DNA from: Byssothecium circinans
Taxonomy: Eukaryota > Ascomycota > Dothideomycetes > Pleosporales > Massarinaceae
NCBI GenBank assembly: GCA_010015675.1
Contig: ML977013.1
Location: 324,734 to 388,733 of the forward strand
Direction: 5' to 3'
Length of the DNA: 64,000 nt
The translations under genes were made by a program, and so were the position numbers. The notes under the pieces are model-generated. The model had not been told where the DNA came from. It saw only the letters and a program-made list of their open reading frames with translations, and did not search any database. The stretch's first letter is position 1. Every line of letters begins with the position of its first letter. This document shows positions 1 to 64,000 of this stretch, one piece after another.

Positions 1-219
1 GAGCTTGGCGACCTACTCGAGCCCAAACGACGCGCAATTGGCGCTGAGCTACTCGCAGCTCTTCAGTTAATACGATCATGGATAAGAGCTGGTTTCAAAA
101 CTCAACACGACAAGCGCGCCGAAGGCGAGGGCGAGGCTGAGGGCGGATGGGATGAGGATGATGATGAGGATATTGTACGCGACTACAATATAGAGGAGTG
201 GATTACCCACCCGCAATAA
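1..219 (+). CDS. 3' end of an unrecognised protein-coding gene (partial)
   Basis: Frame 1 is open from the first base to a TAA at 217-219, giving 72 residues of a C-terminus. It starts with a leucine-rich helical-looking stretch (LGDLLEPKRRAIGAELLAAL), then an acidic low-complexity segment rich in E, G and D (residues about 41-58) and ends ITHPQ. The missing 5' part lies left of the window. I do not recognise the family. The uninterrupted frame, the acidic composition typical of real fungal C-termini and the clean stop support coding, but with only 72 residues no function can be given. Confidence 0.5.
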   Translation, partial: ELGDLLEPKRRAIGAELLAALQLIRSWIRAGFKTQHDKRAEGEGEAEGGWDEDDDEDIVRDYNIEEWITHPQ

Positions 220-353
220 TCGTATACAGGTCGATCCCTTGGCATAAAACAGTGTCAATCTGCCCAATTTGCAATCCATCTGCAATCCATCTGGCCCAAA
301 ACACCAACAATCAATCCTCAATTCAATCTGCGCAGGCGTTACAACCAATCAAT

Positions 354-1046
354 TCAATTCACGACTCCAAGATTGATTAGACGGATTGTTGCGGAGTCTG
401 TGAGATCGAGCAATTCCTTGTGTTTCCTTATACGCTCTGGAAACCCAGTGAGATCGTATAGCATTTTTGGATTCTTAACAAATTTCGAGATATCGCAAAT
501 CTCCTCACTATCGTCGAATGTAATGTCTTTTGGCACGTTCTTGTCCATCCAGACGAGGAATTCATTGAAGGTCTTGGCAACTTTATAATTTCACTATGTC
601 AGTACCCGATTCCTCTCCGCATCGGATAAAGTATGTGGATATTTTGGAGACTTACCAAAATGGCTGACGCATTGCTGGCTATCATAAACAGAAGGTTCTT
701 GAAGTACTACCGCCAGGTGCGTACTTGACGAGTCAAGCGAAATTTGCTCAACTATGGCACCGGAATACTTCCGCAATGCCCATAGCCTGAATTGGGCGTT
801 TCTGAATGCTTCAGGATCCGGCTCCTGGCCACGGGAACCAGGATTATCGATCCCGATGACACCGTAGTCGATGTCACCCTGGTAGTGATCGTAGTCGTCT
901 AAGGTAGTGTCGGGCTTGAATGTGTGGACCTTGTCTTTCTTGTAGCCGATGATGAAGAAGAAAATAGGCTCTTTTGGGTCTTCCTTGTTGTATTTTTTCC
1001 ACCAGTTGTTCAACTGTCTGGTGACTGCTTCTATATCGCCGGACAT
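354..1046 (-). CDS. Hypothetical protein, two exons
   Basis: The model is complement(join(354..580,656..1046)), about 205 residues. The ATG is at 1046-1044. Exon 1 ends after one base of a codon at a GTAAGT donor (655-650); the 75-nt intron ends TATAAAG, and exon 2 continues in phase through AKTFNEFLVWMDKNV to a TGA at 356-354. The frames on either side are otherwise unconnected, so the phase match supports the splice. I recognise no family: the N-terminus is basic and Trp-rich (NNWWKKYN), the middle is acidic with DDYDHYQGDIDYG, and the C-terminus is helical and charged. There is no signal peptide or membrane segment. A good TATA box lies 165 bp upstream. The next minus-strand gene (1846-2690) has the same size, orientation and TATA type, but I cannot align the two proteins convincingly. 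Confidence 0.6.
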
Positions 1047-1845
1047 CTTCGATGATTACACGGACGTGGTGTGTGGAGAGTACTGGAGACGTCGGTGGGC
1101 GCTTGATGCGTTGAGAAGTTTTCAAATGGTCGTAGCGTACTGGAACAAGAAATAGGTTTACACAATGATGGTATGATGGAGAAGGAAGGAGACATGAATC
1201 TCTGCCGCGCTTTATATACCCATCTCTGACTCTTTCGATGCCGCATCAGTCACTGGCTCTTCTGTTGACTCAAAGGTCGTGACAAAAAGAAAATGACGCA
1301 GCTCCTTGAAGCCAGTAATTGCTTTAGATTTGCGTCATAGTTATGGAACAGCAGTCTATATTATCTTTGTAGCATCCTCTCATATACGGCTCTTTGAATA
1401 TTCCTAGTCAACTTTAATGTTGGACTGAACAGTACTTGACTGTTCTGGACGGTTCTGTACCGTTCCAACCTAGCGTCGGCTCCTGCCTATATAGTCGCTT
1501 CTCCTGAGCTTCACCGCTCCACACACAATTCATCACTTTCTCATCGCTTGCGCTCGGGTCTCTACTGTCCAACATTTAAGAACAAAAGTTCAATTTAATT
1601 ACTCATTCCAACGAGGGACAACTTGCAAGCTATCTACAAGGAAACTACATAAAATGAGTGTCACCAGCCTCTGGAAGCTGTAAAAGAAGCAAGTACTCTC
1701 GAAAACAAAAACATACCAAAGGAGTGACTGCAACCGGAAACCCTCTCTCAATGTCTTAAAATCCTCATGAAGACGCCAGAACTCAACTTCATGTATCTCC
1801 CATCCCTTTAATCACTCGTGACCCACAAGCCTCATGCGCAGGGCT
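1047..1845. other. Intergenic region between two minus-strand small genes
   Basis: This holds the promoter and 5' leader of the 354-1046 gene (TATA at 1211-1218) and the 3' flank of the next gene. Short imperfect repeats of the type GTTCTGGACGGTTCTGTACC lie near 1440-1470. I see no further gene. Confidence 0.5.
1211..1218 (-). promoter_or_regulatory. TATA box of the 354-1046 gene
   Basis: Read on the minus strand the site is TATATAAA, inside GGGTATATAAAGC, 165 bp upstream of the ATG. Clear TATA boxes are not universal in filamentous fungi and suggest a regulated or strongly expressed gene. Confidence 0.5.
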
Positions 1846-2690
1846 TCAGAGATCTTCACTCTCGAATCCTTCATCGTTGGCGTCTCGGAATGATAGTCGG
1901 CGTCTAGGAATGAGTCCGTCAGCAACGGCAGCGGCAGCGGCGGCAGTGGGATCAAATGCATCAGCAAGTGCTTGTGCTGCTGCCTGCTCCCTTCTGGCCT
2001 CAATATTGTCTGCCCGGATCGCCGGTATGTCAAATTTTATCGCCGGATTTGCGAGGTAGTGCCGGAAATAAAGCCAATCAAAGCCTTTGACTTTCATACC
2101 CCATCGTTGCGTACGATCCTCTTTAGCCGGCTCATCCTTCCATGCATCTTCGATAATTTGGTTCCAATAACGCATTACTACAGAAATCAGTGTCCACAAA
2201 GCTTCGAATTGTCCCAGCCTAGTTTGACTTACTGAACTCATGTCCGGTTCGTCTAGGATATTTGCCAATTAGGAAATCTGATGGATGATTTCCGTCCACC
2301 TCCGTCCAGTTCTCGATCATATTTCGTGGAGCTCTTTCAACCTTTCGCACCCTTTTCCTCCATGAACATGAGCATAATATTCCCTGGCAGATCTCGGCCT
2401 GCTATGAGGACTAGTCCATTGCGGGAATGGGGCTTGATTTATGGCATCACTCTGAGATCGTTGGCTTTAGGCGTTACCAACCAGTATCGTCGCCCGCTTC
2501 GGTCCACACCGTCGTCATCCGAATCAAAAGCGATAGGGTCGTGGTAAAGACTATGACGGTCCGCGTTAGGTTCCTCGGTATTGACGGTCTTCCACTTAAC
2601 CTCCTTCTCATTTAACCATTCCCCGATACATTCTGTCCAGGTTTCTTCAGAGCTTGTCTGAAACCGATCTTCCGGAGTCTCCGAGCTCAT
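1846..2690 (-). CDS. Hypothetical protein, three exons
   Basis: The model is complement(join(1846..2177,2233..2398,2478..2690)), 236 residues. Exon 1 (ATG at 2690) ends after RRYWL at a GTAACG donor. Exon 2 begins after GCAG at 2399 (a CCAG at 2384 also keeps frame) and encodes NMIENWTEVDGNHPSDFL, ending at a GTAAGT donor. The 55-nt second intron ends CTGTAG, and the split codon restores the frame into IMRYWNQIIEDAWKDE. The stop is TGA at 1848-1846. Three frames joining in phase is good evidence for a real gene. The protein is charged and Trp-rich, with an alanine-rich helix (positions about 185-215, AAAQALADAFDPTAAAAAAV) and an acidic C-terminus. No family, signal peptide or membrane segment is recognised. 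Confidence 0.6.
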
Positions 2691-2835
2691 TTTGATCTTG
2701 TAGAGTAGTCGTTGATGGTTTTGGTAGTCGAATATCGCACGGGAAGGTAGGTAATATGCAGGTGATCTGGGCTGTACAAAATATTCGTAGAAAGGGTGTA
2801 GAGGAAGGAGGAAGAAAGAAGGTTCTGGGACGCCC

Positions 2836-2842
2836 TTTTATA
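2836..2842 (-). promoter_or_regulatory. TATA box of the 1846-2690 gene
   Basis: The minus strand reads GGGGTATAAAAGGGCG, a consensus TATAAAA about 150 bp upstream of the ATG at 2690, at nearly the same distance as in the neighbouring 354-1046 gene. Confidence 0.5.
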
Positions 2843-3021
2843 CCCCAAATTGAGTCACCCCTGTCGACTCATCCCTTCCGTGAGCCATCGTACTGTCATC
2901 CATATGATGCGCATGCACATGACAGAGGACCTAGTACATTTATGGCAAGCCTACGCGCGAAATAGCATCGACGATTGAGTGTTAAATTGATGACTCTTCT
3001 CGACTGATATGTTGACGTGAG

Positions 3022-3240
3022 TCACTTCATAGAAATCATAGCGTTGAAATCTTCTTTGCTGACTTTCCAACTGGCGCTGCTGTCGATTTCGTTCTCTCGT
3101 GGATCTTTTTCCTCTACCTACTTCTTGATCACTTATTCTAGCCTCTCTTCGGCAGTATCGGTTTCGGGATTTGCGGTGGCCATCTCTGCTGAATGCTTGG
3201 TGTCATTTCGCTGTCCGGCTTTCGGGTTCAGAGTGCTAGT
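3022..3240 (-). pseudogene. Decayed reading frame with two in-frame stops
   Basis: One minus-strand frame reads as plausible protein (NPKAGQRNDTKHSAEMATAN, then EEKDPRENEIDSSASWKVSK and KEDFNAMISMK) up to a TGA at 3024-3022, but it is interrupted by a TAA and a TAG, both of which can be explained by C to T changes in CAA and CAG. The composition (charged, Asn/Ser/Lys-rich) fits the end of an intracellular protein. No family is recognised and no 5' end was found, so this is a relic or chance frame. Confidence 0.3.
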
Positions 3241-4596
3241 TCGTATGCTTTCATATAGTATTTTCGCGCTCAAAATAAGATGCAGACGACGGTGTTTCTG
3301 TGAAAAAGGATTACTATGACTCTTTGGTAGTTTAACTCATCTTCCATCTCTGTGTCAGTAAATCCACAGTCACGCGAATGACAAGTCAAAGTGCGCCGGA
3401 CACAGTTACCCATAGGGATCCATACTATACAATGACTGCTTAGTAACTGAAAACCCCCCCAACTTCGTGTCAAAAATATTAGGTCGCGAGGATGTCTTAC
3501 GAGAAGACTGAAGGCATAGTAGTCCAACAAGGTGCTTTACTCCACCTGAGCATTATGACTCCTTCGTGGCCTGACTCAATCTCCAGCTGTGTCGAACATG
3601 GTAAGTCACACGAATGACTGCATAGTATAAATAGCATCTCTAACGTAAAGGGCAAATCCATCAGTCGAACAGTGCGGTGTACGCTGCGATAGCGGGCCAA
3701 AGTAATTCGCACGCTGTGCTAGAAATGGGTACAATAGTACCTGCCACAAGATGGGTAGCTCTGCACACCGGATTCACAGTAGTGCGTACCGAGGTTGTGA
3801 TCCGCTCTATTGGGGTAATATGCGTATTGTGTCGTTTTTATACGTTCTACATGACGGGCCGACATGTATGCGCACCTCATTAATCGCGTGGCTCCGTTGA
3901 ACCACATGTGCATCGAAGCATCGACAGAACAACACAAAATTGCGCCACGCCTTCGCGCTTGACTGTACAAGTAGGTGTTACATGTACAACGTAAGCTGTG
4001 GTCAGAGCCTCGAATAAATGCAAGCTGAGGATGACTCCGAGGTCTGTACGACGCTACCCCACAAACCGTACTACGGTTACCGTTCAAGTCCACAACTCAT
4101 CGAATACAGACTCATGGAAAATTCCACCATGAGATACAACATCCGCCAGCTCTCTTACAAAATACATATACAACAATGACACTCCACAAAAGCCACAAAT
4201 AATCCCAACCCTCCACCAACTCCCTCCACCATACCCCTCGGCCCCGTTAAGACAAAAGGCAAGACCAACCTCAGTTCCACCCCGCAACACATACCCACAC
4301 GACGCATAGCCACACAAAGCAAATCAACAAATTGAAACAAACCAAATACACCAATACAAATATCCAAAAGATGTTATTGCTACGCAAAAACAATCCAAGC
4401 ATTAACCCTGTCCCAAGTGCATACATACATACATGCCCATCATGTTATTCATACCATCATCTCAGTCCCGCATCAAACCCTCTGCCCACGCTTTACAGAG
4501 CTCAGTGTACCCCATCCAAACACATCATATACACCAGCCATCCAAACAGCCAAACCTCTATATTTTTAGTGCAATTCTCCCCACAACCACCAAATT
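3241..4596. other. Gene-poor spacer before the Sip3-like gene
   Basis: Frames of 60-125 codons occur on both strands, but none has a recognisable domain or consistent exon structure. The right end (about 4390-4596) is the pyrimidine-rich 3' flank of the minus-strand gene ending at 4597. Nothing else can be supported. Confidence 0.4.
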
Positions 4597-7500
4597 CTAT
4601 ATCAAAGCACCCTTCCCCCCAACGCCCTCAAGCGCACTCCTACAATCCCTACAATACCCTTTAACCCACTCCTCCACCTCCTTCTTCCCCTCCCTCTTCC
4701 CCTCACCCAACAACGCGCCCACTCTCTCGCATTTTTGCGTCTCGTCGAGAAGCCAGTTTTCATACGCAGCCTCGACGACTTCTTTCTCGATGCGGTTGAC
4801 AACGCGCAGGGCGACGAGGAGGTCGTGGCGGTGCGAGCCCAGGTTTTGGCGCGTATGGTGGAGACGTCGGGATGAGTGTGTGGAGGATGATACTGGTGAT
4901 GAGGGGTCCGAGGTTGGGTTTGTGAGAAGGGAGGCGAAGGTTTGATGACTGTTGCCTGAGTTAGCTTTGTAAAAATGATATAGAAGGGGTGAGCATACCA
5001 CTTGTTCGAGACATCATCAATAGGTGATGGGAAGGCAATGGCTGTGTCGTTTACATGTAAGAAGCTTTCTTCGAGGTCGCGAAGGTAGATTGTTCGCGTC
5101 ATAGTAGGTGACGGCCCAACACCAAGCCGAGACATGTAATGTGCCGAGTTGCGTTCATTCCACCAGGTCCAAGAGTCGCGAGAAGTGTAGAAGAAGTTTG
5201 TGCCAACACTGGCTGCTAAGAACACAACGAGGAGCTTGTGAGCAGAGATGACGTTAGCCACGCCAGCAAAAGCAACGAGTATCCAACTCATCAGCGTGGA
5301 AAAGATGCTGACAATGATGCTGCCAATGAGCTGGGCGATGAAGTTCCCAGTCGTCTGAGGCCGTAACTTGAACTTGCGTGGTCGGTTCGGTGGCGGGATG
5401 TCTTGTGCGGCGAACTGCGCAGCCTGGGTCATGATCCCGACCTGTCCGAAGATACTGAGCACTTTGCCTATATTTCGGTTGTGTCCAAGCCGGGCGACTT
5501 GATCATTGACCATATCGAGCAGGTCCTGAGCCTCCAGTCCCATATCTTGCAAGCTTTGTCGCTCAATTAGCTTCTTGGCGAATCGCGGGTTTTGTGCCCA
5601 GTCAACCTTGCTGTAGATGGCCAATTTGCACCGCGCCTTGTGCACATGCGTGATGACAATCTTGGTGAGGAGAACGAAGCGATCGTGGCCAGGCAAATAC
5701 CAGGGCTTCTTTCTGTCTGCGACAACATAGCACAAGTGATCGTTTAGCACCTCGATGATCTGGTAGTCATTGATGACGACCGCCCCAGACTGTCCAGGCT
5801 GGGCAATCTCATACTCAATGTCTCGACGTTGTTTTCCTTGTTCGTTGGCTGTCCATGGGCCTTGAATAATCCGTTGTGCCCATCGTTCTCGGTAGAGCAT
5901 CTGGAAGACTGCACTCTTGTCACCAAATAAGATATGGAAGAGACCTTTGGCACTGATATCGTAGTCTTTCTCAACCGCTACTTCGGTCATGTCTTTGGGC
6001 GCAAATACCACTGGTTGTGAGGGTAGTTTGAATTTGGTGGCATTTTTCGTGTCTCCTCGTTGGGGACCAAAGAGATTACCGTCAATGCGGAGACTGGTCT
6101 TCAGGTCTCTGCCGCCATAGCCAGGATCCATCGGGGTGTAAAGCGAAACATCTTCCCATTCCGCCTCAGGCGAGTGATCAGCATCACTAGCTTCCAGCTT
6201 GATAAGTCTTTTGACCACTTCCTCCAGGTCATGCTCGCCGGTGGTGGCATTCCGGACAAGAAAGTTTAGTCGGCGCTGGAGAAGTTTCAACGGTTCCAAG
6301 AATGTTTTGATTGTGATACGAGTAGCACCATCTTCCCTTTTGCTAGTTTTGAAATGGAGGAAGAGGAAATCACAGTCTTTTCCGGGCGCAGCAGTAACCT
6401 CGTCGATGGAGGCCATACTAACACCTGTAATTAGTACAAGCCCAAGGTGATTGCTGTAGAAATAAATATCTTTAGCAGTAACATAGACGCGGCCTGGAAA
6501 TTCTTGTTGCTCGGTGGGGTTCCAGACGGCACGGAAGACGAGAACAAGTTTTTCAACTCGAGGAACCGTTGGAAAGAGTATCCGAAACTGTGCGTCCTGC
6601 ATGCGTAAAGCAAGAGGGTAGTAGTTGGGAAATTCTTCAGGTGATGCGCTTGATTTTGGAGTGATGGAACTTGCCGGCCCTCCAAGGCTCATAGTTTTGC
6701 GGTGCGCAGCGTTTGTGGGAGTGGCAGTGCCCGGGGAAGGATTGCCCGAAGATGCTTCACTGGCTTCGAAGGGGTCCAGAGTCGATGAACGAAGTATAGG
6801 GCTGATCGGATCAGTGGTGCTGCGGTCGCGCACTGTGGAGTCGTCTTCTCGAGCCAGACGGTTGACGTATCCCCAGTTCACGGAGCCCCAGAGATTTGCC
6901 ATCAATCCCCCAGGCATGTTACCGGACTTTCCGATGCCCAAGCCTCGCTCACCACTGACAGCCACAGCAGCTTTGCTGAGGTTGGTCGGAGCTGGAGGGT
7001 TCGCAAGTGTCGAAGGGGCCAGACTACTAAAAGGTAATGTCTGGCCCATGACAAGACGGGTATCGGGAAGACCTGGCGCAGGGGCTTGAATCTGACCGAC
7101 CTGTACAATGTTATGACTTGCGGAAGCGAGACTTGCAGAGATGAGGCTAGCGATGCCGCCAGAGGCCGAAGAAGGATTGCTTCCACTCAGCTGGGGCCCT
7201 ACTGTAGACTTTCGCGTCAAGTCAAGCTTCTCCATGATCCTCGCAGCATGATCTCGCCTGCTACCTTCACCTTCACGGTCGAGTGCCGTACTTCGCCGTG
7301 TCACATCGAAGCTGGGGCGGGTGGCTAAGCCGTCAGGCGCAGGGATGGCGAGCGTCTCTGCACGGTCGAGAGCACTGATGTCATCGCTAGGGTGGCCTGC
7401 GTGGCCGTCGGATGTCTTTGCGGCAAACTCTGGTGCGACAGGAGGACTGATAGAAAAGGCAGCATCGACAGAGCCAGGTGCACCTGCGTCTTTGGTGTCC

Positions 7501-8796
7501 TCGAGGGCTTTGCGTTTGGCGACTTCAAAGGAGGAGATCCATTCGGTCAAGTCATTCTGAGTATCAGCCTGGAGCAGAATGGTGGTGTCTTTCGTCTTGA
7601 CCTCGAAACAGAAGCGGCGCTCTTCTTGGAAAGCAGGGCGGATACCGCAGAGCAGGACCCCAATCTTCTCCGACTCCTCGACTGCGCCGGTTCGCGTGCC
7701 TTGCGTAAGCCATCCAAAGATGCCGTGCTTGACGAAGAACCATCTGCGGACCCAGTAAGTCCGCGCGGGCTTTCCGGTTATGGTACGCTGGAACAGCCAT
7801 CCCTGCTTTTCTGCCTTCTCACTGGCCGGATCGGGCTTCGCAGGGCTCGGGAGGTTGGCAGATGATGCGGCTTGGGTGGACAGGTAAGGCACAGTTGATG
7901 TAGAGTAGAAGTCGAGATCACGGGAAGGGCGCGCACTCTGTTCAGCACTGCTCTCGATCTGCTGCCGTGCCAGGTGGAGTTCCCGCTTGAAGACACGCTC
8001 ACCTTCCTCAATCTGCTTACTCCACCCACGTACGCGTTCTACATCATTGTTCCAAGCACCGAATGATTTGGGCGAAGTTTCTCGCGCCGTCTTCATGTCG
8101 CGCCATTGCTCGCCGATGATCTTGACAAGAATCTTGTCTAGCGTTACGCGCACTTGGGGCGCCAGCACGCAAAAGTCCATGCTCGCTTTGAGATATGCTT
8201 TTCTTGCCTCGTGTAACTGAAATGCATCCTCTCGTAGTGATGACGGCTCCTTGGTCTTGACCTGCCCCGCATAGCGCGCAATGGCTCCGTCAAAGGCGCG
8301 CTGTGTGTTGTCCAGGTTCCTGCGCGCATCCTTCAACATGCGTAGGTCATTGTGTATAAAGGCACGTAGAGGGTCGCAGACATTGGCCTCGGCCTTCTTC
8401 ATGCCCCGTAGTGTGCTGTTCCAGAACTCGCGTGCTCCTTCGCCGAATCGCTTCAACGCCAAGACCGTGTAGTCATGGTCGAGAACAGCTTCGGATATCT
8501 GCAGCGGCGGATGCGAGGCCTGGACGTAGCTGTCTACCAACGCCTGAAGGGCATTCATCTCGGTCGCCAGCTTCGACACGGCGCGAACATATCCATCCAG
8601 CCATCGTTCTATGAGGTCAATCTGGTCGCCAAAGTGTACGGCGGTTGCGCGAAACGTGGGCGAGTCGAGCGCGGCTTCTTTGATCACGACGGGGCTGTAC
8701 AATATGAGTAAGGGAGGATAATATATTGTGAAAGGGAAAAGAGGCATACATCAGCGCCAGCGGTCTCTCCACAGGCTCCAGCGTGGCCTCGGCCAT
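4597..8796 (-). CDS. Sip3/Lam-type lipid-transfer protein (BAR, PH, GRAM-like and VASt domains)
   Basis: The model is complement(join(4597..4948,4999..8694,8750..8796)), 1364 residues. Exon 1 encodes MAEATLEPVERPLAL; the 55-nt first intron (GTATGC...TACAG) and a 50-nt last intron (GTATGC...CAACAG) both keep phase. Domains in order: an N-terminal BAR/coiled region (about 20-280), a PH domain (about 312-415, starting KQGWLFQRTI), a Ser/Pro/Ala-rich linker, a GRAM-like domain (about 705-830, FPTVPRVEKLVLVFRAVW), a VASt/START-like domain (about 925-1095, around HILFGDKSAVFQMLYRERW) and hydrophobic segments near 1140-1200 that anchor it in the ER. This order matches yeast Ysp1/Sip3 (Lam1/Lam3), proteins of ER contact sites that move sterols. 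It is divergent from KRI1 across 319 bp. Which of the two yeast paralogues it matches is not clear. Confidence 0.9.
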
Positions 8797-9115
8797 GTTG
8801 TTGGCGATGTTATCGGGGACGGGAGGGTAGGACGTGGGTATCGTATGTGGGAAAGGAGAAAGGAAATGTATACATTGAAGCTATATTATATGATGGCAGC
8901 GAAAACGGCCCGTTTGCAAGGTGTCGCGATTGCTGTCACCCTCGAAGAAGCTGTAAAGAGACTGATCTGGTGTAGGCCGCGCCGCGCCGACGTCGACGTC
9001 AGATCGTCGGCCGGGGATTCTGTTTCTCCGCCTCCGCCCGAAATCTTGGCGCGACATAATTTTCTTGTACGTCGAGAAACTACAACCTCCCTTACACGTC
9101 ATACTTTTCGACACA
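8797..9115. promoter_or_regulatory. Bidirectional promoter between the Sip3-like gene and KRI1
   Basis: The two start codons (8796 minus, 9116 plus) are 319 bp apart and point away from each other, so both promoters and 5' leaders must lie here. A GC-rich block with CGACGTCGACGT occurs near 8988-8999. No TATA box is evident, as expected for housekeeping genes. Confidence 0.5.
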
Positions 9116-11107
9116 ATGGCGCGATCAAAGGCAGACAAGTCCAAGAAGGGTGTCAAGCGTGAGCTCTCAGACGATTCCACCCCCCTCGAAGAACCCAAAG
9201 CGCACCCCGCGAAGAAGACGAAGCTTCTCGACGACAGCGACGACGAGGTAGATGAAGACGACGGCGACGTGTCGCTAAAGGTCAACGAGGAGTATGCGCG
9301 ACGATTCGAGTACAACAAAAAGCGTGAAGAGAAACACAGACGTATGCAACCCCCTTCTCGCAGGTGGCGCCCACTAACAGTTGCAGTGGAGGAAAAGTAC
9401 GGCAGGTCAAATGGGCTGGATGATCAGGAGGACTCGGATGACTCCGAAGCCGGAGTTGAGGAGGACGATGGCGGCGAATTTGCGACCGAAGCCCTCGACC
9501 AAGAAATATCCGCGACCCTCCAGGCCCTGCGCTCAAAAGACCCCCGCATATACGATACCAACGTGAAGTTCTTCCAAGAAGAGGACGATGATGCAGAGCC
9601 GAGCACGAATGGAGGGCCGAAACAAGAATCCATGACGCTCAAGCAATACCACACAAAGAATCTGTTGGAGGGCAAGTTTGGCGACGAGGAAGAGGAGGCA
9701 CCTCGCAAGACATACGCGCAGGAACAGGAAGAGGCACGGCAAAATCTAGTCAAAGAGACGCACGCTACAGGGGAAGAGGATGAGGAAGAGGATGACTTTC
9801 TAGTCGCAAAGTCAAGGACTGAGCCAGCTCTCCAAAAGGAGCGCGTCAAGATCACGACAGCAGACATTGAGAATGCCGACAAGGACCCCGAAAACTTCCT
9901 CTCCAACTACCTGGCGTCGCGCGCCTGGGTTCCGAAGGGTGACTCGCGCTTCCAACCACTAGAGTCCGACGATGAAGACGAGGAAGCTGCAGCCGAAGAG
10001 TGGGAGCACAGCTACAACATGTATTTCGAGGATACCACTGGCGCAAACGAGAAGCTTGTTACCTACGCTCGTGATGTGATCGCGAAGACTACCGTCCGCC
10101 GCGATGGACAGAGCAGTCGACAGAAGGCTCGCGAGGCTGCCAGAGCGAAACGGGAGGCAGAGAGGAAACAGCGAGAAGATGACCTTGCTCGCCTGCGAAA
10201 GCTCAAGGTTGAAGAGATGGAGCAAAAGGTCAACAAGATCCGCGAAACTGGAGGCTTGAAGGGTCGAGATTTCAATGTCGCCGATTGGAAGGATGTGCTG
10301 GAGGCTGATTGGTCGGGCGATCAGTGGGACCAGGAGATGAAGAAGCGATTCGGCGAGTCCTACTACAACGACAACGCCGAGGAAGACAGCGAAGAAGACG
10401 AAGTTGGAGGCAACAAGAAGCGGAAGAAGCCCAAGAAGCCGAAGTTTGACGACGATATCGACATCAAGGACCTCATTCCCGACTTCAAAGATGACGAAGA
10501 AGAACGTCCAGACTTCACACTCTCATCAGACGAGGAAGACGCCGAAGCCGCGGCAGAAGATGAGCCAGACTTGAACAGCAATTCAAGGGAGTCGTCTAAA
10601 AAGCGAAAACAGGAGCGTGCCGAAGCCAAGAGCGCAGCCCGCCGCGATCGCCGTCTGATCGAGAACCTCGTCGAGGACAGCATCAAATATGAAAAATCCT
10701 TGGCAGCCACTACCTCCAAAGCCCCTACTCGTTTCCGCTACCGTGAGACTTCCCCTACCACTTTCGGCATGACAGCGCGGGATATCCTTCTCGCAAGCGA
10801 CAAGCAACTCAACGAATTCGCGGGCTTGAAGAAACTGGCTACGTTTCGCGACCCTGTCAAGAAGAAGAAGGACAAGAAGCAACTGAGCAAGAAGGCGCGG
10901 TTACGGCAATGGCGGCAAGAGACTTTTGGAGATGCGGAGGGTCCGAAGGGCGGCTTTGAGACTTTGCTTGGTGAGGATGTTGGTGGAGACGTGCGGATGG
11001 CGGATGCTAAGAGTGGTGCTGTGGATGAGGGCAATATCAAAGAAGGAGGGAGCAAGAAGAGGAAGCGTAAGGGGAAGGGCAAGGGAAAGGATAAAGTGGA
11101 AGCATGA
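9116..11107 (+). CDS. KRI1: KRI1-like ribosome biogenesis protein
   Basis: The model is join(9116..9341,9387..11107), 648 residues. The 45-nt intron (GTATGC...TTGCAG) splits a Leu codon and restores the family motif EKHRLEEKYG. The protein is very charged: Lys-rich N-terminus, long acidic tracts (around 40-60, 90-120, 200-215, 440-450), coiled basic helices (about 320-370) and a Lys-rich C-terminus. The conserved C-terminal Kri1 region is present (RDILLASDKQLNEFAGLKKL, then RDPVKKKKDKKQLSKKARLR). In yeast Kri1 works in the nucleolus with Krr1 in 40S subunit assembly. Length and order agree with the family. A longer in-frame start at 9065 exists, but the ATG at 9116 gives the conserved N-terminus. 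Confidence 0.92.
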   Translation: MARSKADKSKKGVKRELSDDSTPLEEPKAHPAKKTKLLDDSDDEVDEDDGDVSLKVNEEYARRFEYNKKREEKHRRMQPPSRRWRPLTVAVEEKYGRSNGLDDQEDSDDSEAGVEEDDGGEFATEALDQEISATLQALRSKDPRIYDTNVKFFQEEDDDAEPSTNGGPKQESMTLKQYHTKNLLEGKFGDEEEEAPRKTYAQEQEEARQNLVKETHATGEEDEEEDDFLVAKSRTEPALQKERVKITTADIENADKDPENFLSNYLASRAWVPKGDSRFQPLESDDEDEEAAAEEWEHSYNMYFEDTTGANEKLVTYARDVIAKTTVRRDGQSSRQKAREAARAKREAERKQREDDLARLRKLKVEEMEQKVNKIRETGGLKGRDFNVADWKDVLEADWSGDQWDQEMKKRFGESYYNDNAEEDSEEDEVGGNKKRKKPKKPKFDDDIDIKDLIPDFKDDEEERPDFTLSSDEEDAEAAAEDEPDLNSNSRESSKKRKQERAEAKSAARRDRRLIENLVEDSIKYEKSLAATTSKAPTRFRYRETSPTTFGMTARDILLASDKQLNEFAGLKKLATFRDPVKKKKDKKQLSKKARLRQWRQETFGDAEGPKGGFETLLGEDVGGDVRMADAKSGAVDEGNIKEGGSKKRKRKGKGKGKDKVEA

Positions 11108-11564
11108 TTTAATACAGCTGCACAGGCGAAGTTGCCATGTAGTTGTTCTTGAGTCTCATGAACGCAATACCATCTTCAATCTGTACTCCATACACGCGTT
11201 ATGTGAGGGCCTGACGCTGAGAGTGTATGCCAAAAATAATTAATACCAACCCTAGATGCCCAACCAAGTTATCGAAACTTGAACTCGCCCAATGGCGTAC
11301 ATAGCGAATCCTGTAGGCCGACGCTACGCTGTATAACTATGTGTTATGCATGTATTCCTCTTGCGTCTTGTATTGATATTAGATAAAGGACGTCAAGGTT
11401 TAACATGCTGGGGGTCAAGTCTACTCTGCAAAACTAGCTATAATGCGAAGTATGCGAAGTATTTCTCTAAACCCTAAAGAGAGAGCAGCCAGTCCTGTAT
11501 TTGAAAGCTGGAAATAGCCACACCTTAGTCATCAACTCTCGGAACATTTCCGTCTCTAATCCAG
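11108..11564. other. Spacer between KRI1 and the mitochondrial carrier
   Basis: It contains the KRI1 3' flank and the upstream region of the carrier. A short duplicated motif ATGCGAAGTATGCGAAGTAT lies near 11442-11461. No gene is visible. Confidence 0.4.
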
Positions 11565-12812
11565 ATGGGGACTAGCCTCGACCACTACTGTTCTAGAGGT
11601 ACAGCATCCCTGTCTCCGGATCTTTTTTCTCAAGTCACGATGGAACATAAGATCCCTCTCCACAGCTCTAAGGCCGTGGCTCCTTTAGCAGATGCTATAA
11701 GGAATGAATCGACTGCACAGCCTCAATGGCCTTTAGCGCATCTTTTAGCTGGGGCGTAAGTTGAAATCCTCCCTCCAGCTATGTTCGCACCCTATCTTAC
11801 GCTCTAATAGTAGCGGCGGCCTAGCGACTGCCATCGTCACCTCTCCACTCGACGTTCTAAGGACGCGCCTCCAATCAGATTACTACCACCTCCCTCCTCA
11901 ATCCAACCTAGGCCCGCATGCTCCCTCCAAGCCCACCCTCGGTCGTCTCCTCAACACGTCGGTGCGCCATATCCGCGAAACCGTACACATCATCAAGTCC
12001 ATCCACCACACTGAAGGCGGCCGCGCGTTCTTCCGAGGTCTGGGACCAAGTCTAGCAGGCGTAGTTCCCGCAACAGCTATCAAGTTCTACGTATTCGGCA
12101 ACTGCAAATGGCTCGGCGCGCAAATGTTGGGCTGCAGGGAGGACGCAGCAATCGTCCATACACTAGCAGCTGTCGCAGCGGGTATAGCCACAGCGACTGC
12201 TACAAACCCCATCTGGCTCGTTAAAACGAGACTCCAGCTCGATAAATCGCGAACGGAAGCGGGCCGTGTCACGGCTCGGCGTTACAAGAACAGCCTCGAT
12301 TGTGTGCGACAGGTGATTCAGCAAGAGGGTATTGGGGGATTATACCGGGGCTTGACTGCGAGTTATCTGGGCACAGCTGAGACGGTTCTGCACCTAGTTC
12401 TGTACGAACAGCTCAAAGTCATATATCGACGGGCTTTGAAAGATAGCAATTTGTGGAACAACGCGGCTTGGGATGAAACCGTGCATTGGATCAGTACCAG
12501 CGGAGCTGCAGGGTCTGCCAAACTCGTTGCCGTGTTGGCGATGTATCCTCATGAAGTGTGTTCTGTCTCCTACACAATCCCTCTGATCGTCTAACGTGTG
12601 GATAGGTGGTGAGGACGCGATTACGACAAGCTCCAATGGAAAACGGGGTCCTTAGATACACTGGCCTCTGGCAGTGTTTCCGATCAATTGGGAGACAGGA
12701 AGGTCTAGTAGGGCTGTATGGGGGCATGACGCCTCACCTGGTTCGATCGATTCCATCGGCTGTTATTACCTTGGGGGTGTATGAGTTTGTCTTGAGGTCT
12801 ATCAAGTCGTGA
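11565..12812 (+). CDS. RIM2: Mitochondrial carrier, Rim2-like (pyrimidine nucleotide type)
   Basis: The model is join(11565..11755,11811..12555,12606..12812), 380 residues. The ATG at 11640 has better context (A at -3, G at +4) and would give 355. Both introns keep phase: a 55-nt GTAAGT...AATAG and a 50-nt GTGTGT...GATAG. Three mitochondrial-carrier repeats are visible through their P-x-[DE]-x-x-[KR]-x-[KR] signatures: SPLDVLRTRLQSD, NPIWLVKTRLQLD (Asp replaced by Trp, as is typical of this branch) and YPHEVVRTRLR. The RTRLQSD in repeat 1, the long loop after it and the NPIW repeat 2 point to the Rim2/SLC25A33-36 group, which exchanges pyrimidine nucleotides across the inner membrane. Substrate is inferred from family. 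Confidence 0.85.
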
Positions 12813-14533
12813 CGCTAAAAGCAAATTTCTTTTGTTTCAGCATTGTATTAATAGGTAAGCTTGCTATTAGTACCTAGAGTGGGCATCGAAAGAGCAGGGA
12901 CGGCTGTACTTTTATGTTGTACGAATATCTCTCTACTTATGTCGCAGGAGTCTCTCTCTGCTCAGTCTGCGATCGGTCATTGTAAAGTATAATAAATGAA
13001 GAACCGGATTCCGAAAGCAGTATAACTAACAAACTCGCATAAATTGTCTGCATTTTAGAACTCACTCTACATGTTCCAAAAACGTTCGAGATGTTGAGAA
13101 CTTGTGCGGACTCACGGCATACTGCATAATCCTACATCGTAAATCTATTTGTATTCCTTACCCATCTCGAACTTATTGCGACGATATTCTTCGTTGCTTG
13201 CTCACAGGTGACAAATTGAGCTTGAGGGGGGGACGACACATTAACTACCTAGGTATCTGTTCTGAGAAGGCAAGATCCCCGTAAGGATCAATTGTGAGAT
13301 GGTGCAGGTGATACGTCAGTTACGGACGGCGGTGAAGCAGTAGAACAAGGGAATGTAGGACTTTGTATTTTCGTGATTCTTCCCAATTCTTAATAATGTA
13401 ACGTGGTGATGGAGATGTTCAGTCGCAAGGCGATTGAGCTGTTTCGAGGCAACCTTGGACGTGCGGCCTTGTAGACATTCGTTGCGCTCTCGACCTTCGA
13501 GACACCGTGCGAGATCAGTTCCTCAGACCGTCTTGACCGGTATCCGCGGGAAAACGGTGCCGTCAAGGTTTGACAAAATCGGCAGAGCTTCTCCCCTAGG
13601 TATTGAAGTAGGCGCTCTCGCGAACTTGACGGTTTTCCAAAGTATCCTTCATGGGGTATATAGCCCTAGCTTTCGTTGCCGCAGGAGAGATCGTCGAAGG
13701 ACCGTCGGTGTTCGCGCTCGGTCCTGTCGGTGTCGGTAACGGAGTGAACGCTAAAACAACACTAACGGAGGTTTAGTAAGCACCTTAATCTTAACGTCCA
13801 CCCACAGCTCACTCATCCAATCGATCTCTCCCAAGACTCTCGTACGATATATCTCTCGCGCAGATGTCTCGCACGCTGTCTAGCCGAACCTCACGGAAAT
13901 ATGCTCAAATGCGCGCCCTCCACCACTTCGTGCGTTCGCCTTATCTCTGAACAGTCCAATTGTTGAGCCATCCTTTGCGTGTGCAGACGATTACCGGTTT
14001 CAGCGAACAGTCCTGTTGACTTCACATCCTATCACATTGCCCACACTAAGATACTCCTGCGAAGGTAATCTAAACTGGCTTGCGGCCTAAAGTTTCTCCG
14101 TTTCGAAACATGTCGTCAACGCCAATGCTGTGGACAGCAGATTATGTACTTTCGCCAAGGTTCTCACCTTACTACGAAATTAACCAACACAAGCCATACA
14201 GAATCCTTTAAGAAACGCAGCAAAAGCTACAAGTGCGAAGTGCGCAATACGGCATCCCTCCTGCATGAAGCAGCCGAAGAGCTTGGCCCGGACCTCAATC
14301 CTCCAATTACACAGCCTTCAAGCTCAAGGGTAGCCCCATGTAGTATATATACTCCAGCAAGCTTGCTCAGCACTATACACACGGCACATCTCACCCACCC
14401 ACACTCTTTTGGTTCGAACGTGCATACGTCTTACAATACGCTGAGCGTATTTAACTTCGTTTCTCTTCTCCATTTGTTTCCAAACACGAAGGCATCTTGA
14501 CGATCCAAAACAACACCACACCATACCACAATA
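12813..14533. other. Gene-poor region before the DJ-1/PfpI gene
   Basis: Several short frames (up to 118 codons) occur, none with a domain or matching splice partners. A TATATA sequence lies near 13657-13663 and a stronger one at 14344. The last 190 bp are the promoter and leader of the 14534 gene. Nothing else is supported. Confidence 0.4.
14344..14351 (+). promoter_or_regulatory. TATA box of the DJ-1/PfpI gene
   Basis: TATATATA in the context AGTATATATACTCC lies 190 bp upstream of the ATG at 14534, followed by a pyrimidine-rich leader with a CACCACACCATACCAC stretch before the start codon. Confidence 0.45.
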
Positions 14534-15340
14534 ATGCACGCCAAACCCCTCGCCACGGCGCTCATCGCCGCTCTCACAACAACCGCGACCGCTCAAAAGA
14601 ACACCACCGCAAAACCCAAACCACTTCATTACGGTGTCCTCCTTCTCCCCTCCGTCACCCCCATCGACGTCTTCGGCCCCGTGGATGTCTTCACCGCCCT
14701 CGCCATGACCTTCACCAACCAGACCGGGAAATTGGAATTCTCCGTCCTGAGCGTAAACTCGACGCCCGCAACCACCAACCCACCCCTCAAAGGTCTAGAT
14801 TTCGGCTTCCCGCTCCTCCCCACCATCACATTCGACCAATACCGGCAGCTCAAGGCCCACAACTTCACCGCCGACGAGCACGATAAGCACTACAACAAGA
14901 CCGTAATCAAAAACAAAGGCCCGCTCGACGTCCTCATCGTCCCCGGCGGCGGCGGCGCCCGCGCCGAAATCAGCAAGGAGATCGCCTTCGTCAAGGAGAT
15001 CTACCCCGATCTTAAATACATCATCTCCGTCTGCACTGGCTCGACGGTGCTCGCGCGTGCCGGCGTCCTCGACGGGAAACGCGCTACCACCAACAAGAAA
15101 GCGTGGGCTTGGGCGACGTCGTTTGGGAAGAATGTCAAGTATCAGCCCAAGGCGCGTTGGGTGTCTGATGGCAATGTGTGGACCGGGAGTGGGGTTAGTG
15201 CCGCGACGGATACGGCGTATGCTTTTGTGGCGGATATTTATGGCGAGGATGTTGCGCAGTATGTGGCTGATGTTTCAGAGTATACTAGGTGGACTAATGC
15301 GAGTTTGGATCCGTTTGCGGAGCGCTGGGGGGTGGCGTAG
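14534..15340 (+). CDS. Secreted DJ-1/PfpI-family protein
   Basis: This is a single-exon gene of 268 residues. An N-terminal signal peptide (MHAKPLATALIAALTTTATA) with cleavage near residue 20 indicates secretion, and several N-glycosylation sequons follow. The DJ-1/PfpI (class I glutamine amidotransferase-like) fold is shown by YGVLLLPSVTPIDVFGPVDV near residues 33-52, the LIVPGGGG loop near 134-141 and the nucleophile elbow VCTGS with Cys167. The TPIDVFGP motif resembles the isonitrile hydratase and AraC-regulator-associated branch rather than human DJ-1. The substrate is unknown; secreted members are common in Pezizomycotina. It ends in TAG at 15338-15340, followed by a gene-poor repeat-rich region. 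Confidence 0.85.
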   Translation: MHAKPLATALIAALTTTATAQKNTTAKPKPLHYGVLLLPSVTPIDVFGPVDVFTALAMTFTNQTGKLEFSVLSVNSTPATTNPPLKGLDFGFPLLPTITFDQYRQLKAHNFTADEHDKHYNKTVIKNKGPLDVLIVPGGGGARAEISKEIAFVKEIYPDLKYIISVCTGSTVLARAGVLDGKRATTNKKAWAWATSFGKNVKYQPKARWVSDGNVWTGSGVSAATDTAYAFVADIYGEDVAQYVADVSEYTRWTNASLDPFAERWGVA

Positions 15341-16946
15341 GCGGTGGCGTTTTATTGCTAGCGTGCATGTGGTGGGGAGGTGGAATAGGGGTATGGAGTC
15401 GCATGGTGCGTTGTTTTGCGTTCGTCGATGCATTTCTTGGTGTATGGGTTGGTTTAGCATCTCCCATTTCTGATCCTGCTTGGGAGGGTTGGGGATTAAA
15501 CTTCAAGACTTCACTTCTTCCTTTGTAGATACTTTGAACATAATACAAACACTTTTTCCCGTCTGCTGGCACATTGCCGCAGACAACAAGAACCAAGCCA
15601 GAAGATTCCGCTTCCCAAGACTAAACTCCCATTTCTCGCTCTGCGAAACTTACTCACCGCCTACCAACTTATACCCCTTGGTTCACCTCTTCTATCTTGT
15701 TTGAATTCCTGAATGTCTTCTCTCCGTCTTCCATCGTACTGGTACCCTTCACTCTCGCTCACGCTCACTCTCCAACGGCTAGCCGTATCATTCCCGTCCC
15801 CCCAATAACCATCCGAACCCTGCTCAATCACCCACAAGATAAATACCCCTTCTAATACGCTTCTTCAACTAGCCAGTCTGGTAAATACATTGCACCCAAC
15901 CACACGACATGTTGACCTGACTTGGGCGGCGGTATGGGGAGATCACCACTTCAGCTTAGATGTCTTTAGATCATTTTTCCCCCTTAAAGCCAGATGTGTT
16001 CGAGGCCTTACCCATTTGTCCCCGGTTTCTTCCTAGAACGGAATATGTATGTAAATCTCCCGGCTTTCTTGCGTACCTTCTTCCCCAGGTCGAGGTGAAG
16101 CTTCAGGGGGTGAAAGCGGTATATCAACGACACGACTGGAAACCATATAGTAACACTTACGTCTATATCCTAAAGTCCTTTTAATAGACTCGAGTAGTAT
16201 TCCGTGCAGTAAGTATTACCAGCTCGAAAGATTTTACCTTCGAGGTGAGCGGTGTATAAAAAGAATAGGTACAATGACTTAACTTATACATACCGATTCA
16301 CTTTTATGAAAAGAAAAAAACTTAAGAGACACAGTGATAATATAGAACCAAAGTTGGAGGAGGCCACCCACCTCTACTCTACCTCTTATTAAAAGCGTAC
16401 AACAGTGCCAATGGTCGATTAGAAGTTCCTTCATGTTGTATCTCTACTTCTCTACCCCCACCCTATACATGCACCCTCTTTCATCGTACTCAGGACGAGT
16501 CCTCCGTTCACCCATATCCCCCCCCACCGCGCATAGGCACGAGGAAGCTGCAGTATAACACGCATATGGCGTTGCTCAACTTACCTCACCTCACCTCACC
16601 ATTCTCAATTTCACTCCACCTAGCAGAAAGAAGGCATAAACCACTCCCCAGCATCACAAGGAAAGCCACCTCGCACATGATCAAAGAATCCACAAAATCA
16701 TTGGTATACTATAACATCCACCCACCTCCATCCCCCATCTCCCATCTCCTATCTCCTATCCCATCGCCTTTCCCCCCAAACCCCGCAACTCCCTCCTCCC
16801 CGCCTCGCGCCTCCCATACTATTACAATACAAAAGAGCGAAACCTCCCACAAACATTGCTTACTTGAAAAGGACCCAGAAGAAAGCATCTCCCATCTCCC
16901 AGATCCCACTCCATCGCATCCATACCATCCCGCAAAGCCATGATTG

Positions 16947-16947
16947 C

Positions 16948-16978
<31 letters not shown>

Positions 16979-16989
16979 AAAAAAAAAAA
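16947..16989. repeat. C22A21 homopolymer junction
   Basis: Twenty-two consecutive C residues (16947-16968) are followed directly by twenty-one A residues (16969-16989). Such runs are prone to length errors. Confidence 0.85.
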
Positions 16990-17120
16990 GGAAAGAAAAG
17001 ACAAGAAAAGAGAAGGAAGGAAAAGAAAGAAGCAAAAAAAAAGTGCTTAGTTCACTGAAATGCGCTTGTTCATTTGGGGAAAAAGATTCCATCATGAGAT
17101 GAGGAAGGAGAGTAAATCGC

Positions 17121-17163
17121 AAAACCAGAACCAGAACCAGAACCAGAACTAAAACCAGAACCA
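17121..17163. repeat. CCAGAA hexamer minisatellite
   Basis: About seven hexamer units (CCAGAA, some AAAACC variants) lie in tandem downstream of the C/A homopolymer. Confidence 0.7.
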
Positions 17164-17242
17164 AAAAAACCGCAGCTGGGGAATATCCCAATCCATCCAT
17201 TCCGTGTTCGTAAATCCAATCCAATCCAATATTAGACCTTCA

Positions 17243-17290
17243 TCCTACACCTGCACCCTACACCCTACACCCTGCACCCTGCACCCTTCA
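17243..17290. repeat. Heptamer array CACCCTA/CACCCTG
   Basis: About six units of CACCCTA or CACCCTG in tandem. It looks telomere-like at first glance but does not match the fungal CCCTAA unit. Confidence 0.65.
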
Positions 17291-17468
17291 TCCATCCTTA
17301 GAGGTCTCGTCGGATAGGTAGGTAAGGTAAGGTACGGTACGGTGCTCGTACTTTTGTTTCGCGTCATGTGTCATGTCATCCGTGCATTCAATTCATCCCA
17401 AACCACCCTAGACCCTCGCCCCTCTTCTCACTCCCCACCCTCATCCTCTCCCTCCCCTTCCCCCTCCG

Positions 17469-18023
17469 TCACCGCGCCGACCCATCCAACCCCTCCAGCC
17501 CCTCCATCCCCCCACCTTGCTGCCTATGCGCCAACCCACCCCCGCCACCCGCACCCCCACTCCCACCGATCCCCATATCCACAGGCCCAACCCCCAGCCC
17601 AAACCCAAAAGCCTCACGACTAAACATGCCGCCCCCATCATCCCCCAGCACCGGCGGTTCGACATTGAACGGCAGAAACCACCCCGCATTACTCGGGTCG
17701 TAAAACCCGCTTCCGCTCGCGCCGGCCATGGGATCTAGGTTCCAGTACGCGGCGTTTGAGGGATGGGCCGAGAGGTCGGGGAAGGGTGAGAGGTCCATTT
17801 GCTGGCCTGGATGGATCATCGTGGGCGTCGGCGAGGTGTTCAGCATAGTCAGGTTGTGTGCGGGATGCGGGGAGAAGTCTTGGAGGTATTGTGCGGCGTT
17901 TGCTTGGGCGAAGAAGGCTGGGTCGAAGGTGTCGATTGCTTCTTGCGGGTTGATGTTGATTTGGCCGAGTTGTTGGTGGAGTTGGCTGTGGTGGAGGTGT
18001 GGGAGCTGTTGTTGTTGTTGTTG

Positions 18024-18084
<61 letters not shown>

Positions 18085-20669
18085 GCTTGCTGAGCTGTGG
18101 GGGGTTTGTTGGTGGGAGCGTCGGTTTTGGAGACGGATTTTGATTTGTTTTTGCGGGCTTGTTTACGTTGTTGGTCGGCTCGTGAGGGGGGTGAGAGGGA
18201 GGCGAAGAACTCTTCTACGCTTTGTAAGTCGCTTTTTTGGCCGAGTACGGCGTCTGTGCCTGGCTCGTTGGCATTTGATTCTGCTGCGTCTTCGTAGTCG
18301 GTCTTGGATACACCGTGGGGGTATCGATCGAACCAGTCTCCGTATTGGAAGATGACGCCCTTGCTCTTCTCTCCCGCGGCTTGCGGACCTCTCAGCTGAG
18401 CGTCTGCATGCTGCCTGTATAGCTCCCTCAGGTTCTCGGCCATGTAGTGGAACATGCCCCAGTACTTCTTCATCTTACTCAGATACTTGACATTATAAGC
18501 CAGGTACTTCTTGGACTGTGCTTCCAGCTTCGGATTTTTCGAAAAGACGCCATGAACGTGGACCGTCGAGGAAAAGAAGGCAGCGTAGCCAGCAAATGGA
18601 GCAACGACGTTGTGGTCCATCGCTTCATTGATGAGTAGCGATATCTGATTCGCGGCATCGAGCGCGGAGCGTGCAGATTCAGTGAGGAAGTCGTGCGGCA
18701 TATCTTTCGGGGGCCGGCTGCCTGCTCGTGAGGGGAGAGAGAATCGGTACATGAAGAGGATGATCTGCTGATACAGTATGTGTAGATATATGTACTGGTT
18801 CGCGGTCCTGCCAATAGCGTGGCTCTTGAGGTTTTCTGGGCTGTAGATTAGCATCTCAGGTAGTGAGTCTTTGAACTCCTTGGCTTCTTGCTTGATCGTA
18901 TTGAGAGTTGACTTTGGCGACCACATGGGCTCTGTCTCCCGCTCTTTGCCGCCCAGATTCATATACTTGATGAGTTTGCCCCATGTACACACTAATCGGA
19001 TCGTGTATGCGGTCACGCCCATGTTCTCGCGAGGGTTCGCTAGTTGACCGTTGTCGGCGGAGACGGGGTTCGGAACGTTGCCGTCAAGGGCTTCTGTCGG
19101 TGCCTGGATCTCGTGAATGTACAAGTGCTCCTTGACGGGAAGTTGTACTTCGATGTACTGCTCATGTACGAAGAGCGGTCTATCGGTACCAGATGAGTTG
19201 AACCTGTCCATAAGAAAACAGGACCACATGGTCCGTCTTCGAATCTCTCGGTCTGTGGGGCTGAGAGGTTTTCGATCAGCTTCGGCTGAGCTGGGGTCGT
19301 ACTCGAGTTCTTTGTGTAGTTGCAGAGCATATGCCATCCTCTGCGCCATACCCCCAAACATCCAACTTCGGCCGCCCTGACACGTGCCGAACTCGTGTAG
19401 GCCAAGCAGCAAATACACTATGAGGATGGTGATGTTTGGCGAGTCGAACCGCTTAAGAGCGATGTCTCGCGCCCGCTCTGCCCAATTGTCGCCGCGCAAA
19501 AAGCATGGTTCTGTCCGTAACTGTGGATGGTTTGAGAAGCGGGCGGATATCGCACAGATGGCGAGTATCAGCACGGGCGGCACATTCCCCGACGCTAGTC
19601 GCCGCATGAAGCTGGGTTTGTGGAGCAGCGGATAGCTCTGGCCATAAACATAGTCAAAGTACACCTCGGCGAGATGTTCCTGTATCTCTTTCGGCGGCAG
19701 ACTCTCCGCGCCCTCTTTGAGCAGACTGTTGTCGTCGGACTCTTTCGTCTTGGACGCCGATCCCACGACATCCGGGTTTGCCGACTTGGTCTTGGCCCAT
19801 TCGTCCAATTCATTTCCAAACGCCTCTTCGGCACCGCGCTTCTTGTTCGCGGTCGGTGTCTTTGGGGGTGCACCCGGTATTGCAGGCTTCACTACAGATC
19901 GGCCGACTCCCGCTAAAATGGTACGTTTCTGGCTGTCTTCCGGTATGAGCTTGACGACGCGGTCCTCCATCCTCCGCAACCGCTTGTCCAACATGGCCAT
20001 GTAGTCCGTCCTGGGCGCCGCCTTGCGCGTCGTGACTTTGTATACGCAGGGTATTCGACTCCGCAGACAGTGCTTGCAAGCCGGCTTCTCGCCCGAGCAT
20101 CGGATCTTTTTCCTCCGACACGCGATGCAAGCCAGCGGCAATCTTTTTCTTTCCTTTCCTGCTTTGGTTTTCATCTCGCTCCACGAGGGCGGATCGGTCC
20201 CGTCGCCATTGTCGCCTTTGGAGGAATCCGCCGCATCCCTGCCCAGCCCGTCGTCCAGCTTCATCCCTAGTGACGACGCATCGTCCATGGATTCCCCCAT
20301 CAATAGCCCAATGCCACCCGAACTCGCTGGACTCGTGTTCTGCGCATCCTGGGCGAGAGTCATGTTCGCAGCGCTGCTCACACTCGAGCGATGCGGATGC
20401 GCACTCCCACCCGCGAGGGCATTGTCGTCGCTCATATTGCTCACGCTGCCTCTATGAGGCTGGTTATGATTTTGAAAGCCCGTCTTGACCGACGGCTGGG
20501 CCCTGTCGAACGAGGGGCTGAATCGGTGGCTCTGGCTGCCGTACATGGCGAGGTCGGAAAACGAGGCCATGATGTGGGAGGGGCTGTGGTTGAGGGCGTA
20601 GTCGGGGAAGGCGAGCAGGTCGGTGTCGTGCGGTTGATCGTAGCGGGCGTGGTGGGAGGGCGTGGCCAT
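17469..20669 (-). CDS. Zn2Cys6 transcription factor with fungal_trans domain and polyQ tract
   Basis: A single uninterrupted frame of 1066 residues. The binuclear zinc cluster is complete: Cys181, 184, 191, 198, 201 and 208 with C-x2-C-x6-C-x6-C-x2-C-x6-C spacing, followed by a basic linker and a short coiled coil (MLDKRLRRMEDRVVKLIPED). A fungal_trans regulatory domain occupies about 330-620 (EIQEHLAEVYFDYVYGQSYP, LLLGLHEFGTCQGGRSWMFG, RRRTMWSCFLMDRFNSSGTD). The C-terminus is low complexity, with 26 glutamines in a row at 863-888, Pro/His/Asn-rich stretches and a glycine-rich end. It is a nuclear DNA-binding regulator, but I cannot assign the ortholog or target pathway. It has 2.2 kb of gene-free DNA upstream, which is usual for regulators with complex promoters or long leaders. 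Confidence 0.93.
18006..18083 (-). repeat. Polyglutamine-coding trinucleotide tract (26 codons)
   Basis: The run is CAG mixed with CAA codons on the minus strand, coding Q863-Q888 of the Zn2Cys6 factor. CAA interruptions lie mainly at both ends, with a purer CAG core in the middle. Confidence 0.9.
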
Positions 20670-22882
20670 GTTCCTCCTGCCCTATCTTATTCTGCTCTTG
20701 CATGCAATTCTTCCTCCGCGTCGTCTGGTCGTGGGAGAGCCGAAATGGCGCACGCGCATCCGACTTCGCATTCCCAGGTGTCACTGTGCTCCCGCAGACT
20801 GGCGGCAGTCTCCCATCGAAGGAAGAGGTCGCGATAGAGAAGGTGTTCAGGCGCTCTTCATGTTACTCTGGTCATGTCACAGCTGTATGTCAAGGACGAA
20901 CATGAGCACGAGCACCGATCTAGCGATGCGAAAAGACGGGGAAAGGAAAGAAGGCAACCTCGGTCCAACCACAGCGCGCGAATTTCGTCTGATGCTACGA
21001 CAGGCATCTCCCACATCCCACATGGGCCATGCCTGTAAGTATTATTACTCAGACCCGACGAAGCATCAAAGCATGTCCTCTCTGAGGCTCGCTCCTTTCA
21101 CTCTCCCCTGAGGAGTCCCCTTCCGTTTCGCTCCCCTTTCCCATTATCATTGCTGCTGCAGCGGCGTTATCCTCCTCATCGACCCCCGCCACCTGAAGGA
21201 CGAAACATGCCATGCGTACATTATCATACATTATCGTACATCATCACGCAGCCCCTTCTTCCCGCCCGCTGCTGTGCTTACGCGGGGGAGCGGACACTAT
21301 GTGACTGTGAGGAGAATAATAATAAGCGGGCGCCTTGTTTGCTTGACTCTCGCCCTCGCCTGCTTTTTCTGCGGGGCTTCCGCTTCCGCCCGCATCCCTC
21401 GATTCACTCTCACCACCACCTGACCTGGACACCACTCATCCACCCAGCACCCATATGAAGTCGAAATCACCGCCTAATAACCCACGCACTTCTTCCACGT
21501 CCGCGCCGATCGCCTATTACCAGCGTGCCTGAGCGTTTCGCATCCATTCATTTCCTGCTTGCACGCGCCTCGTGACCTGCCCGACGAGTGCTTTCTCAAG
21601 TGTTTGGAGGCCCCGTCGTCACTATGACCATGACCATGTAGAAACGCGTAGATACAAATTGCGACCAAAAAGGGTGGTCAGCGACGATGTAAACGGGAGC
21701 GTAAAACCGATGTCGTGGCGTGTGCCTTCATGCGCTGCCTTGCCTTGCGTGTGCGGAACCCTCCCTGAATTGCGGCACAGGCAGCGGGGCGCTTCTTCTG
21801 TCTCCGTTGCGGCCTGAGAAGGGCCGATGGCTTTTCTAGAAGTTCTAGTTAGAATCAAGCATGACGACGACGGGCTGAACCCTAAAAAAGGTACCGCTGT
21901 CGACATGACATGAAATCCCCACACCTAAGCAACCTTCCCTCAAAGCGACCTTCCCCTCAACCCCTCGACCGACGCAAGCAAAGAACCCCTATCCTATCCT
22001 ATCCCCTACCGTCATCCCCTTCGTCCGTATCCGCACTCACCCCTGCATACTCCAAAACACGCAACCTCCATGGAAGCACGCACAAGCCCATCGTCCGCAT
22101 CTGCACCGACGCCCAAATTCCACATCTGCCATGCGGCCGCGTGGGCGCGTCTGGGGAAACGACTGGGGACTGGGATGCCGGGGCAGATCTTGGTAGAAGG
22201 AGTCTGTCTGTGGGGGAGGGAGAGAGAGATCAGGTGCATGCATGCATGAAGAGGGATTGATATTATTATCATCATGGCTGCTATTATTAACTAAGGGGGC
22301 GGTAAGGTAAGGGGTCGTTGACCGGTGCTTGAGTGAGTGAGCGAGTGAGTGGTGAGACAGGGGGGAAGGGAGAATGTACATGTATATAGATCTCTGTCCC
22401 ATTGTGATATTGCCAGAGTGTTATGTTAATACCGTTACGCCACCTCACGGGTATATAGGTGGTGCTGCACATGGGGGATGGGCATCCTGGAATCGATACA
22501 AAAACACTGCTGACACATGTCTTGGTCCAATAGCTGCGTTGGTATCTTGTTTGATAACGTCATGTTCTGGGATCCCAGGCATCGACTATTTAGCCTTGAA
22601 GTGGGTGTACACACAACGACGTACTGGAAGCACTCATGCCCGCACTTGCACAACACAACGCTAAAGTCCCGATACCATCACCCCCAAACTCGGTGGACTC
22701 ACTACTGGCCGTCCCCCACATCATACTTCACAGCGGCCTCCTGGTCCACATACTAGCAAGGAGCGTAGCTAGCTAGCTAGTTCACTTGCTATACGGACTG
22801 CTCACGCACAGGTCAGCCGTCTGCACCCTCCTCACTTGACTTTACGAATTACGAGAACTCACTTGTACTTCGCATACGAACT
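20670..22882. other. Long upstream region of the transcription factor
   Basis: No supported gene lies here. Frames up to 149 codons are shadows or lack any domain. Short palindromic tandem runs are present: TGCATGCATGCATG near 22238 and TAGCTAGCTAGCTAG near 22765. The TF leader and promoter lie at the left end; the 3' flank of the 22883-23249 gene is at the right end. Confidence 0.4.
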
Positions 22883-23249
22883 CTACGTCTGATCATCCTC
22901 AGCCTTGGTGGACAGATCCGTCACCAACTGTTCAGTCGTCGCATCGCCTGTAGTCATCCCCGTCAGCGTCGGTAAACCACGGACTCCAGAGAGTATACTC
23001 ACGAGACTCTCGTATGGCCTTCTTGATCCGAGTCTCAGCCTCAGTCTCAGCCTCATTCTTGGACGCGGCCGCACTAACAGCTTCGGCCTCCGCCGCATGG
23101 GGATACCTAGTATATGGCGAATAGCTCCAATAGGCTTGTCGCTTGTGCGCAGGATCGGACGATGCAGTATCCCCGTTATCAGAGGCGATTAGAGAAAGAG
23201 GAGCAGCGGCAGCGAGAGCTGCGATGACGGTGAGGAGAAGGATACGCAT
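22883..23249 (-). CDS. Small secreted protein with Kex2 site: candidate RiPP precursor
   Basis: The model is complement(join(22883..22947,23003..23249)), 103 residues. The 55-nt intron (GTGAGT...CTACAG) splits an Arg codon and restores frame into DATTEQLVTDLSTKAEDDQT. A signal peptide (MRILLLTVIAALAAAAP) is followed by a short polar leader, then a Kex2 dibasic site Lys36-Arg37 and the aromatic segment QAYWSYSPYTRYP (38-50) with four Tyr and one Trp. An Ala/Glu-rich acidic tail with EAEA-type dipeptides and a second dibasic site (KK 76-77) follows. This architecture (secretion signal, KR, Tyr-rich core) is that of fungal Kex2-processed ribosomal peptide precursors. It lies 819 bp from, and divergent to, a UstYa-family gene. 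Unlike UstA-type precursors it has one core, not repeats; it could instead be an ordinary small secreted protein. Confidence 0.72.
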
Positions 23250-24068
23250 GATGCTGGTTCTAGTAGGGAGTAAATCGATGAAGAGGTGATTGGCGAGGAT
23301 GCTGCAGTCAAGGACTCAATTCCATGGGGAGGCTGGAAGATATAGGGAGAGCAAACATCAAGCTAGATGTTGGTGAGTTGCCTGAATGCTAGCTTCCTGT
23401 CTGTATGAGCTTCTTCAGGATCACCAAGTTCTTTGGTCCGTCTATATGGCATATCGTACAAGGCGAGGCGAGTGGTTCATTGGGCATGAAAGGCAGACAC
23501 TAGTACCTCGGGATGTGGGAATTCATAGCTGTCAAACTGTCTAGAGCGTGATGGGTGTACCGGTGACGGTGCGAAGAGCGATTGTAGGCTGTCACAGTAA
23601 CCTCGACACGATCTTGGAGCCACGCTGCCAAAGGAACCGTTACACCCGGTACTAGTCTCAGAGTTAATGCGCCGTGATCTGTTTGCTTCGTGAGGAGTGG
23701 ACGAGCGCCTGGATAGTTGTCAATCATACTCACAGAGCAAAGCGTCCGGATGAATGTTATGAGTGACAAAACGGACGACTGTATGCAGTGGAATGAACAA
23801 GATGACCATAACTTTTCAAGAGTCGTCTTGTCGATTGATTGTACCGATAGTAACATTGACAGTGCATGGTGGCTGGGGTTGTATCCACTAGGGGACTTGT
23901 GCTTTCCCGTTGATCTAACGGGAGCGCAGTCTTCTCTGAAAGTACATAGTGGCACTTCTCAATCGCACCCGTATTGGCAGAAAGTTGGTTCGTCGCATAC
24001 AAACTTCGTAATCATCTCAAGTGCGTGGTCTCTGTCGCCCGTTCTTTCTACGTATCCGATCCCTTTCC
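23250..24068. promoter_or_regulatory. Shared divergent promoter of the secreted peptide gene and the UstYa-like gene
   Basis: Both start codons face away from this 819-bp spacer. A TATA-like CTATATC on the minus strand lies near 23341, about 90 bp upstream of the peptide-gene ATG. An open minus-strand frame at 23500-23856 has an ATG but no domain or conserved look and is not annotated. Confidence 0.4.
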
Positions 24069-25138
24069 ATGCGGTTCGCAATGTTCGCCCGACTCTTTAA
24101 GAAGCCAAAACTTTTCGAAGTGTCCAAAGACGACGAAGAAAACGCAGACAGCGAGACTCTTCTCCCATCAACTCCCCCCCACCACTCGCTGGTAGTCGAC
24201 AAGGTCATCGAAGATCGGCGCAGAAGAGATTTCAAAGTCGCTGCCAGAACGCTAGTTCTAAGCAGCGCTCTGTACATATTAATCGGGCTGTGGATAGCGC
24301 TCAGTGTGGGTCATGCAACATGCATATCAGACGCTGATGAGTTTTGCATCCGCCATGTCTCACGATACTGTAAGCCTTGAGAGCCCGACTGTTATCTGAG
24401 CCTGACGATGTACAGCGCCACTGGTGAATGAAGTCAAACCAAATTGGCGGACGATACAGTTCAACGGATCTTTCCTGCACGAGAATGTCTATCGAGGGCG
24501 CGCGGGGCCTGATGTTGACGCCGCTTGGGAAGCCTTGGGCACTGATTGTGGGTTGAGCATTGCCATAACAAAGTATAATGCTGACATGCGGGAAAGATCG
24601 TAGTGTTGTCATTCCGCCCGAAGAAGCTGAGCAAACAGGATTACGGTCTGACCAAGTCAAAGTTGCTTCTATTTACGGCGATGGCTATCCGGCGAACGTT
24701 GAAGGCTTGCACCATTTGCATTGTCTGGTAAGGACCTGATTGATGACTGACATGATCTTGATGCTAACGACGTCAAAGAATCTCCTCCGGAAGTCGCTGA
24801 AGTGGAACTACGACCATTACCAGAAGCAAGGGAGAGGGCCATTCAGCAACAGCGAGCACATCGTCCGGTACCATGTCACGCATTGTTTGGACATACTGCG
24901 CCAGCAGCTCATGTGCGTGACTGATATTGGAGTACTCGGGCAGGTGTGGTGGCAGCCTGACAACCAGGACTATCCGGAGCCGTTCGTCGACTTCAATACG
25001 AAGCATCGCTGTCGAGACTTCGAGGCCATCCGGAAGTGGGCGAAAGCGCATCAGCTCCCTCCCGAGGAAGAAGTTGACATGAGCACTATCTACCAGAGGC
25101 CGAATCCTGGCGATCTGATCTACCCTGAGATACCATGA
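24069..25138 (+). CDS. UstYa-family (DUF3328) oxidase
   Basis: The model is join(24069..24369,24416..24547,24597..24727,24779..25138), 307 residues; all three short introns keep phase. A cytosolic acidic N-terminus is followed by one transmembrane segment (about 60-80, TLVLSSALYILIGLWIALSV), then the luminal DUF3328 domain. It has the family features: FNGSFLHENVYRG followed by PDVDAAWEAL, and both HxxHC motifs, HHLHC (in EGLHHLHCLNLLRKSL) and HVTHC (in RYHVTHCLDILRQQL), which bind the metal in this family, then HRCRDFEAIRKW. UstYa proteins catalyse oxidative cyclisation of Tyr/Trp side chains in dikaritin peptides, and also act in other pathways. All key residues are intact. The start could also be the in-frame ATG at 24081. 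The neighbouring Kex2-type secreted peptide is the obvious candidate substrate (inference). Confidence 0.9.
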
Positions 25139-25235
25139 GGGCTAACCGATGCGGGAGCCTGGAGATAAATTCAAAAGACTTGCTTCCTTTCTTTTGGTAG
25201 TTAATGAGGGATATTGAAGTTTCTATTCCGACTCA

Positions 25236-25919
25236 TCAATTCTGGCGCGGCTTCACCACGCCGTCGTGGATGATGTAGTAGACGACGGTACTGTCCGTGT
25301 CAGCTGTGGCCAGCACCACTCGCTTTGTTGTTCTCCATGGATTGGCCGAAGCGTTTCCTTCTGCGCCTGACGACTCTGGACCCGGTGGTACCACAGTTAT
25401 GGCATCGAACACTTCAGCAAGGCGGCGTAGCGTCCACTTCTCGCTCAAGCGGGTCGGCAGGATCCACTCGCGCTCCGGGGCTGGCTTGACGTCCAGCGTG
25501 CCTCCGCTGCCCTCCTTGTTCGCCTTGCGCGCGCGGTCGGCGTCCTTGAGCAGCTCAATCTGCTCGTCGGGGTGGATGTAGAGGCGCTGTGGTGGCAGGC
25601 CGGATAGCAGCGGTCGTGGAAGGGGCTCATTGGTGACGCGAGAGTGCGTATGGATGTCGACATGAGTCCAAAAGTGCTGGTACTGGAGGTTGTGCTGGAT
25701 CTGGAGGGCGAGCGAGTGCAAACCGGGCAGGTGCGATGGGTGCGATGGCGGTTGCTTGTCCTGGATGAGAGACTGGAGCGGAGAGGGCTGGAGAGCCGGT
25801 TTCATGTTCGCTGGCCGCGTCATGGTACGGAGGAATTGGGTGAAGTAATTGGGCAGTGCAGAGTGCGTTTGTGGTAGAGTGACATAGCTGGCTGTGAAGG
25901 GAAGGTCGCGAAGATCCAT
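25236..25919 (-). CDS. SEN15: tRNA-splicing endonuclease subunit Sen15
   Basis: A single exon of 227 residues, ATG at 25919-25917, TGA at 25238-25236. The C-terminal Sen15 domain is recognisable: an N-terminal helix (LALQIQHNLQYQHFWTHVDI), the strand-helix REWILPTRLSEKWTLRRLAE with VFDAI, and the C-terminal VVYYIIHDGVVKPRQN. Sen15 is a structural subunit of the SEN heterotetramer that cuts pre-tRNA introns; it has no catalytic triad, consistent with what is seen. The N-terminal 60 residues (Pro/Gln/Ser-rich) are poorly conserved. It converges with the UstYa-like gene across 97 bp, so its presence marks a boundary of the putative peptide locus. Confidence 0.85.
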   Translation of the reverse strand: MDLRDLPFTASYVTLPQTHSALPNYFTQFLRTMTRPANMKPALQPSPLQSLIQDKQPPSHPSHLPGLHSLALQIQHNLQYQHFWTHVDIHTHSRVTNEPLPRPLLSGLPPQRLYIHPDEQIELLKDADRARKANKEGSGGTLDVKPAPEREWILPTRLSEKWTLRRLAEVFDAITVVPPGPESSGAEGNASANPWRTTKRVVLATADTDSTVVYYIIHDGVVKPRQN

Positions 25920-26124
25920 CAATTATCCCCGCTAGCCGGTGTCCAGTCACGAGAGCGTACTCAGGGCCGTACTGTGTGCACAGGCATACGTAGCTGCATA
26001 CGTAATTGCAAACGGCCTACCTACATATGTACAGCTTCTTCGACTTCTACTGCTATCTCTAACATTGTCGATATCGGACAACTTGCGACACTGGACATTT
26101 GATATTTCAAGTCAATAAGTCAAG

Positions 26125-26700
26125 ATGCTCGGCTCAACATTGGCTAGCGCCTTGCTCCTTCTGGCTAGCGCCACGGCACAGAGTGCGTTACTCCCCCACT
26201 GCACCGAGGTGTGCTTCGTCCAACCTTGCGCTCCATGTGCGTGCATTTAGTAGAGGCGATGGAAACATCTAACATGGACAGGTACGCCGCCGACGGATAT
26301 CATGAGCATTCTCCCCATCTCCACGTCAGCCAGCGATATCAACAGCGTGCTGCCCATCACGAGCACTCCCGTGTTGAGCGGTGCTCCCTCATTGACAGAC
26401 ACCGTGATCACTCGCCCCGGTCCTCCGACTAGTGTCTCTGGTTCGGCATCCATTCCCGCTGGAGAGACGCCCCTCAACACCACCGTCACCTCTGTCTCTG
26501 TCACCACTTCCACATCTCCAAGCGGAAACGCAACCTCTACGCCGACGCGGACTTCGGGCCAGTCTTCAAGCCAGTCTTCAGGCCAGTCTGCATCCTCGTC
26601 GAGCGCTCCTCCACCTTCGAGTGCAGCAGGTCCAGCTCTTCAAATCGGTGGAAACTGCCTCCTTGCCGCCGTCATCGGCCTCGGCTGGACGCTGTTTTGA
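26125..26700 (+). CDS. Small GPI-anchored Cys/Ser/Thr-rich surface protein
   Basis: The model is join(26125..26236,26282..26700), 176 residues. The 45-nt intron (GTGCGT...GGACAG) splits a Cys codon and restores frame into PCAPCTPPTDIMSILP. Residues 1-18 are a signal peptide (MLGSTLASALLLLASATA). A mini cluster of four cysteines follows (Cys26, 30, 35, 38; HCTEVCFVQPCAPC), too few for a CFEM domain. Residues 45-150 are Ser/Thr/Pro-rich and likely O-glycosylated. The C-terminus (LQIGGNCLLAAVIGLGWTLF) is hydrophobic to the end, as in GPI-attachment signals. It is probably a cell-wall or plasma-membrane surface protein of unknown role. Confidence 0.75.
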
Positions 26701-26951
26701 TTTGTAGGCGGCGAGAGTGGAAACTTGCAAATGGTCGAGTTGAATACGGCACAATGCTACCAGGTTTCGGACGTATTTGCATGGAGAAGTGGTCTGAAGA
26801 ACAAAATGAAATCTGACGGGCAGCGAATGGGCAATGGAGCTTCTCTTCACACTTACTGGCATCTTGGCACGGCGTCATGGAGGGTGGAGGCATACATATC
26901 CGTGTATTGAGTGAATAATAATAATGGTACGGAGGGTGGTCGGTGCTCATG

Positions 26952-27201
26952 AGTAGGGCCGAGTTCGGCCGTTAGTAGTGCCGAATAGCGCCCGAATAAA
27001 GCTTAAGACGTTTACCTTTCCTTTAATAAAAGCCCCGTTTACACGATTTTAACGTATACTAGTAAATAGAGGGTAAAATTATACCTTAGAGCCTTTATTT
27101 CTACCTTTTTACGACTACTTTACTGAATAAATACCTCTATATTTACTACTTTGCACAGACCAGGCGTTCTTTGGCGCTTCTCGGCCGAAGTCGGCCCTAC
27201 T
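26952..27201. mobile_element. 250-bp MITE-like element with 20-bp terminal inverted repeats
   Basis: The left end (AGTAGGGCCGAGTTCGGCCG at 26952-26971) matches the reverse complement of the right end at 27182-27201 in 19 of 20 positions. The interior is strongly AT-rich (about 27000-27150, e.g. TTTAATAAAAGCC) and codes for nothing, unlike the flanking DNA. Short length, inverted repeats and an AT-rich core suggest a non-autonomous DNA element altered by RIP-like mutation. I see no clear target-site duplication. Confidence 0.55.
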
Positions 27202-27588
27202 TAGTAAGCACCTACCGGCCCCATAGATACCAAAACAGCAAGGCTTGCGAAGGAAGTGGTGAGACGCTACACGCGCGCTGTGATTGGTGGCGGAGAATAT
27301 GTAACCCTCTTGATCATATCGCCAAGGCCCCGCATCGATCTGAGGCCCCTCTCTCCACGCCCCCGTGCTTTTCGGGCTTTGCCTAAATATCCTGATTCTG
27401 TTTATGACGACGAGATCGAGTTGCAGGCGCGCATTGCATTGTTTACCCGTCGCGCACAGCAATCAGATTCCAGTGGCAACTGAATCGCCGCGCGTTTCCA
27501 ACCCATTGACGTGCGCCACGGCCTCCCAAGCCACCAGTGTGTAGGCGTAACTGTGCAGGACTCTGCCCGGACATCCCCTTCCTGTTGA

Positions 27589-29151
27589 ATGCAATCGAAT
27601 ATGACTTCTTCCAATGCAAACGTCCCTACGCTGGTGCCGTTCCCACATCCAGACTCGCCCCAGAATCCCCCCGTCTCGCAACCCGACCCACAATCGCCTG
27701 CACGCCGTTCACAGACGTCCACCAATGCCTCGACCGGCAGCCGTATACGCACAGCGAGTCTGAAGTTTATCGAAGCCACGCCTCCGCCAGGCATATGGGC
27801 AGCAACAGGCAGCGTCACGTCGAAAGCGCCGTCCCTTGCCGACATAAGGAGAGGCTCGTTCAGTGACTCTGGCTGGAACGAGGGGCCGCAGAGAGCCAAA
27901 GCCGAAAGGAGTCGGAGCGAGGAAGGAGGCATGTGGATACAGGGGCAGACGAATAGTACCCAGTCGGGCGAGAGCCGGCCTGGCTTGGGCAAGAGCAAAG
28001 CAAACTCGTCGGGAATGCTGAGGGCGAACGGTGTTGAGCCCTTCCCTGCAGTGACGGAAGGTACTGAGGAGGACGTGGGCACACAACCTACACACACATC
28101 CCACGTCGACGAGAATACCTCAATGACGCCGAGCAACGAGGACCGCGAGAAGGAGGTGCAAGACATGAATATGAACGGCGGCACCAAGCCCGAAAAGAAG
28201 GACAAGAACAAGCACAAGGAGCAGCCCGCCATGCAGCGTCAGGTATGCACGTTGCAGTCTCTACATTTTATCACTATTCTAACCTGTAAACAGTACACCA
28301 ACGGCTATGTTCCCCCCCCCAAGATTCCCTGGAAGGAGTCCACGGTAATTGGCCTGAAAGCCTTTTGGAAATGGTTCCGCACCCCTTCCGGCTTCCTCAT
28401 CACACTCTACGCGTTGAATGTTGTGGCCTGGGGCGGCATGCTGTTCCTCCTGCTCTGCAATGCTGCGCCTGCCATGTGCAAGCCTACCTGCAACGACATC
28501 CAGTCACCGCGACGCATCTGGATCGAGATTGATTCGCAGATCCTCAACGCACTCTTCTGCGTGACAGGCTTCGGACTCGCGCCCTGGAGATTCCGCGACC
28601 TGTACTGGTGGGGCTGGTGGAGGATAGGCGGTCAGTCGCGCAAACAAACTGGCATAAGACGGTTAGCTGGGATACACAGAGGGTGGTTCCGCCTTCCTGG
28701 CTCCGACCAGCTGCCTCCCACCACAGGCGCTATAGACGTTAGCCCCGATGATCCCGCTGTTCCTATCCCGCGTGAAAAGATGCCCGATGCGCCGCCCACC
28801 GCTCATCGCGCCCCACCGACCAAAGGTTGGAAGATGGACTTTGTAGTATGGATGAACGTGTCGAACACTTTCTTCCAGGTCGTCCTGTGCTTCTACATGT
28901 ATCATTACAACCGATACGAGCGGCCCTCCTGGGCCACCGGTACCTTCGTCGCCCTGGGATGCGTCGTCGCTGGACTGGGCGGTGTCATGATGCACATTGA
29001 GGGCAAGAATATCAAAAAGATCGAGGGCGTTCCCATCCCGGCGGACGCTTACAGGAGAGTACCGACAGACGTTGAGGCGCAATCGGGAGATACCGCACCA
29101 ATCACGCGGATTCCGACCGAGCATGCGACTGAAGAGGCGAAGAAACATTGA
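27589..29151 (+). CDS. DUF2985-family multi-pass membrane protein
   Basis: The model is join(27589..28242,28294..29151), 503 residues. The long polar N-terminus (1-215) is Ser/Pro/Asn-rich with a Lys-rich end. The DUF2985 core follows (KAFWKWFRTPSGFLITLYAL, LNVVAWGGMLFLLLCNAAPA, then CKPTCNDIQSPRRIWIEID, ILNALFCVTGFGLAPWRFRD), with a second membrane pair near 425-475 (TFFQVVLCFYMYHYNRY; FVALGCVVAGLGGVMM). The C-terminus is cytosolic and acidic. Function is unknown for the family. The intron (28243-28293) has GTATGC, a CTAAC branch site and ACAG, but is exactly 51 nt with no stop, so retention would insert 17 residues; the spliced form RQYTNGYVPPPKIPW looks right. Confidence 0.88.
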   Translation: MQSNMTSSNANVPTLVPFPHPDSPQNPPVSQPDPQSPARRSQTSTNASTGSRIRTASLKFIEATPPPGIWAATGSVTSKAPSLADIRRGSFSDSGWNEGPQRAKAERSRSEEGGMWIQGQTNSTQSGESRPGLGKSKANSSGMLRANGVEPFPAVTEGTEEDVGTQPTHTSHVDENTSMTPSNEDREKEVQDMNMNGGTKPEKKDKNKHKEQPAMQRQVCTLQSLHFITILTCKQYTNGYVPPPKIPWKESTVIGLKAFWKWFRTPSGFLITLYALNVVAWGGMLFLLLCNAAPAMCKPTCNDIQSPRRIWIEIDSQILNALFCVTGFGLAPWRFRDLYWWGWWRIGGQSRKQTGIRRLAGIHRGWFRLPGSDQLPPTTGAIDVSPDDPAVPIPREKMPDAPPTAHRAPPTKGWKMDFVVWMNVSNTFFQVVLCFYMYHYNRYERPSWATGTFVALGCVVAGLGGVMMHIEGKNIKKIEGVPIPADAYRRVPTDVEAQSGDTAPITRIPTEHATEEAKKH

Positions 29152-29838
29152 TTGATGATCTCAGCCTAGACGTTTACCTGCAGCGAGGTCTACTGCGATG
29201 GCGTTTGATTGGTTCGGGATGGTTCTGCATACTTGGCGTTTGCCTCGCATGGTTTGGTTTCAAGGTTCACCAGCATGATGAACGACAGACTTGGTACGCA
29301 AGTTTGCCTTGACATTTGTAATCCTTATTCATTTGACTATTTCATATTGCACTTGATTACATCATGATCTGGGTTTGCGGTGAGGACATGTCGCACCGTG
29401 GCTTCGTCGAGCATGTCAGCCAAATTAACGTTCAAAGACGGGTCGTCGTGGGCTGCTAGCTGCGGATCAACGGCAAGCCACAGGCCTCCTGCATTGCATA
29501 TCACCTAGTTGCTTCGTGCACATCTGCCTCGGCAGGCGGCATACAAACAACCATAGCCAAGGCCTCCGGTCTGCCCGAAGCAGCCTTAAGGAACCCTTCG
29601 CGTTCGCGCGTATGACGTATCCGGGGTCGAAACATTACTGTACCAAGGCGAGATAAGCAGGCATGACTTTGGCACGAGACGTGCATATTTATAGAGGTGG
29701 TGCGGGGCGTTCCAGCCTTTCCTCGATTTCGCACTTGCTTCCTGTTCTCAGAGCTCTACTTATACAGGAGAAGGACTTTGAATCTACCCACAAAACTATA
29801 TACCCACACCTACGGCATATTACTTTGACCTACAAGAG
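29152..29838. other. Spacer between the DUF2985 gene and the glycine-zipper gene
   Basis: 3' flank of one gene and promoter of the next. A weak TATA-like TATTTATA at about 29685-29692 precedes the downstream gene by about 150 bp. No gene is visible. Confidence 0.4.
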
Positions 29839-30768
29839 ATGGCAGCTACGGAGTACTACCACGGCACAGCTACCTCGCAGAAAATTAATCAACGACCTCC
29901 GCATTCCTACTCCCTACAACAACCGCCTCAACAACATGCACAGAGCCCATATGAGCTGCACAGTCCAACACCACCTCCACCGGCATACTCTACTTACCCG
30001 GACCCAGCTCTTGCACCACACCATCAAACGCAGCAGCCGCAACCGCAACCACAAATCTACCCCCGACCAGGCGGATACCAACAACAACCCAACACCTACC
30101 CATCCCAGCCGAAACCCTACCCTCTATCCGGACCAACCTCGTATCCCGCAACATCGGCGAAACAACCATATCAAAACGTCCACCTAGGCATACCAACTCA
30201 ACGGACTAGATGTCACTCGCAGCCGCCTCGCGTTAGATTCGCCGACGATTACGATAGCGACTCGACTTTCCGCTCCGGCTCATCAGACACCGATGCGCCT
30301 CGCCGCCGCCATCGCCATCGCAAACATGGTCATTCGCACTCCCACTCCCACTCCCACTCGCATTCGCACGAAAGCCCCGACGCCCCAGGCCGCGCCTACG
30401 ACTCCGACCGTCCATCGCGGACCCACCATCACCACCGCCGTCGTCACCATCACAGCGACACCCCCACAGCGCAAAAGGAACGCAAGAACCGCGACACCTT
30501 CCTCGGCGCCGGCGCCGGCGGTCTAATCGGCGACGCCATCTTCCCCGGCCTGGGAACCGTTGGGGGTCTTCTACTCGGCGGATACGGGGGCCGGAAGCAT
30601 GCGCAGAAGAGAACGAGGAGTCGGAGCGAGGCGAGCGACGGGGCGAGTAAGAGGGGGAGGGAGGAGGAGTGGGTTAAGGATGGGCATTGGCGGTATCCGA
30701 GGAGTGGGAGGGAGAGTGGGTGGGATGAGGAGAGTGCTACGTTCAAGAAGGGGTCTGCTGTGCGGTAG
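29839..30768 (+). CDS. Low-complexity protein with glycine-zipper segment
   Basis: A single exon of 309 residues. The N-terminal half is Pro/Gln/Tyr-rich and disordered (QQPPQQHAQSPYE, PPPPAYSTYPD). The middle has a histidine-serine repeat (HSHSHSHSHSHSHE) and Arg/His-rich stretches. Near 215-250 is a conserved-looking glycine-zipper (RDTFLGAGAGGLIGDAIFPG, then LGTVGGLLLGGYGGRKHA) that may insert in or associate with membranes. The end is basic, then acidic. Proteins of this plan occur widely in Pezizomycotina with no known function. Codon use (strong C at third positions) supports coding. Confidence 0.7.
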   Translation: MAATEYYHGTATSQKINQRPPHSYSLQQPPQQHAQSPYELHSPTPPPPAYSTYPDPALAPHHQTQQPQPQPQIYPRPGGYQQQPNTYPSQPKPYPLSGPTSYPATSAKQPYQNVHLGIPTQRTRCHSQPPRVRFADDYDSDSTFRSGSSDTDAPRRRHRHRKHGHSHSHSHSHSHSHESPDAPGRAYDSDRPSRTHHHHRRRHHHSDTPTAQKERKNRDTFLGAGAGGLIGDAIFPGLGTVGGLLLGGYGGRKHAQKRTRSRSEASDGASKRGREEEWVKDGHWRYPRSGRESGWDEESATFKKGSAVR

Positions 30769-31138
30769 GGTGGGTTTGGTGGTGGAGCGGATGAAAGGAG
30801 GACGAACATGAACGGTGGTGGGGTTAATGAGCATGGGTAATGAGATGACATGATTTATGTATTCTTATTAAGCTTTCCCCCTTTTTCCGTCGTAATTCCG
30901 AGGAGGCGGGGGTTCATTGTTACGAATAGCATTCCTGTGCGTGCGTAGTTTTATCAATCACACCCAACCATCATCCTTATAACTATTCCCAGGCTTTCAA
31001 GACAGTCCCAGAACGTATAATGACGTCACTCCCCTCTGCATGCCTAAGCACTAACCTACCTAGGTATTCACAATTCCTACACACAATCCTCGCAACAAAT
31101 CCCACTCTCAAAATCCGCACCTCCATCTCCATATAAAA
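30769..31138. other. Spacer before the GFA-domain gene
   Basis: It contains the 3' flank of the preceding gene and the upstream region of the next. The sequence ATATAAAA abuts the ATG at 31139 and is too close to be the TATA box of this start. No gene is visible. Confidence 0.4.
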
Positions 31139-32110
31139 ATGACTCCGGAAAATCCCACCACACCACCACCGTCGCAGATCACAGGTGGCTGTCTCTGTGC
31201 CTCGATCAGGTACACTATTCGCTTCCCCACGGCGTCGAGCTGGCCTCCCTATGTAAGACATGCTCCTTCCTCACCCCACTGTCCCCGGCCTTCTTCCCCC
31301 CTACTCCCCCTATCTCCAACCTCTTCGTCACCCGCCGAGCTACCGAACTGATGCAAGTGAAAGTGCTCGTCCTGCCAATGTACACAATGCCGCAAAGCGC
31401 TGGGCTCGCTGCATCCCATCGCTCTCACGATCCCACTGGCGAACTTGGCGTTTCATTTCCAGAACCGGGACAAGGACAAGACGGCTGACGATGAGACTGA
31501 GGAGGAGGATAAGGCTGGGAAGGATACGGAGGGAAACACGTTGTTGCGGAGGTACGAAAGTAGTCCTGGGTGCGAGAGGACGTTTTGTGCGCGGTGTGGG
31601 AGTAGTATGTTTATCTTACCATTCCACTTAACTTCCTTCTCCATCCCTCCATCCCTCTATGTCTTTATTGTTTGTTCATCTCATTTGAGATGGCTTTTTC
31701 GCCCGAGTTTTTCGTCCGAGTTGCTTGCTGGGCTTGGGGTCGTGTGGGCGTGGTGTCGTATTGAAGTCAGGATGAAAATTGTATATGGTAGCTGCTGTAT
31801 ATCCGCTAACATGAACCTGTCAGGTCTCACGTTCCGCAACTTCAAAGCCATGCCCGAGACGCTGGAACTCTGGGTCGGGACGTTGGATGAGGAGGTTTTG
31901 ATTGGACGTGCCGCTGCTGCTGGTGGGGGTGATGGAGATGCTCAGGTGGGCGGGGAAGTGGAGAGGCAGGGCGGGTATGGGAGTGTATTGTGCGATGTCA
32001 AGGAGACGCTTTTCTGGGGCCACAGGATCGATGGTGTTACGGATGGGGGGTCTGGGGCGAGGGGGAAGAAGTGGTCGGGTATGATTGGTGTGGGGGAGAG
32101 CTTCGTGTAG
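31139..32110 (+). CDS. GFA-domain (Gfa/CENP-V, Mss4-like fold) protein
   Basis: The model is join(31139..31252,31364..31604,31824..32110), 213 residues; introns of 111 and 219 nt keep phase. The glutathione-dependent formaldehyde-activating (GFA) zinc-binding pattern is present: GGCLCASIRY near residues 16-25, CSSCQCTQCRKALGS after the first intron, and CERTFCARCGSSLTFR spanning the second. These cysteine groups bind structural and catalytic zinc. An acidic insertion (DETEEEDKAGKDTEG) separates them. The C-terminal part (MPETLELWVGTLDE; TLFWGHRIDG) is usual for fungal members. Activity on S-hydroxymethylglutathione is not safe to assume; many fungal homologues are uncharacterised. The first acceptor (GTGAAAG) was chosen because the upstream CAAG would give an immediate stop. 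Confidence 0.82.
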
Positions 32111-33116
32111 TCATGTAGTCGTGTAGTTAGTTATGGTTCAGTGTATTTTAGCGCTGGCGTAGTGGAGAGATTTCGTAGGGAGCTGAACTAACGCATGGTT
32201 TTTGAAACGCATTGTTTTTGAAACGCATTACTGAGGATTTTAGCGCATCCTAATAACCACTCAGCCCATTAATTCTTCTTTCATTAATTGCCATTTTTGC
32301 TCTATTGGGGCGACTTATCCCGCTTCCAATTCAACTCAATTATTATTACTATCCTCCAAGCCATCATCAAAGGCCAGGCAAAAAGGTAGAAAACAAAACT
32401 CAAATTTATTTCCCTTTTCTTTCCTTTCCTATTTTTAGCTCCCGTCACCACCCCAACTCGAACCCCTCAAAAACAAATACGACAAAAAAATAAGCAGCAA
32501 CCATAACTGGGTTTATCTGGTGAGATCACAATGAACTCGACTGGGCAGCCTAGACCACGCACCCAGAATACCGAACGGAAATACGAAGGCGACAGAACCG
32601 AGGCCCCAGCACAGTGTGCTTATATGAGAATTTGACGTTGCAATTAAATATATATAGTGAGGCGAAAAAGGTTGTCGTGTGTTTTGTATGTGGGCGTGCA
32701 AATGTGGGGCGGGTAGTACGAAGCAAACGGGTGCTTGAGCGAGCGGGGTATCTTTGAGACCACAGAGAAGTGTGAAGAAAAGAGCGCGACGGCTTTATTT
32801 TTACGCGTGATAAAGGTATGGGTAGTGTGGAGGCAGAACTATGGCAACATCGTGGGTTTCGAGACGGGGAAATCGAGTTCGTCTTTTAGCACATTGGAAT
32901 TTAACATCATGATTGAGACGCATGAGATGGAAAAGGAAGAAATGCATTGGATATTGTAACAGAGACATCTGAAGCACGACTGATATGAGAGTGAGATAGC
33001 TTCATCTTTACTCAACATGAAGGAGCGATTATGAACTACCAGAGAAGAAATCACGCCGTCTGTACTAAACATACTTACGCGCCTATTGCCATCCTAACAC
33101 CTTCTTTTACCTCATC
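32111..33116. other. About 1 kb without a supported gene
   Basis: The left part has a short direct repeat (GTTTTTGAAACGCATT, twice near 32200-32230) and A/T-rich sequence near 32280-32490. No frame has a recognisable domain. The right end is the 3' flank of the minus-strand gene at 33117. Confidence 0.4.
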
Positions 33117-34549
33117 TTAAAAGTGCGCCACATGGTAACCGCTGTGCTCTTTCTCCAAGTCGCTGACGGTACGGAATGCTCGGAGTGGACCATTGGAGTT
33201 GATCAATCCCTCTACAGCTGCACGACTTCTGCCTATTGAAACGACCTCAGGCTCAACGTATTCTTCCTTGATCCCAGTCATCTCAGCCACTGACTTGACA
33301 ATACTGAACTCTCCTGAGACTCCGCTCGGTTCTTCGTAGAGATTGAAGAAGGGAAAACCGTGCTGGTCGTACGTTGCAGCGCTGATGGGCATGGACGGAG
33401 GTGGCCCCCCCGTTACAGCGTGATAGACAGCACTGTTCAAGACTTGGACGTTGAAGACGGTCGTACGCTCCGGGATTCATTCGTCAGCGTTGTGAAAGTC
33501 TTCTTTGATGACTTGCTTGATCTTTCCGCCTGCAGCAATGCTCATTTCATGGGTTGCGACGGGCGGCCCGCCGCCTCGAAGACGAAGAACAAGATGTATT
33601 TTGGAGCCCTGGTGCGTCAAATAAATAACTGTGCGTGTGCGGGGTCAAGAAAGCGGCTTGCCTTCACGATACAATACTCTCGCAGTGTTCGAGCATCCTC
33701 CAATTGCTTGCCGTCGCAGATGAGACGCTGTTGGTCTACCGGAATGCCTTCCTTGTCCTGGATGAGGCGTTTGAGATCCTGCACTGTATAGAATGTCTGG
33801 GCCTTCAGCCGTATGAGTTTCCCAGTCAGCGTGGCAACATCAACGTAGCAAGTAGGGTCATTAGAAGCTCCAGCCGTAGGTATTCCCGTGTAGAAGCCAG
33901 TCCTTCCTGGTGTCACTTCAATCTGAATACCACCTGTGGCATCAGCAGCACCGGTGATCTGTGACTCTACCGAGTGTCCGCTGCCGAAAGGCATTGCTAC
34001 GAATTGACGAACAGTCCCGTTAGAGTCGGCGATCCCATCCAGCCAGCATTGCCCCGGAACCACGGCGTAATCCTGAAGGCTGGCTGTGCTTTTGCCTAGC
34101 GATGCGATTCCACCAGCCGCCTTTGCCACGGCAAGCTTGGTCTGACGTCGAAGTTTGGTCGCAGCGTCTTCGACGGCAGGCTCTCCGGAGATGGCATTGA
34201 CACCGCCGACATAGACCTTGATAAGGTAGTGTTGTGCCCTGTGGTGGTTGAAGTCGATCCACATGGCCTCTGACTCTGTACCGCATTAACCGGGAAGGTA
34301 TCTATTAGGCAGGAGCATGGAGAACTTACGATACATGGGGAAGAAAGCACCACCCTTGGCTACCATTTCTGGCTTCATGCTGGTCGCATAGGTTGAGATG
34401 GGCTTCAGTGGGAATGCTCCCAGGTCCGGCGGTAGGTATGAGGTTTGGGCGTTGTCGGGTACGCGAATGGTTCGGCGGAACGAGATGCGTAGGTCGTCAT
34501 TGATCAGAATACTGTCATTCTCAAGCCTGCAAGGGAGGGGAGCCGCCAT
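33117..34549 (-). CDS. Protein with internal ubiquitin domain, C-terminal third interrupted by an in-frame TGA
   Basis: The model is complement(join(33117..33608,33662..34275,34330..34549)), 441 codons. Intron 1 is GTAAGT...TACAG. Intron 2 is a GC-AG intron (AAG|GCAAGC ... CACCAG|GGC, 53 nt). The N-terminal region ([24 protein letters not shown]) is a conserved fungal domain of unknown role. Residues about 200-292 are a ubiquitin domain with [20 protein letters not shown] and LVLRLRGGG, so the diglycine lies inside the protein. After it comes a conserved-looking tail ([19 protein letters not shown], stop, [15 protein letters not shown]). The stop is TGA at 33479-33477, where homologues as I recall them carry Trp. 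Translation would end at residue 321 unless read through, or this is a damaged allele or an error. The TGA lies in an otherwise fully open frame. Confidence 0.78.
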
Positions 34550-35367
34550 GGTGATGGTCGTGGCGAAGGTTGGAAGGGGAAGGTTGAAGGGTGCTGATAT
34601 AGAGGTGAATCAAGAGCGCCTTGCGGAAGCTACGCCTCTCGGCTAGGGAGGTCTGGAAGGAGCCCCGAGGCTGAGTAGGTCTGCGAAGGAAAGAGCCAGT
34701 TGGGTGATGCCAAAGACCCAGTCAGGCTGTTCTCTGTTCACATTGCACTCGAGGCCGAAATTGCGCACTTGACGAAACATCCAACATTTGAATAGTTGCC
34801 TTCTGTAGGGCTGCAGCGGTACAGCGATACAGCGATACAGAAAAGGGACACTGCCTCTCTACCTACGCGCCGACACCTGCTCTTGCATTCCAGAAATGGG
34901 TGCCTAAACGTAAGCTGAGGAGCTTCGGAGGAAGTGGAAGTTGCGCGGGGTTGTTCACTTCACACATTGATTGTACACATCTCCCCAAGACATTATTGAG
35001 CTTGTATTTGTAGGAATCCCAGCTTAGTGGGACAAGAATGAATGATAGATGGTGACCAGATGGATGACGACGCGTGAGGTTGTACACGTCGGCCCGAAGT
35101 TCTTCCGTGCCCCGCCACAAACAAACGATCCATCACGACTTCCCAACTTGAACCATGGCGACGCGAGCAGAAAATAGCAGGTACTCGCGGCTCGACCGCT
35201 CTGCCACCGCCACCGCCACCGCTATGAAACGACCAAGAGGAAAGTGAAGGCCATTCGCCATTCTGACCGCGAGCAGGAACTGGAGGGACTACACTTTTCT
35301 GTTTACTTGCTTGCGCCCAGCGACCTCTTCTCCACCCCACCGCCTGCTACCACGTACGAGCACGACC
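34550..35367. promoter_or_regulatory. Divergent promoter region between the ubiquitin-domain gene and TAD3
   Basis: Starts at 34549 (minus) and 35368 (plus) face outward. It includes a small tandem motif (ACAGCGAT, three times near 34820-34840) and a CCACCG triplet run near 35203-35222. No gene is supported. Confidence 0.4.
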
Positions 35368-36686
35368 ATGGCGGCCGACGCGACTCTCCCGCTCCCGCTC
35401 GGGAAACTCGTCTCTCTGCGGACCAAGGACGAAGTCCGCGCCGGCATCGAGACGGTCCAGGCCTACGTTGTCGAGCTCCCCGCCCGCTCCACCAATCCCG
35501 TCAAGGAGTAGGCGCTCTTTGTCCCTGCACTGCATGACTCAGCTAACAATCCAGTCTCCTACACGCGGCCCTGCCCGACTTCAAGATCGCCGAGATCGCC
35601 CACCTACGTCGCGTCGTCCAGTTCAAATTCCTACCGGCCCATCTGCAGAAGCAATTCTACCCGCCCGCAAGGCTCCAGAGAGGTGAAGAGGATACCTCCC
35701 CACTATCCTTATCACCTTGCTCAACCCCGCTGCCTCCTTCTCCCACCGGTGCCGAGAGCTGTGAAGACTTGTTTGCTAAAGATGAGGATGCAGTTCGTTT
35801 CTTCATCCTATGTCCGACGCGCCACATCTCCCATGCCGAATTGTTCGCCCTGCTCCGAAAGCACCCCCCCTTTGTTACCATGCACTCCGGACCGAAGCTC
35901 CTCTACGTGACAATACCCGCACTGGCACCCACCTCGGCCGAACAAGCAGCACACTGGAGCGAGTTGTACTGGCCCATTCAATACAAGAACACCAACCCGT
36001 ACGGCCCACACCCGAACCTTGTCACCAAGAACGCAGCCGAAATCACCCCCGAAGCACCCCTCTGGCTCTCTCTTGCTGCCACGGCTGGACGCGAGATCAG
36101 CGAACTCGGAATTGGCGAGAAGATCGGCTGCGTGATCGTCGACCGGAGTCGCGAGACGCCTGAAGTGGTGGCTGTTGCGGGCGACTGTCGCTGGCGCTCT
36201 CCTATTGGAGCCGCAGAGATCCATACTGGCCGCGGAAACGTCATGGCACATTCAGTCCACCGTGCTATTGCCATGGTCGCGAAGAAGCGGCTTCGAATGT
36301 CGGGCGCTAACCCGACGCTCCTGGACCGCTCCCTGTTTGCCGATGTACCTTTGACCGAAGTCGAGCGTCCACATTACGAGAAGGACAATATCAACCCCAA
36401 TGGCTACCTCTGCGTCGATCTGGACATCTACCTCACCCATGAACCTTGTGTCATGTGCTCCATGGCCATTCTCCACTCGAGGTTCCGGCGCTGCATCTTC
36501 GGCGAGAGGATGCCGCTAACGGGTGGCATGACGGCCGACACGATTGGCAATGCTCGCAATCCCGGCAAAGGTCTGCAGCATGGCATGTTCTGGCGGCCCA
36601 GCGAGCTCAACTGGAAATTTCTGGCTTGGGAGTGGAAGGCCGATGATGGCACTGAATCGAGCATTGACGATACGCTGCATGTTTAG
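35368..36686 (+). CDS. TAD3: tRNA adenosine deaminase subunit Tad3
   Basis: The model is join(35368..35507,35555..36686), 423 residues; the 47-nt intron (GTAGGC...ATCCAG) splits an Asp codon. The N-terminus (RTKDEVRAGIETVQAYVVEL) and the C-terminal cytidine/deoxycytidylate deaminase domain match Tad3/ADAT3. Zinc ligands are present: His in GRGNVMAHSVHRAIAM and the PC..C motif HEPCVMCSMAILHSRFRR. The catalytic Glu of the HAE motif is replaced (HSV), as expected for Tad3, the inactive partner of Tad2. The heterodimer converts A34 to inosine in tRNA anticodons and is essential. The end GGLQHG-type loop (GKGLQHGMFWRPSELNWKFL) is typical. Confidence 0.92.
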
Positions 36687-37676
36687 ACGACATTACTGTA
36701 CGGGAGCGGCGCTGACTTGGATAGCGTGTTAGCATTGTTCAGTGTTCATAACAAGTTGAGACGGTTACCAGGTACTGCATATTATACCCTTAGCATAGAT
36801 ACGAATTCACAATGATGTGCATTACATGATCATGTATGGACGCGTGCGAGAGGACTGGCCCTTGCTAGGAATGTAGTATTCTCTGTATCGCCTGTGAATG
36901 AGTCTCCATCCCATTGCAGTCGAACTGTATGAGAGAAGAATACTGAACATGTGGACGCAAGTGAAACAGTGTTGCTAACAGCCTTGTACGCCAGTGTTAC
37001 CTACGTCCTTGTCAATAGTATGCATCTTTTGAGATTCAGTGTTGATTCGGTAGTTGGCGTGCACTAGCGTGGCGGGGCTCTTTGATCGAGCTAAGTTGTC
37101 AGTCCTCATGCGTGGTTTGTAGATGCAGGTACACATTATAGGGGTTGGCGTACTCCGTAATGGCAGTCGCACCACGACAGTCAACTAAACAGAGCAGCAA
37201 CGACACGTCAATTACGTGCCGAATACCCCTCAGAAGCTATAAAAGGCTTTTGACAGAATTTCAGCTCTTGAAGTTCTGTTTAATCTGCTGTTAGACTGTG
37301 TTGATAGCGTGTTTGTAGGTCGCGTAAAACCTATAATGCATACCATGGTACATGTACCTTTGCTACAACACCATATCACGGGATGCCGCGCTCAGCGAAG
37401 AGCCAATCGGCACGCAGCTATCGGGGAGCGTCAACCAGTCAGCATCTGCAACGGCGATGCATAGAGTATTCCACAAGGTTCGCTCTCCGGCCTCAAAATA
37501 TGAAGCCGAACCGGCATACAAGGTCTACGAATTGACCGGGCATCTTCCAGCTCAATTTCAGGATGGCATCCCAAATCCGAATCCAATAATGGTCACCCCT
37601 TTCCCCTGGACCGGCCTGACATTCACGTCCAAGCTGCACAGCACGCCCTCACCGCAATTGACGGAGTTGAAGCTAT
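36687..37676. other. Spacer with a TATA box but no intact gene
   Basis: A TATAAAA box lies at 37238-37244 and could have served the decayed SDR gene downstream. The frame 37352-37676 is open but has no recognisable content until the Rossmann motif at about 37700. Nothing else is seen. Confidence 0.4.
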
Positions 37677-38132
37677 CCATATCTTTCATCGTCGTCGTCG
37701 TCGTCATCACGGGCGCTAGCCGCAACATCGGAGCCGCGCCTGCCAAATCCTTTGGACTTCGCCACCATCGAAGTCGACCAGATCCCCGCGCCCATGTCCG
37801 TCAACGGAGTGGGGAAATTCGCAAACATCAAAACCCTACTCCCCCTTCATCTGTCAACCACCCACGGTGTAAAAGTCATCATCAATGTCACGAGCGCCAT
37901 GTCGCACTTCGCCAGCAATACGCTCTCGGGTACAATCTCTCCCGAATTGTTGGCGTACGCGGTACATCCTGGGATCGTCGCTACGCTGCCGCCGCCGGCG
38001 GGGTTGCCTGAGGGCGGGAGGCCGTGGGCCGTGGATGATGTGGGGTTGTGCGGGGCATTTTCGGTGTGGTTGGTGAAGGAGAGGAGGGAGTGGTTGAGTG
38101 GGAGATATGTTAGTGGCAATTGGGATGTGTAG
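37677..38132 (+). pseudogene. Short-chain dehydrogenase remnant
   Basis: An N-terminal Rossmann strand and cofactor loop (FIVVVVVITGASRNIGAAPA, the TGxxxGxG motif with an altered end) in one frame is followed after a frame change and a large internal deletion by an SDR-like tail in another frame: KVIINVTSAMSHFA, AYAVHPGIVATLPPP, and a C-terminal EWLSGRYVSGNWDV. The segment that should carry the catalytic Tyr-x3-Lys is missing, so it cannot be an active enzyme. It resembles fungal SDRs whose C-terminus ends in a substrate-binding WLSGRY..NWD motif. Confidence 0.6.
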
Positions 38133-38640
38133 GAGTTGGAGAGGAGAAAGTGGGTGATTGTGAAGGGGGATTTGCTGAAGATGCCTTTGGTAGTTTAGGT
38201 AGATCAGTAACTATGGCGGCTAGAATGGACGATAGCACTTGCAAAACGAGAGACTATATCGGGCTTAGTGTGTAGGAAGTGTTGGATTGCTACATAATAA
38301 TCCATTAAGTAATCAGATGAGCACTCACCTCTTGGCGAAACACTTTATATATGAGGCATCTCATTTACCCATCTCGTCCTTTCACGGCCGTAATCAGTTC
38401 AGTAGAAAGTAGGGAAGTAAATCGTTACCGTGTCAGTGAAAGAGACTGATCATCATATGAGAGCTGGTAGACCTTGACGTCAACTCACATTCCGCGTCCT
38501 GCCAAACTCCTTGATCAGCTTCAGGGTGTCCTTCACCTCGGTCCTCATATTGAGCAGTCCGACGCTATACCAGCTCGCCAAATGCGTATCCTCCACCGAG
38601 CGGGCCAATAACGGTGCCCATGCCAAGCGCGACCTCGTGC
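38133..38640. other. Spacer downstream of the lysozyme pseudogene
   Basis: It has short A/T-rich stretches and no supported reading frame. It separates the SDR remnant from the 3' end of the GH25 gene. Confidence 0.35.
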
Positions 38641-40221
38641 CTACGTGTATACTTGGCTATACTCGACAATTCGTACCAAATCAGTAACGCTCAGCATATC
38701 GCCTATGCAAGATCCTGCAGTGACGGATCCATCGTCGTTGAAGAACGCTGCCGCGCACGCTGCAGTAATTGAGTAGCCTGGCGCACCTGGGGACACCGAA
38801 AATAAAACGATGCATGGTCCACCGGCAAATACACATTTTCGACTACCAGCAACGCAGCGAAAGTTTGTCGATGAGGGTGGACCGACGCGTTTGGAGTCCA
38901 TCGCGCCAGCCCGGAGACCTCCACTAGGCCCGCTAATAGTTCTGTAAAGGCCTCCTGGGGGCGGTATGACAACCTGCAGGTTGCTGTCTCTGCCGGAAAC
39001 CAGTTTGCCATAGGACCACCATGCTAGGCAACCAGCCGGGCATGTTATATCCACGGGCCCATCGTTAGAGTCGCCTACCATGCGCACTCCGCCTGCACCG
39101 ACGCCAGCAAAGAAATCTACCGTTCGTCCTGTGACGGGGTCAGGTCTCGTGCCGTGTCTCATGTACGCGTTGCGCACAGTTATGCTGTTGGGTAGGCGCC
39201 ATGGGAGAATTGTCATGGTTGCGCTCCCACCACCACTGCACACGCACAGAAGTGACACACTGCCATCTCTGAAAGTAACCGACTTCGACTCAGACCAAGG
39301 GTCCTCCGTTGCCCTACTCATCTGATCGGAGTCCATCGTCAAGTTGATGTAGAAAGCAGCGGGACTATTGGCCGGTGCATCGTGAGCTTCTTTCCGGATC
39401 GCCTTCTGTGCCGCCATTTCCGCCGCGCCCTTGAGCCAAAATCGTTCAGTGCTAGTGCCAGAGGCCAATCCAAGCAAAGCTGTTTCATCCCCATTGAAGA
39501 TATCCGAGTCACCACCGTATCGATACGATGACGAGTTCTGCCAGATAGTATACGAAGACCAGCCGGACGGCGCCGGGCGAAGATGCATATCTTGCCAGCA
39601 CCAAAGGACAGGAGCGCGCAAAGCCTGTGTAATTTCCAGTGCAAGTAGTCCAAAAGTTGTTCGTCGTGTAAATCATCGGAAATCTTCCCGTCGTCCTAGA
39701 ATAGGTATCGACGAACTCCACGATCCAAGAAACCATCTTAGACTGCGAAAGTCCATAACATTGGGGCCCTGAAGGATTATTCTCAATGTCCAACATTCCA
39801 GGCAGGGTCATGCCATCTGTAGTCCACCTTCCGCCGTAGGCAAGAAAGAACGTGGCTTGGGCGCTGCCGTTGCTGGAGCCGGGTCTTGCGAAGTGGTAGG
39901 CACCGATGACGAAGCCAACGTTGGCAGCGCCAGTGACGTGATCATGGTACTTTGGATCTTTGGTAGTGGTGCCTTCTGTGGCCTGCATGGGGTTTGTTAG
40001 CTCCTATGTGATAGAGATCTCGGTAACAATGGCGAGGGGGTTGTCTTAAAGGGAATGCACCTTAATAATCACGAAGCGACTACACTGTTGTATGCTGCCA
40101 GGAAGTCGACACTGGCTTGCCAGTGCGAAATATCGAACCCTTGCACAGTGCTAACAAGCTCCCTATGGGCAAGGACAACACAGGCCTGGGCGAGGAAGGC
40201 GGCGAGCGAAATGGATCTCAT
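38641..40221 (-). pseudogene. GH25 lysozyme-like gene with two frameshifts and a long C-terminal extension
   Basis: From an ATG at 40221 a signal peptide (MRSISLAAFLAQACVVLA) leads into the GH25 (N,O-diacetylmuramidase) start TVQGFDISHWQASVDFLAAY, then the frame slips by one base before FVIIK. An intron (GTGCAT...ATGCAG) leads into ATEGTTTKDPKYHDHVTGAA, GFVIGAYHFARPGSSNGSAQ, then PGMLDIENNP with the catalytic Asp-x-Glu. A second slip follows ARYASSPGA, before GWSSYTIWQNSSSYRYGGDS. About 270 residues follow the domain (to 38641) with no recognised family, Cys- and Gly-rich. Both slips are 1-nt events in coding sequence with no room for introns. The gene is broken unless these are assembly errors. 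Such enzymes hydrolyse bacterial peptidoglycan. Confidence 0.72.
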
Positions 40222-40273
40222 CGTGAGTATGTAGTTGCAAAACCCCAGGGCTCGAATGTGAAATCTACTGACC

Positions 40274-40282
40274 TATATATAT
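40274..40282 (-). promoter_or_regulatory. TATA-like site upstream of the GH25 gene
   Basis: TATATATA on the minus strand, 53 bp upstream of the ATG. The short distance implies a very short leader if it is used. Confidence 0.35.
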
Positions 40283-41385
40283 GGGTGCATGAGCAAATAA
40301 ACTTTAGCCCAGCACACCCTTCGAGGCTGCAGTAACTCGATATCCTATGGAGGCAGGACTTGCTGTAACACACGCACACCATTGTAAGAAGTGGCTGCAC
40401 AAATTAATTTCTTGCAGCTTACAAAAACGGGACCTGGGCACACAAACCCTACACCGCGTTCTCTTAGTGGCTACACCACCTCGATAACCAGTGGGGGTTG
40501 GACTTTCGGTAATCACACAATCTCAGCCCATAGCCGCCGTGACTAACGTCTTCGCTATGGCAGCAAAGCCATCAGGATTATTTTTCTGAAGCTCCTCTTC
40601 AAAAGCCTTGGCGGAACGATTAAAGAGAGTGACGACAACATTTCCTTTCTGAAGTAGCTTTCTATAGCTGCAGGTCATTAACTAGGTCCGGGGGTTATAA
40701 AGAGGCGAGGTAAAGGGTAGGAAGGCTCGGCCGGTCAAGGTCTGGAATGCGAGCAGTGGCACTAGCAATTCAGTTGGCTTTCTCTCACAACTCGGCAGGC
40801 TGGCAACAGCATCAGGCGACAAGGCGGTCAAGGCGGTCAAAGAATGAGGCGGGTTATCGCAAGCTTGCCTTCTGCGGAAAACAAGCTGTATGGCGCCGTT
40901 TTCGTCTCACCGGAAGGCTCCACAACATATCAAAACCATATGTATGGGCAACCAGCAGCTGATAGTTTATTTCTGTTACTTAATGGATCGACGATTCCGT
41001 ACAGATTGGGTGGAGATAATGTGACACAAAAAATAAGCAGAGGGCTAATACATGCAGAGAACAACAGCAGGGTGGAACGCAGTCCCTTTCTCTCCAAAGC
41101 TTGCCCTGTGAAAAAAATTTCCTTTAGTATAAACTTTATTTTCTCAGAGCCATACTTTTACTTTAATAATTATTTTAGCGGATATTTGGTCTAATGATCC
41201 TCCTCCTGTTAGCTTTCGGCCAAATTGTTATTACGGCATGTACACTGGACAGTAATGTTGATACGACGTTTAGAATTCACGAACTAGAAGTGCTTTACCG
41301 TGACGGGAAATTGGTCGTGCTACAGAGCAACTTTGCTTGTCTAGAATTAGACCTACCTCGATAGGCACTCACTCATAAATAACCA
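40283..41385. other. About 1.1 kb without a supported gene
   Basis: It contains A/T-rich stretches (about 41110-41190) and short frames up to 116 codons, none with a recognised domain. A small tandem CAAGGCGGT duplication lies near 40821-40838. Confidence 0.4.
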
Positions 41386-42860
41386 ATGCAAAACATTAGT
41401 AACGACTTAACCCGCTATAATCTAGCACACATACTGTTGCAGATGAATGTTTCGTCCAAGGAAATGGAAAAGGGTCTCGAAATCGGCGTCCCTGCTATGA
41501 GCAAATTCGCACTAGGACTTTTTCTCAATCAGACGGAGGCAGATCAGCTCAGTACTCGCAATGTCTTGACTCTTCGAGGATGGCTTGGTGACGCATTGGT
41601 AGCCCTCGCGCGGGTTTTCTTGCCAGGAGCGTATGTATTTTGCGCGGCCACCGCATCTGGAACTCTCGCTTTATTCCTCCACTTTGCCTCCGAATTTCGT
41701 GCGGGGAACTGAGGGCCATTATCAATCACGGATGACCAAAACTTCTTCTTGTTCCCACTCCATGGCGACATTGCTACTAGTGGTACTTTTCACCTTCCCT
41801 CAATCTAGAGGGACTGTCTACTAATTGCACAATAGGTCCACTTCGTGTTTACTACAACGCATGGAAACCCGATGGCTTCAAATCTGATAGCACGATTGGG
41901 ACAACCTTCAACCGCGATATTTACACGCCCTGGCCATTTGCGGGCTCTGGAGATCATCCAGTGTTCGTGGAGACCACAAAGAAGATCATCTTGCACGAGG
42001 CCACACATAGTGTGCAATACTACTCGATAGGATATAGCTTGGCACTATACGGGTGGAACTATATTTACCATGGTTGTAAATGCGTTGGCTATAAATGCAT
42101 TCCCTACGAGGCCGAGGCATACAGAAAACAGGTAGTGTTCGCCAGTAGAATCCCTAGCAGTATGAACTAAGCTTATTTACTGAAGAACGAACTGGACAAC
42201 CTCCTCCAGCCTACAGGATCAGGTCGACTCTTCTTCGATGTTTGGCGTCGCATAGGCCTGAAGCCATTACTGGGATTTCCAACCTACAAGAGCAATACAC
42301 CATTCACAGTTCGAATGCGATCAGCACTTTCTTTTCAACATGGAATTTTAGAACTTGACCTGGGTAACCTGGCTACCGCCTGTTTCCGCACATTCACCAA
42401 TGCCGAGATTCAAGCTCGAAGCAACGCCAATTGCTTCATTGAGCCAGACTGCAAAAGTAAAAAACTCAAGGGAAGAGAGCCACCACCCCAGCCAGGAGAC
42501 GGCGGAGGACCACGTAATGTGAGCACTTGCCTTAACTGGAGATTCACGAGATGCCTTGAGCTTTCAGTGCTAATAACTTGCGCAAAAGTGTATACAATTA
42601 GAAATCGACGCCCATAATGCCGCCTGTCGGGCTGCTGATAATCGCTGGAGGACGGTTGAGACAGGAAGGAGATTTAGTTGCACTTCTCGCTCAAGCATCA
42701 TTACTCCACCGGTCCGACCAGAACCCCACCTTCGCTCCCAGTGTGTTCTCCTACTTGCAATAAGTATGTTGGTATATGTCATAAGCCGAATCCGCCAGCA
42801 TCTTGCGACGATGCGCCGCCAAGTCCTTGCGAGGAGGAGTGGGCGGCGTGTGGGCTGTAG
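41386..42860 (+). pseudogene. HExxH-motif protein gene (putative metallopeptidase), probably inactivated
   Basis: The frame from 41386 is open to a single TGA at 41710-41712 and then continues (GPLSITDDQNFFLFPLHGDI). A 53-nt intron (GTACTT, branch CTACTAAT, AATAG) joins in phase to PLRVYYNAWKPDGFKSDST and then to VETTKKIILHEATHSVQYYS. HEATH fits the zinc-protease motif HExxH, and the downstream IPYEAEAY would supply a third Glu ligand. A second intron (42132-42185, GTAGTG...CTGAAG) leads to NELDNLLQPTGSGRLFFDVW. The Cys-rich end (CNKYVGICHKPNPPASC) lies in a different frame, so a frameshift or unseen intron is needed. The pattern HE..H..Q...NPYE.EAY is seen in small domains of bacterial and fungal proteins; peptidase activity is inference. 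Confidence 0.5.
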
Positions 42861-42904
42861 CAGATTCGACGAATGAGAAGTATCGAATCTATAGAGTTCC
42901 TACA

Positions 42905-43075
42905 GGTAGAATAGTTTGGAGTACTGGAGGCAGCGCCAAACACATTAATCACCAGGTAAGCCACGGAGAGCGCGAGCTCGGGGTGGCTTGGGGAAAAATA
43001 GGGGTACACTGTTTTGTGATAGGCCTTGGTCAGCCTTGGGAAGTCAGGGAGCGGGTTGGGCGTGGGTTTACTCAT
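42905..43075 (-). pseudogene. 5' fragment of a second SDR-like gene
   Basis: From the ATG at 43075 the frame reads LPDFPRLTKAYHKTVYPYFS then PSHPELALSVAYLVINVF. The TK-x-YH-x2-x-YP..PS.PEL pattern is the usual leader of a fungal short-chain dehydrogenase group, immediately before the first Rossmann strand, but the glycine motif that should follow is absent. It is probably a truncated remnant on the opposite strand to the thioesterase relic. Evidence is resemblance only. Confidence 0.35.
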
Positions 43076-43397
43076 GGCTGAAGCGGGTGGTGGCTTCGAG
43101 CTTGATTCTGACGACAAAAGCGCGGTCTTGAGGCAGCTATGTATACGAAAAACTCGGTCGCCTAGTTCTTAATGTTCTTTCTATCGCCATGAGAGCTCGC
43201 GCGCTTTTCGGTCCTCGCTCTTTATAATCGGCGATGGCCGGTTTCGGCCGTCCAATCACTTTTGGCGTGTTTTGGGAAACGCAAGGACGGCGGTGCTGAC
43301 TGTACTATTGCTGTGAACCTTTTGGAGAGCAATATGCGGGAAATGGTACGTGGGATAAAGAAGAGGTACCTGAAAGCTGCAGGAAATTGAGGATGCC

Positions 43398-44236
43398 ATG
43401 GTGGGGACGAAGAAGCCCAAGACTCAACGCGCTCCGTCCGCGATCGTACCGACTGATGGTGCTCCACGTGCAACTTCAGTTCGGTTACAGGGTAATTCTT
43501 CCAAACCCAAGAATACTCTCTTTTTGCTCCCCGATGGAGCCGGGTCGGCAACATCGTACGCATAGCTACTGTCATTTCCCCCGATACAGTCGTCTACGGC
43601 TTGAATTGTCCCTGGTTGAAAACACCCCAAGATCTGGGCTGCTCTCTCCCACAATACGTGACCAAATTTGTGACTGAGATTCGGCGTAGACAGCCTACGG
43701 GACCGACCATACTGTTTGGGTGGCTGGTCTGCCGGAGGCATTCTAGCTTACGAGGCGGCCCAACAGCTTGTTCAGGACGGCGAGGCAACTTCGAAGCTTT
43801 TCTTGTTTGACACGCCCGATCCGATCGGAATACAGAACCCCCGCAGCGCATGTCCGACTTCCTCGAGTCACTCGATATGTTCGGGCACCAGGGAAAACCA
43901 CCTATCTGGCTAACACCTCACTTCACCGCCTTCATCACCATGCTAGACCAGCATCGACCCTTGTCCTTCAAAGGCAAGACACCGAAGGCGCATATTATCT
44001 ATACGCATGATGGACTGTTCAAAAATCGCGACGATCCCCGACCTGAGATTCGCCCTGATGATCCTCGTGAGATGACATGGCTCCTCAATAATCGCACCGA
44101 TTTTAGTGGTGGTGGCTGGCTGACGTTGGTTGGGAGGGAGAACTTGCGTGTCGGCGTTATGGACAATTACACCATGTTGGGAGTTCCGGAGAATGCACAA
44201 AAGACGAGAGACTTGATAGCTGGGGCTCTAGCTTGA
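43398..44236 (+). pseudogene. Orphan polyketide-synthase thioesterase domain, three frameshifts
   Basis: Three frames together spell the C-terminal thioesterase/Claisen-cyclase domain of a fungal non-reducing [19 protein letters not shown], then [20 protein letters not shown] and [15 protein letters not shown], then [20 protein letters not shown] with the GxSxG nucleophile elbow, then [20 protein letters not shown] and DDPREMTWLLNNRTDFSGGG to a TGA at 44236. Shifts lie near 43565 (-1), 43718 (+1) and 43840 (-1, in a C run). The position that carries the catalytic His in active domains (as I recall, NHFTM) reads DNYTM here. No KS, AT, PT or ACP domains lie upstream, so it is a detached, inactivated fragment of a PKS or a former stand-alone enzyme. 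Confidence 0.7.
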
Positions 44237-44807
44237 TCGTCAGTTTCTTCCATCAAACCCGCCCAGGCTGTTATTCCAACGGCGCAATCCGCAGCCTAGA
44301 AACACCGAAGCCTCTGCGTCGCTTTATATCCGGCTGAACTTTCGGCATGGATGCGGGGTAGTTTTGCATGTCGTCCTCGCATGTGGGATAGAATGTATTG
44401 TTGTGCTGCTTTTGTGGTTTGTGTGTGACTGAGTAGGGACACTGTTGAGGGATAGAGAGCGAACTCACCCATGCGCTCAAGTGCGGTTCAAGGTTACATT
44501 TAATGTTACAATATTGGTTAACGTTATTCCAAAGCTTACATAAACCACGCCAGTCTTAATTAGTCTATTTTTTACGTTCCTACTCTACGGCCAACCTGCT
44601 ATCTACTGTTTATCGCTGCGAGACGCTATAGTTGTATGATCTCCACTAGATAACTCTTAAAGTCGATTAGGTGGATGCAGAGGAATTCATGACGTGGAAC
44701 TCGACTAGATGTCCTCCGGCTGGAGGGAACGCACGTGCCTTCGTGCTTCACGTTAGCGTGTTTGCGCGTTCACCAACTTTCATGAACTAAACCTCTCTCC
44801 CATCACC
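44237..44807. other. Spacer with an A/T-rich stretch before ORC5
   Basis: The stretch 44495-44660 is richer in A/T than its flanks and codes for nothing; it may be a transposon fragment. The ORC5 promoter must lie in the right part. Confidence 0.4.
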
Positions 44808-46346
44808 ATGGCCATGTTACCGGACGAGATCTTGCGAACACTCAATGCTGATTTTCCTTGTCGCGAAGTACAAACTCAGCAATTGGCAGCGCTCTACTCA
44901 GTACCCTATCCCCAGTCCAACCACGTTGGGCTTTCACTAACATTCTCAAGCAACACCTCCCCTCGCCGGCCCTCCTCGTTGCCCACGGCCTGACAGCCAC
45001 CGGGAAATCCTCCATCATAAGAGCGTATCTCAAGCTGTCTAAACTACCCCATGCAATTGTCAATTCGCGAGAATGTATAACAGGGCGCCATCTGCTAGAG
45101 CGCATCGTCGCAGGGTGTCTGGATGCGCTGGATCAACATGATGGAGGGAGGATTGATAGGAGGCCATATGCGCGGACGGAGAACTTGAGTAGTCTGGCGG
45201 TGCACCTGCAAAGGATGTTGGAGGGCAGAGGAAAGTTTGTGCTGGTGCTGGACGGGATTGATCGACAGCGAGAAGCGCCGCCTACATTGATGGCTGCGCT
45301 GGGGAGGTTCGGTGAAATGGTAGGTGCCTCTTCATCGCAGCGTATCTTTCTCGAACCGATGCGCTGACCACTACTAGATTCCCAGCCTATCCATCATCCT
45401 CATATCGACCCTTCGGCTCACACACGCCCTCCACACACCATCGACCCCAAACATCCACTTCACATCCTACTCTCGCGCCTCTCTTCTCGCCATCCTCAAC
45501 GCCAATCCATCCCAGATCTTTCTCACATTTCCGTCCGCCGAGCAGTATCCAGACTACACACCAGACCTCGCACTCGAAGACGACGCCTGGCTTTGGGGCC
45601 GATTCACCGCCGCCGTATACGACTCGGTATCCAAACACACCGTTCGCGATCTCGTGAGCTTCAGGAGCGCGGCTAGAAAGCTTTGGCGTCCGTTTGTGGA
45701 GCCTATCGTTGCAAGCACATTCGGCACGCGGGATTTCTCGAGATTGATGATCAACAGGAAGCATTTGTTCCAAAGCGAGGAGGCCATATTGGACCGAATT
45801 GTTGCGGATGAAAGTAAATTGTCGAACACGAATGCTGCTGGGAATGTGTTGTCGTCTACCCCTATAGCGAAGAGGAAACCTAGGACCCTGGCACACGACC
45901 TCCCGTACTTCACGATTCACATCCTCATCGCCGCATACCTCGCCTCCTACAACCCCTCGCGAACAGACATCACGTACTTTATGAAGCACACAGACAAGCG
46001 CAAGAACAAGCGGCGTGTCCATGCAGCATCTGCGTCTACCACGAAGTCCAAGCATCGCAAAATCTCACGCCATCTACTCACCCCATCACCATTCGGACTG
46101 GACAGACTGCTGGCAATTTTTCGGGCGCTGCTTGATGGCAGTGTGCAACAGTTGGCGGATTTATACACACAGATTGCTACCCTGACGAGTATGAGGTTGC
46201 TTGTCAGGGTGGGGGGCGCAGGGAGTACTGATGTGCTGGATCCAAGTTCAAGATGGAGGGTGAATTTTAGCTGGGAGTATGCAAGGAGTTTGGGACGGAG
46301 TGTTAACTTGGAGGTTGGGGAGTATCTTGTTGGCGGTGTGGATTAG
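44808..46346 (+). CDS. ORC5: Origin recognition complex subunit 5, with an apparent 1-nt deletion in exon 1
   Basis: The exons are 44808..45319 and 45378..46346, about 493 residues if one base is added. The N-terminus is LNADFPCREVQTQQLAALYS in one frame; from about 44900 the frame one base off continues STLSPVQPRWAFTNILKQHL and into the Walker A motif HGLTATGKSS. Exon 1 is 512 nt, exactly one short of phase. The Walker B-like LVLDGIDRQREAPP follows, then a 58-nt intron (GTAGGT...CTACTAG) and the C-terminal Orc5 region (DLPYFTIHILIAAYLASYNP, TDITYFMKHT, the FGLDRLLAIFRALL helix). Orc5 is an ATP-binding ORC subunit and essential, so a true frameshift is unlikely and an assembly error or an unusual splice is the better reading. 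Confidence 0.85.
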
Positions 46347-46455
46347 GTAGGATATAAGTCATATCTACTCCACCAAAAGAGTATCACCTCTGTACGATCC
46401 GCAATCATATCGTACATCATCCACTACCCCACCAGGCAACATTTCCTTATACATC

Positions 46456-48499
46456 TCACGAACTGCAGCTACATTGTAGCATACCCATGTACTTCGGTAC
46501 ATCGCCGCAGAACCTCTCTTCCTCGCTTTCATTCCAGCCCCAGCTCTCGTTGAACGGGTCGAGGTTGAGTTTCATGATCTGAGGCAGGAGGTCGCGCTCG
46601 CCTTTCTTTTCCACGCGCTCGATGATCTCGTCAAGGATCCAGGAGCGAGGGACAAACTGCAATGTGGTTAGGACCTGCAATAAAGAGGGAAACATGAATG
46701 AGACAACATACTTTTGGGTTAACAGCATGCATAGCCTTCTGCCTCTCATTATCCTTCCCCTCACCCCAATCTTCCTTAACCCTCTCGGCCCACTTCTCAA
46801 GCCACTTCGCAATCCGCTCCCGCGACTCCGCCTCCTGTCTCGGCGCTTCATTGGTGCGGAAGAAGCGTCCCGCTACATCTTTCCTACTCTCCTCCGTCTC
46901 CAGCTCGCCTACGGTGAAGGACGAAAGTCGTCGGAAAGCGTGGTGAAAGTCCAGTTCATACGCTTCCAAGAAGTCGAGCAGTTCAGAGAATAAAGTGTCG
47001 AAGTCAGAGTCTTTTTGGGTGGTAAGGCCGAGACGAGCGGTCATCAGTTTCTTGTATTCGGACAGGAAAACGGCTTTGTATTCCTCGCTTGCGCGTTCGA
47101 TAATGCCTTCTGCGCGCTTGACGAGTTCGTCTGCTTCCTCTTCTTGAACGCCTTTCTCTACAAACTCTTCGCTATCGACATTCGCGCCTGCGCCTATCAA
47201 TTCGCCCAACGCTTCTCCTAGTCGAACGAGATTCCACCATATTATCGTTGGTTGATTTCGATACGAATACCGCATCATGTGGTCGTCGTGGTTCGGCGTG
47301 TACATGGGATCGAAAGTGTCTAGGAAAGCGAAGGGTCCGAAATCGATAGAAAGGCCGAGAATGGAAGTATTGTCTGTGTTGAGTACGCCATTCATGAAAC
47401 CGTATGCCTGCCATTTTGCGACTGTGAGGGCATTCCGTCGGATTATGCTGCGGTAGAGACGCGTATAGCGGTTCTCTTGTTCGAGGCCTTCGCCTTCCGA
47501 AGTTTCGCGCGGAACACCGTTGCTGGCTGATGAGTGGGTTTCTTTCACGTCGCCGGGCGAGAGTTTGGAGGATAGGCTCTCCCACCCGCCGTAGACGTGT
47601 TCGGCTGTGTAGTCTGCCAGCTTGCGCACGAGTTTACGATCGCCTCGCATCCGGGGTAGGTCGAACGTACCCAACCTTATCCACGATTGTGCAAACCGCG
47701 CTACGATGGCACCGGGTTCTATCCGCTCTCTTCTCACTTTACTGTCTCTGCAATGGGTGAGGGACAGCGCCCGCGTTGTGGGTATATTGATCGCGTTCAA
47801 GTATTCTGAAACAACGAATTCGCGGATCGAAGACCGCAGTACGGCTTTCCCGTCTGCAAAGCGCGAGTATGGTGTGCGTCCCGCGCCTTTGAGTTGGATC
47901 TCGTATCGTGTACCTGCCGATGGGTTTGTAGTCTCGAACAGCGATATCGCGCGGCCGTCACCGAGTTGGCCGGCCCATTGCCCGAATTGATAGCCTCCAT
48001 AGCACTGTGCCCAAGGATATATCCCACCTCCCTCATCGCCCGCATTCTCCTTCTCATCCCAAGTCAAGATCTTATTCCCTGCAAAAACCTCCCTGAACTC
48101 ATCCGTCTGCGCCTCAGACTCCGAGAGTCCGATGTCGGCAAGTGCGCGCGGGCTGACGCAGAGGAGCTCGGGGTCTGAAGTTGGTTCGGGACGTACGTAG
48201 GTGTAGAGCGATTCTTTGACCATACGGGGACCGAGGGTTTCGCGGGGGGCGGAGTGGGAGGACGAGGGGTTCGGAAAGGCGGGGTCGGCGGGGAGGTTGG
48301 TGGTGAAGACGTTCGACTTCGGGAGACTTTGGAGGGTGTGAGAGGCGGATGGGTTTGAGGAAGTGGTCCCGTTGGAAGCGGTGGTGTCGTCAAGGTGCGC
48401 CATAACTTGGGATAGGCGCACCGAAGTCTTGGGGGATCGCGTAGTGGCTGGATGTATGGAGGTTGGCTTGAATCGTAAGAGCGAAGCGCGCAAATACAT
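46456..48499 (-). CDS. FMP40: SelO/YdiU-family protein AMPylase, mitochondrial
   Basis: The model is complement(join(46456..46656,46712..48499)), 662 residues. The 55-nt intron was chosen because it has a CCTAAC branch site and yields NPKFVPRSWILDEI; an earlier AG would leave only 37 nt. An Arg/Ser-rich presequence (MYLRASLLRFKPTSIHPATT) suggests mitochondrial import. Pseudokinase landmarks include CYGGYQFGQWAGQLGDGRAI, QLKGAGRTPYSRFADGKAVL, REFVVSEYLNAINIPTTRAL, GFMNGVLNTDNTSILGLSID and DFGPFAFLDTFDP. SelO proteins transfer AMP to Ser/Thr/Tyr in mitochondria and guard against oxidative stress. The C-terminus is CSCSS, with Cys (TGC) at the place where animal homologues carry selenocysteine. 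The gene is intact. Confidence 0.93.
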
Positions 48500-49065
48500 G
48501 AAAAGGTGATAAGGGAGTTTGGGTTTTGTGGCCCGAGGGAGAGGTATGTTCGTAGGCTACGTGTGTCCGTCACCTACCTAGAGATTTTGTCGCGTCGTAC
48601 ATCTATCTCAGAATGACGCTGTGGAAGTGGCGTCATTGCCTCGGTAGAACCAACGCGCTAGTTGACGGTACTACTCGCCTCCTTCCTGTATGCATGTGGC
48701 ACCACCTGCATACATACACACATATATACATACACATCACAACACATGAAGTAATCCTATCTCATCTACATCACCTCATGCTTCTGCAGTGCAAGCATGT
48801 ATATCGTTAAAGGCATCCGATACTCTCCTCTCACCGATCCTGACCAGTTCCGCCAACGGTCCCATCAATTGACATTTGAATCTTCTTACTAGCGTATGTA
48901 AATGCCGAAACTACTTTACTAATCCGCATCGATGAATTGTGACGGGACAGACAGGGATACTATTACTTGCGGAGCGTACCACTGGGGCACAAGCCGTTTA
49001 TCCGGCACGTGATCTACTTCCTCTACGTGCGTAAGACTAATCCTTAACCTTTAAGACATAGTTGT
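48500..49065. other. Spacer upstream of SelO gene
   Basis: It contains the FMP40 promoter side, a run of ACATACA/ATATACA dinucleotide-like sequence near 48710-48745 and no supported gene. Confidence 0.4.
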
Positions 49066-49260
49066 AAAATTCTTGTTATCGAATTTCCTGATGAGCGATG
49101 TCTAATCTTAGCTAGTAATCCTGTTTGTCCCGTTGGAGTTGACAAGACGCAGTAAGACGGAATTTTAAAATTCTTGCTATCTAATTTGCTGATCAGTGAT
49201 GTCTAATCCTAGCGAGTAACCCACCCTGCTTGTCCCGTTGGAGTTAATAAGACGCAGTAC
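49066..49260. repeat. Tandem duplication of a ~93-bp unit
   Basis: Copy 1 (49066-49158) and copy 2 (49167-49260) align along their length: AAAATTCTTG, GATGTCTAATC, TGTCCCGTTGGAGTT and AAGACGCAGTA occur in both in order. Differences are mostly C/T and G/A changes. It codes for nothing evident. Confidence 0.7.
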
Positions 49261-49496
49261 TTGGGGTGAATCGCCTGAACCATGCAATTTACGGTACACC
49301 TTCTTGAACAGACTGATCATGACGTGGCAATCCGACCGGTATTCTAGACGTTTCGGCATCATTTCAAAGCATGCAAACATGAAGTGAAGTAGGGCATTGC
49401 CTTACTAGACCTGAAGGTATCCCCCCAACCTTCAACAAAAAAGATTTTTGCAAAAAGGTTTTCAAGAAAGAATCCTACATCACCACAACTAACAAG

Positions 49497-50803
49497 ATGG
49501 CACCCCGTAGATACGAATCAGCGCGCAAAGATGCGTCCCCTCTCGCACAACCTCTTCCTTTCGAATTTTCAAAGAAACCGCCCAGAACCGCTTCCTCAAA
49601 GGTGCAATGACCGAGCGTCTGTCGTCTTGGGATCCCAAGAATCTCGAAGCCCGCGGCGTTCCTTCTAAGAACCTTATCAACGTATACCGACGATGGGGAG
49701 AAGCGAATACGACAATCTCGAAGCTGCTGGGAACCCTATCATCCCCCGTGGCTCCGCCTACGAAGGTGAACGGTTAGAACTTCAAAGAGCTAGCATCGCA
49801 AGCCAGAAAGCATGGGTCCTTGATCGTCGGACAGGTGAGCCATCCTGGGCGCCAGGTATCTGATAAGATCCAGGCGCACCCAATCTCGGCATCGGATGTG
49901 CACCTTGAAGGCAGTTTTTTGGGCCTGACATTCGCCAAACCGCGTGCGGCCACCCAAGAGGACATTAAGGACATCATCGAGGGTTTTGCGCACGCAGCAG
50001 AGTACTTGGACAAGGCCGGCTACGATGGCATACAGCTACACGGTGCACATGGCTATCTTCTCGCACAATTCTTGTCCCCCACAACCAACCGTAGGACCGA
50101 CAAGTACGGTGGCTCACTTGAGAATCGTGCCCGCCTTATCCTCGAAGTCGCCCAGGAAGTACGACGTCGTACCTCGAAAAACTTCATCCTCGGCATTAAG
50201 CTCAACTCCGTGGAGTTCCAAGAGAAGGGCTTCGATACCAATGACGCTGCTGCGCTCTGCAAGCTGCTGGAAGACAATACCTTCGACTTTGTCGAGCTTT
50301 CGGGTGGCACATATGAAAAGCTTGCTTTTGAGCATCAGCGCGAATCGACCAAGAAGCGTGAAGCCTTCATCGAGTTTGCCGAGAAGATTACCCCCGCGCT
50401 GTCGAAAACAAAGGCGTACGTCACCGGAGGCTTCAGGTATGCTGCAGCCATGGTAGACGCATTGAGCACCGTCGACGGTGTCGGGCTTGCGCGACCGATA
50501 TGTCTGGAGCATGAGTTGCCAATGCAGATCATCAAGAGAGAGGTACATGCTGCCATCAACCAGCTTACAGGCAACAATGATTTCGGTGTCACGAATGTGA
50601 CGGCTGGTACGCAGATTAGACAGTTGGGTAAGGACCATCAACCGATTGATCTTAGTGTGAAGGAGAACTTTGAGGCGTTCCAGAAGGATATGCAGAAATG
50701 GATGAAGGCATTGGGAGAAGATAAAGAAGGGAAGAAGTATGGTTATGTGGATATTGAAAGCGTGCAGGCTGTACCTTACGGTCGCGCTGCTCCGGCCCTG
50801 TAA
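49497..50803 (+). pseudogene. Old Yellow Enzyme-family oxidoreductase, 5' part damaged
   Basis: The 3' two thirds (from about 49800) is one intact frame with the OYE barrel: LIVGQVSHPGRQVSDKIQAH, GYDGIQLHGAHGYLLAQFLS (the HxxH flavin/substrate pair), TNRRTDKYGGSLENRARLIL and TVDGVGLARPICLEHELP. The 5' third is split over frames: PLAQPLPFEFSK, then NRFLKGAMTERLSSWDPKNL and NLINVYRRWGEA, then EYDNLEAAGNPIIPRGSAYE, then KELASQARKHGS. There is a shift near 49585, a loss of about 12 residues between WGEA and EYDN (the segment expected to hold the flavin-phosphate side strand), and a shift near 49785. Such NADH:flavin oxidoreductases reduce activated alkenes with FMN. Translation from an internal start would lack the first strands. 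Confidence 0.7.
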
Positions 50804-51107
50804 GCCTTCATTCACTATATAACTTAGATACGAGTAATCACGGACGTAGGGTCGCTGGCAATCCCAGCGCTGTTCCTCCTTCCTGGCTTCAGCTGTCGCT
50901 GCTTGTGAAGTGCCCACGCTAGGACAGCGACGTTGGCTATATGTCTGCATAATTGATTAGGATCGAGCCACGCCACCTTTGTGGAACAACATGCAAGAAG
51001 AAAAGAGCCGCGGCGATGCGCACGATGGCCTTTCCGAGACACATGTCCCCACCAACGATATGGTCCTTGGGCCCAAGTGGGTGGAAGCTATTCTGATAGC
51101 GAGTACC
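50804..51107. other. Spacer with a 43-codon plus-strand frame
   Basis: An ATG frame at 50991-51122 (MQEEKSRGDAHDGLSETHVP, then LGPKWVEAILIAS) is too short and unrecognised to call. Nothing else is seen. Confidence 0.3.
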
Positions 51108-51455
51108 CTACCGACCTGCTGACATCACGAAAGCCACTGTGAGTCGAAGGACGACCGCGGGCTTCTTGCCGAAAAGGATTCCGATGCTCAGGAGTGAAAT
51201 GAGAATCCCGACAACTGGCATCAAACAGTATTCAAGGACATGAGAGGAACTCCAATCGACCGTACCCCAGAGGTTGTAGAGGTAAGGCTTCATGGGGGCA
51301 TTGTGGAGTTGGACCATATAGGTAACGGCGAGCGCGAGGGTGATGATGGTCAAGAGGAGGATGGTGGATTCGTAGGCGAGGCGCTTGAGGTCGATAGCAC
51401 GACTTGAAGTCCTACGGAGTAGGAAGAAAGTAATTTTTTTTGGATCATGTATCAA
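51108..51455 (-). CDS. Small putative membrane protein
   Basis: A frame of 115 residues from an ATG at 51455 to 51108. It begins with a basic segment (MIHDPKKITFFLLRRTSS) and holds three hydrophobic helices (about 30-47 STILLLTIITLALAVTYM; 75-95 CLMPVVGILISLLSIGILF; 98-113 AVVLRLTVAFVMSA) with an LHNAPMKPYLYNLWGTVDW loop between the first two. This pattern is protein-like, and the family is not recognised. The gene may be longer: no promoter or splice partner could be established. It lies 400 bp from the transposon. Confidence 0.4.
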   Translation of the reverse strand: MIHDPKKITFFLLRRTSSRAIDLKRLAYESTILLLTIITLALAVTYMVQLHNAPMKPYLYNLWGTVDWSSSHVLEYCLMPVVGILISLLSIGILFGKKPAVVLRLTVAFVMSAGR

Positions 51456-51853
51456 ACGGATATTGTTGCCGTGAGGTGCTCATTGTGCGTAGGAAGGTGC
51501 AAGCGTATGATAGGAGTGAGAAATAGCAGAATTTATGCACAGATTGATAGAGACCGTGTAAATTTTATTGGAAGACTCGACATGGCCTTTGTGTGAAGCA
51601 TCGTTCGTCATTTATTCCGCACAAGAATATTTGTTTGTTTGTCCTAGTTGTATAGCTACGTGCACTTGATGTTGAGGGTTGAATGAAGGACGTGCGAAAG
51701 CGCACCCATATCGCCAGAGTGGTGAGTTTTTAGGGAATCAAAAAATTTAGCACTATAGATATTTTGTGTCCTGGAGCGAGCTTCATACATATGGGAGGTT
51801 GTTACCTCTAGCGTCTCTGCGAGTAGGGTAAGTCCATTCGCGTCATTAGCTTA
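51456..51853. other. Spacer up to the transposon insertion
   Basis: No reading frame is supported. The TA at 51852-51853 is the left copy of the target duplication of the Fot1/pogo element. Confidence 0.5.
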
Positions 51854-53935
51854 CCGAGGTTGACGGCGCGACGCACGCTCCGAACACCAAAACAGCAATA
51901 GGAAATGAGGCTGCAGAGCCTCACACAATAGCTATTATCACGAGATATTCTAGTGGAGAGTTATAGAGGGCCCAAATAGTATATTGCGCTATAGAAATCG
52001 CTTTGGAGTATTGATCGCGCGGCCGCGTCGTGATAGAATAGGTGTCGCGCCTGCTGCAGCACCTGAAGCCTCCCTACTATCCTCATGCTCTACAACAGCT
52101 GTTTTTCGTGGAGTAGCTGTTATAGTAGCCTTGACGCCCTTCTTCCTTCCCTTTTAAGATGATTTAAGAGTTTGTTAGAGTCGTTTTGCAGTCCTGCGAG
52201 CAGCCTTCTAAGCAGCCTGATCAGCAGCCTGAGCAGCCCTCTCCTTCTCCCTCAATAGCCTAGCCTCTGCCCTTGCCTCGCGCCTAGTTTAAATTACCTT
52301 CGCCTTAGCCTGCCTTACTTCCTTACAAAGCTAATTCATTTAAAGCTTCTATTATTATAGCTACTTCTCTTTAAGCTCCTTTTATTACTACTTATCACGT
52401 GCTTCCTTTACCTTTTTAGGAGACTAGAATACAGCTCTACTATAATACTTCTTAGGCGCTTTTAGTGGGAGGGCCTTACCTCACTTCCTACGCGTTCTCT
52501 TATTAATTAAGGTGGCCCTTAGTATCTCTATCTTATGCTTTTAAACAGCATTTTAAACTAAGCTTATATAGAGGGCTTAGCTAAGCCATTTTATATATCT
52601 ATTATCTTAATTCTCTACTACCTAGCGTAGTAGGCCTTCTATCTTCCTTTAGTCTAAAGCGCTTAACGCTAAGGAGTTACTATTACTTAAGGATTCTACT
52701 ATAAGATTAAACCTTTATAGAATTACCTATAGGTTAAAGGGTAATAGGCCTGTCACCTTAAAGGCTTTTAGAATTATTAATTCCTTAAATACAGCCTCCT
52801 ACGCTGCGTAGAATAGTGGGAAGAAGTCCCTCTTACTTATTAAAGTAAGGCCTTAGCTTTACTCTATAAACGCTAAGACCTTATTTAAATAGGCTATTAA
52901 TAGAGGCTTAAATAATATAACGTCTAGGGGCTAAAGCATATAAGTAGAATAAGGGGGATAGATTACTAAAAGGATCCTATTTCTATTACAGAATTTAATA
53001 AAATCTATTATAATATAAGATCTATAGCTATCTAGAATTAATAGCCTATAAAAGTAACTAGCCTTCATCTTTATATAGTAATTAAACACCTATTTTAGCT
53101 AAGCTAATCTAATATTATTATTTATCCATCCTAAGGGAGATAATATAAATAGAGCGCGATAAATCTCTAGGTTAAACGCCTATAGCTAGGTATCCTATAT
53201 TAAGCTAGAGACTAACTAATATATTAGCCCTAGCTCTAGGTACAATCTATTAGTGTAGATATACGCTAGTAACGTTATCTACTCTTAATTACTATCCTAG
53301 ATTAAGGACCTATAACCGCCTACCTTATATAAAGCCTTGCTAAAGATCCTCTTTAAATAGCCTATAATTCTAATCATAAAGCCTTTCTTATCCATATTAT
53401 AGCTATTACATGGCTAGATATTGTATTGCTAAATCTTATTAGCTAGAAAGCTAAAGTAGAGGCTATATTTTAATTCTAAATTAGCTTTATAGTAGCTATT
53501 ATCTATCCCTGTTATCTATTTAAAGGCAAGCTGCTTAGCATAATGCTATATAAAGTAATTAGTCTAGTATACTCTAAGCTCTTTCTTTATAATTTATAAG
53601 CTAAAGTTTCATATTATTTCTTTTATAGGTGGAAGGCCTTAATTAGTTAAGCATCCTATATATTACACAAGCTCCTATTCTTATTGTAGGGTAAGGGATT
53701 AGTTATTCTCTACCTAGATAGTACGCGAGGTTAAAACGCCCTAATGTCTCCGCATAAGCGTTGTACAATGAATACTAAAGCTTTTTATAATATTTGTGTA
53801 ATTGATTAATTCTCTAGGTTCCAGTGATTTAATAGCTGCAAGCGTAGCCTCGATTAAGCTCATATTGGTGGAGTTATATCGCGTTGAAATTGGGGTGCTG
53901 ATTTTGCGGATCGTGCGTCGCGCCGTCAACCTCGG
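51854..53935 (-). mobile_element. Fot1/pogo-type DNA transposon (Tc1/mariner superfamily), RIP-degraded
   Basis: The ends are perfect 24-bp inverted repeats starting CCGAGGTTGACGGCGCGACG (left 51854, right 53935 on the other strand), with similarity continuing past one mismatch. A TA dinucleotide flanks both ends (51852-51853 and 53936-53937), the target duplication of this superfamily. Size is 2082 bp, normal for Fot1. The interior is strongly AT-rich and carries a transposase relic on the minus strand. The ends are still GC-rich and identical, so the insertion is not ancient or the ends escaped mutation. Confidence 0.9.
52008..53863 (-). pseudogene. Fot1/pogo transposase relic (HTH, DDE_1, basic C-terminus)
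   Basis: The ATG at 53863 begins MSLIEATLAAIKSLEPRELI and TTLMRRH, the N-terminal helix-turn-helix region. Farther on, NMDKKGFMIRIIGYLKRIFS matches the NMDE(K)GF..G block of DDE_1 transposases, with GGYRSLI and a mutated WIT block. The C-terminus (KGRKKGVKATITATPRKTAV; REKERAAQAADQAA; RRGRAINT) is the charged tail usual in the family. More than twenty stops interrupt it, nearly all TAG or TAA in the places of CAG, CAA or TGG, as RIP would produce. It cannot encode a functional transposase. Confidence 0.8.
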
Positions 53936-54188
53936 TATCGATAAGCAGAAGCACTTGACTCGCGTCACTTCTGCTCGCCACTCTTCTTTTCACACACCTT
54001 AACTTCACCCGCAACTGATCATCATTCGTCCAAGCACAACATACACCTCATTCACCATATGCCCTACAGTCAAAACCTTGGCCTGACTTTCTAGAGTACT
54101 TCAAACGATTCTCCCTCGCACGTGCCTCGTTCCAACCAATCGGTGATGTTTGGCCAGACATTGTCAACACCTAAGGACGAGCGCAGCC

Positions 54189-55773
54189 ATGGACGGCCGA
54201 GAGATTCCTGGCTTCTACTTTGACCCGGAGAAGCAGAAGTACTTTCAGATTCAGAAGAACCATCAGCTCCCGCACGCCAAATACTCTGAAGAAAACATCA
54301 AGAAGCGCCGCAAAAAGCTCACCATCGAACGAGAAGGCGTCGCCCGTACAAATAAACTTCAAAAGGAAAGAGTTATAAGACAGCTAGATCGGAATGCGCT
54401 GTTCCATGCGAGCTTTGACCGGGAGATGGGTTCGAGACTAACGCGACGATTATGGCCGGGTGCATGTGCTTCGGGGCTACCAAGCATACCGGAGACGATG
54501 TTCGAATGGACCCTCGGGTCACCTAATAGAAAGACTAAGCTCTTCGACTGCGATGTTGCCACTACAACAATATATGCCGTTCATGGTGACAACATCATCC
54601 AACGACGCCGCTCCTCTAACAGCAGCTCGAAAAGGGTGCACCGCGATACCGATATAGATTACTGGCGCGAGCCTGTGAGTGAGCCTTGGGACGAGTGAGT
54701 CGATTCAATATGTGGTGCGGGATCCGTAAATTAACCTTACTGACTAATTTCTAGGTTCGCTAGGTTGACGTCTTCGATTTCGTCGCTGGTTTACCTCCCA
54801 CACTCGAGCGCTTTGGCTGCGACTACAGAAGGCTCGGACAGGCCTCCGGTGGTCTACCTTTCTGACCCCGATCGGGACGGCCCATATGTCAACCAACAGT
54901 TCACACCCAAGGGCACCTCTTCGATCTGGTGCTCTGCTGCCCGGCCTCAAGACTCCTCATCCGCGTGTAGCGTACGTAACGTTTGATCATGAGCCATATG
55001 TACTTATACCCCTTTAGATGAGTAGGTAATGCTGACTTTGTCTATAGGCCCCTAGTAGTTGTGTAGCAGCAGCAGACATTGAGAGCCTCGCCGTTGGCAC
55101 GTCTAATTCTCTGTTGATGTTCAACCGCTCACAATCCGGATCGTGGGACTCCACAACTGCATGCAAACTCGAATCCGACGTACTTAGCATAGACTGGCTG
55201 TCATCGAGATTGGTCGCACTAGGTTGTCGGAACGGAGAAATACTTTTGTACGACACACGTTCGAAAGGCTCATCACATATCCTCCAACATCCAAACCCAG
55301 TTCAGTCATTGAAGCGCACTAACCATGACACGCGGATTGTTTGTGCTAGCTTGTACGATGCGATTCAGTTGTATGATATCCGCCATTCACGTCCGTCTTC
55401 AATCGCCAATCGGGGATACTCCAACAGACGCCGTCCTGGGAAGCGGCGGAAAGGAACTAGCTCTGTGCCCGACTACTGTTCACAGCCTGTCGTGGAGTAC
55501 CAGGACTCAAAGACCGATGATTTCAATAGGGCGGTGGACGTTCACCCGGAACTTGGCTTGGTCGCCACCCTACAGGAATCGCCACTCCGCTCTGGATCGA
55601 TCAAGATGTTCAACATGTGGACCGGAAACATGGTGAAAGAGATCAAATCAAACCCCCTTGACAAGATATTGCCTAAAAGGCATTCGAGCTGCCTCAAGTT
55701 CGTGTACGAAGGCGATGGAGGTGTGAGTTTGTGGGCGAGTTGGGATGGTGAGATCATCAGGTCTAAGTGGTGA
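54189..55773 (+). CDS. DCAF4-like WD40-repeat protein
   Basis: The model is join(54189..54694,54755..54971,55048..55773), 482 residues; introns of 60 nt (branch TGACTAAT) and 76 nt keep phase. The N-terminus IPGFYFDPEKQKYFQIQKNH is the diagnostic start of DDB1-CUL4 associated factor 4 (WDR21) proteins, followed by a basic coiled segment. The C-terminal half has WD40 blades, among them SIDWLSSRLVALGCRNGEIL with LYDTR, and SLYDAIQLYDIRHSR. The two Asp-x-Arg endings are the DWD-box type that binds DDB1. By family it is a substrate receptor of a CUL4-DDB1 ubiquitin ligase; the substrate is unknown. An upstream in-frame ATG (54150) is possible but the conserved start is at 54189. Confidence 0.83.
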
Positions 55774-56333
55774 GGACCTCTTCCTGGTTTTGAAGACCCG
55801 GAAACAGTGCATGATGTTAATTCCAGGACAATTTCTGGTAGAGAAGTGCCAGACCAATTTGAATTACCTAGTTAATTCGTGTTTATTATTTCCGCTCGTC
55901 TGGACAATTTTGATCACTTGGAGAAAATACCGATATATCATGCTCATCATATGGTGTGTAGAGGTTGCGATTATTGCAATTTTCTGAGATGAGGCTGTGG
56001 GAATAATAAGGAGCCGATCTCGAATCGTTCGCTCCCGTCCTATCCGTTACGGCCTTGGCAATGACGAACACCGCTGAGAAAATCAAATCTCGCTGTGAAG
56101 AAAGCGGTTTGGCTTTCTTGGCGTTCAAGATGCGCCTTGTTTCCCAATGCCAGCATTAAGACGTTAATTTCCCTGATCGAAAAAACGGGCTCTTCTCTCC
56201 AGGCTCGTGGTATTCGTTCTTCAACCTTGCCTTTCTTTTAATCTTTCTCTTATGTCTACTTCCATGCATTGAGATACCCCATAGATTTTTCTACCTGTTC
56301 ATCTTTGAACACAGTCGTTTATTTTCGCACATC
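55774..56333. other. Spacer between DCAF4-like and cutinase-family genes
   Basis: It holds the 3' flank of one gene and the promoter of the next. It is AT-rich in parts (about 55850-55985) and has no supported gene. Confidence 0.4.
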
Positions 56334-57355
56334 ATGAAGATCACTCTGGCGCTCGTACTCACGGCTCTTAATTTGCCCGTCACGATCGCGCAATGCACCG
56401 ATCCCGTCCCCTGTCAAGACGAATCCCTCAACGCCCTCAACACAACAGACTGCTAAACCTACCACGCCTTCATAGCCCGCGGCTCCGACTCAGGATACCC
56501 AAGCCATCTCGGGCCGTTAGCGAAACTCGTTTGCGGAAACCTTACATCCACTTCCACCGACTCGAACAACAACGCAACATGTGGTTATGAGAACATCATA
56601 TATCCGGCTAATAGTTCGTGGTCGGGCTCCGAAAGCATCTGGTGCGAAAGCGCAGCAATTGGGGCGAAGGCAGGTCAAGCGCGGATGAGAGGGTATGCGG
56701 CGCGGTGTCCGGATGCGAAGCTGATCTTGTTGGGGTTCTCGCAGGGTGCGAGTGTGGGCTTGGATATGTTGGGTGGTGGTGGTGGGGAGGTTTTCAATTG
56801 CGGTCAGACAAGTAATGAGGCCATGGATCCGGAGACGTCACCTGGATCGCATAGTGCGGGACATTTCCCCCCAACTCCAATTTCCATTTGCTAATGTTAG
56901 GATCAGTTGTAGCGGCTGCTGTTTTTGGCGCTGTTCACTGCTCAGCGCATCAAAACTACAGCGTACAGAATGGCGGAGAGAAGTACAACGGTAGCACGCC
57001 ACGTAGCGCCGAGCAACTCGCCGCATTGAACAGGTACTCTACCGTTTTGCGCGAATACTGCAATGCCGGTGACCCGATCTGCGCCCCAGCGAGTGCGGGT
57101 CATGACACCAAGAACCATTTGAGCTACTTTGACAAGTACAACGACGACGCGGCGCAGTTTATTGTTGAAGAAGCTAGGAGTCGGAATTTCATCAAAAATA
57201 GCACGATGAGCAGTAATGCGACCACGCGCGGTGGGAACAATGGGGATGAGACAGGTGATGCGAAGCAAGGAGCGGCGAAGGGCAGTGCTGTTGGAAAGAG
57301 TGTGGACGTGATAGGATGGTGTGTGGCGTTTGTGGTGGCGGTGTTGATGCTGTGA
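56334..57355 (+). pseudogene. GPI-anchored cutinase-family esterase with a premature TAA
   Basis: The model is join(56334..56853,56901..57355), 325 codons; the 47-nt intron (GTGCGG, branch GCTAAT, GTTAG) keeps phase. A signal peptide (MKITLALVLTALNLPVTIA) is followed by Cys-rich mature sequence, and codon 41 (56454-56456) is TAA, between NTTDC and TYHAFIARGSDSGYP, where the fold clearly continues. The cutinase/acetylxylan-esterase core is complete after it: LILLGFSQGASVGLDML (GxSxG), the Asp in NAGDPICAPASAG and the His in GHDTKNHLSYF. The C-terminus (DVIGWCVAFVVAVLML) is a GPI signal. TAA fits a C to T change in CAA. There is no splice site that removes it. Such enzymes cut cutin or acetyl-xylan. 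Confidence 0.8.
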
Positions 57356-58728
57356 GAAGGATGGTGTGGTAAAGTGGTGGTGGTGTTGTGTGCAATAGAT
57401 GCCAAGAGCCACGAATGAACGAAAGGGACTGGAAGAATTGAAGCTCGGGGGATCACGTTATGTATGTGTATTGCTGAGGGGTGTTTTGTGGGCGAAGATC
57501 CTGGAGAAGGGTGAGGTCTAGCGAACGTAAGCCTGTGGTCACGGCAAAGACTTGGACGATGCTCCGCCCTTAATTAGATGATGCACAATCCGATGAAAAA
57601 GACTAGCCGTCGGAGTAATCATATGGGACCCTTGGATCGAAGATAAATATTATTCCACTGCTCGTCGTCGCCCTCGGTCCCCATGCTGGAGTTTATGCCC
57701 ACCCAGGAATCGGGAAAGAGAACATCCACACCATTATGCGATACTCCTCATGGCCTTGCATAGGTTCCTGCCTTGAGAAAGGAACCGCAAATCTCCATAC
57801 CCTTCAGAGTACCTAGACAATCAGTAAGGTAATTTCATGTTTCACATAGCTTTCGGCAGAACTTACATTGCATCGGGTCCGGAGCAAGCGAAGAGCAACA
57901 CCGTCCAATCCTCAGCGGGAAATAGCCGATATCAACAATAGCAACAAAAAAGGTACCTGGCCTTCACCCTTTTGGTTGTTGGGAGTCGTGTCAGTATTAT
58001 CCTAATTATAGTATGTGCGGAATGAGCCTCCTCAATCTGCAGTTTCACCATTTCCATATCGCCATTTGAAGAAGGGGGCTCCAAGGCCACAGCCACCTCT
58101 GCTTACTTTGAGCTTATTTAGATTAGTGGCATAGGTGAGTTACGGGTAACGATGAGCCACGCAGGGGCGCGGTGGTATTAACATAAGCCCTGCAGTAAAT
58201 TCCTCCGGCCGCTTAGAAAAATGCGGAAAAAAGGGCGCAAGGCTGCAGAGAATGGGGGCGAAGCATGTAGCCTGCGCATAACAGGCACCCCTGCGGGGCG
58301 TTATTAGTCTCTCCGAGGTCTTATGTCAGCCCGTTACTGTTCCCATTCTCGTACCAGTAAATCACTCCACCCAGGAAAAGATTTCACAAAGAAGACGACA
58401 AAATTTATGGCGCGCAACAGAAGAAAACGACGAAAGGTCACGACGCTAGTTAAATAATGGGCAGCGCAATGCACTTAGGGCTCGATTTTGAACTTTCTAT
58501 ATCACAACATCGCGATCCTTCCGGGCCCACTAGTTTTGTACATGCATCACGATTCTCACAAACGTCGATGCTTCGGCTTACGTTTTGTCATCCAGCTCAA
58601 AAGGATGCGACCCCTAGGAAGCTAACGTCTTACCCCAATATTATCTATACATTGAGACGTCGCGCAATCAAAACCTTTAATCCCGCCATATTCTTGCTAT
58701 TCCGGCCAACAGCTTTCCAGAGCGTACC
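57356..58728. other. 1.4 kb upstream of the ABC transporter gene without a supported gene
   Basis: It may contain an unrecognised first exon of the ABCG gene, since fungal members of this group usually begin with a signal peptide that the 58729 start lacks. The 58457-58732 frame has no signal peptide. Short GC-rich patches occur; no other feature is seen. Confidence 0.35.
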
Positions 58729-61659
58729 ATGAGCTCAAAATCGGCCTCGAAGGCGACTTCGAAAACGGTCTCGAAATCATCGTCAGCCCCTACCACCGGT
58801 GCCCCTTCAATATCCGTAATTCTGCCGTCTACTCTACCTTCCGCCCTACCCTCTGCTCTGCCTAATTCCACGGATGATGTGACGCTGCCCAACGGTGCAG
58901 GTTTAGTCATCAATGGCAAGACATACGACAACTTCTCGAGTAAGGAAGCGGCGGCCTCTTATCGGACGTTGAAATCCAGCGTTACTGGGTGCTACGCGCA
59001 GGATGGTGCGATGCCGATACTCCTTGCAGAGCGGGATGTGTGTAATTTGGGATTCTTCTGTCCAAACAGTACGGATCTTATGCCACCACAGTGAGTGATT
59101 ATGCGCATTGAATGGGCATAAGTGGTCGTTGTATGGGAACAATCAGGAAGAGAAAGGCTAATTGACGTGTTAGGTATTGTCCGCCGAGTTTTGAGTGTCA
59201 GGCATCAAGATCGATGAAGGGTACCTGTCCACCGCAGGGTGTGCTAGAGCCAGTCGTGTGTGAAGCTGGACATTATTGTCCGCCAGGTGGAAAAGAAAAG
59301 ATTCCATGTGCGAAGGGTAGGAGACGCAATAGTCCAATATTCGTTGGGACTTTGGACTGACGTATGCACAGGAACGTTCTGCCCAGTTGGAAGCTACCAG
59401 CCTTGGAAGTGCTCGTTTGGTGCCATATGTGAGTAAACTTGGGTTAATGTTTGCGTTAATAACGCTTACTAACTTATCTCCACTCAAGGCTCGGCCAAGT
59501 CAGAACGCCAAATAGTGACAGTGCCTTTTGGAGTCATGTTAGCGTTTGACATCGTTTTGGGTATCATCATCGCTGTAGGGTTTGCCATCTCAGCTCGGAG
59601 AAAAAAGCGAACACGGGACTACTCCACGATCCTGGACCAGAAAGATCCCGACGAAGACGACATCGAGCTGATTGCGAAAAGAGGTGGAGCGATGACGCCG
59701 ATGCTAGAGGATCATGATGACCTTGATTCGAATCCCGACTTCAAGGTGTTCATGCACTACATTGGACGACTGATTAAGACGAAAGAGGTCGGTCTTTCAT
59801 TCGAATTCACTGGGCTGGAGTTCGAGCCTCAGCGTGGAAAGAAGATCCTGCAGGGCGTCAACGGTTCGATAAAGAGTGGCTCCATGTGGGCTGTGATGGG
59901 TGGTAGCGGTGCCGGAAAATCTACCTTCTTCAACGTTTTGATGGGGAAGACGCGAAACACAGGAGGTGAGATTAAGATAAACGGTCGCTCCAAGGATATG
60001 ACCAAGTACAAAAAGTTGATCGGATATGTGCCGCAGGATGATATTGTCATACCGGAGCTGACAGTTCGAGAGAACATCTTGCACTCCGCGCGCGTGAGGC
60101 TGCCGATGACGTGGAGAGATAACGATATCCAGGCCTATGTTGACTCGCTCATCTCCTGTATTGGCTTGAGCCATGTTCAGCACTCGCTTGTAGGCGATGC
60201 GACAAGACCCGTCATTTCTGGAGGCCAGAGGAAGCGTGTCAGCATTGGAATGGAGCTTGCAGCCGCTCCAATGTGCATCTTTCTGGACGAACCGACATCA
60301 GGCCTCGACGCGACTTCCGCCTCCTCCATAATGCGGCTGCTGAAAGCAATATCCAAGCTCGGCGTCACTACTATCACCATCATTCACCAACCCCGCGAGC
60401 AGATCTTCGCCGGTTTCGATAACATCATGCTCCTCGGGAATGGGAGCATGATTTACGCTGGATCAACCAGCAGCGCATCCACGTACTTTACCTCTCTCGG
60501 CTTTGACTTTCCCACGCGCGAAAATCCTGCCGATATAATCATGGATATCATCACAGGACATGGACAGGAGTACACCCATGATACTGCATGGTCTCAAGAT
60601 GCTGTCGAAAAGCTCGTTCATCAGTGGCAGAGCGAGGGGATGCGCATTGTGCCCTCGGTGCACGACGAGGATATACTCAGGGCTCAGGCGGCTCCGCAAC
60701 CTACCTCCATCATCTCGTCTCCAGAGCAAGAAGAATCCCTTCGCTTAACCATGAAGAAGCGTGGCGCCTCCTGGCCCGCCCAAGCATACTACTGCTGCAA
60801 GCGGAGCATCACGCAGCAAGTCCGCACCAAAGGAAGCTTCTTCTTTGAGATTGGCATTGGCGCCCTTGCCGGTGGTATCATCGGGCTTTCCGCCTCGGCC
60901 GCGAAGGGTCAGCTATTCCGAGGACTGTACCGCCCCAATTTTACCATCTTGTCTCCCGCCGTTGATTATCAGTCTGTACCCCAAGTCGGGTTGCTCGGCG
61001 GCATGGCGATTGGACTCGCGGCTTCAGCACCTGCCGTGCGCGTTTTCGGCGAGGAGAAACTTATCTTCAACCGTGAAGCGGCCTCGGGCCATAGTATGAG
61101 TGCATATTACGTTGGCAAGATGGTCTCAGTATTGCCGCGTCTCTTCTTTTCCAGCCTGCATTATGGCGTCTTCATGGGAATACTCGCGACGCCGCTGATG
61201 GCCTGGACGGATATGTTTGTCGCGATTATGCTGTATTTTTTTTGCGTCTATGGGCTTGCATCATGCGTTGGAATGGTAGTGAAACGCGAGGATGGGCCCC
61301 TGCTTGCTGTCATGGCGAGTCTAATTATTGGGATTCTGGGCGGTGTTGCGCCACCGTTGAGCAAAGTCGCAACTTGGAAGCTTGCATGGCTGTGGAGGAT
61401 GAGTCCGGGCGTGTGGTTTACGGAGGCGTTTGTGAGCCAATGTTTGCTACCTCTGGACTACCTGTATATCTTGGAGGCGGCGAGCCGGGGAACAGGATTT
61501 ACGTTGGGACAGTTCACTTTGGACATGTGGTGAGTTCTTTTTCTTTGTCTCCTCCATTGTATGGAGAAAGCTGACCATTCCAGGATGCTTTTTGTGATCG
61601 GATGCATATACCGCATCTTTGCTTTTGTGCTGCTCGTGACGGTTCAACGGAAACGATGA
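58729..61659 (+). CDS. ABCG-subfamily half-transporter with Cys-rich N-terminal ectodomain
   Basis: The model is join(58729..59090,59174..59316,59372..59428,59489..61529,61584..61659), 892 residues; every junction keeps phase. The N-terminal part is Ser/Thr-rich, then Cys-rich (FFCPNSTDLMPPQYCPPSFE, CEAGHYCPPGGKEKIPC, TFCPVGSYQPWKC), a first TM helix (about 195-220), and the ABC domain: Walker A GGSGAGKST (about 325-333), signature SGGQRKRVSIG, Walker B CIFLDEPTSGLD and H-loop IIHQPRE. An ABC2 membrane domain of six helices ends the protein. This plan matches fungal/plant ABCG (WBC) half-transporters with a Cys-rich ectodomain, which dimerise and move lipids or other hydrophobic compounds. 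The true start may lie in an upstream exon coding a signal peptide. Confidence 0.9.
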
Positions 61660-61967
61660 TTAAAAAGCGCATGGAAGAGGCCTAAAGACGATACCATAAT
61701 TACATTTTGTTAGTTGTAAAATCAATGGCACACAATCAAAAGTTCTAAATTTTATTAGCTTAGGTACTACCTACCAGTGTGGTGGAGTAACATGTTTAGC
61801 CTAGCGTTGAGCAACGCTTGGGGTGTAGCTCTATATGTAGCTTAGGGTAGGGCCTGTGGGTGGCGGGGCCATTGCTGATCTTGGTCACGTGTTGATTATC
61901 TAAGTTCACCTTGGGCTCAGCCGCACAACGCCCTTTGCTTCGCCCCACCTCACGATTCAACCTTGGG

Positions 61968-62689
61968 ATGGCACAAGACATCGCGAATGAGCCGCCAACC
62001 AATCTTGGCCTTGCACTTGTGCACTCTCCGGAGGAGGTACGGATCGAAGTCGTCTTTGTTCACGGCTTAAACGGTTCGCGAAGCGTTACGTGGAGGAATT
62101 CTCTCGGCGACTTTTGGCCCGCCTGGCTCGGAGAGTCGATCCATGGGAGCCGCATTTGGACCTATGGGTATAACTCCGCAGTCTGGAGGTCCCCAAGCGA
62201 AGATGTTCTGGAGCTGCATACTGCCCGTCTCTTAGAGGAGTGTGTGCAGAAGGGCGTTGGCCGAAAGAGCGCGAAAGTTGTTTTTGTTTGTCATAGCCTC
62301 GGTGGTATACTGGTCAAGTCGGTAAGTCAGTCGCTCCCTTTCAGAACTGAGTGGGCTGAGAAGGAATATGGGCTATCGCAAGGCTCTTCAGCCAGTCCGA
62401 AGGAGCCAGTTGGGCTTACCTGGGCGATCGATTACCCAGCGTGGTGTTCCTCAGTACTCCACACAGAGGTTCGGAATGGGCGAATCGCCTCTATCTACTT
62501 CAATTGGGGTCCCGGATTTTCTGGCAGAGTAGCCAGCTCGTCCCGCTGCTCCGTAAAGGGCGGGATGCACTCGTGGCCACCACGGCTGAGCGATTCAACA
62601 ACCTTTGGGGTGATAGACCAGTCTTAACTTTCCGCGAGACTAAGGGGATTGGGCCTATCGGTTTGGTGAGGAGACTGAACCTTTTTTGA
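61968..62689 (+). CDS. Stand-alone alpha/beta hydrolase of the fungal NLR (SesB-like) type, C-terminally short
   Basis: A workable model is join(61968..62321,62396..62689), 215 residues. The domain starts VRIEVVFVHGLNGSRSVTWR and continues DFWPAWLGESIHGSRIWTYG, the nucleophile elbow VVFVCHSLGGILVKS (GxSxG as HSLGG), and after a 74-nt intron (GTAAGT...CCAG) LPSVVFLSTPHRGSEWANRL. This is the N-terminal effector domain of many fungal NOD-like receptors. In those proteins a NACHT or NB-ARC domain and repeats follow; here the frame ends soon after FRETKGIGPIGL and the downstream DNA shows no such domain. It may be a single-domain SesB-like protein or the 5' remnant of an NLR gene. The acceptor choice is uncertain. 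Confidence 0.6.
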
Positions 62690-63121
62690 ATCAGTAGACA
62701 AAGTGCGTGTGAGTAAATCGACCGCGCTTTGCCCCGGAAAAAGGCTAGACGTCGACCGCAGAGCCAGTACTGCGTAGCGGCATTTCTGGCTGCATCGCCT
62801 GCTCGTCGGACCTTTTTCGCTGTCTACACCTAGGCTCGAGCACATGATAGGGTCTGGACGCCAGCCTTGCAGCTTATCGGTGCTTCTTTACCCCGCGGCT
62901 TGCACTTACCCCGCCTTCCGAAAAGCTTGCGTGTGGGGAAGCTTGGGAAACTTGCGCCGCAACGCTCCTCCAACACTGCAGCTAGACTCGGATAAGGGAC
63001 AGTTATGGAGACGTCGACGGAGGAATTCCTTCAAGGAAGACTGCAGCGCGAGCCAGAATGAGCATGAGATGGTGTATAAATGTAGGAAGGTAACTGAGGA
63101 AACGGCTAGGAATCGAGCAAG
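62690..63121. other. Spacer between the hydrolase remnant and the GH28 gene
   Basis: After the last hydrolase codons, a frame VDKVRVSKSTALCPGKRL (about 62697-62750) resembles the residues that normally follow in NLR hydrolase domains but is followed by a stop and cannot be joined in phase. The GH28 promoter is at the right end. Confidence 0.4.
63075..63081 (+). promoter_or_regulatory. TATA-like site of the GH28 gene
   Basis: TATAAAT in the context GGTGTATAAATGTAGG lies 47 bp upstream of the ATG at 63122, implying a short leader. Confidence 0.4.
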
Positions 63122-64000
63122 ATGATGACTCTCACAGCGTCAACGTTGGCTGCGTTGCTGCTTCTAGCGCCAGTAGCTTCCTCAGTTTCAGTCGCCGAGA
63201 ACTTCTTGGAAACCCTGCGCACACCACGGCCGTTCCACGCTCGATCGTCACCTCCTCGGAACCGGACGTGTGTAGCCGAGTCCCACAACGATTTGAAGAC
63301 CGATGATGCGAAGAACATCCTCCAGGCCATACAAGACTGCAACAACGGCGGACACATCATCTTTGCCAGAAAGCACACCTACACGGTCACCTCGCCGCTA
63401 AACCTTACCGGCCTCAACGCTGTCGACATTGACATTCAGGGGAAAATCTCTTTTCCTTCTGACAACCTCACCTACTGGCAGGCCAATGCTTTCGACCTGC
63501 AGTACCAGAACGCAACCTCCTTCTTCATCCTCGGCGGCTCAGACATCCACGTCTACGGCGCGGGCGAAGTGCAAGGAAATGGCCAAGCATGGTGGGATGA
63601 GTACGCCAACAACAAGAAGCTCAAGCGACCCGTGCTGTTTGCGATCGTGGGCCTTCGCGGTGGGAGCGTGAGTAGCATCAAGCAGCGCAACTCGCCCTTC
63701 TGGCACAACATCGTTGCCAACTCCAGCGATGTGACGTACTCGGGCCTAGACCTTTTCTCCACGAGCAACAACGGCAACTTTGAGAAGAATACCGATGGCT
63801 GGGATATCTACCGCAGCGAACGCATTACAATCGAGAACTCGACAATCACAAACGGCGATGGTGCGTATCCTTTCCTTTCGCAGCTTATTCTTCAAATCGT
63901 GTGTCAATCATCTAACCATTGACAGACTGCGTCTCTTTCAAGCCCAACAGCACTTCTATCCTCGTGCAGAACTTGCACTGCAATGGCACACATGGCATTT
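63122..64000 (+). CDS. Secreted GH28 exo-polygalacturonase (3' end beyond the window)
   Basis: The visible exons are 63122..63860 and 63926..64000 (open at the edge); the 65-nt intron (GTGCGT, branch TCTAACC, GACAG) splits an Asp codon and gives [20 protein letters not shown]. A signal peptide (MMTLTASTLAALLLLAPVAS) is present. GH28 features are the N-terminal NRTCVAESHNDLKTDDAKNI and IVGLRGGSVSSIKQRNSPFW, the NTDGWDIYRSERITIENSTI strand with the first catalytic Asp of NTDGWD, and the DDC motif of the catalytic pair. The NGTHGI at the edge is where the GSHG-type motif is expected; GTHGI is as in exo-acting members. It removes galacturonic acid from pectin ends. The rest of the protein is not in the window. 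Confidence 0.9.

Follow-up and report, generated by a model that had tools for sequence, protein, structure and literature searches.

A UstYa-family gene and a divergent candidate single-core peptide precursor in Byssothecium circinans

The window analysed here, a stretch of 64,000 nucleotides of the Byssothecium circinans genome (Pleosporales, Massarinaceae; C37:324734-388733; the genome has 48.4 Mb in 109 contigs), raises a question of peptide biosynthesis: Could a small secreted protein with one Kex2-type site and a single aromatic segment be the substrate of the UstYa/DUF3328 protein encoded divergently beside it? The initial annotation had proposed a compact RiPP locus of this kind, while describing the joint function of the two genes as something inferred, a description that we retain. 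The geometry on which it relied is correct: the small gene (22883..23249, minus strand) and the UstYa gene (24069..25138, plus strand) are divergent and separated by an intergenic region of 819 bp (23250..24068). Its statement that UstYa-type oxidases of known pathways act on Kex2-released peptides likewise agrees with what has been reported (PMC7329392, PMC10512285).

The UstYa gene is complete, as had been claimed. Its four exons (24069-24369, 24416-24547, 24597-24727, and 24779-25138) encode 307 residues that match PF11807 from profile position 3 to 220 of 220 (E 2.5e-54; 184.9 bits, gathering threshold 25) and contain both HxxHC motifs, HHLHC (24710..24724) and HVTHC (24872..24886), all on the plus strand; the corresponding NCBI model, CC80DRAFT_508414, begins four residues later. 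In 50 aligned UstYa proteins, hand-picked from the best 120 of 568 matches, the His and Cys residues of both motifs are invariant. The AlphaFold2 monomer (pLDDT 81.7, pTM 0.67) starts with a disordered segment, which is followed by a long helix at residues 37-78; the motifs are borne by two further helices, 178-201 and 210-229. No solved structure resembled this model at E 0.001 or better (83 did at E up to 10), and no sequence relative with a solved structure was found. The predicted architecture is like that of CctR, a copper-dependent DUF3328 hydroxylase that also carries two HxxHC motifs on paired helices behind a membrane helix, and whose binuclear copper centre is described as formed by four histidines and two cysteines at the dimer interface (PMC12435403). 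The comparison is one of architecture, and CctR differs in that its substrate is a non-ribosomal cyclic peptide and that it works within a cluster. By analogy with CctR, the predicted monomer is compatible with a binuclear copper site, a lumenal catalytic domain, and oxidase activity.

The small gene is probably a real gene. Our two-exon model (exon 1 at 23249-23003, a 55-nt intron GTGAGT...CTACAG at 23002-22948, exon 2 at 22947-22883, minus strand) yields the 103-residue protein described initially, and the NCBI record, CC80DRAFT_508413, is identical to it for residues 1-82. That record has 107 residues and introns at 23002-22889 and 22862-22753; rebuilding with its alternative exons 2 (22888-22863) and 3 (22752-22702), spanning 22702..22888 on the same strand, reproduces the NCBI protein letter for letter. 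Since the two models use different introns after residue 82, the C-terminus depends on the model; common to both are the start, which is hydrophobic and signal-like by a simple hydropathy rule, Lys36-Arg37 as a putative Kex2 site (23139..23144, minus), and the aromatic segment QAYWSYSPYTRYP, the putative core of residues 38-50 (23100..23138, minus), which has five aromatics in 13 residues and is followed by an Ala/Glu-rich stretch. Lys76-Lys77 (23019..23024, minus) is the sole other dibasic pair in either model. It could still be that the protein does not exist as modelled, its frame being mis-annotated or its end different, as the disagreement after residue 82, the failure to find any relative, and a codon score of about zero for exon 2 of the 103-residue model would have it. 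We consider this rather improbable in view of the signal-like start, the GTGAGT donor at 23002 that both models share, and the codon score of exon 1, which at 0.11 exceeds those of the other five frames and that of UstYa exon 1 (0.065), the unspliced frame ranking 12th among the 102 window frames of similar size class.

How might the two genes be related? The best explanation, which we hold tentatively and at somewhat less than even probability, is that the small gene encodes a single-core substrate of the divergent UstYa. The precursor would enter the endoplasmic reticulum through its signal peptide, and Kex2 would cut after Lys36-Arg37 to expose a single core rich in Tyr and Trp. This core would begin with Gln38 or, should Ste13 trim the QA pair, with Tyr40. 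The membrane-anchored UstYa, whose two HxxHC motifs would make up a copper site on the lumenal side of the secretory pathway, would then oxidise this core, probably through cross-links between, or hydroxylation of, Tyr/Trp side chains, and the product would be a single-core, dikaritin-like peptide. On the side of the enzyme, this reading draws on the intact UstYa, its invariant motifs, and the CctR-like model; on the side of the substrate, it draws on an immediate divergent neighbour whose combination of signal-like start, KR, and dense aromatics is unique in the loci screened. What the data show directly is the two genes, their motifs and divergent orientation, and a UstYa conserved at a fixed place; we infer the Kex2 and Ste13 cleavages, the copper site (by analogy with CctR), the functional link between the genes, and the type of oxidation.

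Comparison with known systems shows both the appeal of this explanation and its distance from precedent. Like the candidate, asperipin-2a and other dikaritins (ustiloxin, phomopsin, victorin) combine a secreted Kex2-type precursor adjoining a UstYa/DUF3328 gene with a Tyr-rich core; their cores are repeated between dibasic sites, whereas the candidate has one core and one KR. Repeats are present in the ustiloxin, phomopsin, and victorin precursors. In the small protein no repeat was found, only one KR and one KK. The locus also has no tyrosinase or methyltransferase among the 36 window proteins scanned, though such genes are not in all dikaritin clusters. Kex2-processed repeat proteins (KEPs), which the candidate resembles in its signal-like start (by the hydropathy rule) and its KR, are defined as having at least three repeats of at least eight residues between dibasic sites (PMC7329392). 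The small protein was accordingly rejected as a KEP, having one KR, no repeat, and only KK76 downstream; because of the missing repeats it is not filed as a KEP or dikaritin member, but may work like one. According to the same survey, the largest for precursors of this type, DUF3328 genes lie near 22% of 7878 precursors with a peak at the very next gene, and tyrosine occurs in 65.6% of DUF3328-linked repeats versus 38.2% of others, two findings that speak for a substrate role of the small protein; 31.8% of 9399 DUF3328 counts are near repeat precursors, and asperipin-2a requires a single DUF3328 protein (PMC7329392).

Cores without repeats have been considered before. A lichen survey named a single core peptide among the explanations that might account for the absence of repeats, thus proposing a possible single-core DUF3328 system, and differs from the present case in that it reports no precursor found for those DUF3328 clans (PMC12048977). 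For cluster 55 of Trichoderma reesei, a non-repeat precursor of 109 residues was predicted with its core at the sole KK site, so that non-repeat fungal cores with a single dibasic site had already been proposed; that precursor was inferred beside an adjoining sulfatase, the section describing it naming no UstYa (PMC7099791). For Venturia, the presence of at least one repeat in the vicinity of DUF3328 is described as the basis on which dikaritins were called (PMC9632046). No proven single-core UstYa substrate was found described in the titles and abstracts of the literature searched, in which subscription papers are thinly covered, and text searches for core fragments, for the locus tag of the small gene, or for the tags of in-between genes in relatives (see below) found no paper.

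How unusual, then, is the small protein? We gauged this with a crude screen for open reading frames with a signal-like start, KR, and at least four Y/W/F within the next 15 residues, which was designed after the candidate was known and measures rarity rather than significance, a point that weighs against the substrate explanation. The candidate was the sole match in the window and 32 UstYa loci (115 kb), and no match appeared in 26 other loci of the same genome (79 kb) or in five mononucleotide shuffles of the window; relaxation to three aromatics gave five matches in the window. The flanks of the UstYa loci in this screen and in the repeat screen discussed below were mostly 1.5 kb, and precursors lying farther away would escape both. 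The pattern KRxxYWxYxxY is found in the genome only at the candidate site, and the protein has no paralogue there. A search of 5.8 billion proteins at E up to 1, of low reach for short proteins, yielded 56 candidates and no match other than the protein itself; by our own estimate it would overlook relatives whose core has changed moderately, because so few candidates implies that several exact five-residue words must match. Viral contigs contained no match to the small protein, to UstYa, or to the Zn2Cys6 regulator nearby.

These results bear on a different possibility that we judge nearly as likely as the substrate explanation, namely that the genes are mere neighbours: UstYa, an old enzyme, would act on another substrate, while the small gene would encode a lineage-specific secreted protein with a pro-region removed by Kex2, its mature form being the entire part after KR. 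That no relative or paralogue was found fits this and tells against a substrate, the more so as the UstYa of the nearest relatives is in the database searched. So does the lack of a second dibasic site near the core: cuts at KR and KK76 would release 38 residues instead of a short core. DUF3328 enzymes are, moreover, said to serve non-RiPP pathways too (PMC12048977). Against the neighbour account, an aromatic segment that follows KR directly is a rarity among the loci screened and is what UstYa substrates would look like, and relatives without common exact words are missed even in a search of this size.

The QA behind KR suggests yet another role, since it forms an X-A pair of the kind that Ste13 trims: the product could be a linear, pheromone-like Kex2/Ste13 peptide signal that UstYa does not modify. 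In Ascomycota, the XA/XP signature is reported to occur, as a rule, in alpha pheromones only (PMC6339444). An exact search of the rest of the genome for PYG[LM]P[IV]G, the motif customary in Pleosporales, gave no match, so that no canonical pheromone was found to fill that role. The candidate itself, however, has neither this motif nor repeats, and nearly all pheromone-type repeat genes are reported to be without DUF3328 neighbours (PMC7329392). A wider pattern, PYGxPxG, occurs at 31 places versus 36 in the reversed control, with no repeat protein in the 26 loci fetched, and the looser (K)(R or S)-x-A-x-W is uninformative (371 matches versus 342 in the control); the pheromone gene of this family may be altered, intron-split, or missing from the assembly. 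On balance we regard a pheromone-like signal as the least probable of the explanations considered here.

The surroundings of the pair answer part of the initial proposal. As it had stated, SEN15, a tRNA splicing endonuclease subunit and housekeeping gene, closes one side (25236..25919, minus; PF09631, 1.7e-23), and neither a second UstYa nor a methyltransferase or transporter is adjacent: the Pfam scan of 36 window proteins, a subset of the possible exons, revealed no second UstYa, methyltransferase, or tyrosinase, and the ABC transporter that it did reveal lies 34 kb away from the pair. The other Pfam matches are a VASt/BAR/PH protein, KRI1, a mitochondrial carrier, DJ-1/PfpI, DUF2985, a ubiquitin-like protein, a cytidine deaminase type, GH25, SelO, ORC5, a weak WD40 fragment, a cutinase, an esterase fragment, and GH28. 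UstYa is thus surrounded mostly by housekeeping genes, not by a biosynthetic cluster, and this setting, with no other tailoring gene among the 36 proteins, counts against a substrate role and suits mere neighbours. The initial proposal is supported in part: it holds as regards the genes, motifs, and distance, but UstYa looks like an old, vertically inherited orthologue kept near a Zn2Cys6 regulator among mostly housekeeping genes, which casts doubt on a conventional biosynthetic cluster. Next to SEN15, at 26126-26700 (plus), there is also a small protein rich in Ser and Thr. It has a signal-like start, ends in a hydrophobic stretch, and may be GPI-anchored; its frame 26302-26700 has no Pfam match.

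The age of UstYa emerges from its association with a Zn2Cys6 regulator (17469..20669, minus; PF00172, PF04082), which we used as a second bait for synteny. This regulator contains a long polyglutamine run and shares 66-88% identity with the corresponding proteins of the Pleosporales compared. Taking the best 120 of 1211 regulator matches and the best 120 of 568 UstYa matches, 34 species are named in both lists, and in 28 of these 34, counted by eye among the matches listed, the two genes are on contigs of identical length; equality of the longest contig in the records is a proxy for a single contig, which on megabase contigs says little about distance. The smallest contigs with both genes have 34,948 bases (Delitschia) and 40,163 bases (Glonium). 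The six exceptions are Setomelanomma and five others, Corynespora, Ampelomyces, Dendryphion, Macroventuria, and Bipolaris maydis, which have only lower-ranked UstYa among the matches listed. Distances for UstYa and the regulator are correlated over 30 species (29 pairs including Setomelanomma, and B. circinans, with the five other exceptions left out; r 0.687, as high in 0 of 2000 permutations). From the shared contigs and this divergence in step, UstYa looks like an old orthologue vertically inherited at a fixed place near the regulator. The parallel divergence of these two genes (r 0.69), beside a small protein for which no relative was found, again favours mere neighbours.

Do relatives have a gene at the position of the small one? 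Assuming that locus-tag numbers follow chromosomal position, one number lies between the UstYa and regulator tags in P. teres f. teres (CFE70_007643/007645), A. rabiei (EKO05_0008690/0008692), and C. clavata (yc1106_07915/07913), which we count in favour of the substrate explanation; four numbers lie between them in three further genomes (N0V90_011014/011009, PMIN03_000095/000100, and ACN47E_003277/003272), and the remaining pair, HBH56_174820/174720, has a numbering step that is not known. At least one gene number thus intervenes in every one of the seven genomes tagged in this way. A genuine two-gene system would predict a counterpart of the small gene at this intermediate position in relatives; the in-between numbers fit this but prove nothing. 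Together with the fixed place of UstYa, they are the best new lead. A bolder version of the substrate explanation, which we think unlikely, would be a fixed and very old two-gene system throughout Pleosporales and near relatives, in which a single-core Kex2 precursor is kept with its own UstYa near one regulator. Were this true, the modified peptide would have a core fungal role, in signalling or development, rather than that of an accessory toxin, and would have been overlooked because peptide mining asks for repeats. Single-core precursors would be invisible to a survey that, as described, requires at least three repeats (PMC7329392), and some UstYa genes that are now orphans could have them as substrates. 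The constant position of this UstYa through a fungal order also offers a good handle on what such copper enzymes do outside toxin clusters.

The same genome provides an ordinary dikaritin-type locus for comparison. When 34 UstYa loci and the window were screened for repeats, the sole match, which turned up in two overlapping loci, was a precursor at C37:255807-255265 (minus), some 69 kb upstream of the window and beside another UstYa. In this protein a signal-like start precedes nine QDDGWKIS-type units with KR or RR between them. It resembles the candidate in its signal-like start, KR, and adjacent UstYa, and differs in its nine units, the candidate having one core and no sequence likeness to it. 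Genome-wide, PF11807 gives 56 exon-wise matches, which we read as about 35 loci, and two or three UstYa genes lie close together at C3:314 kb, C53:231-234 kb, and C17:1027 kb.
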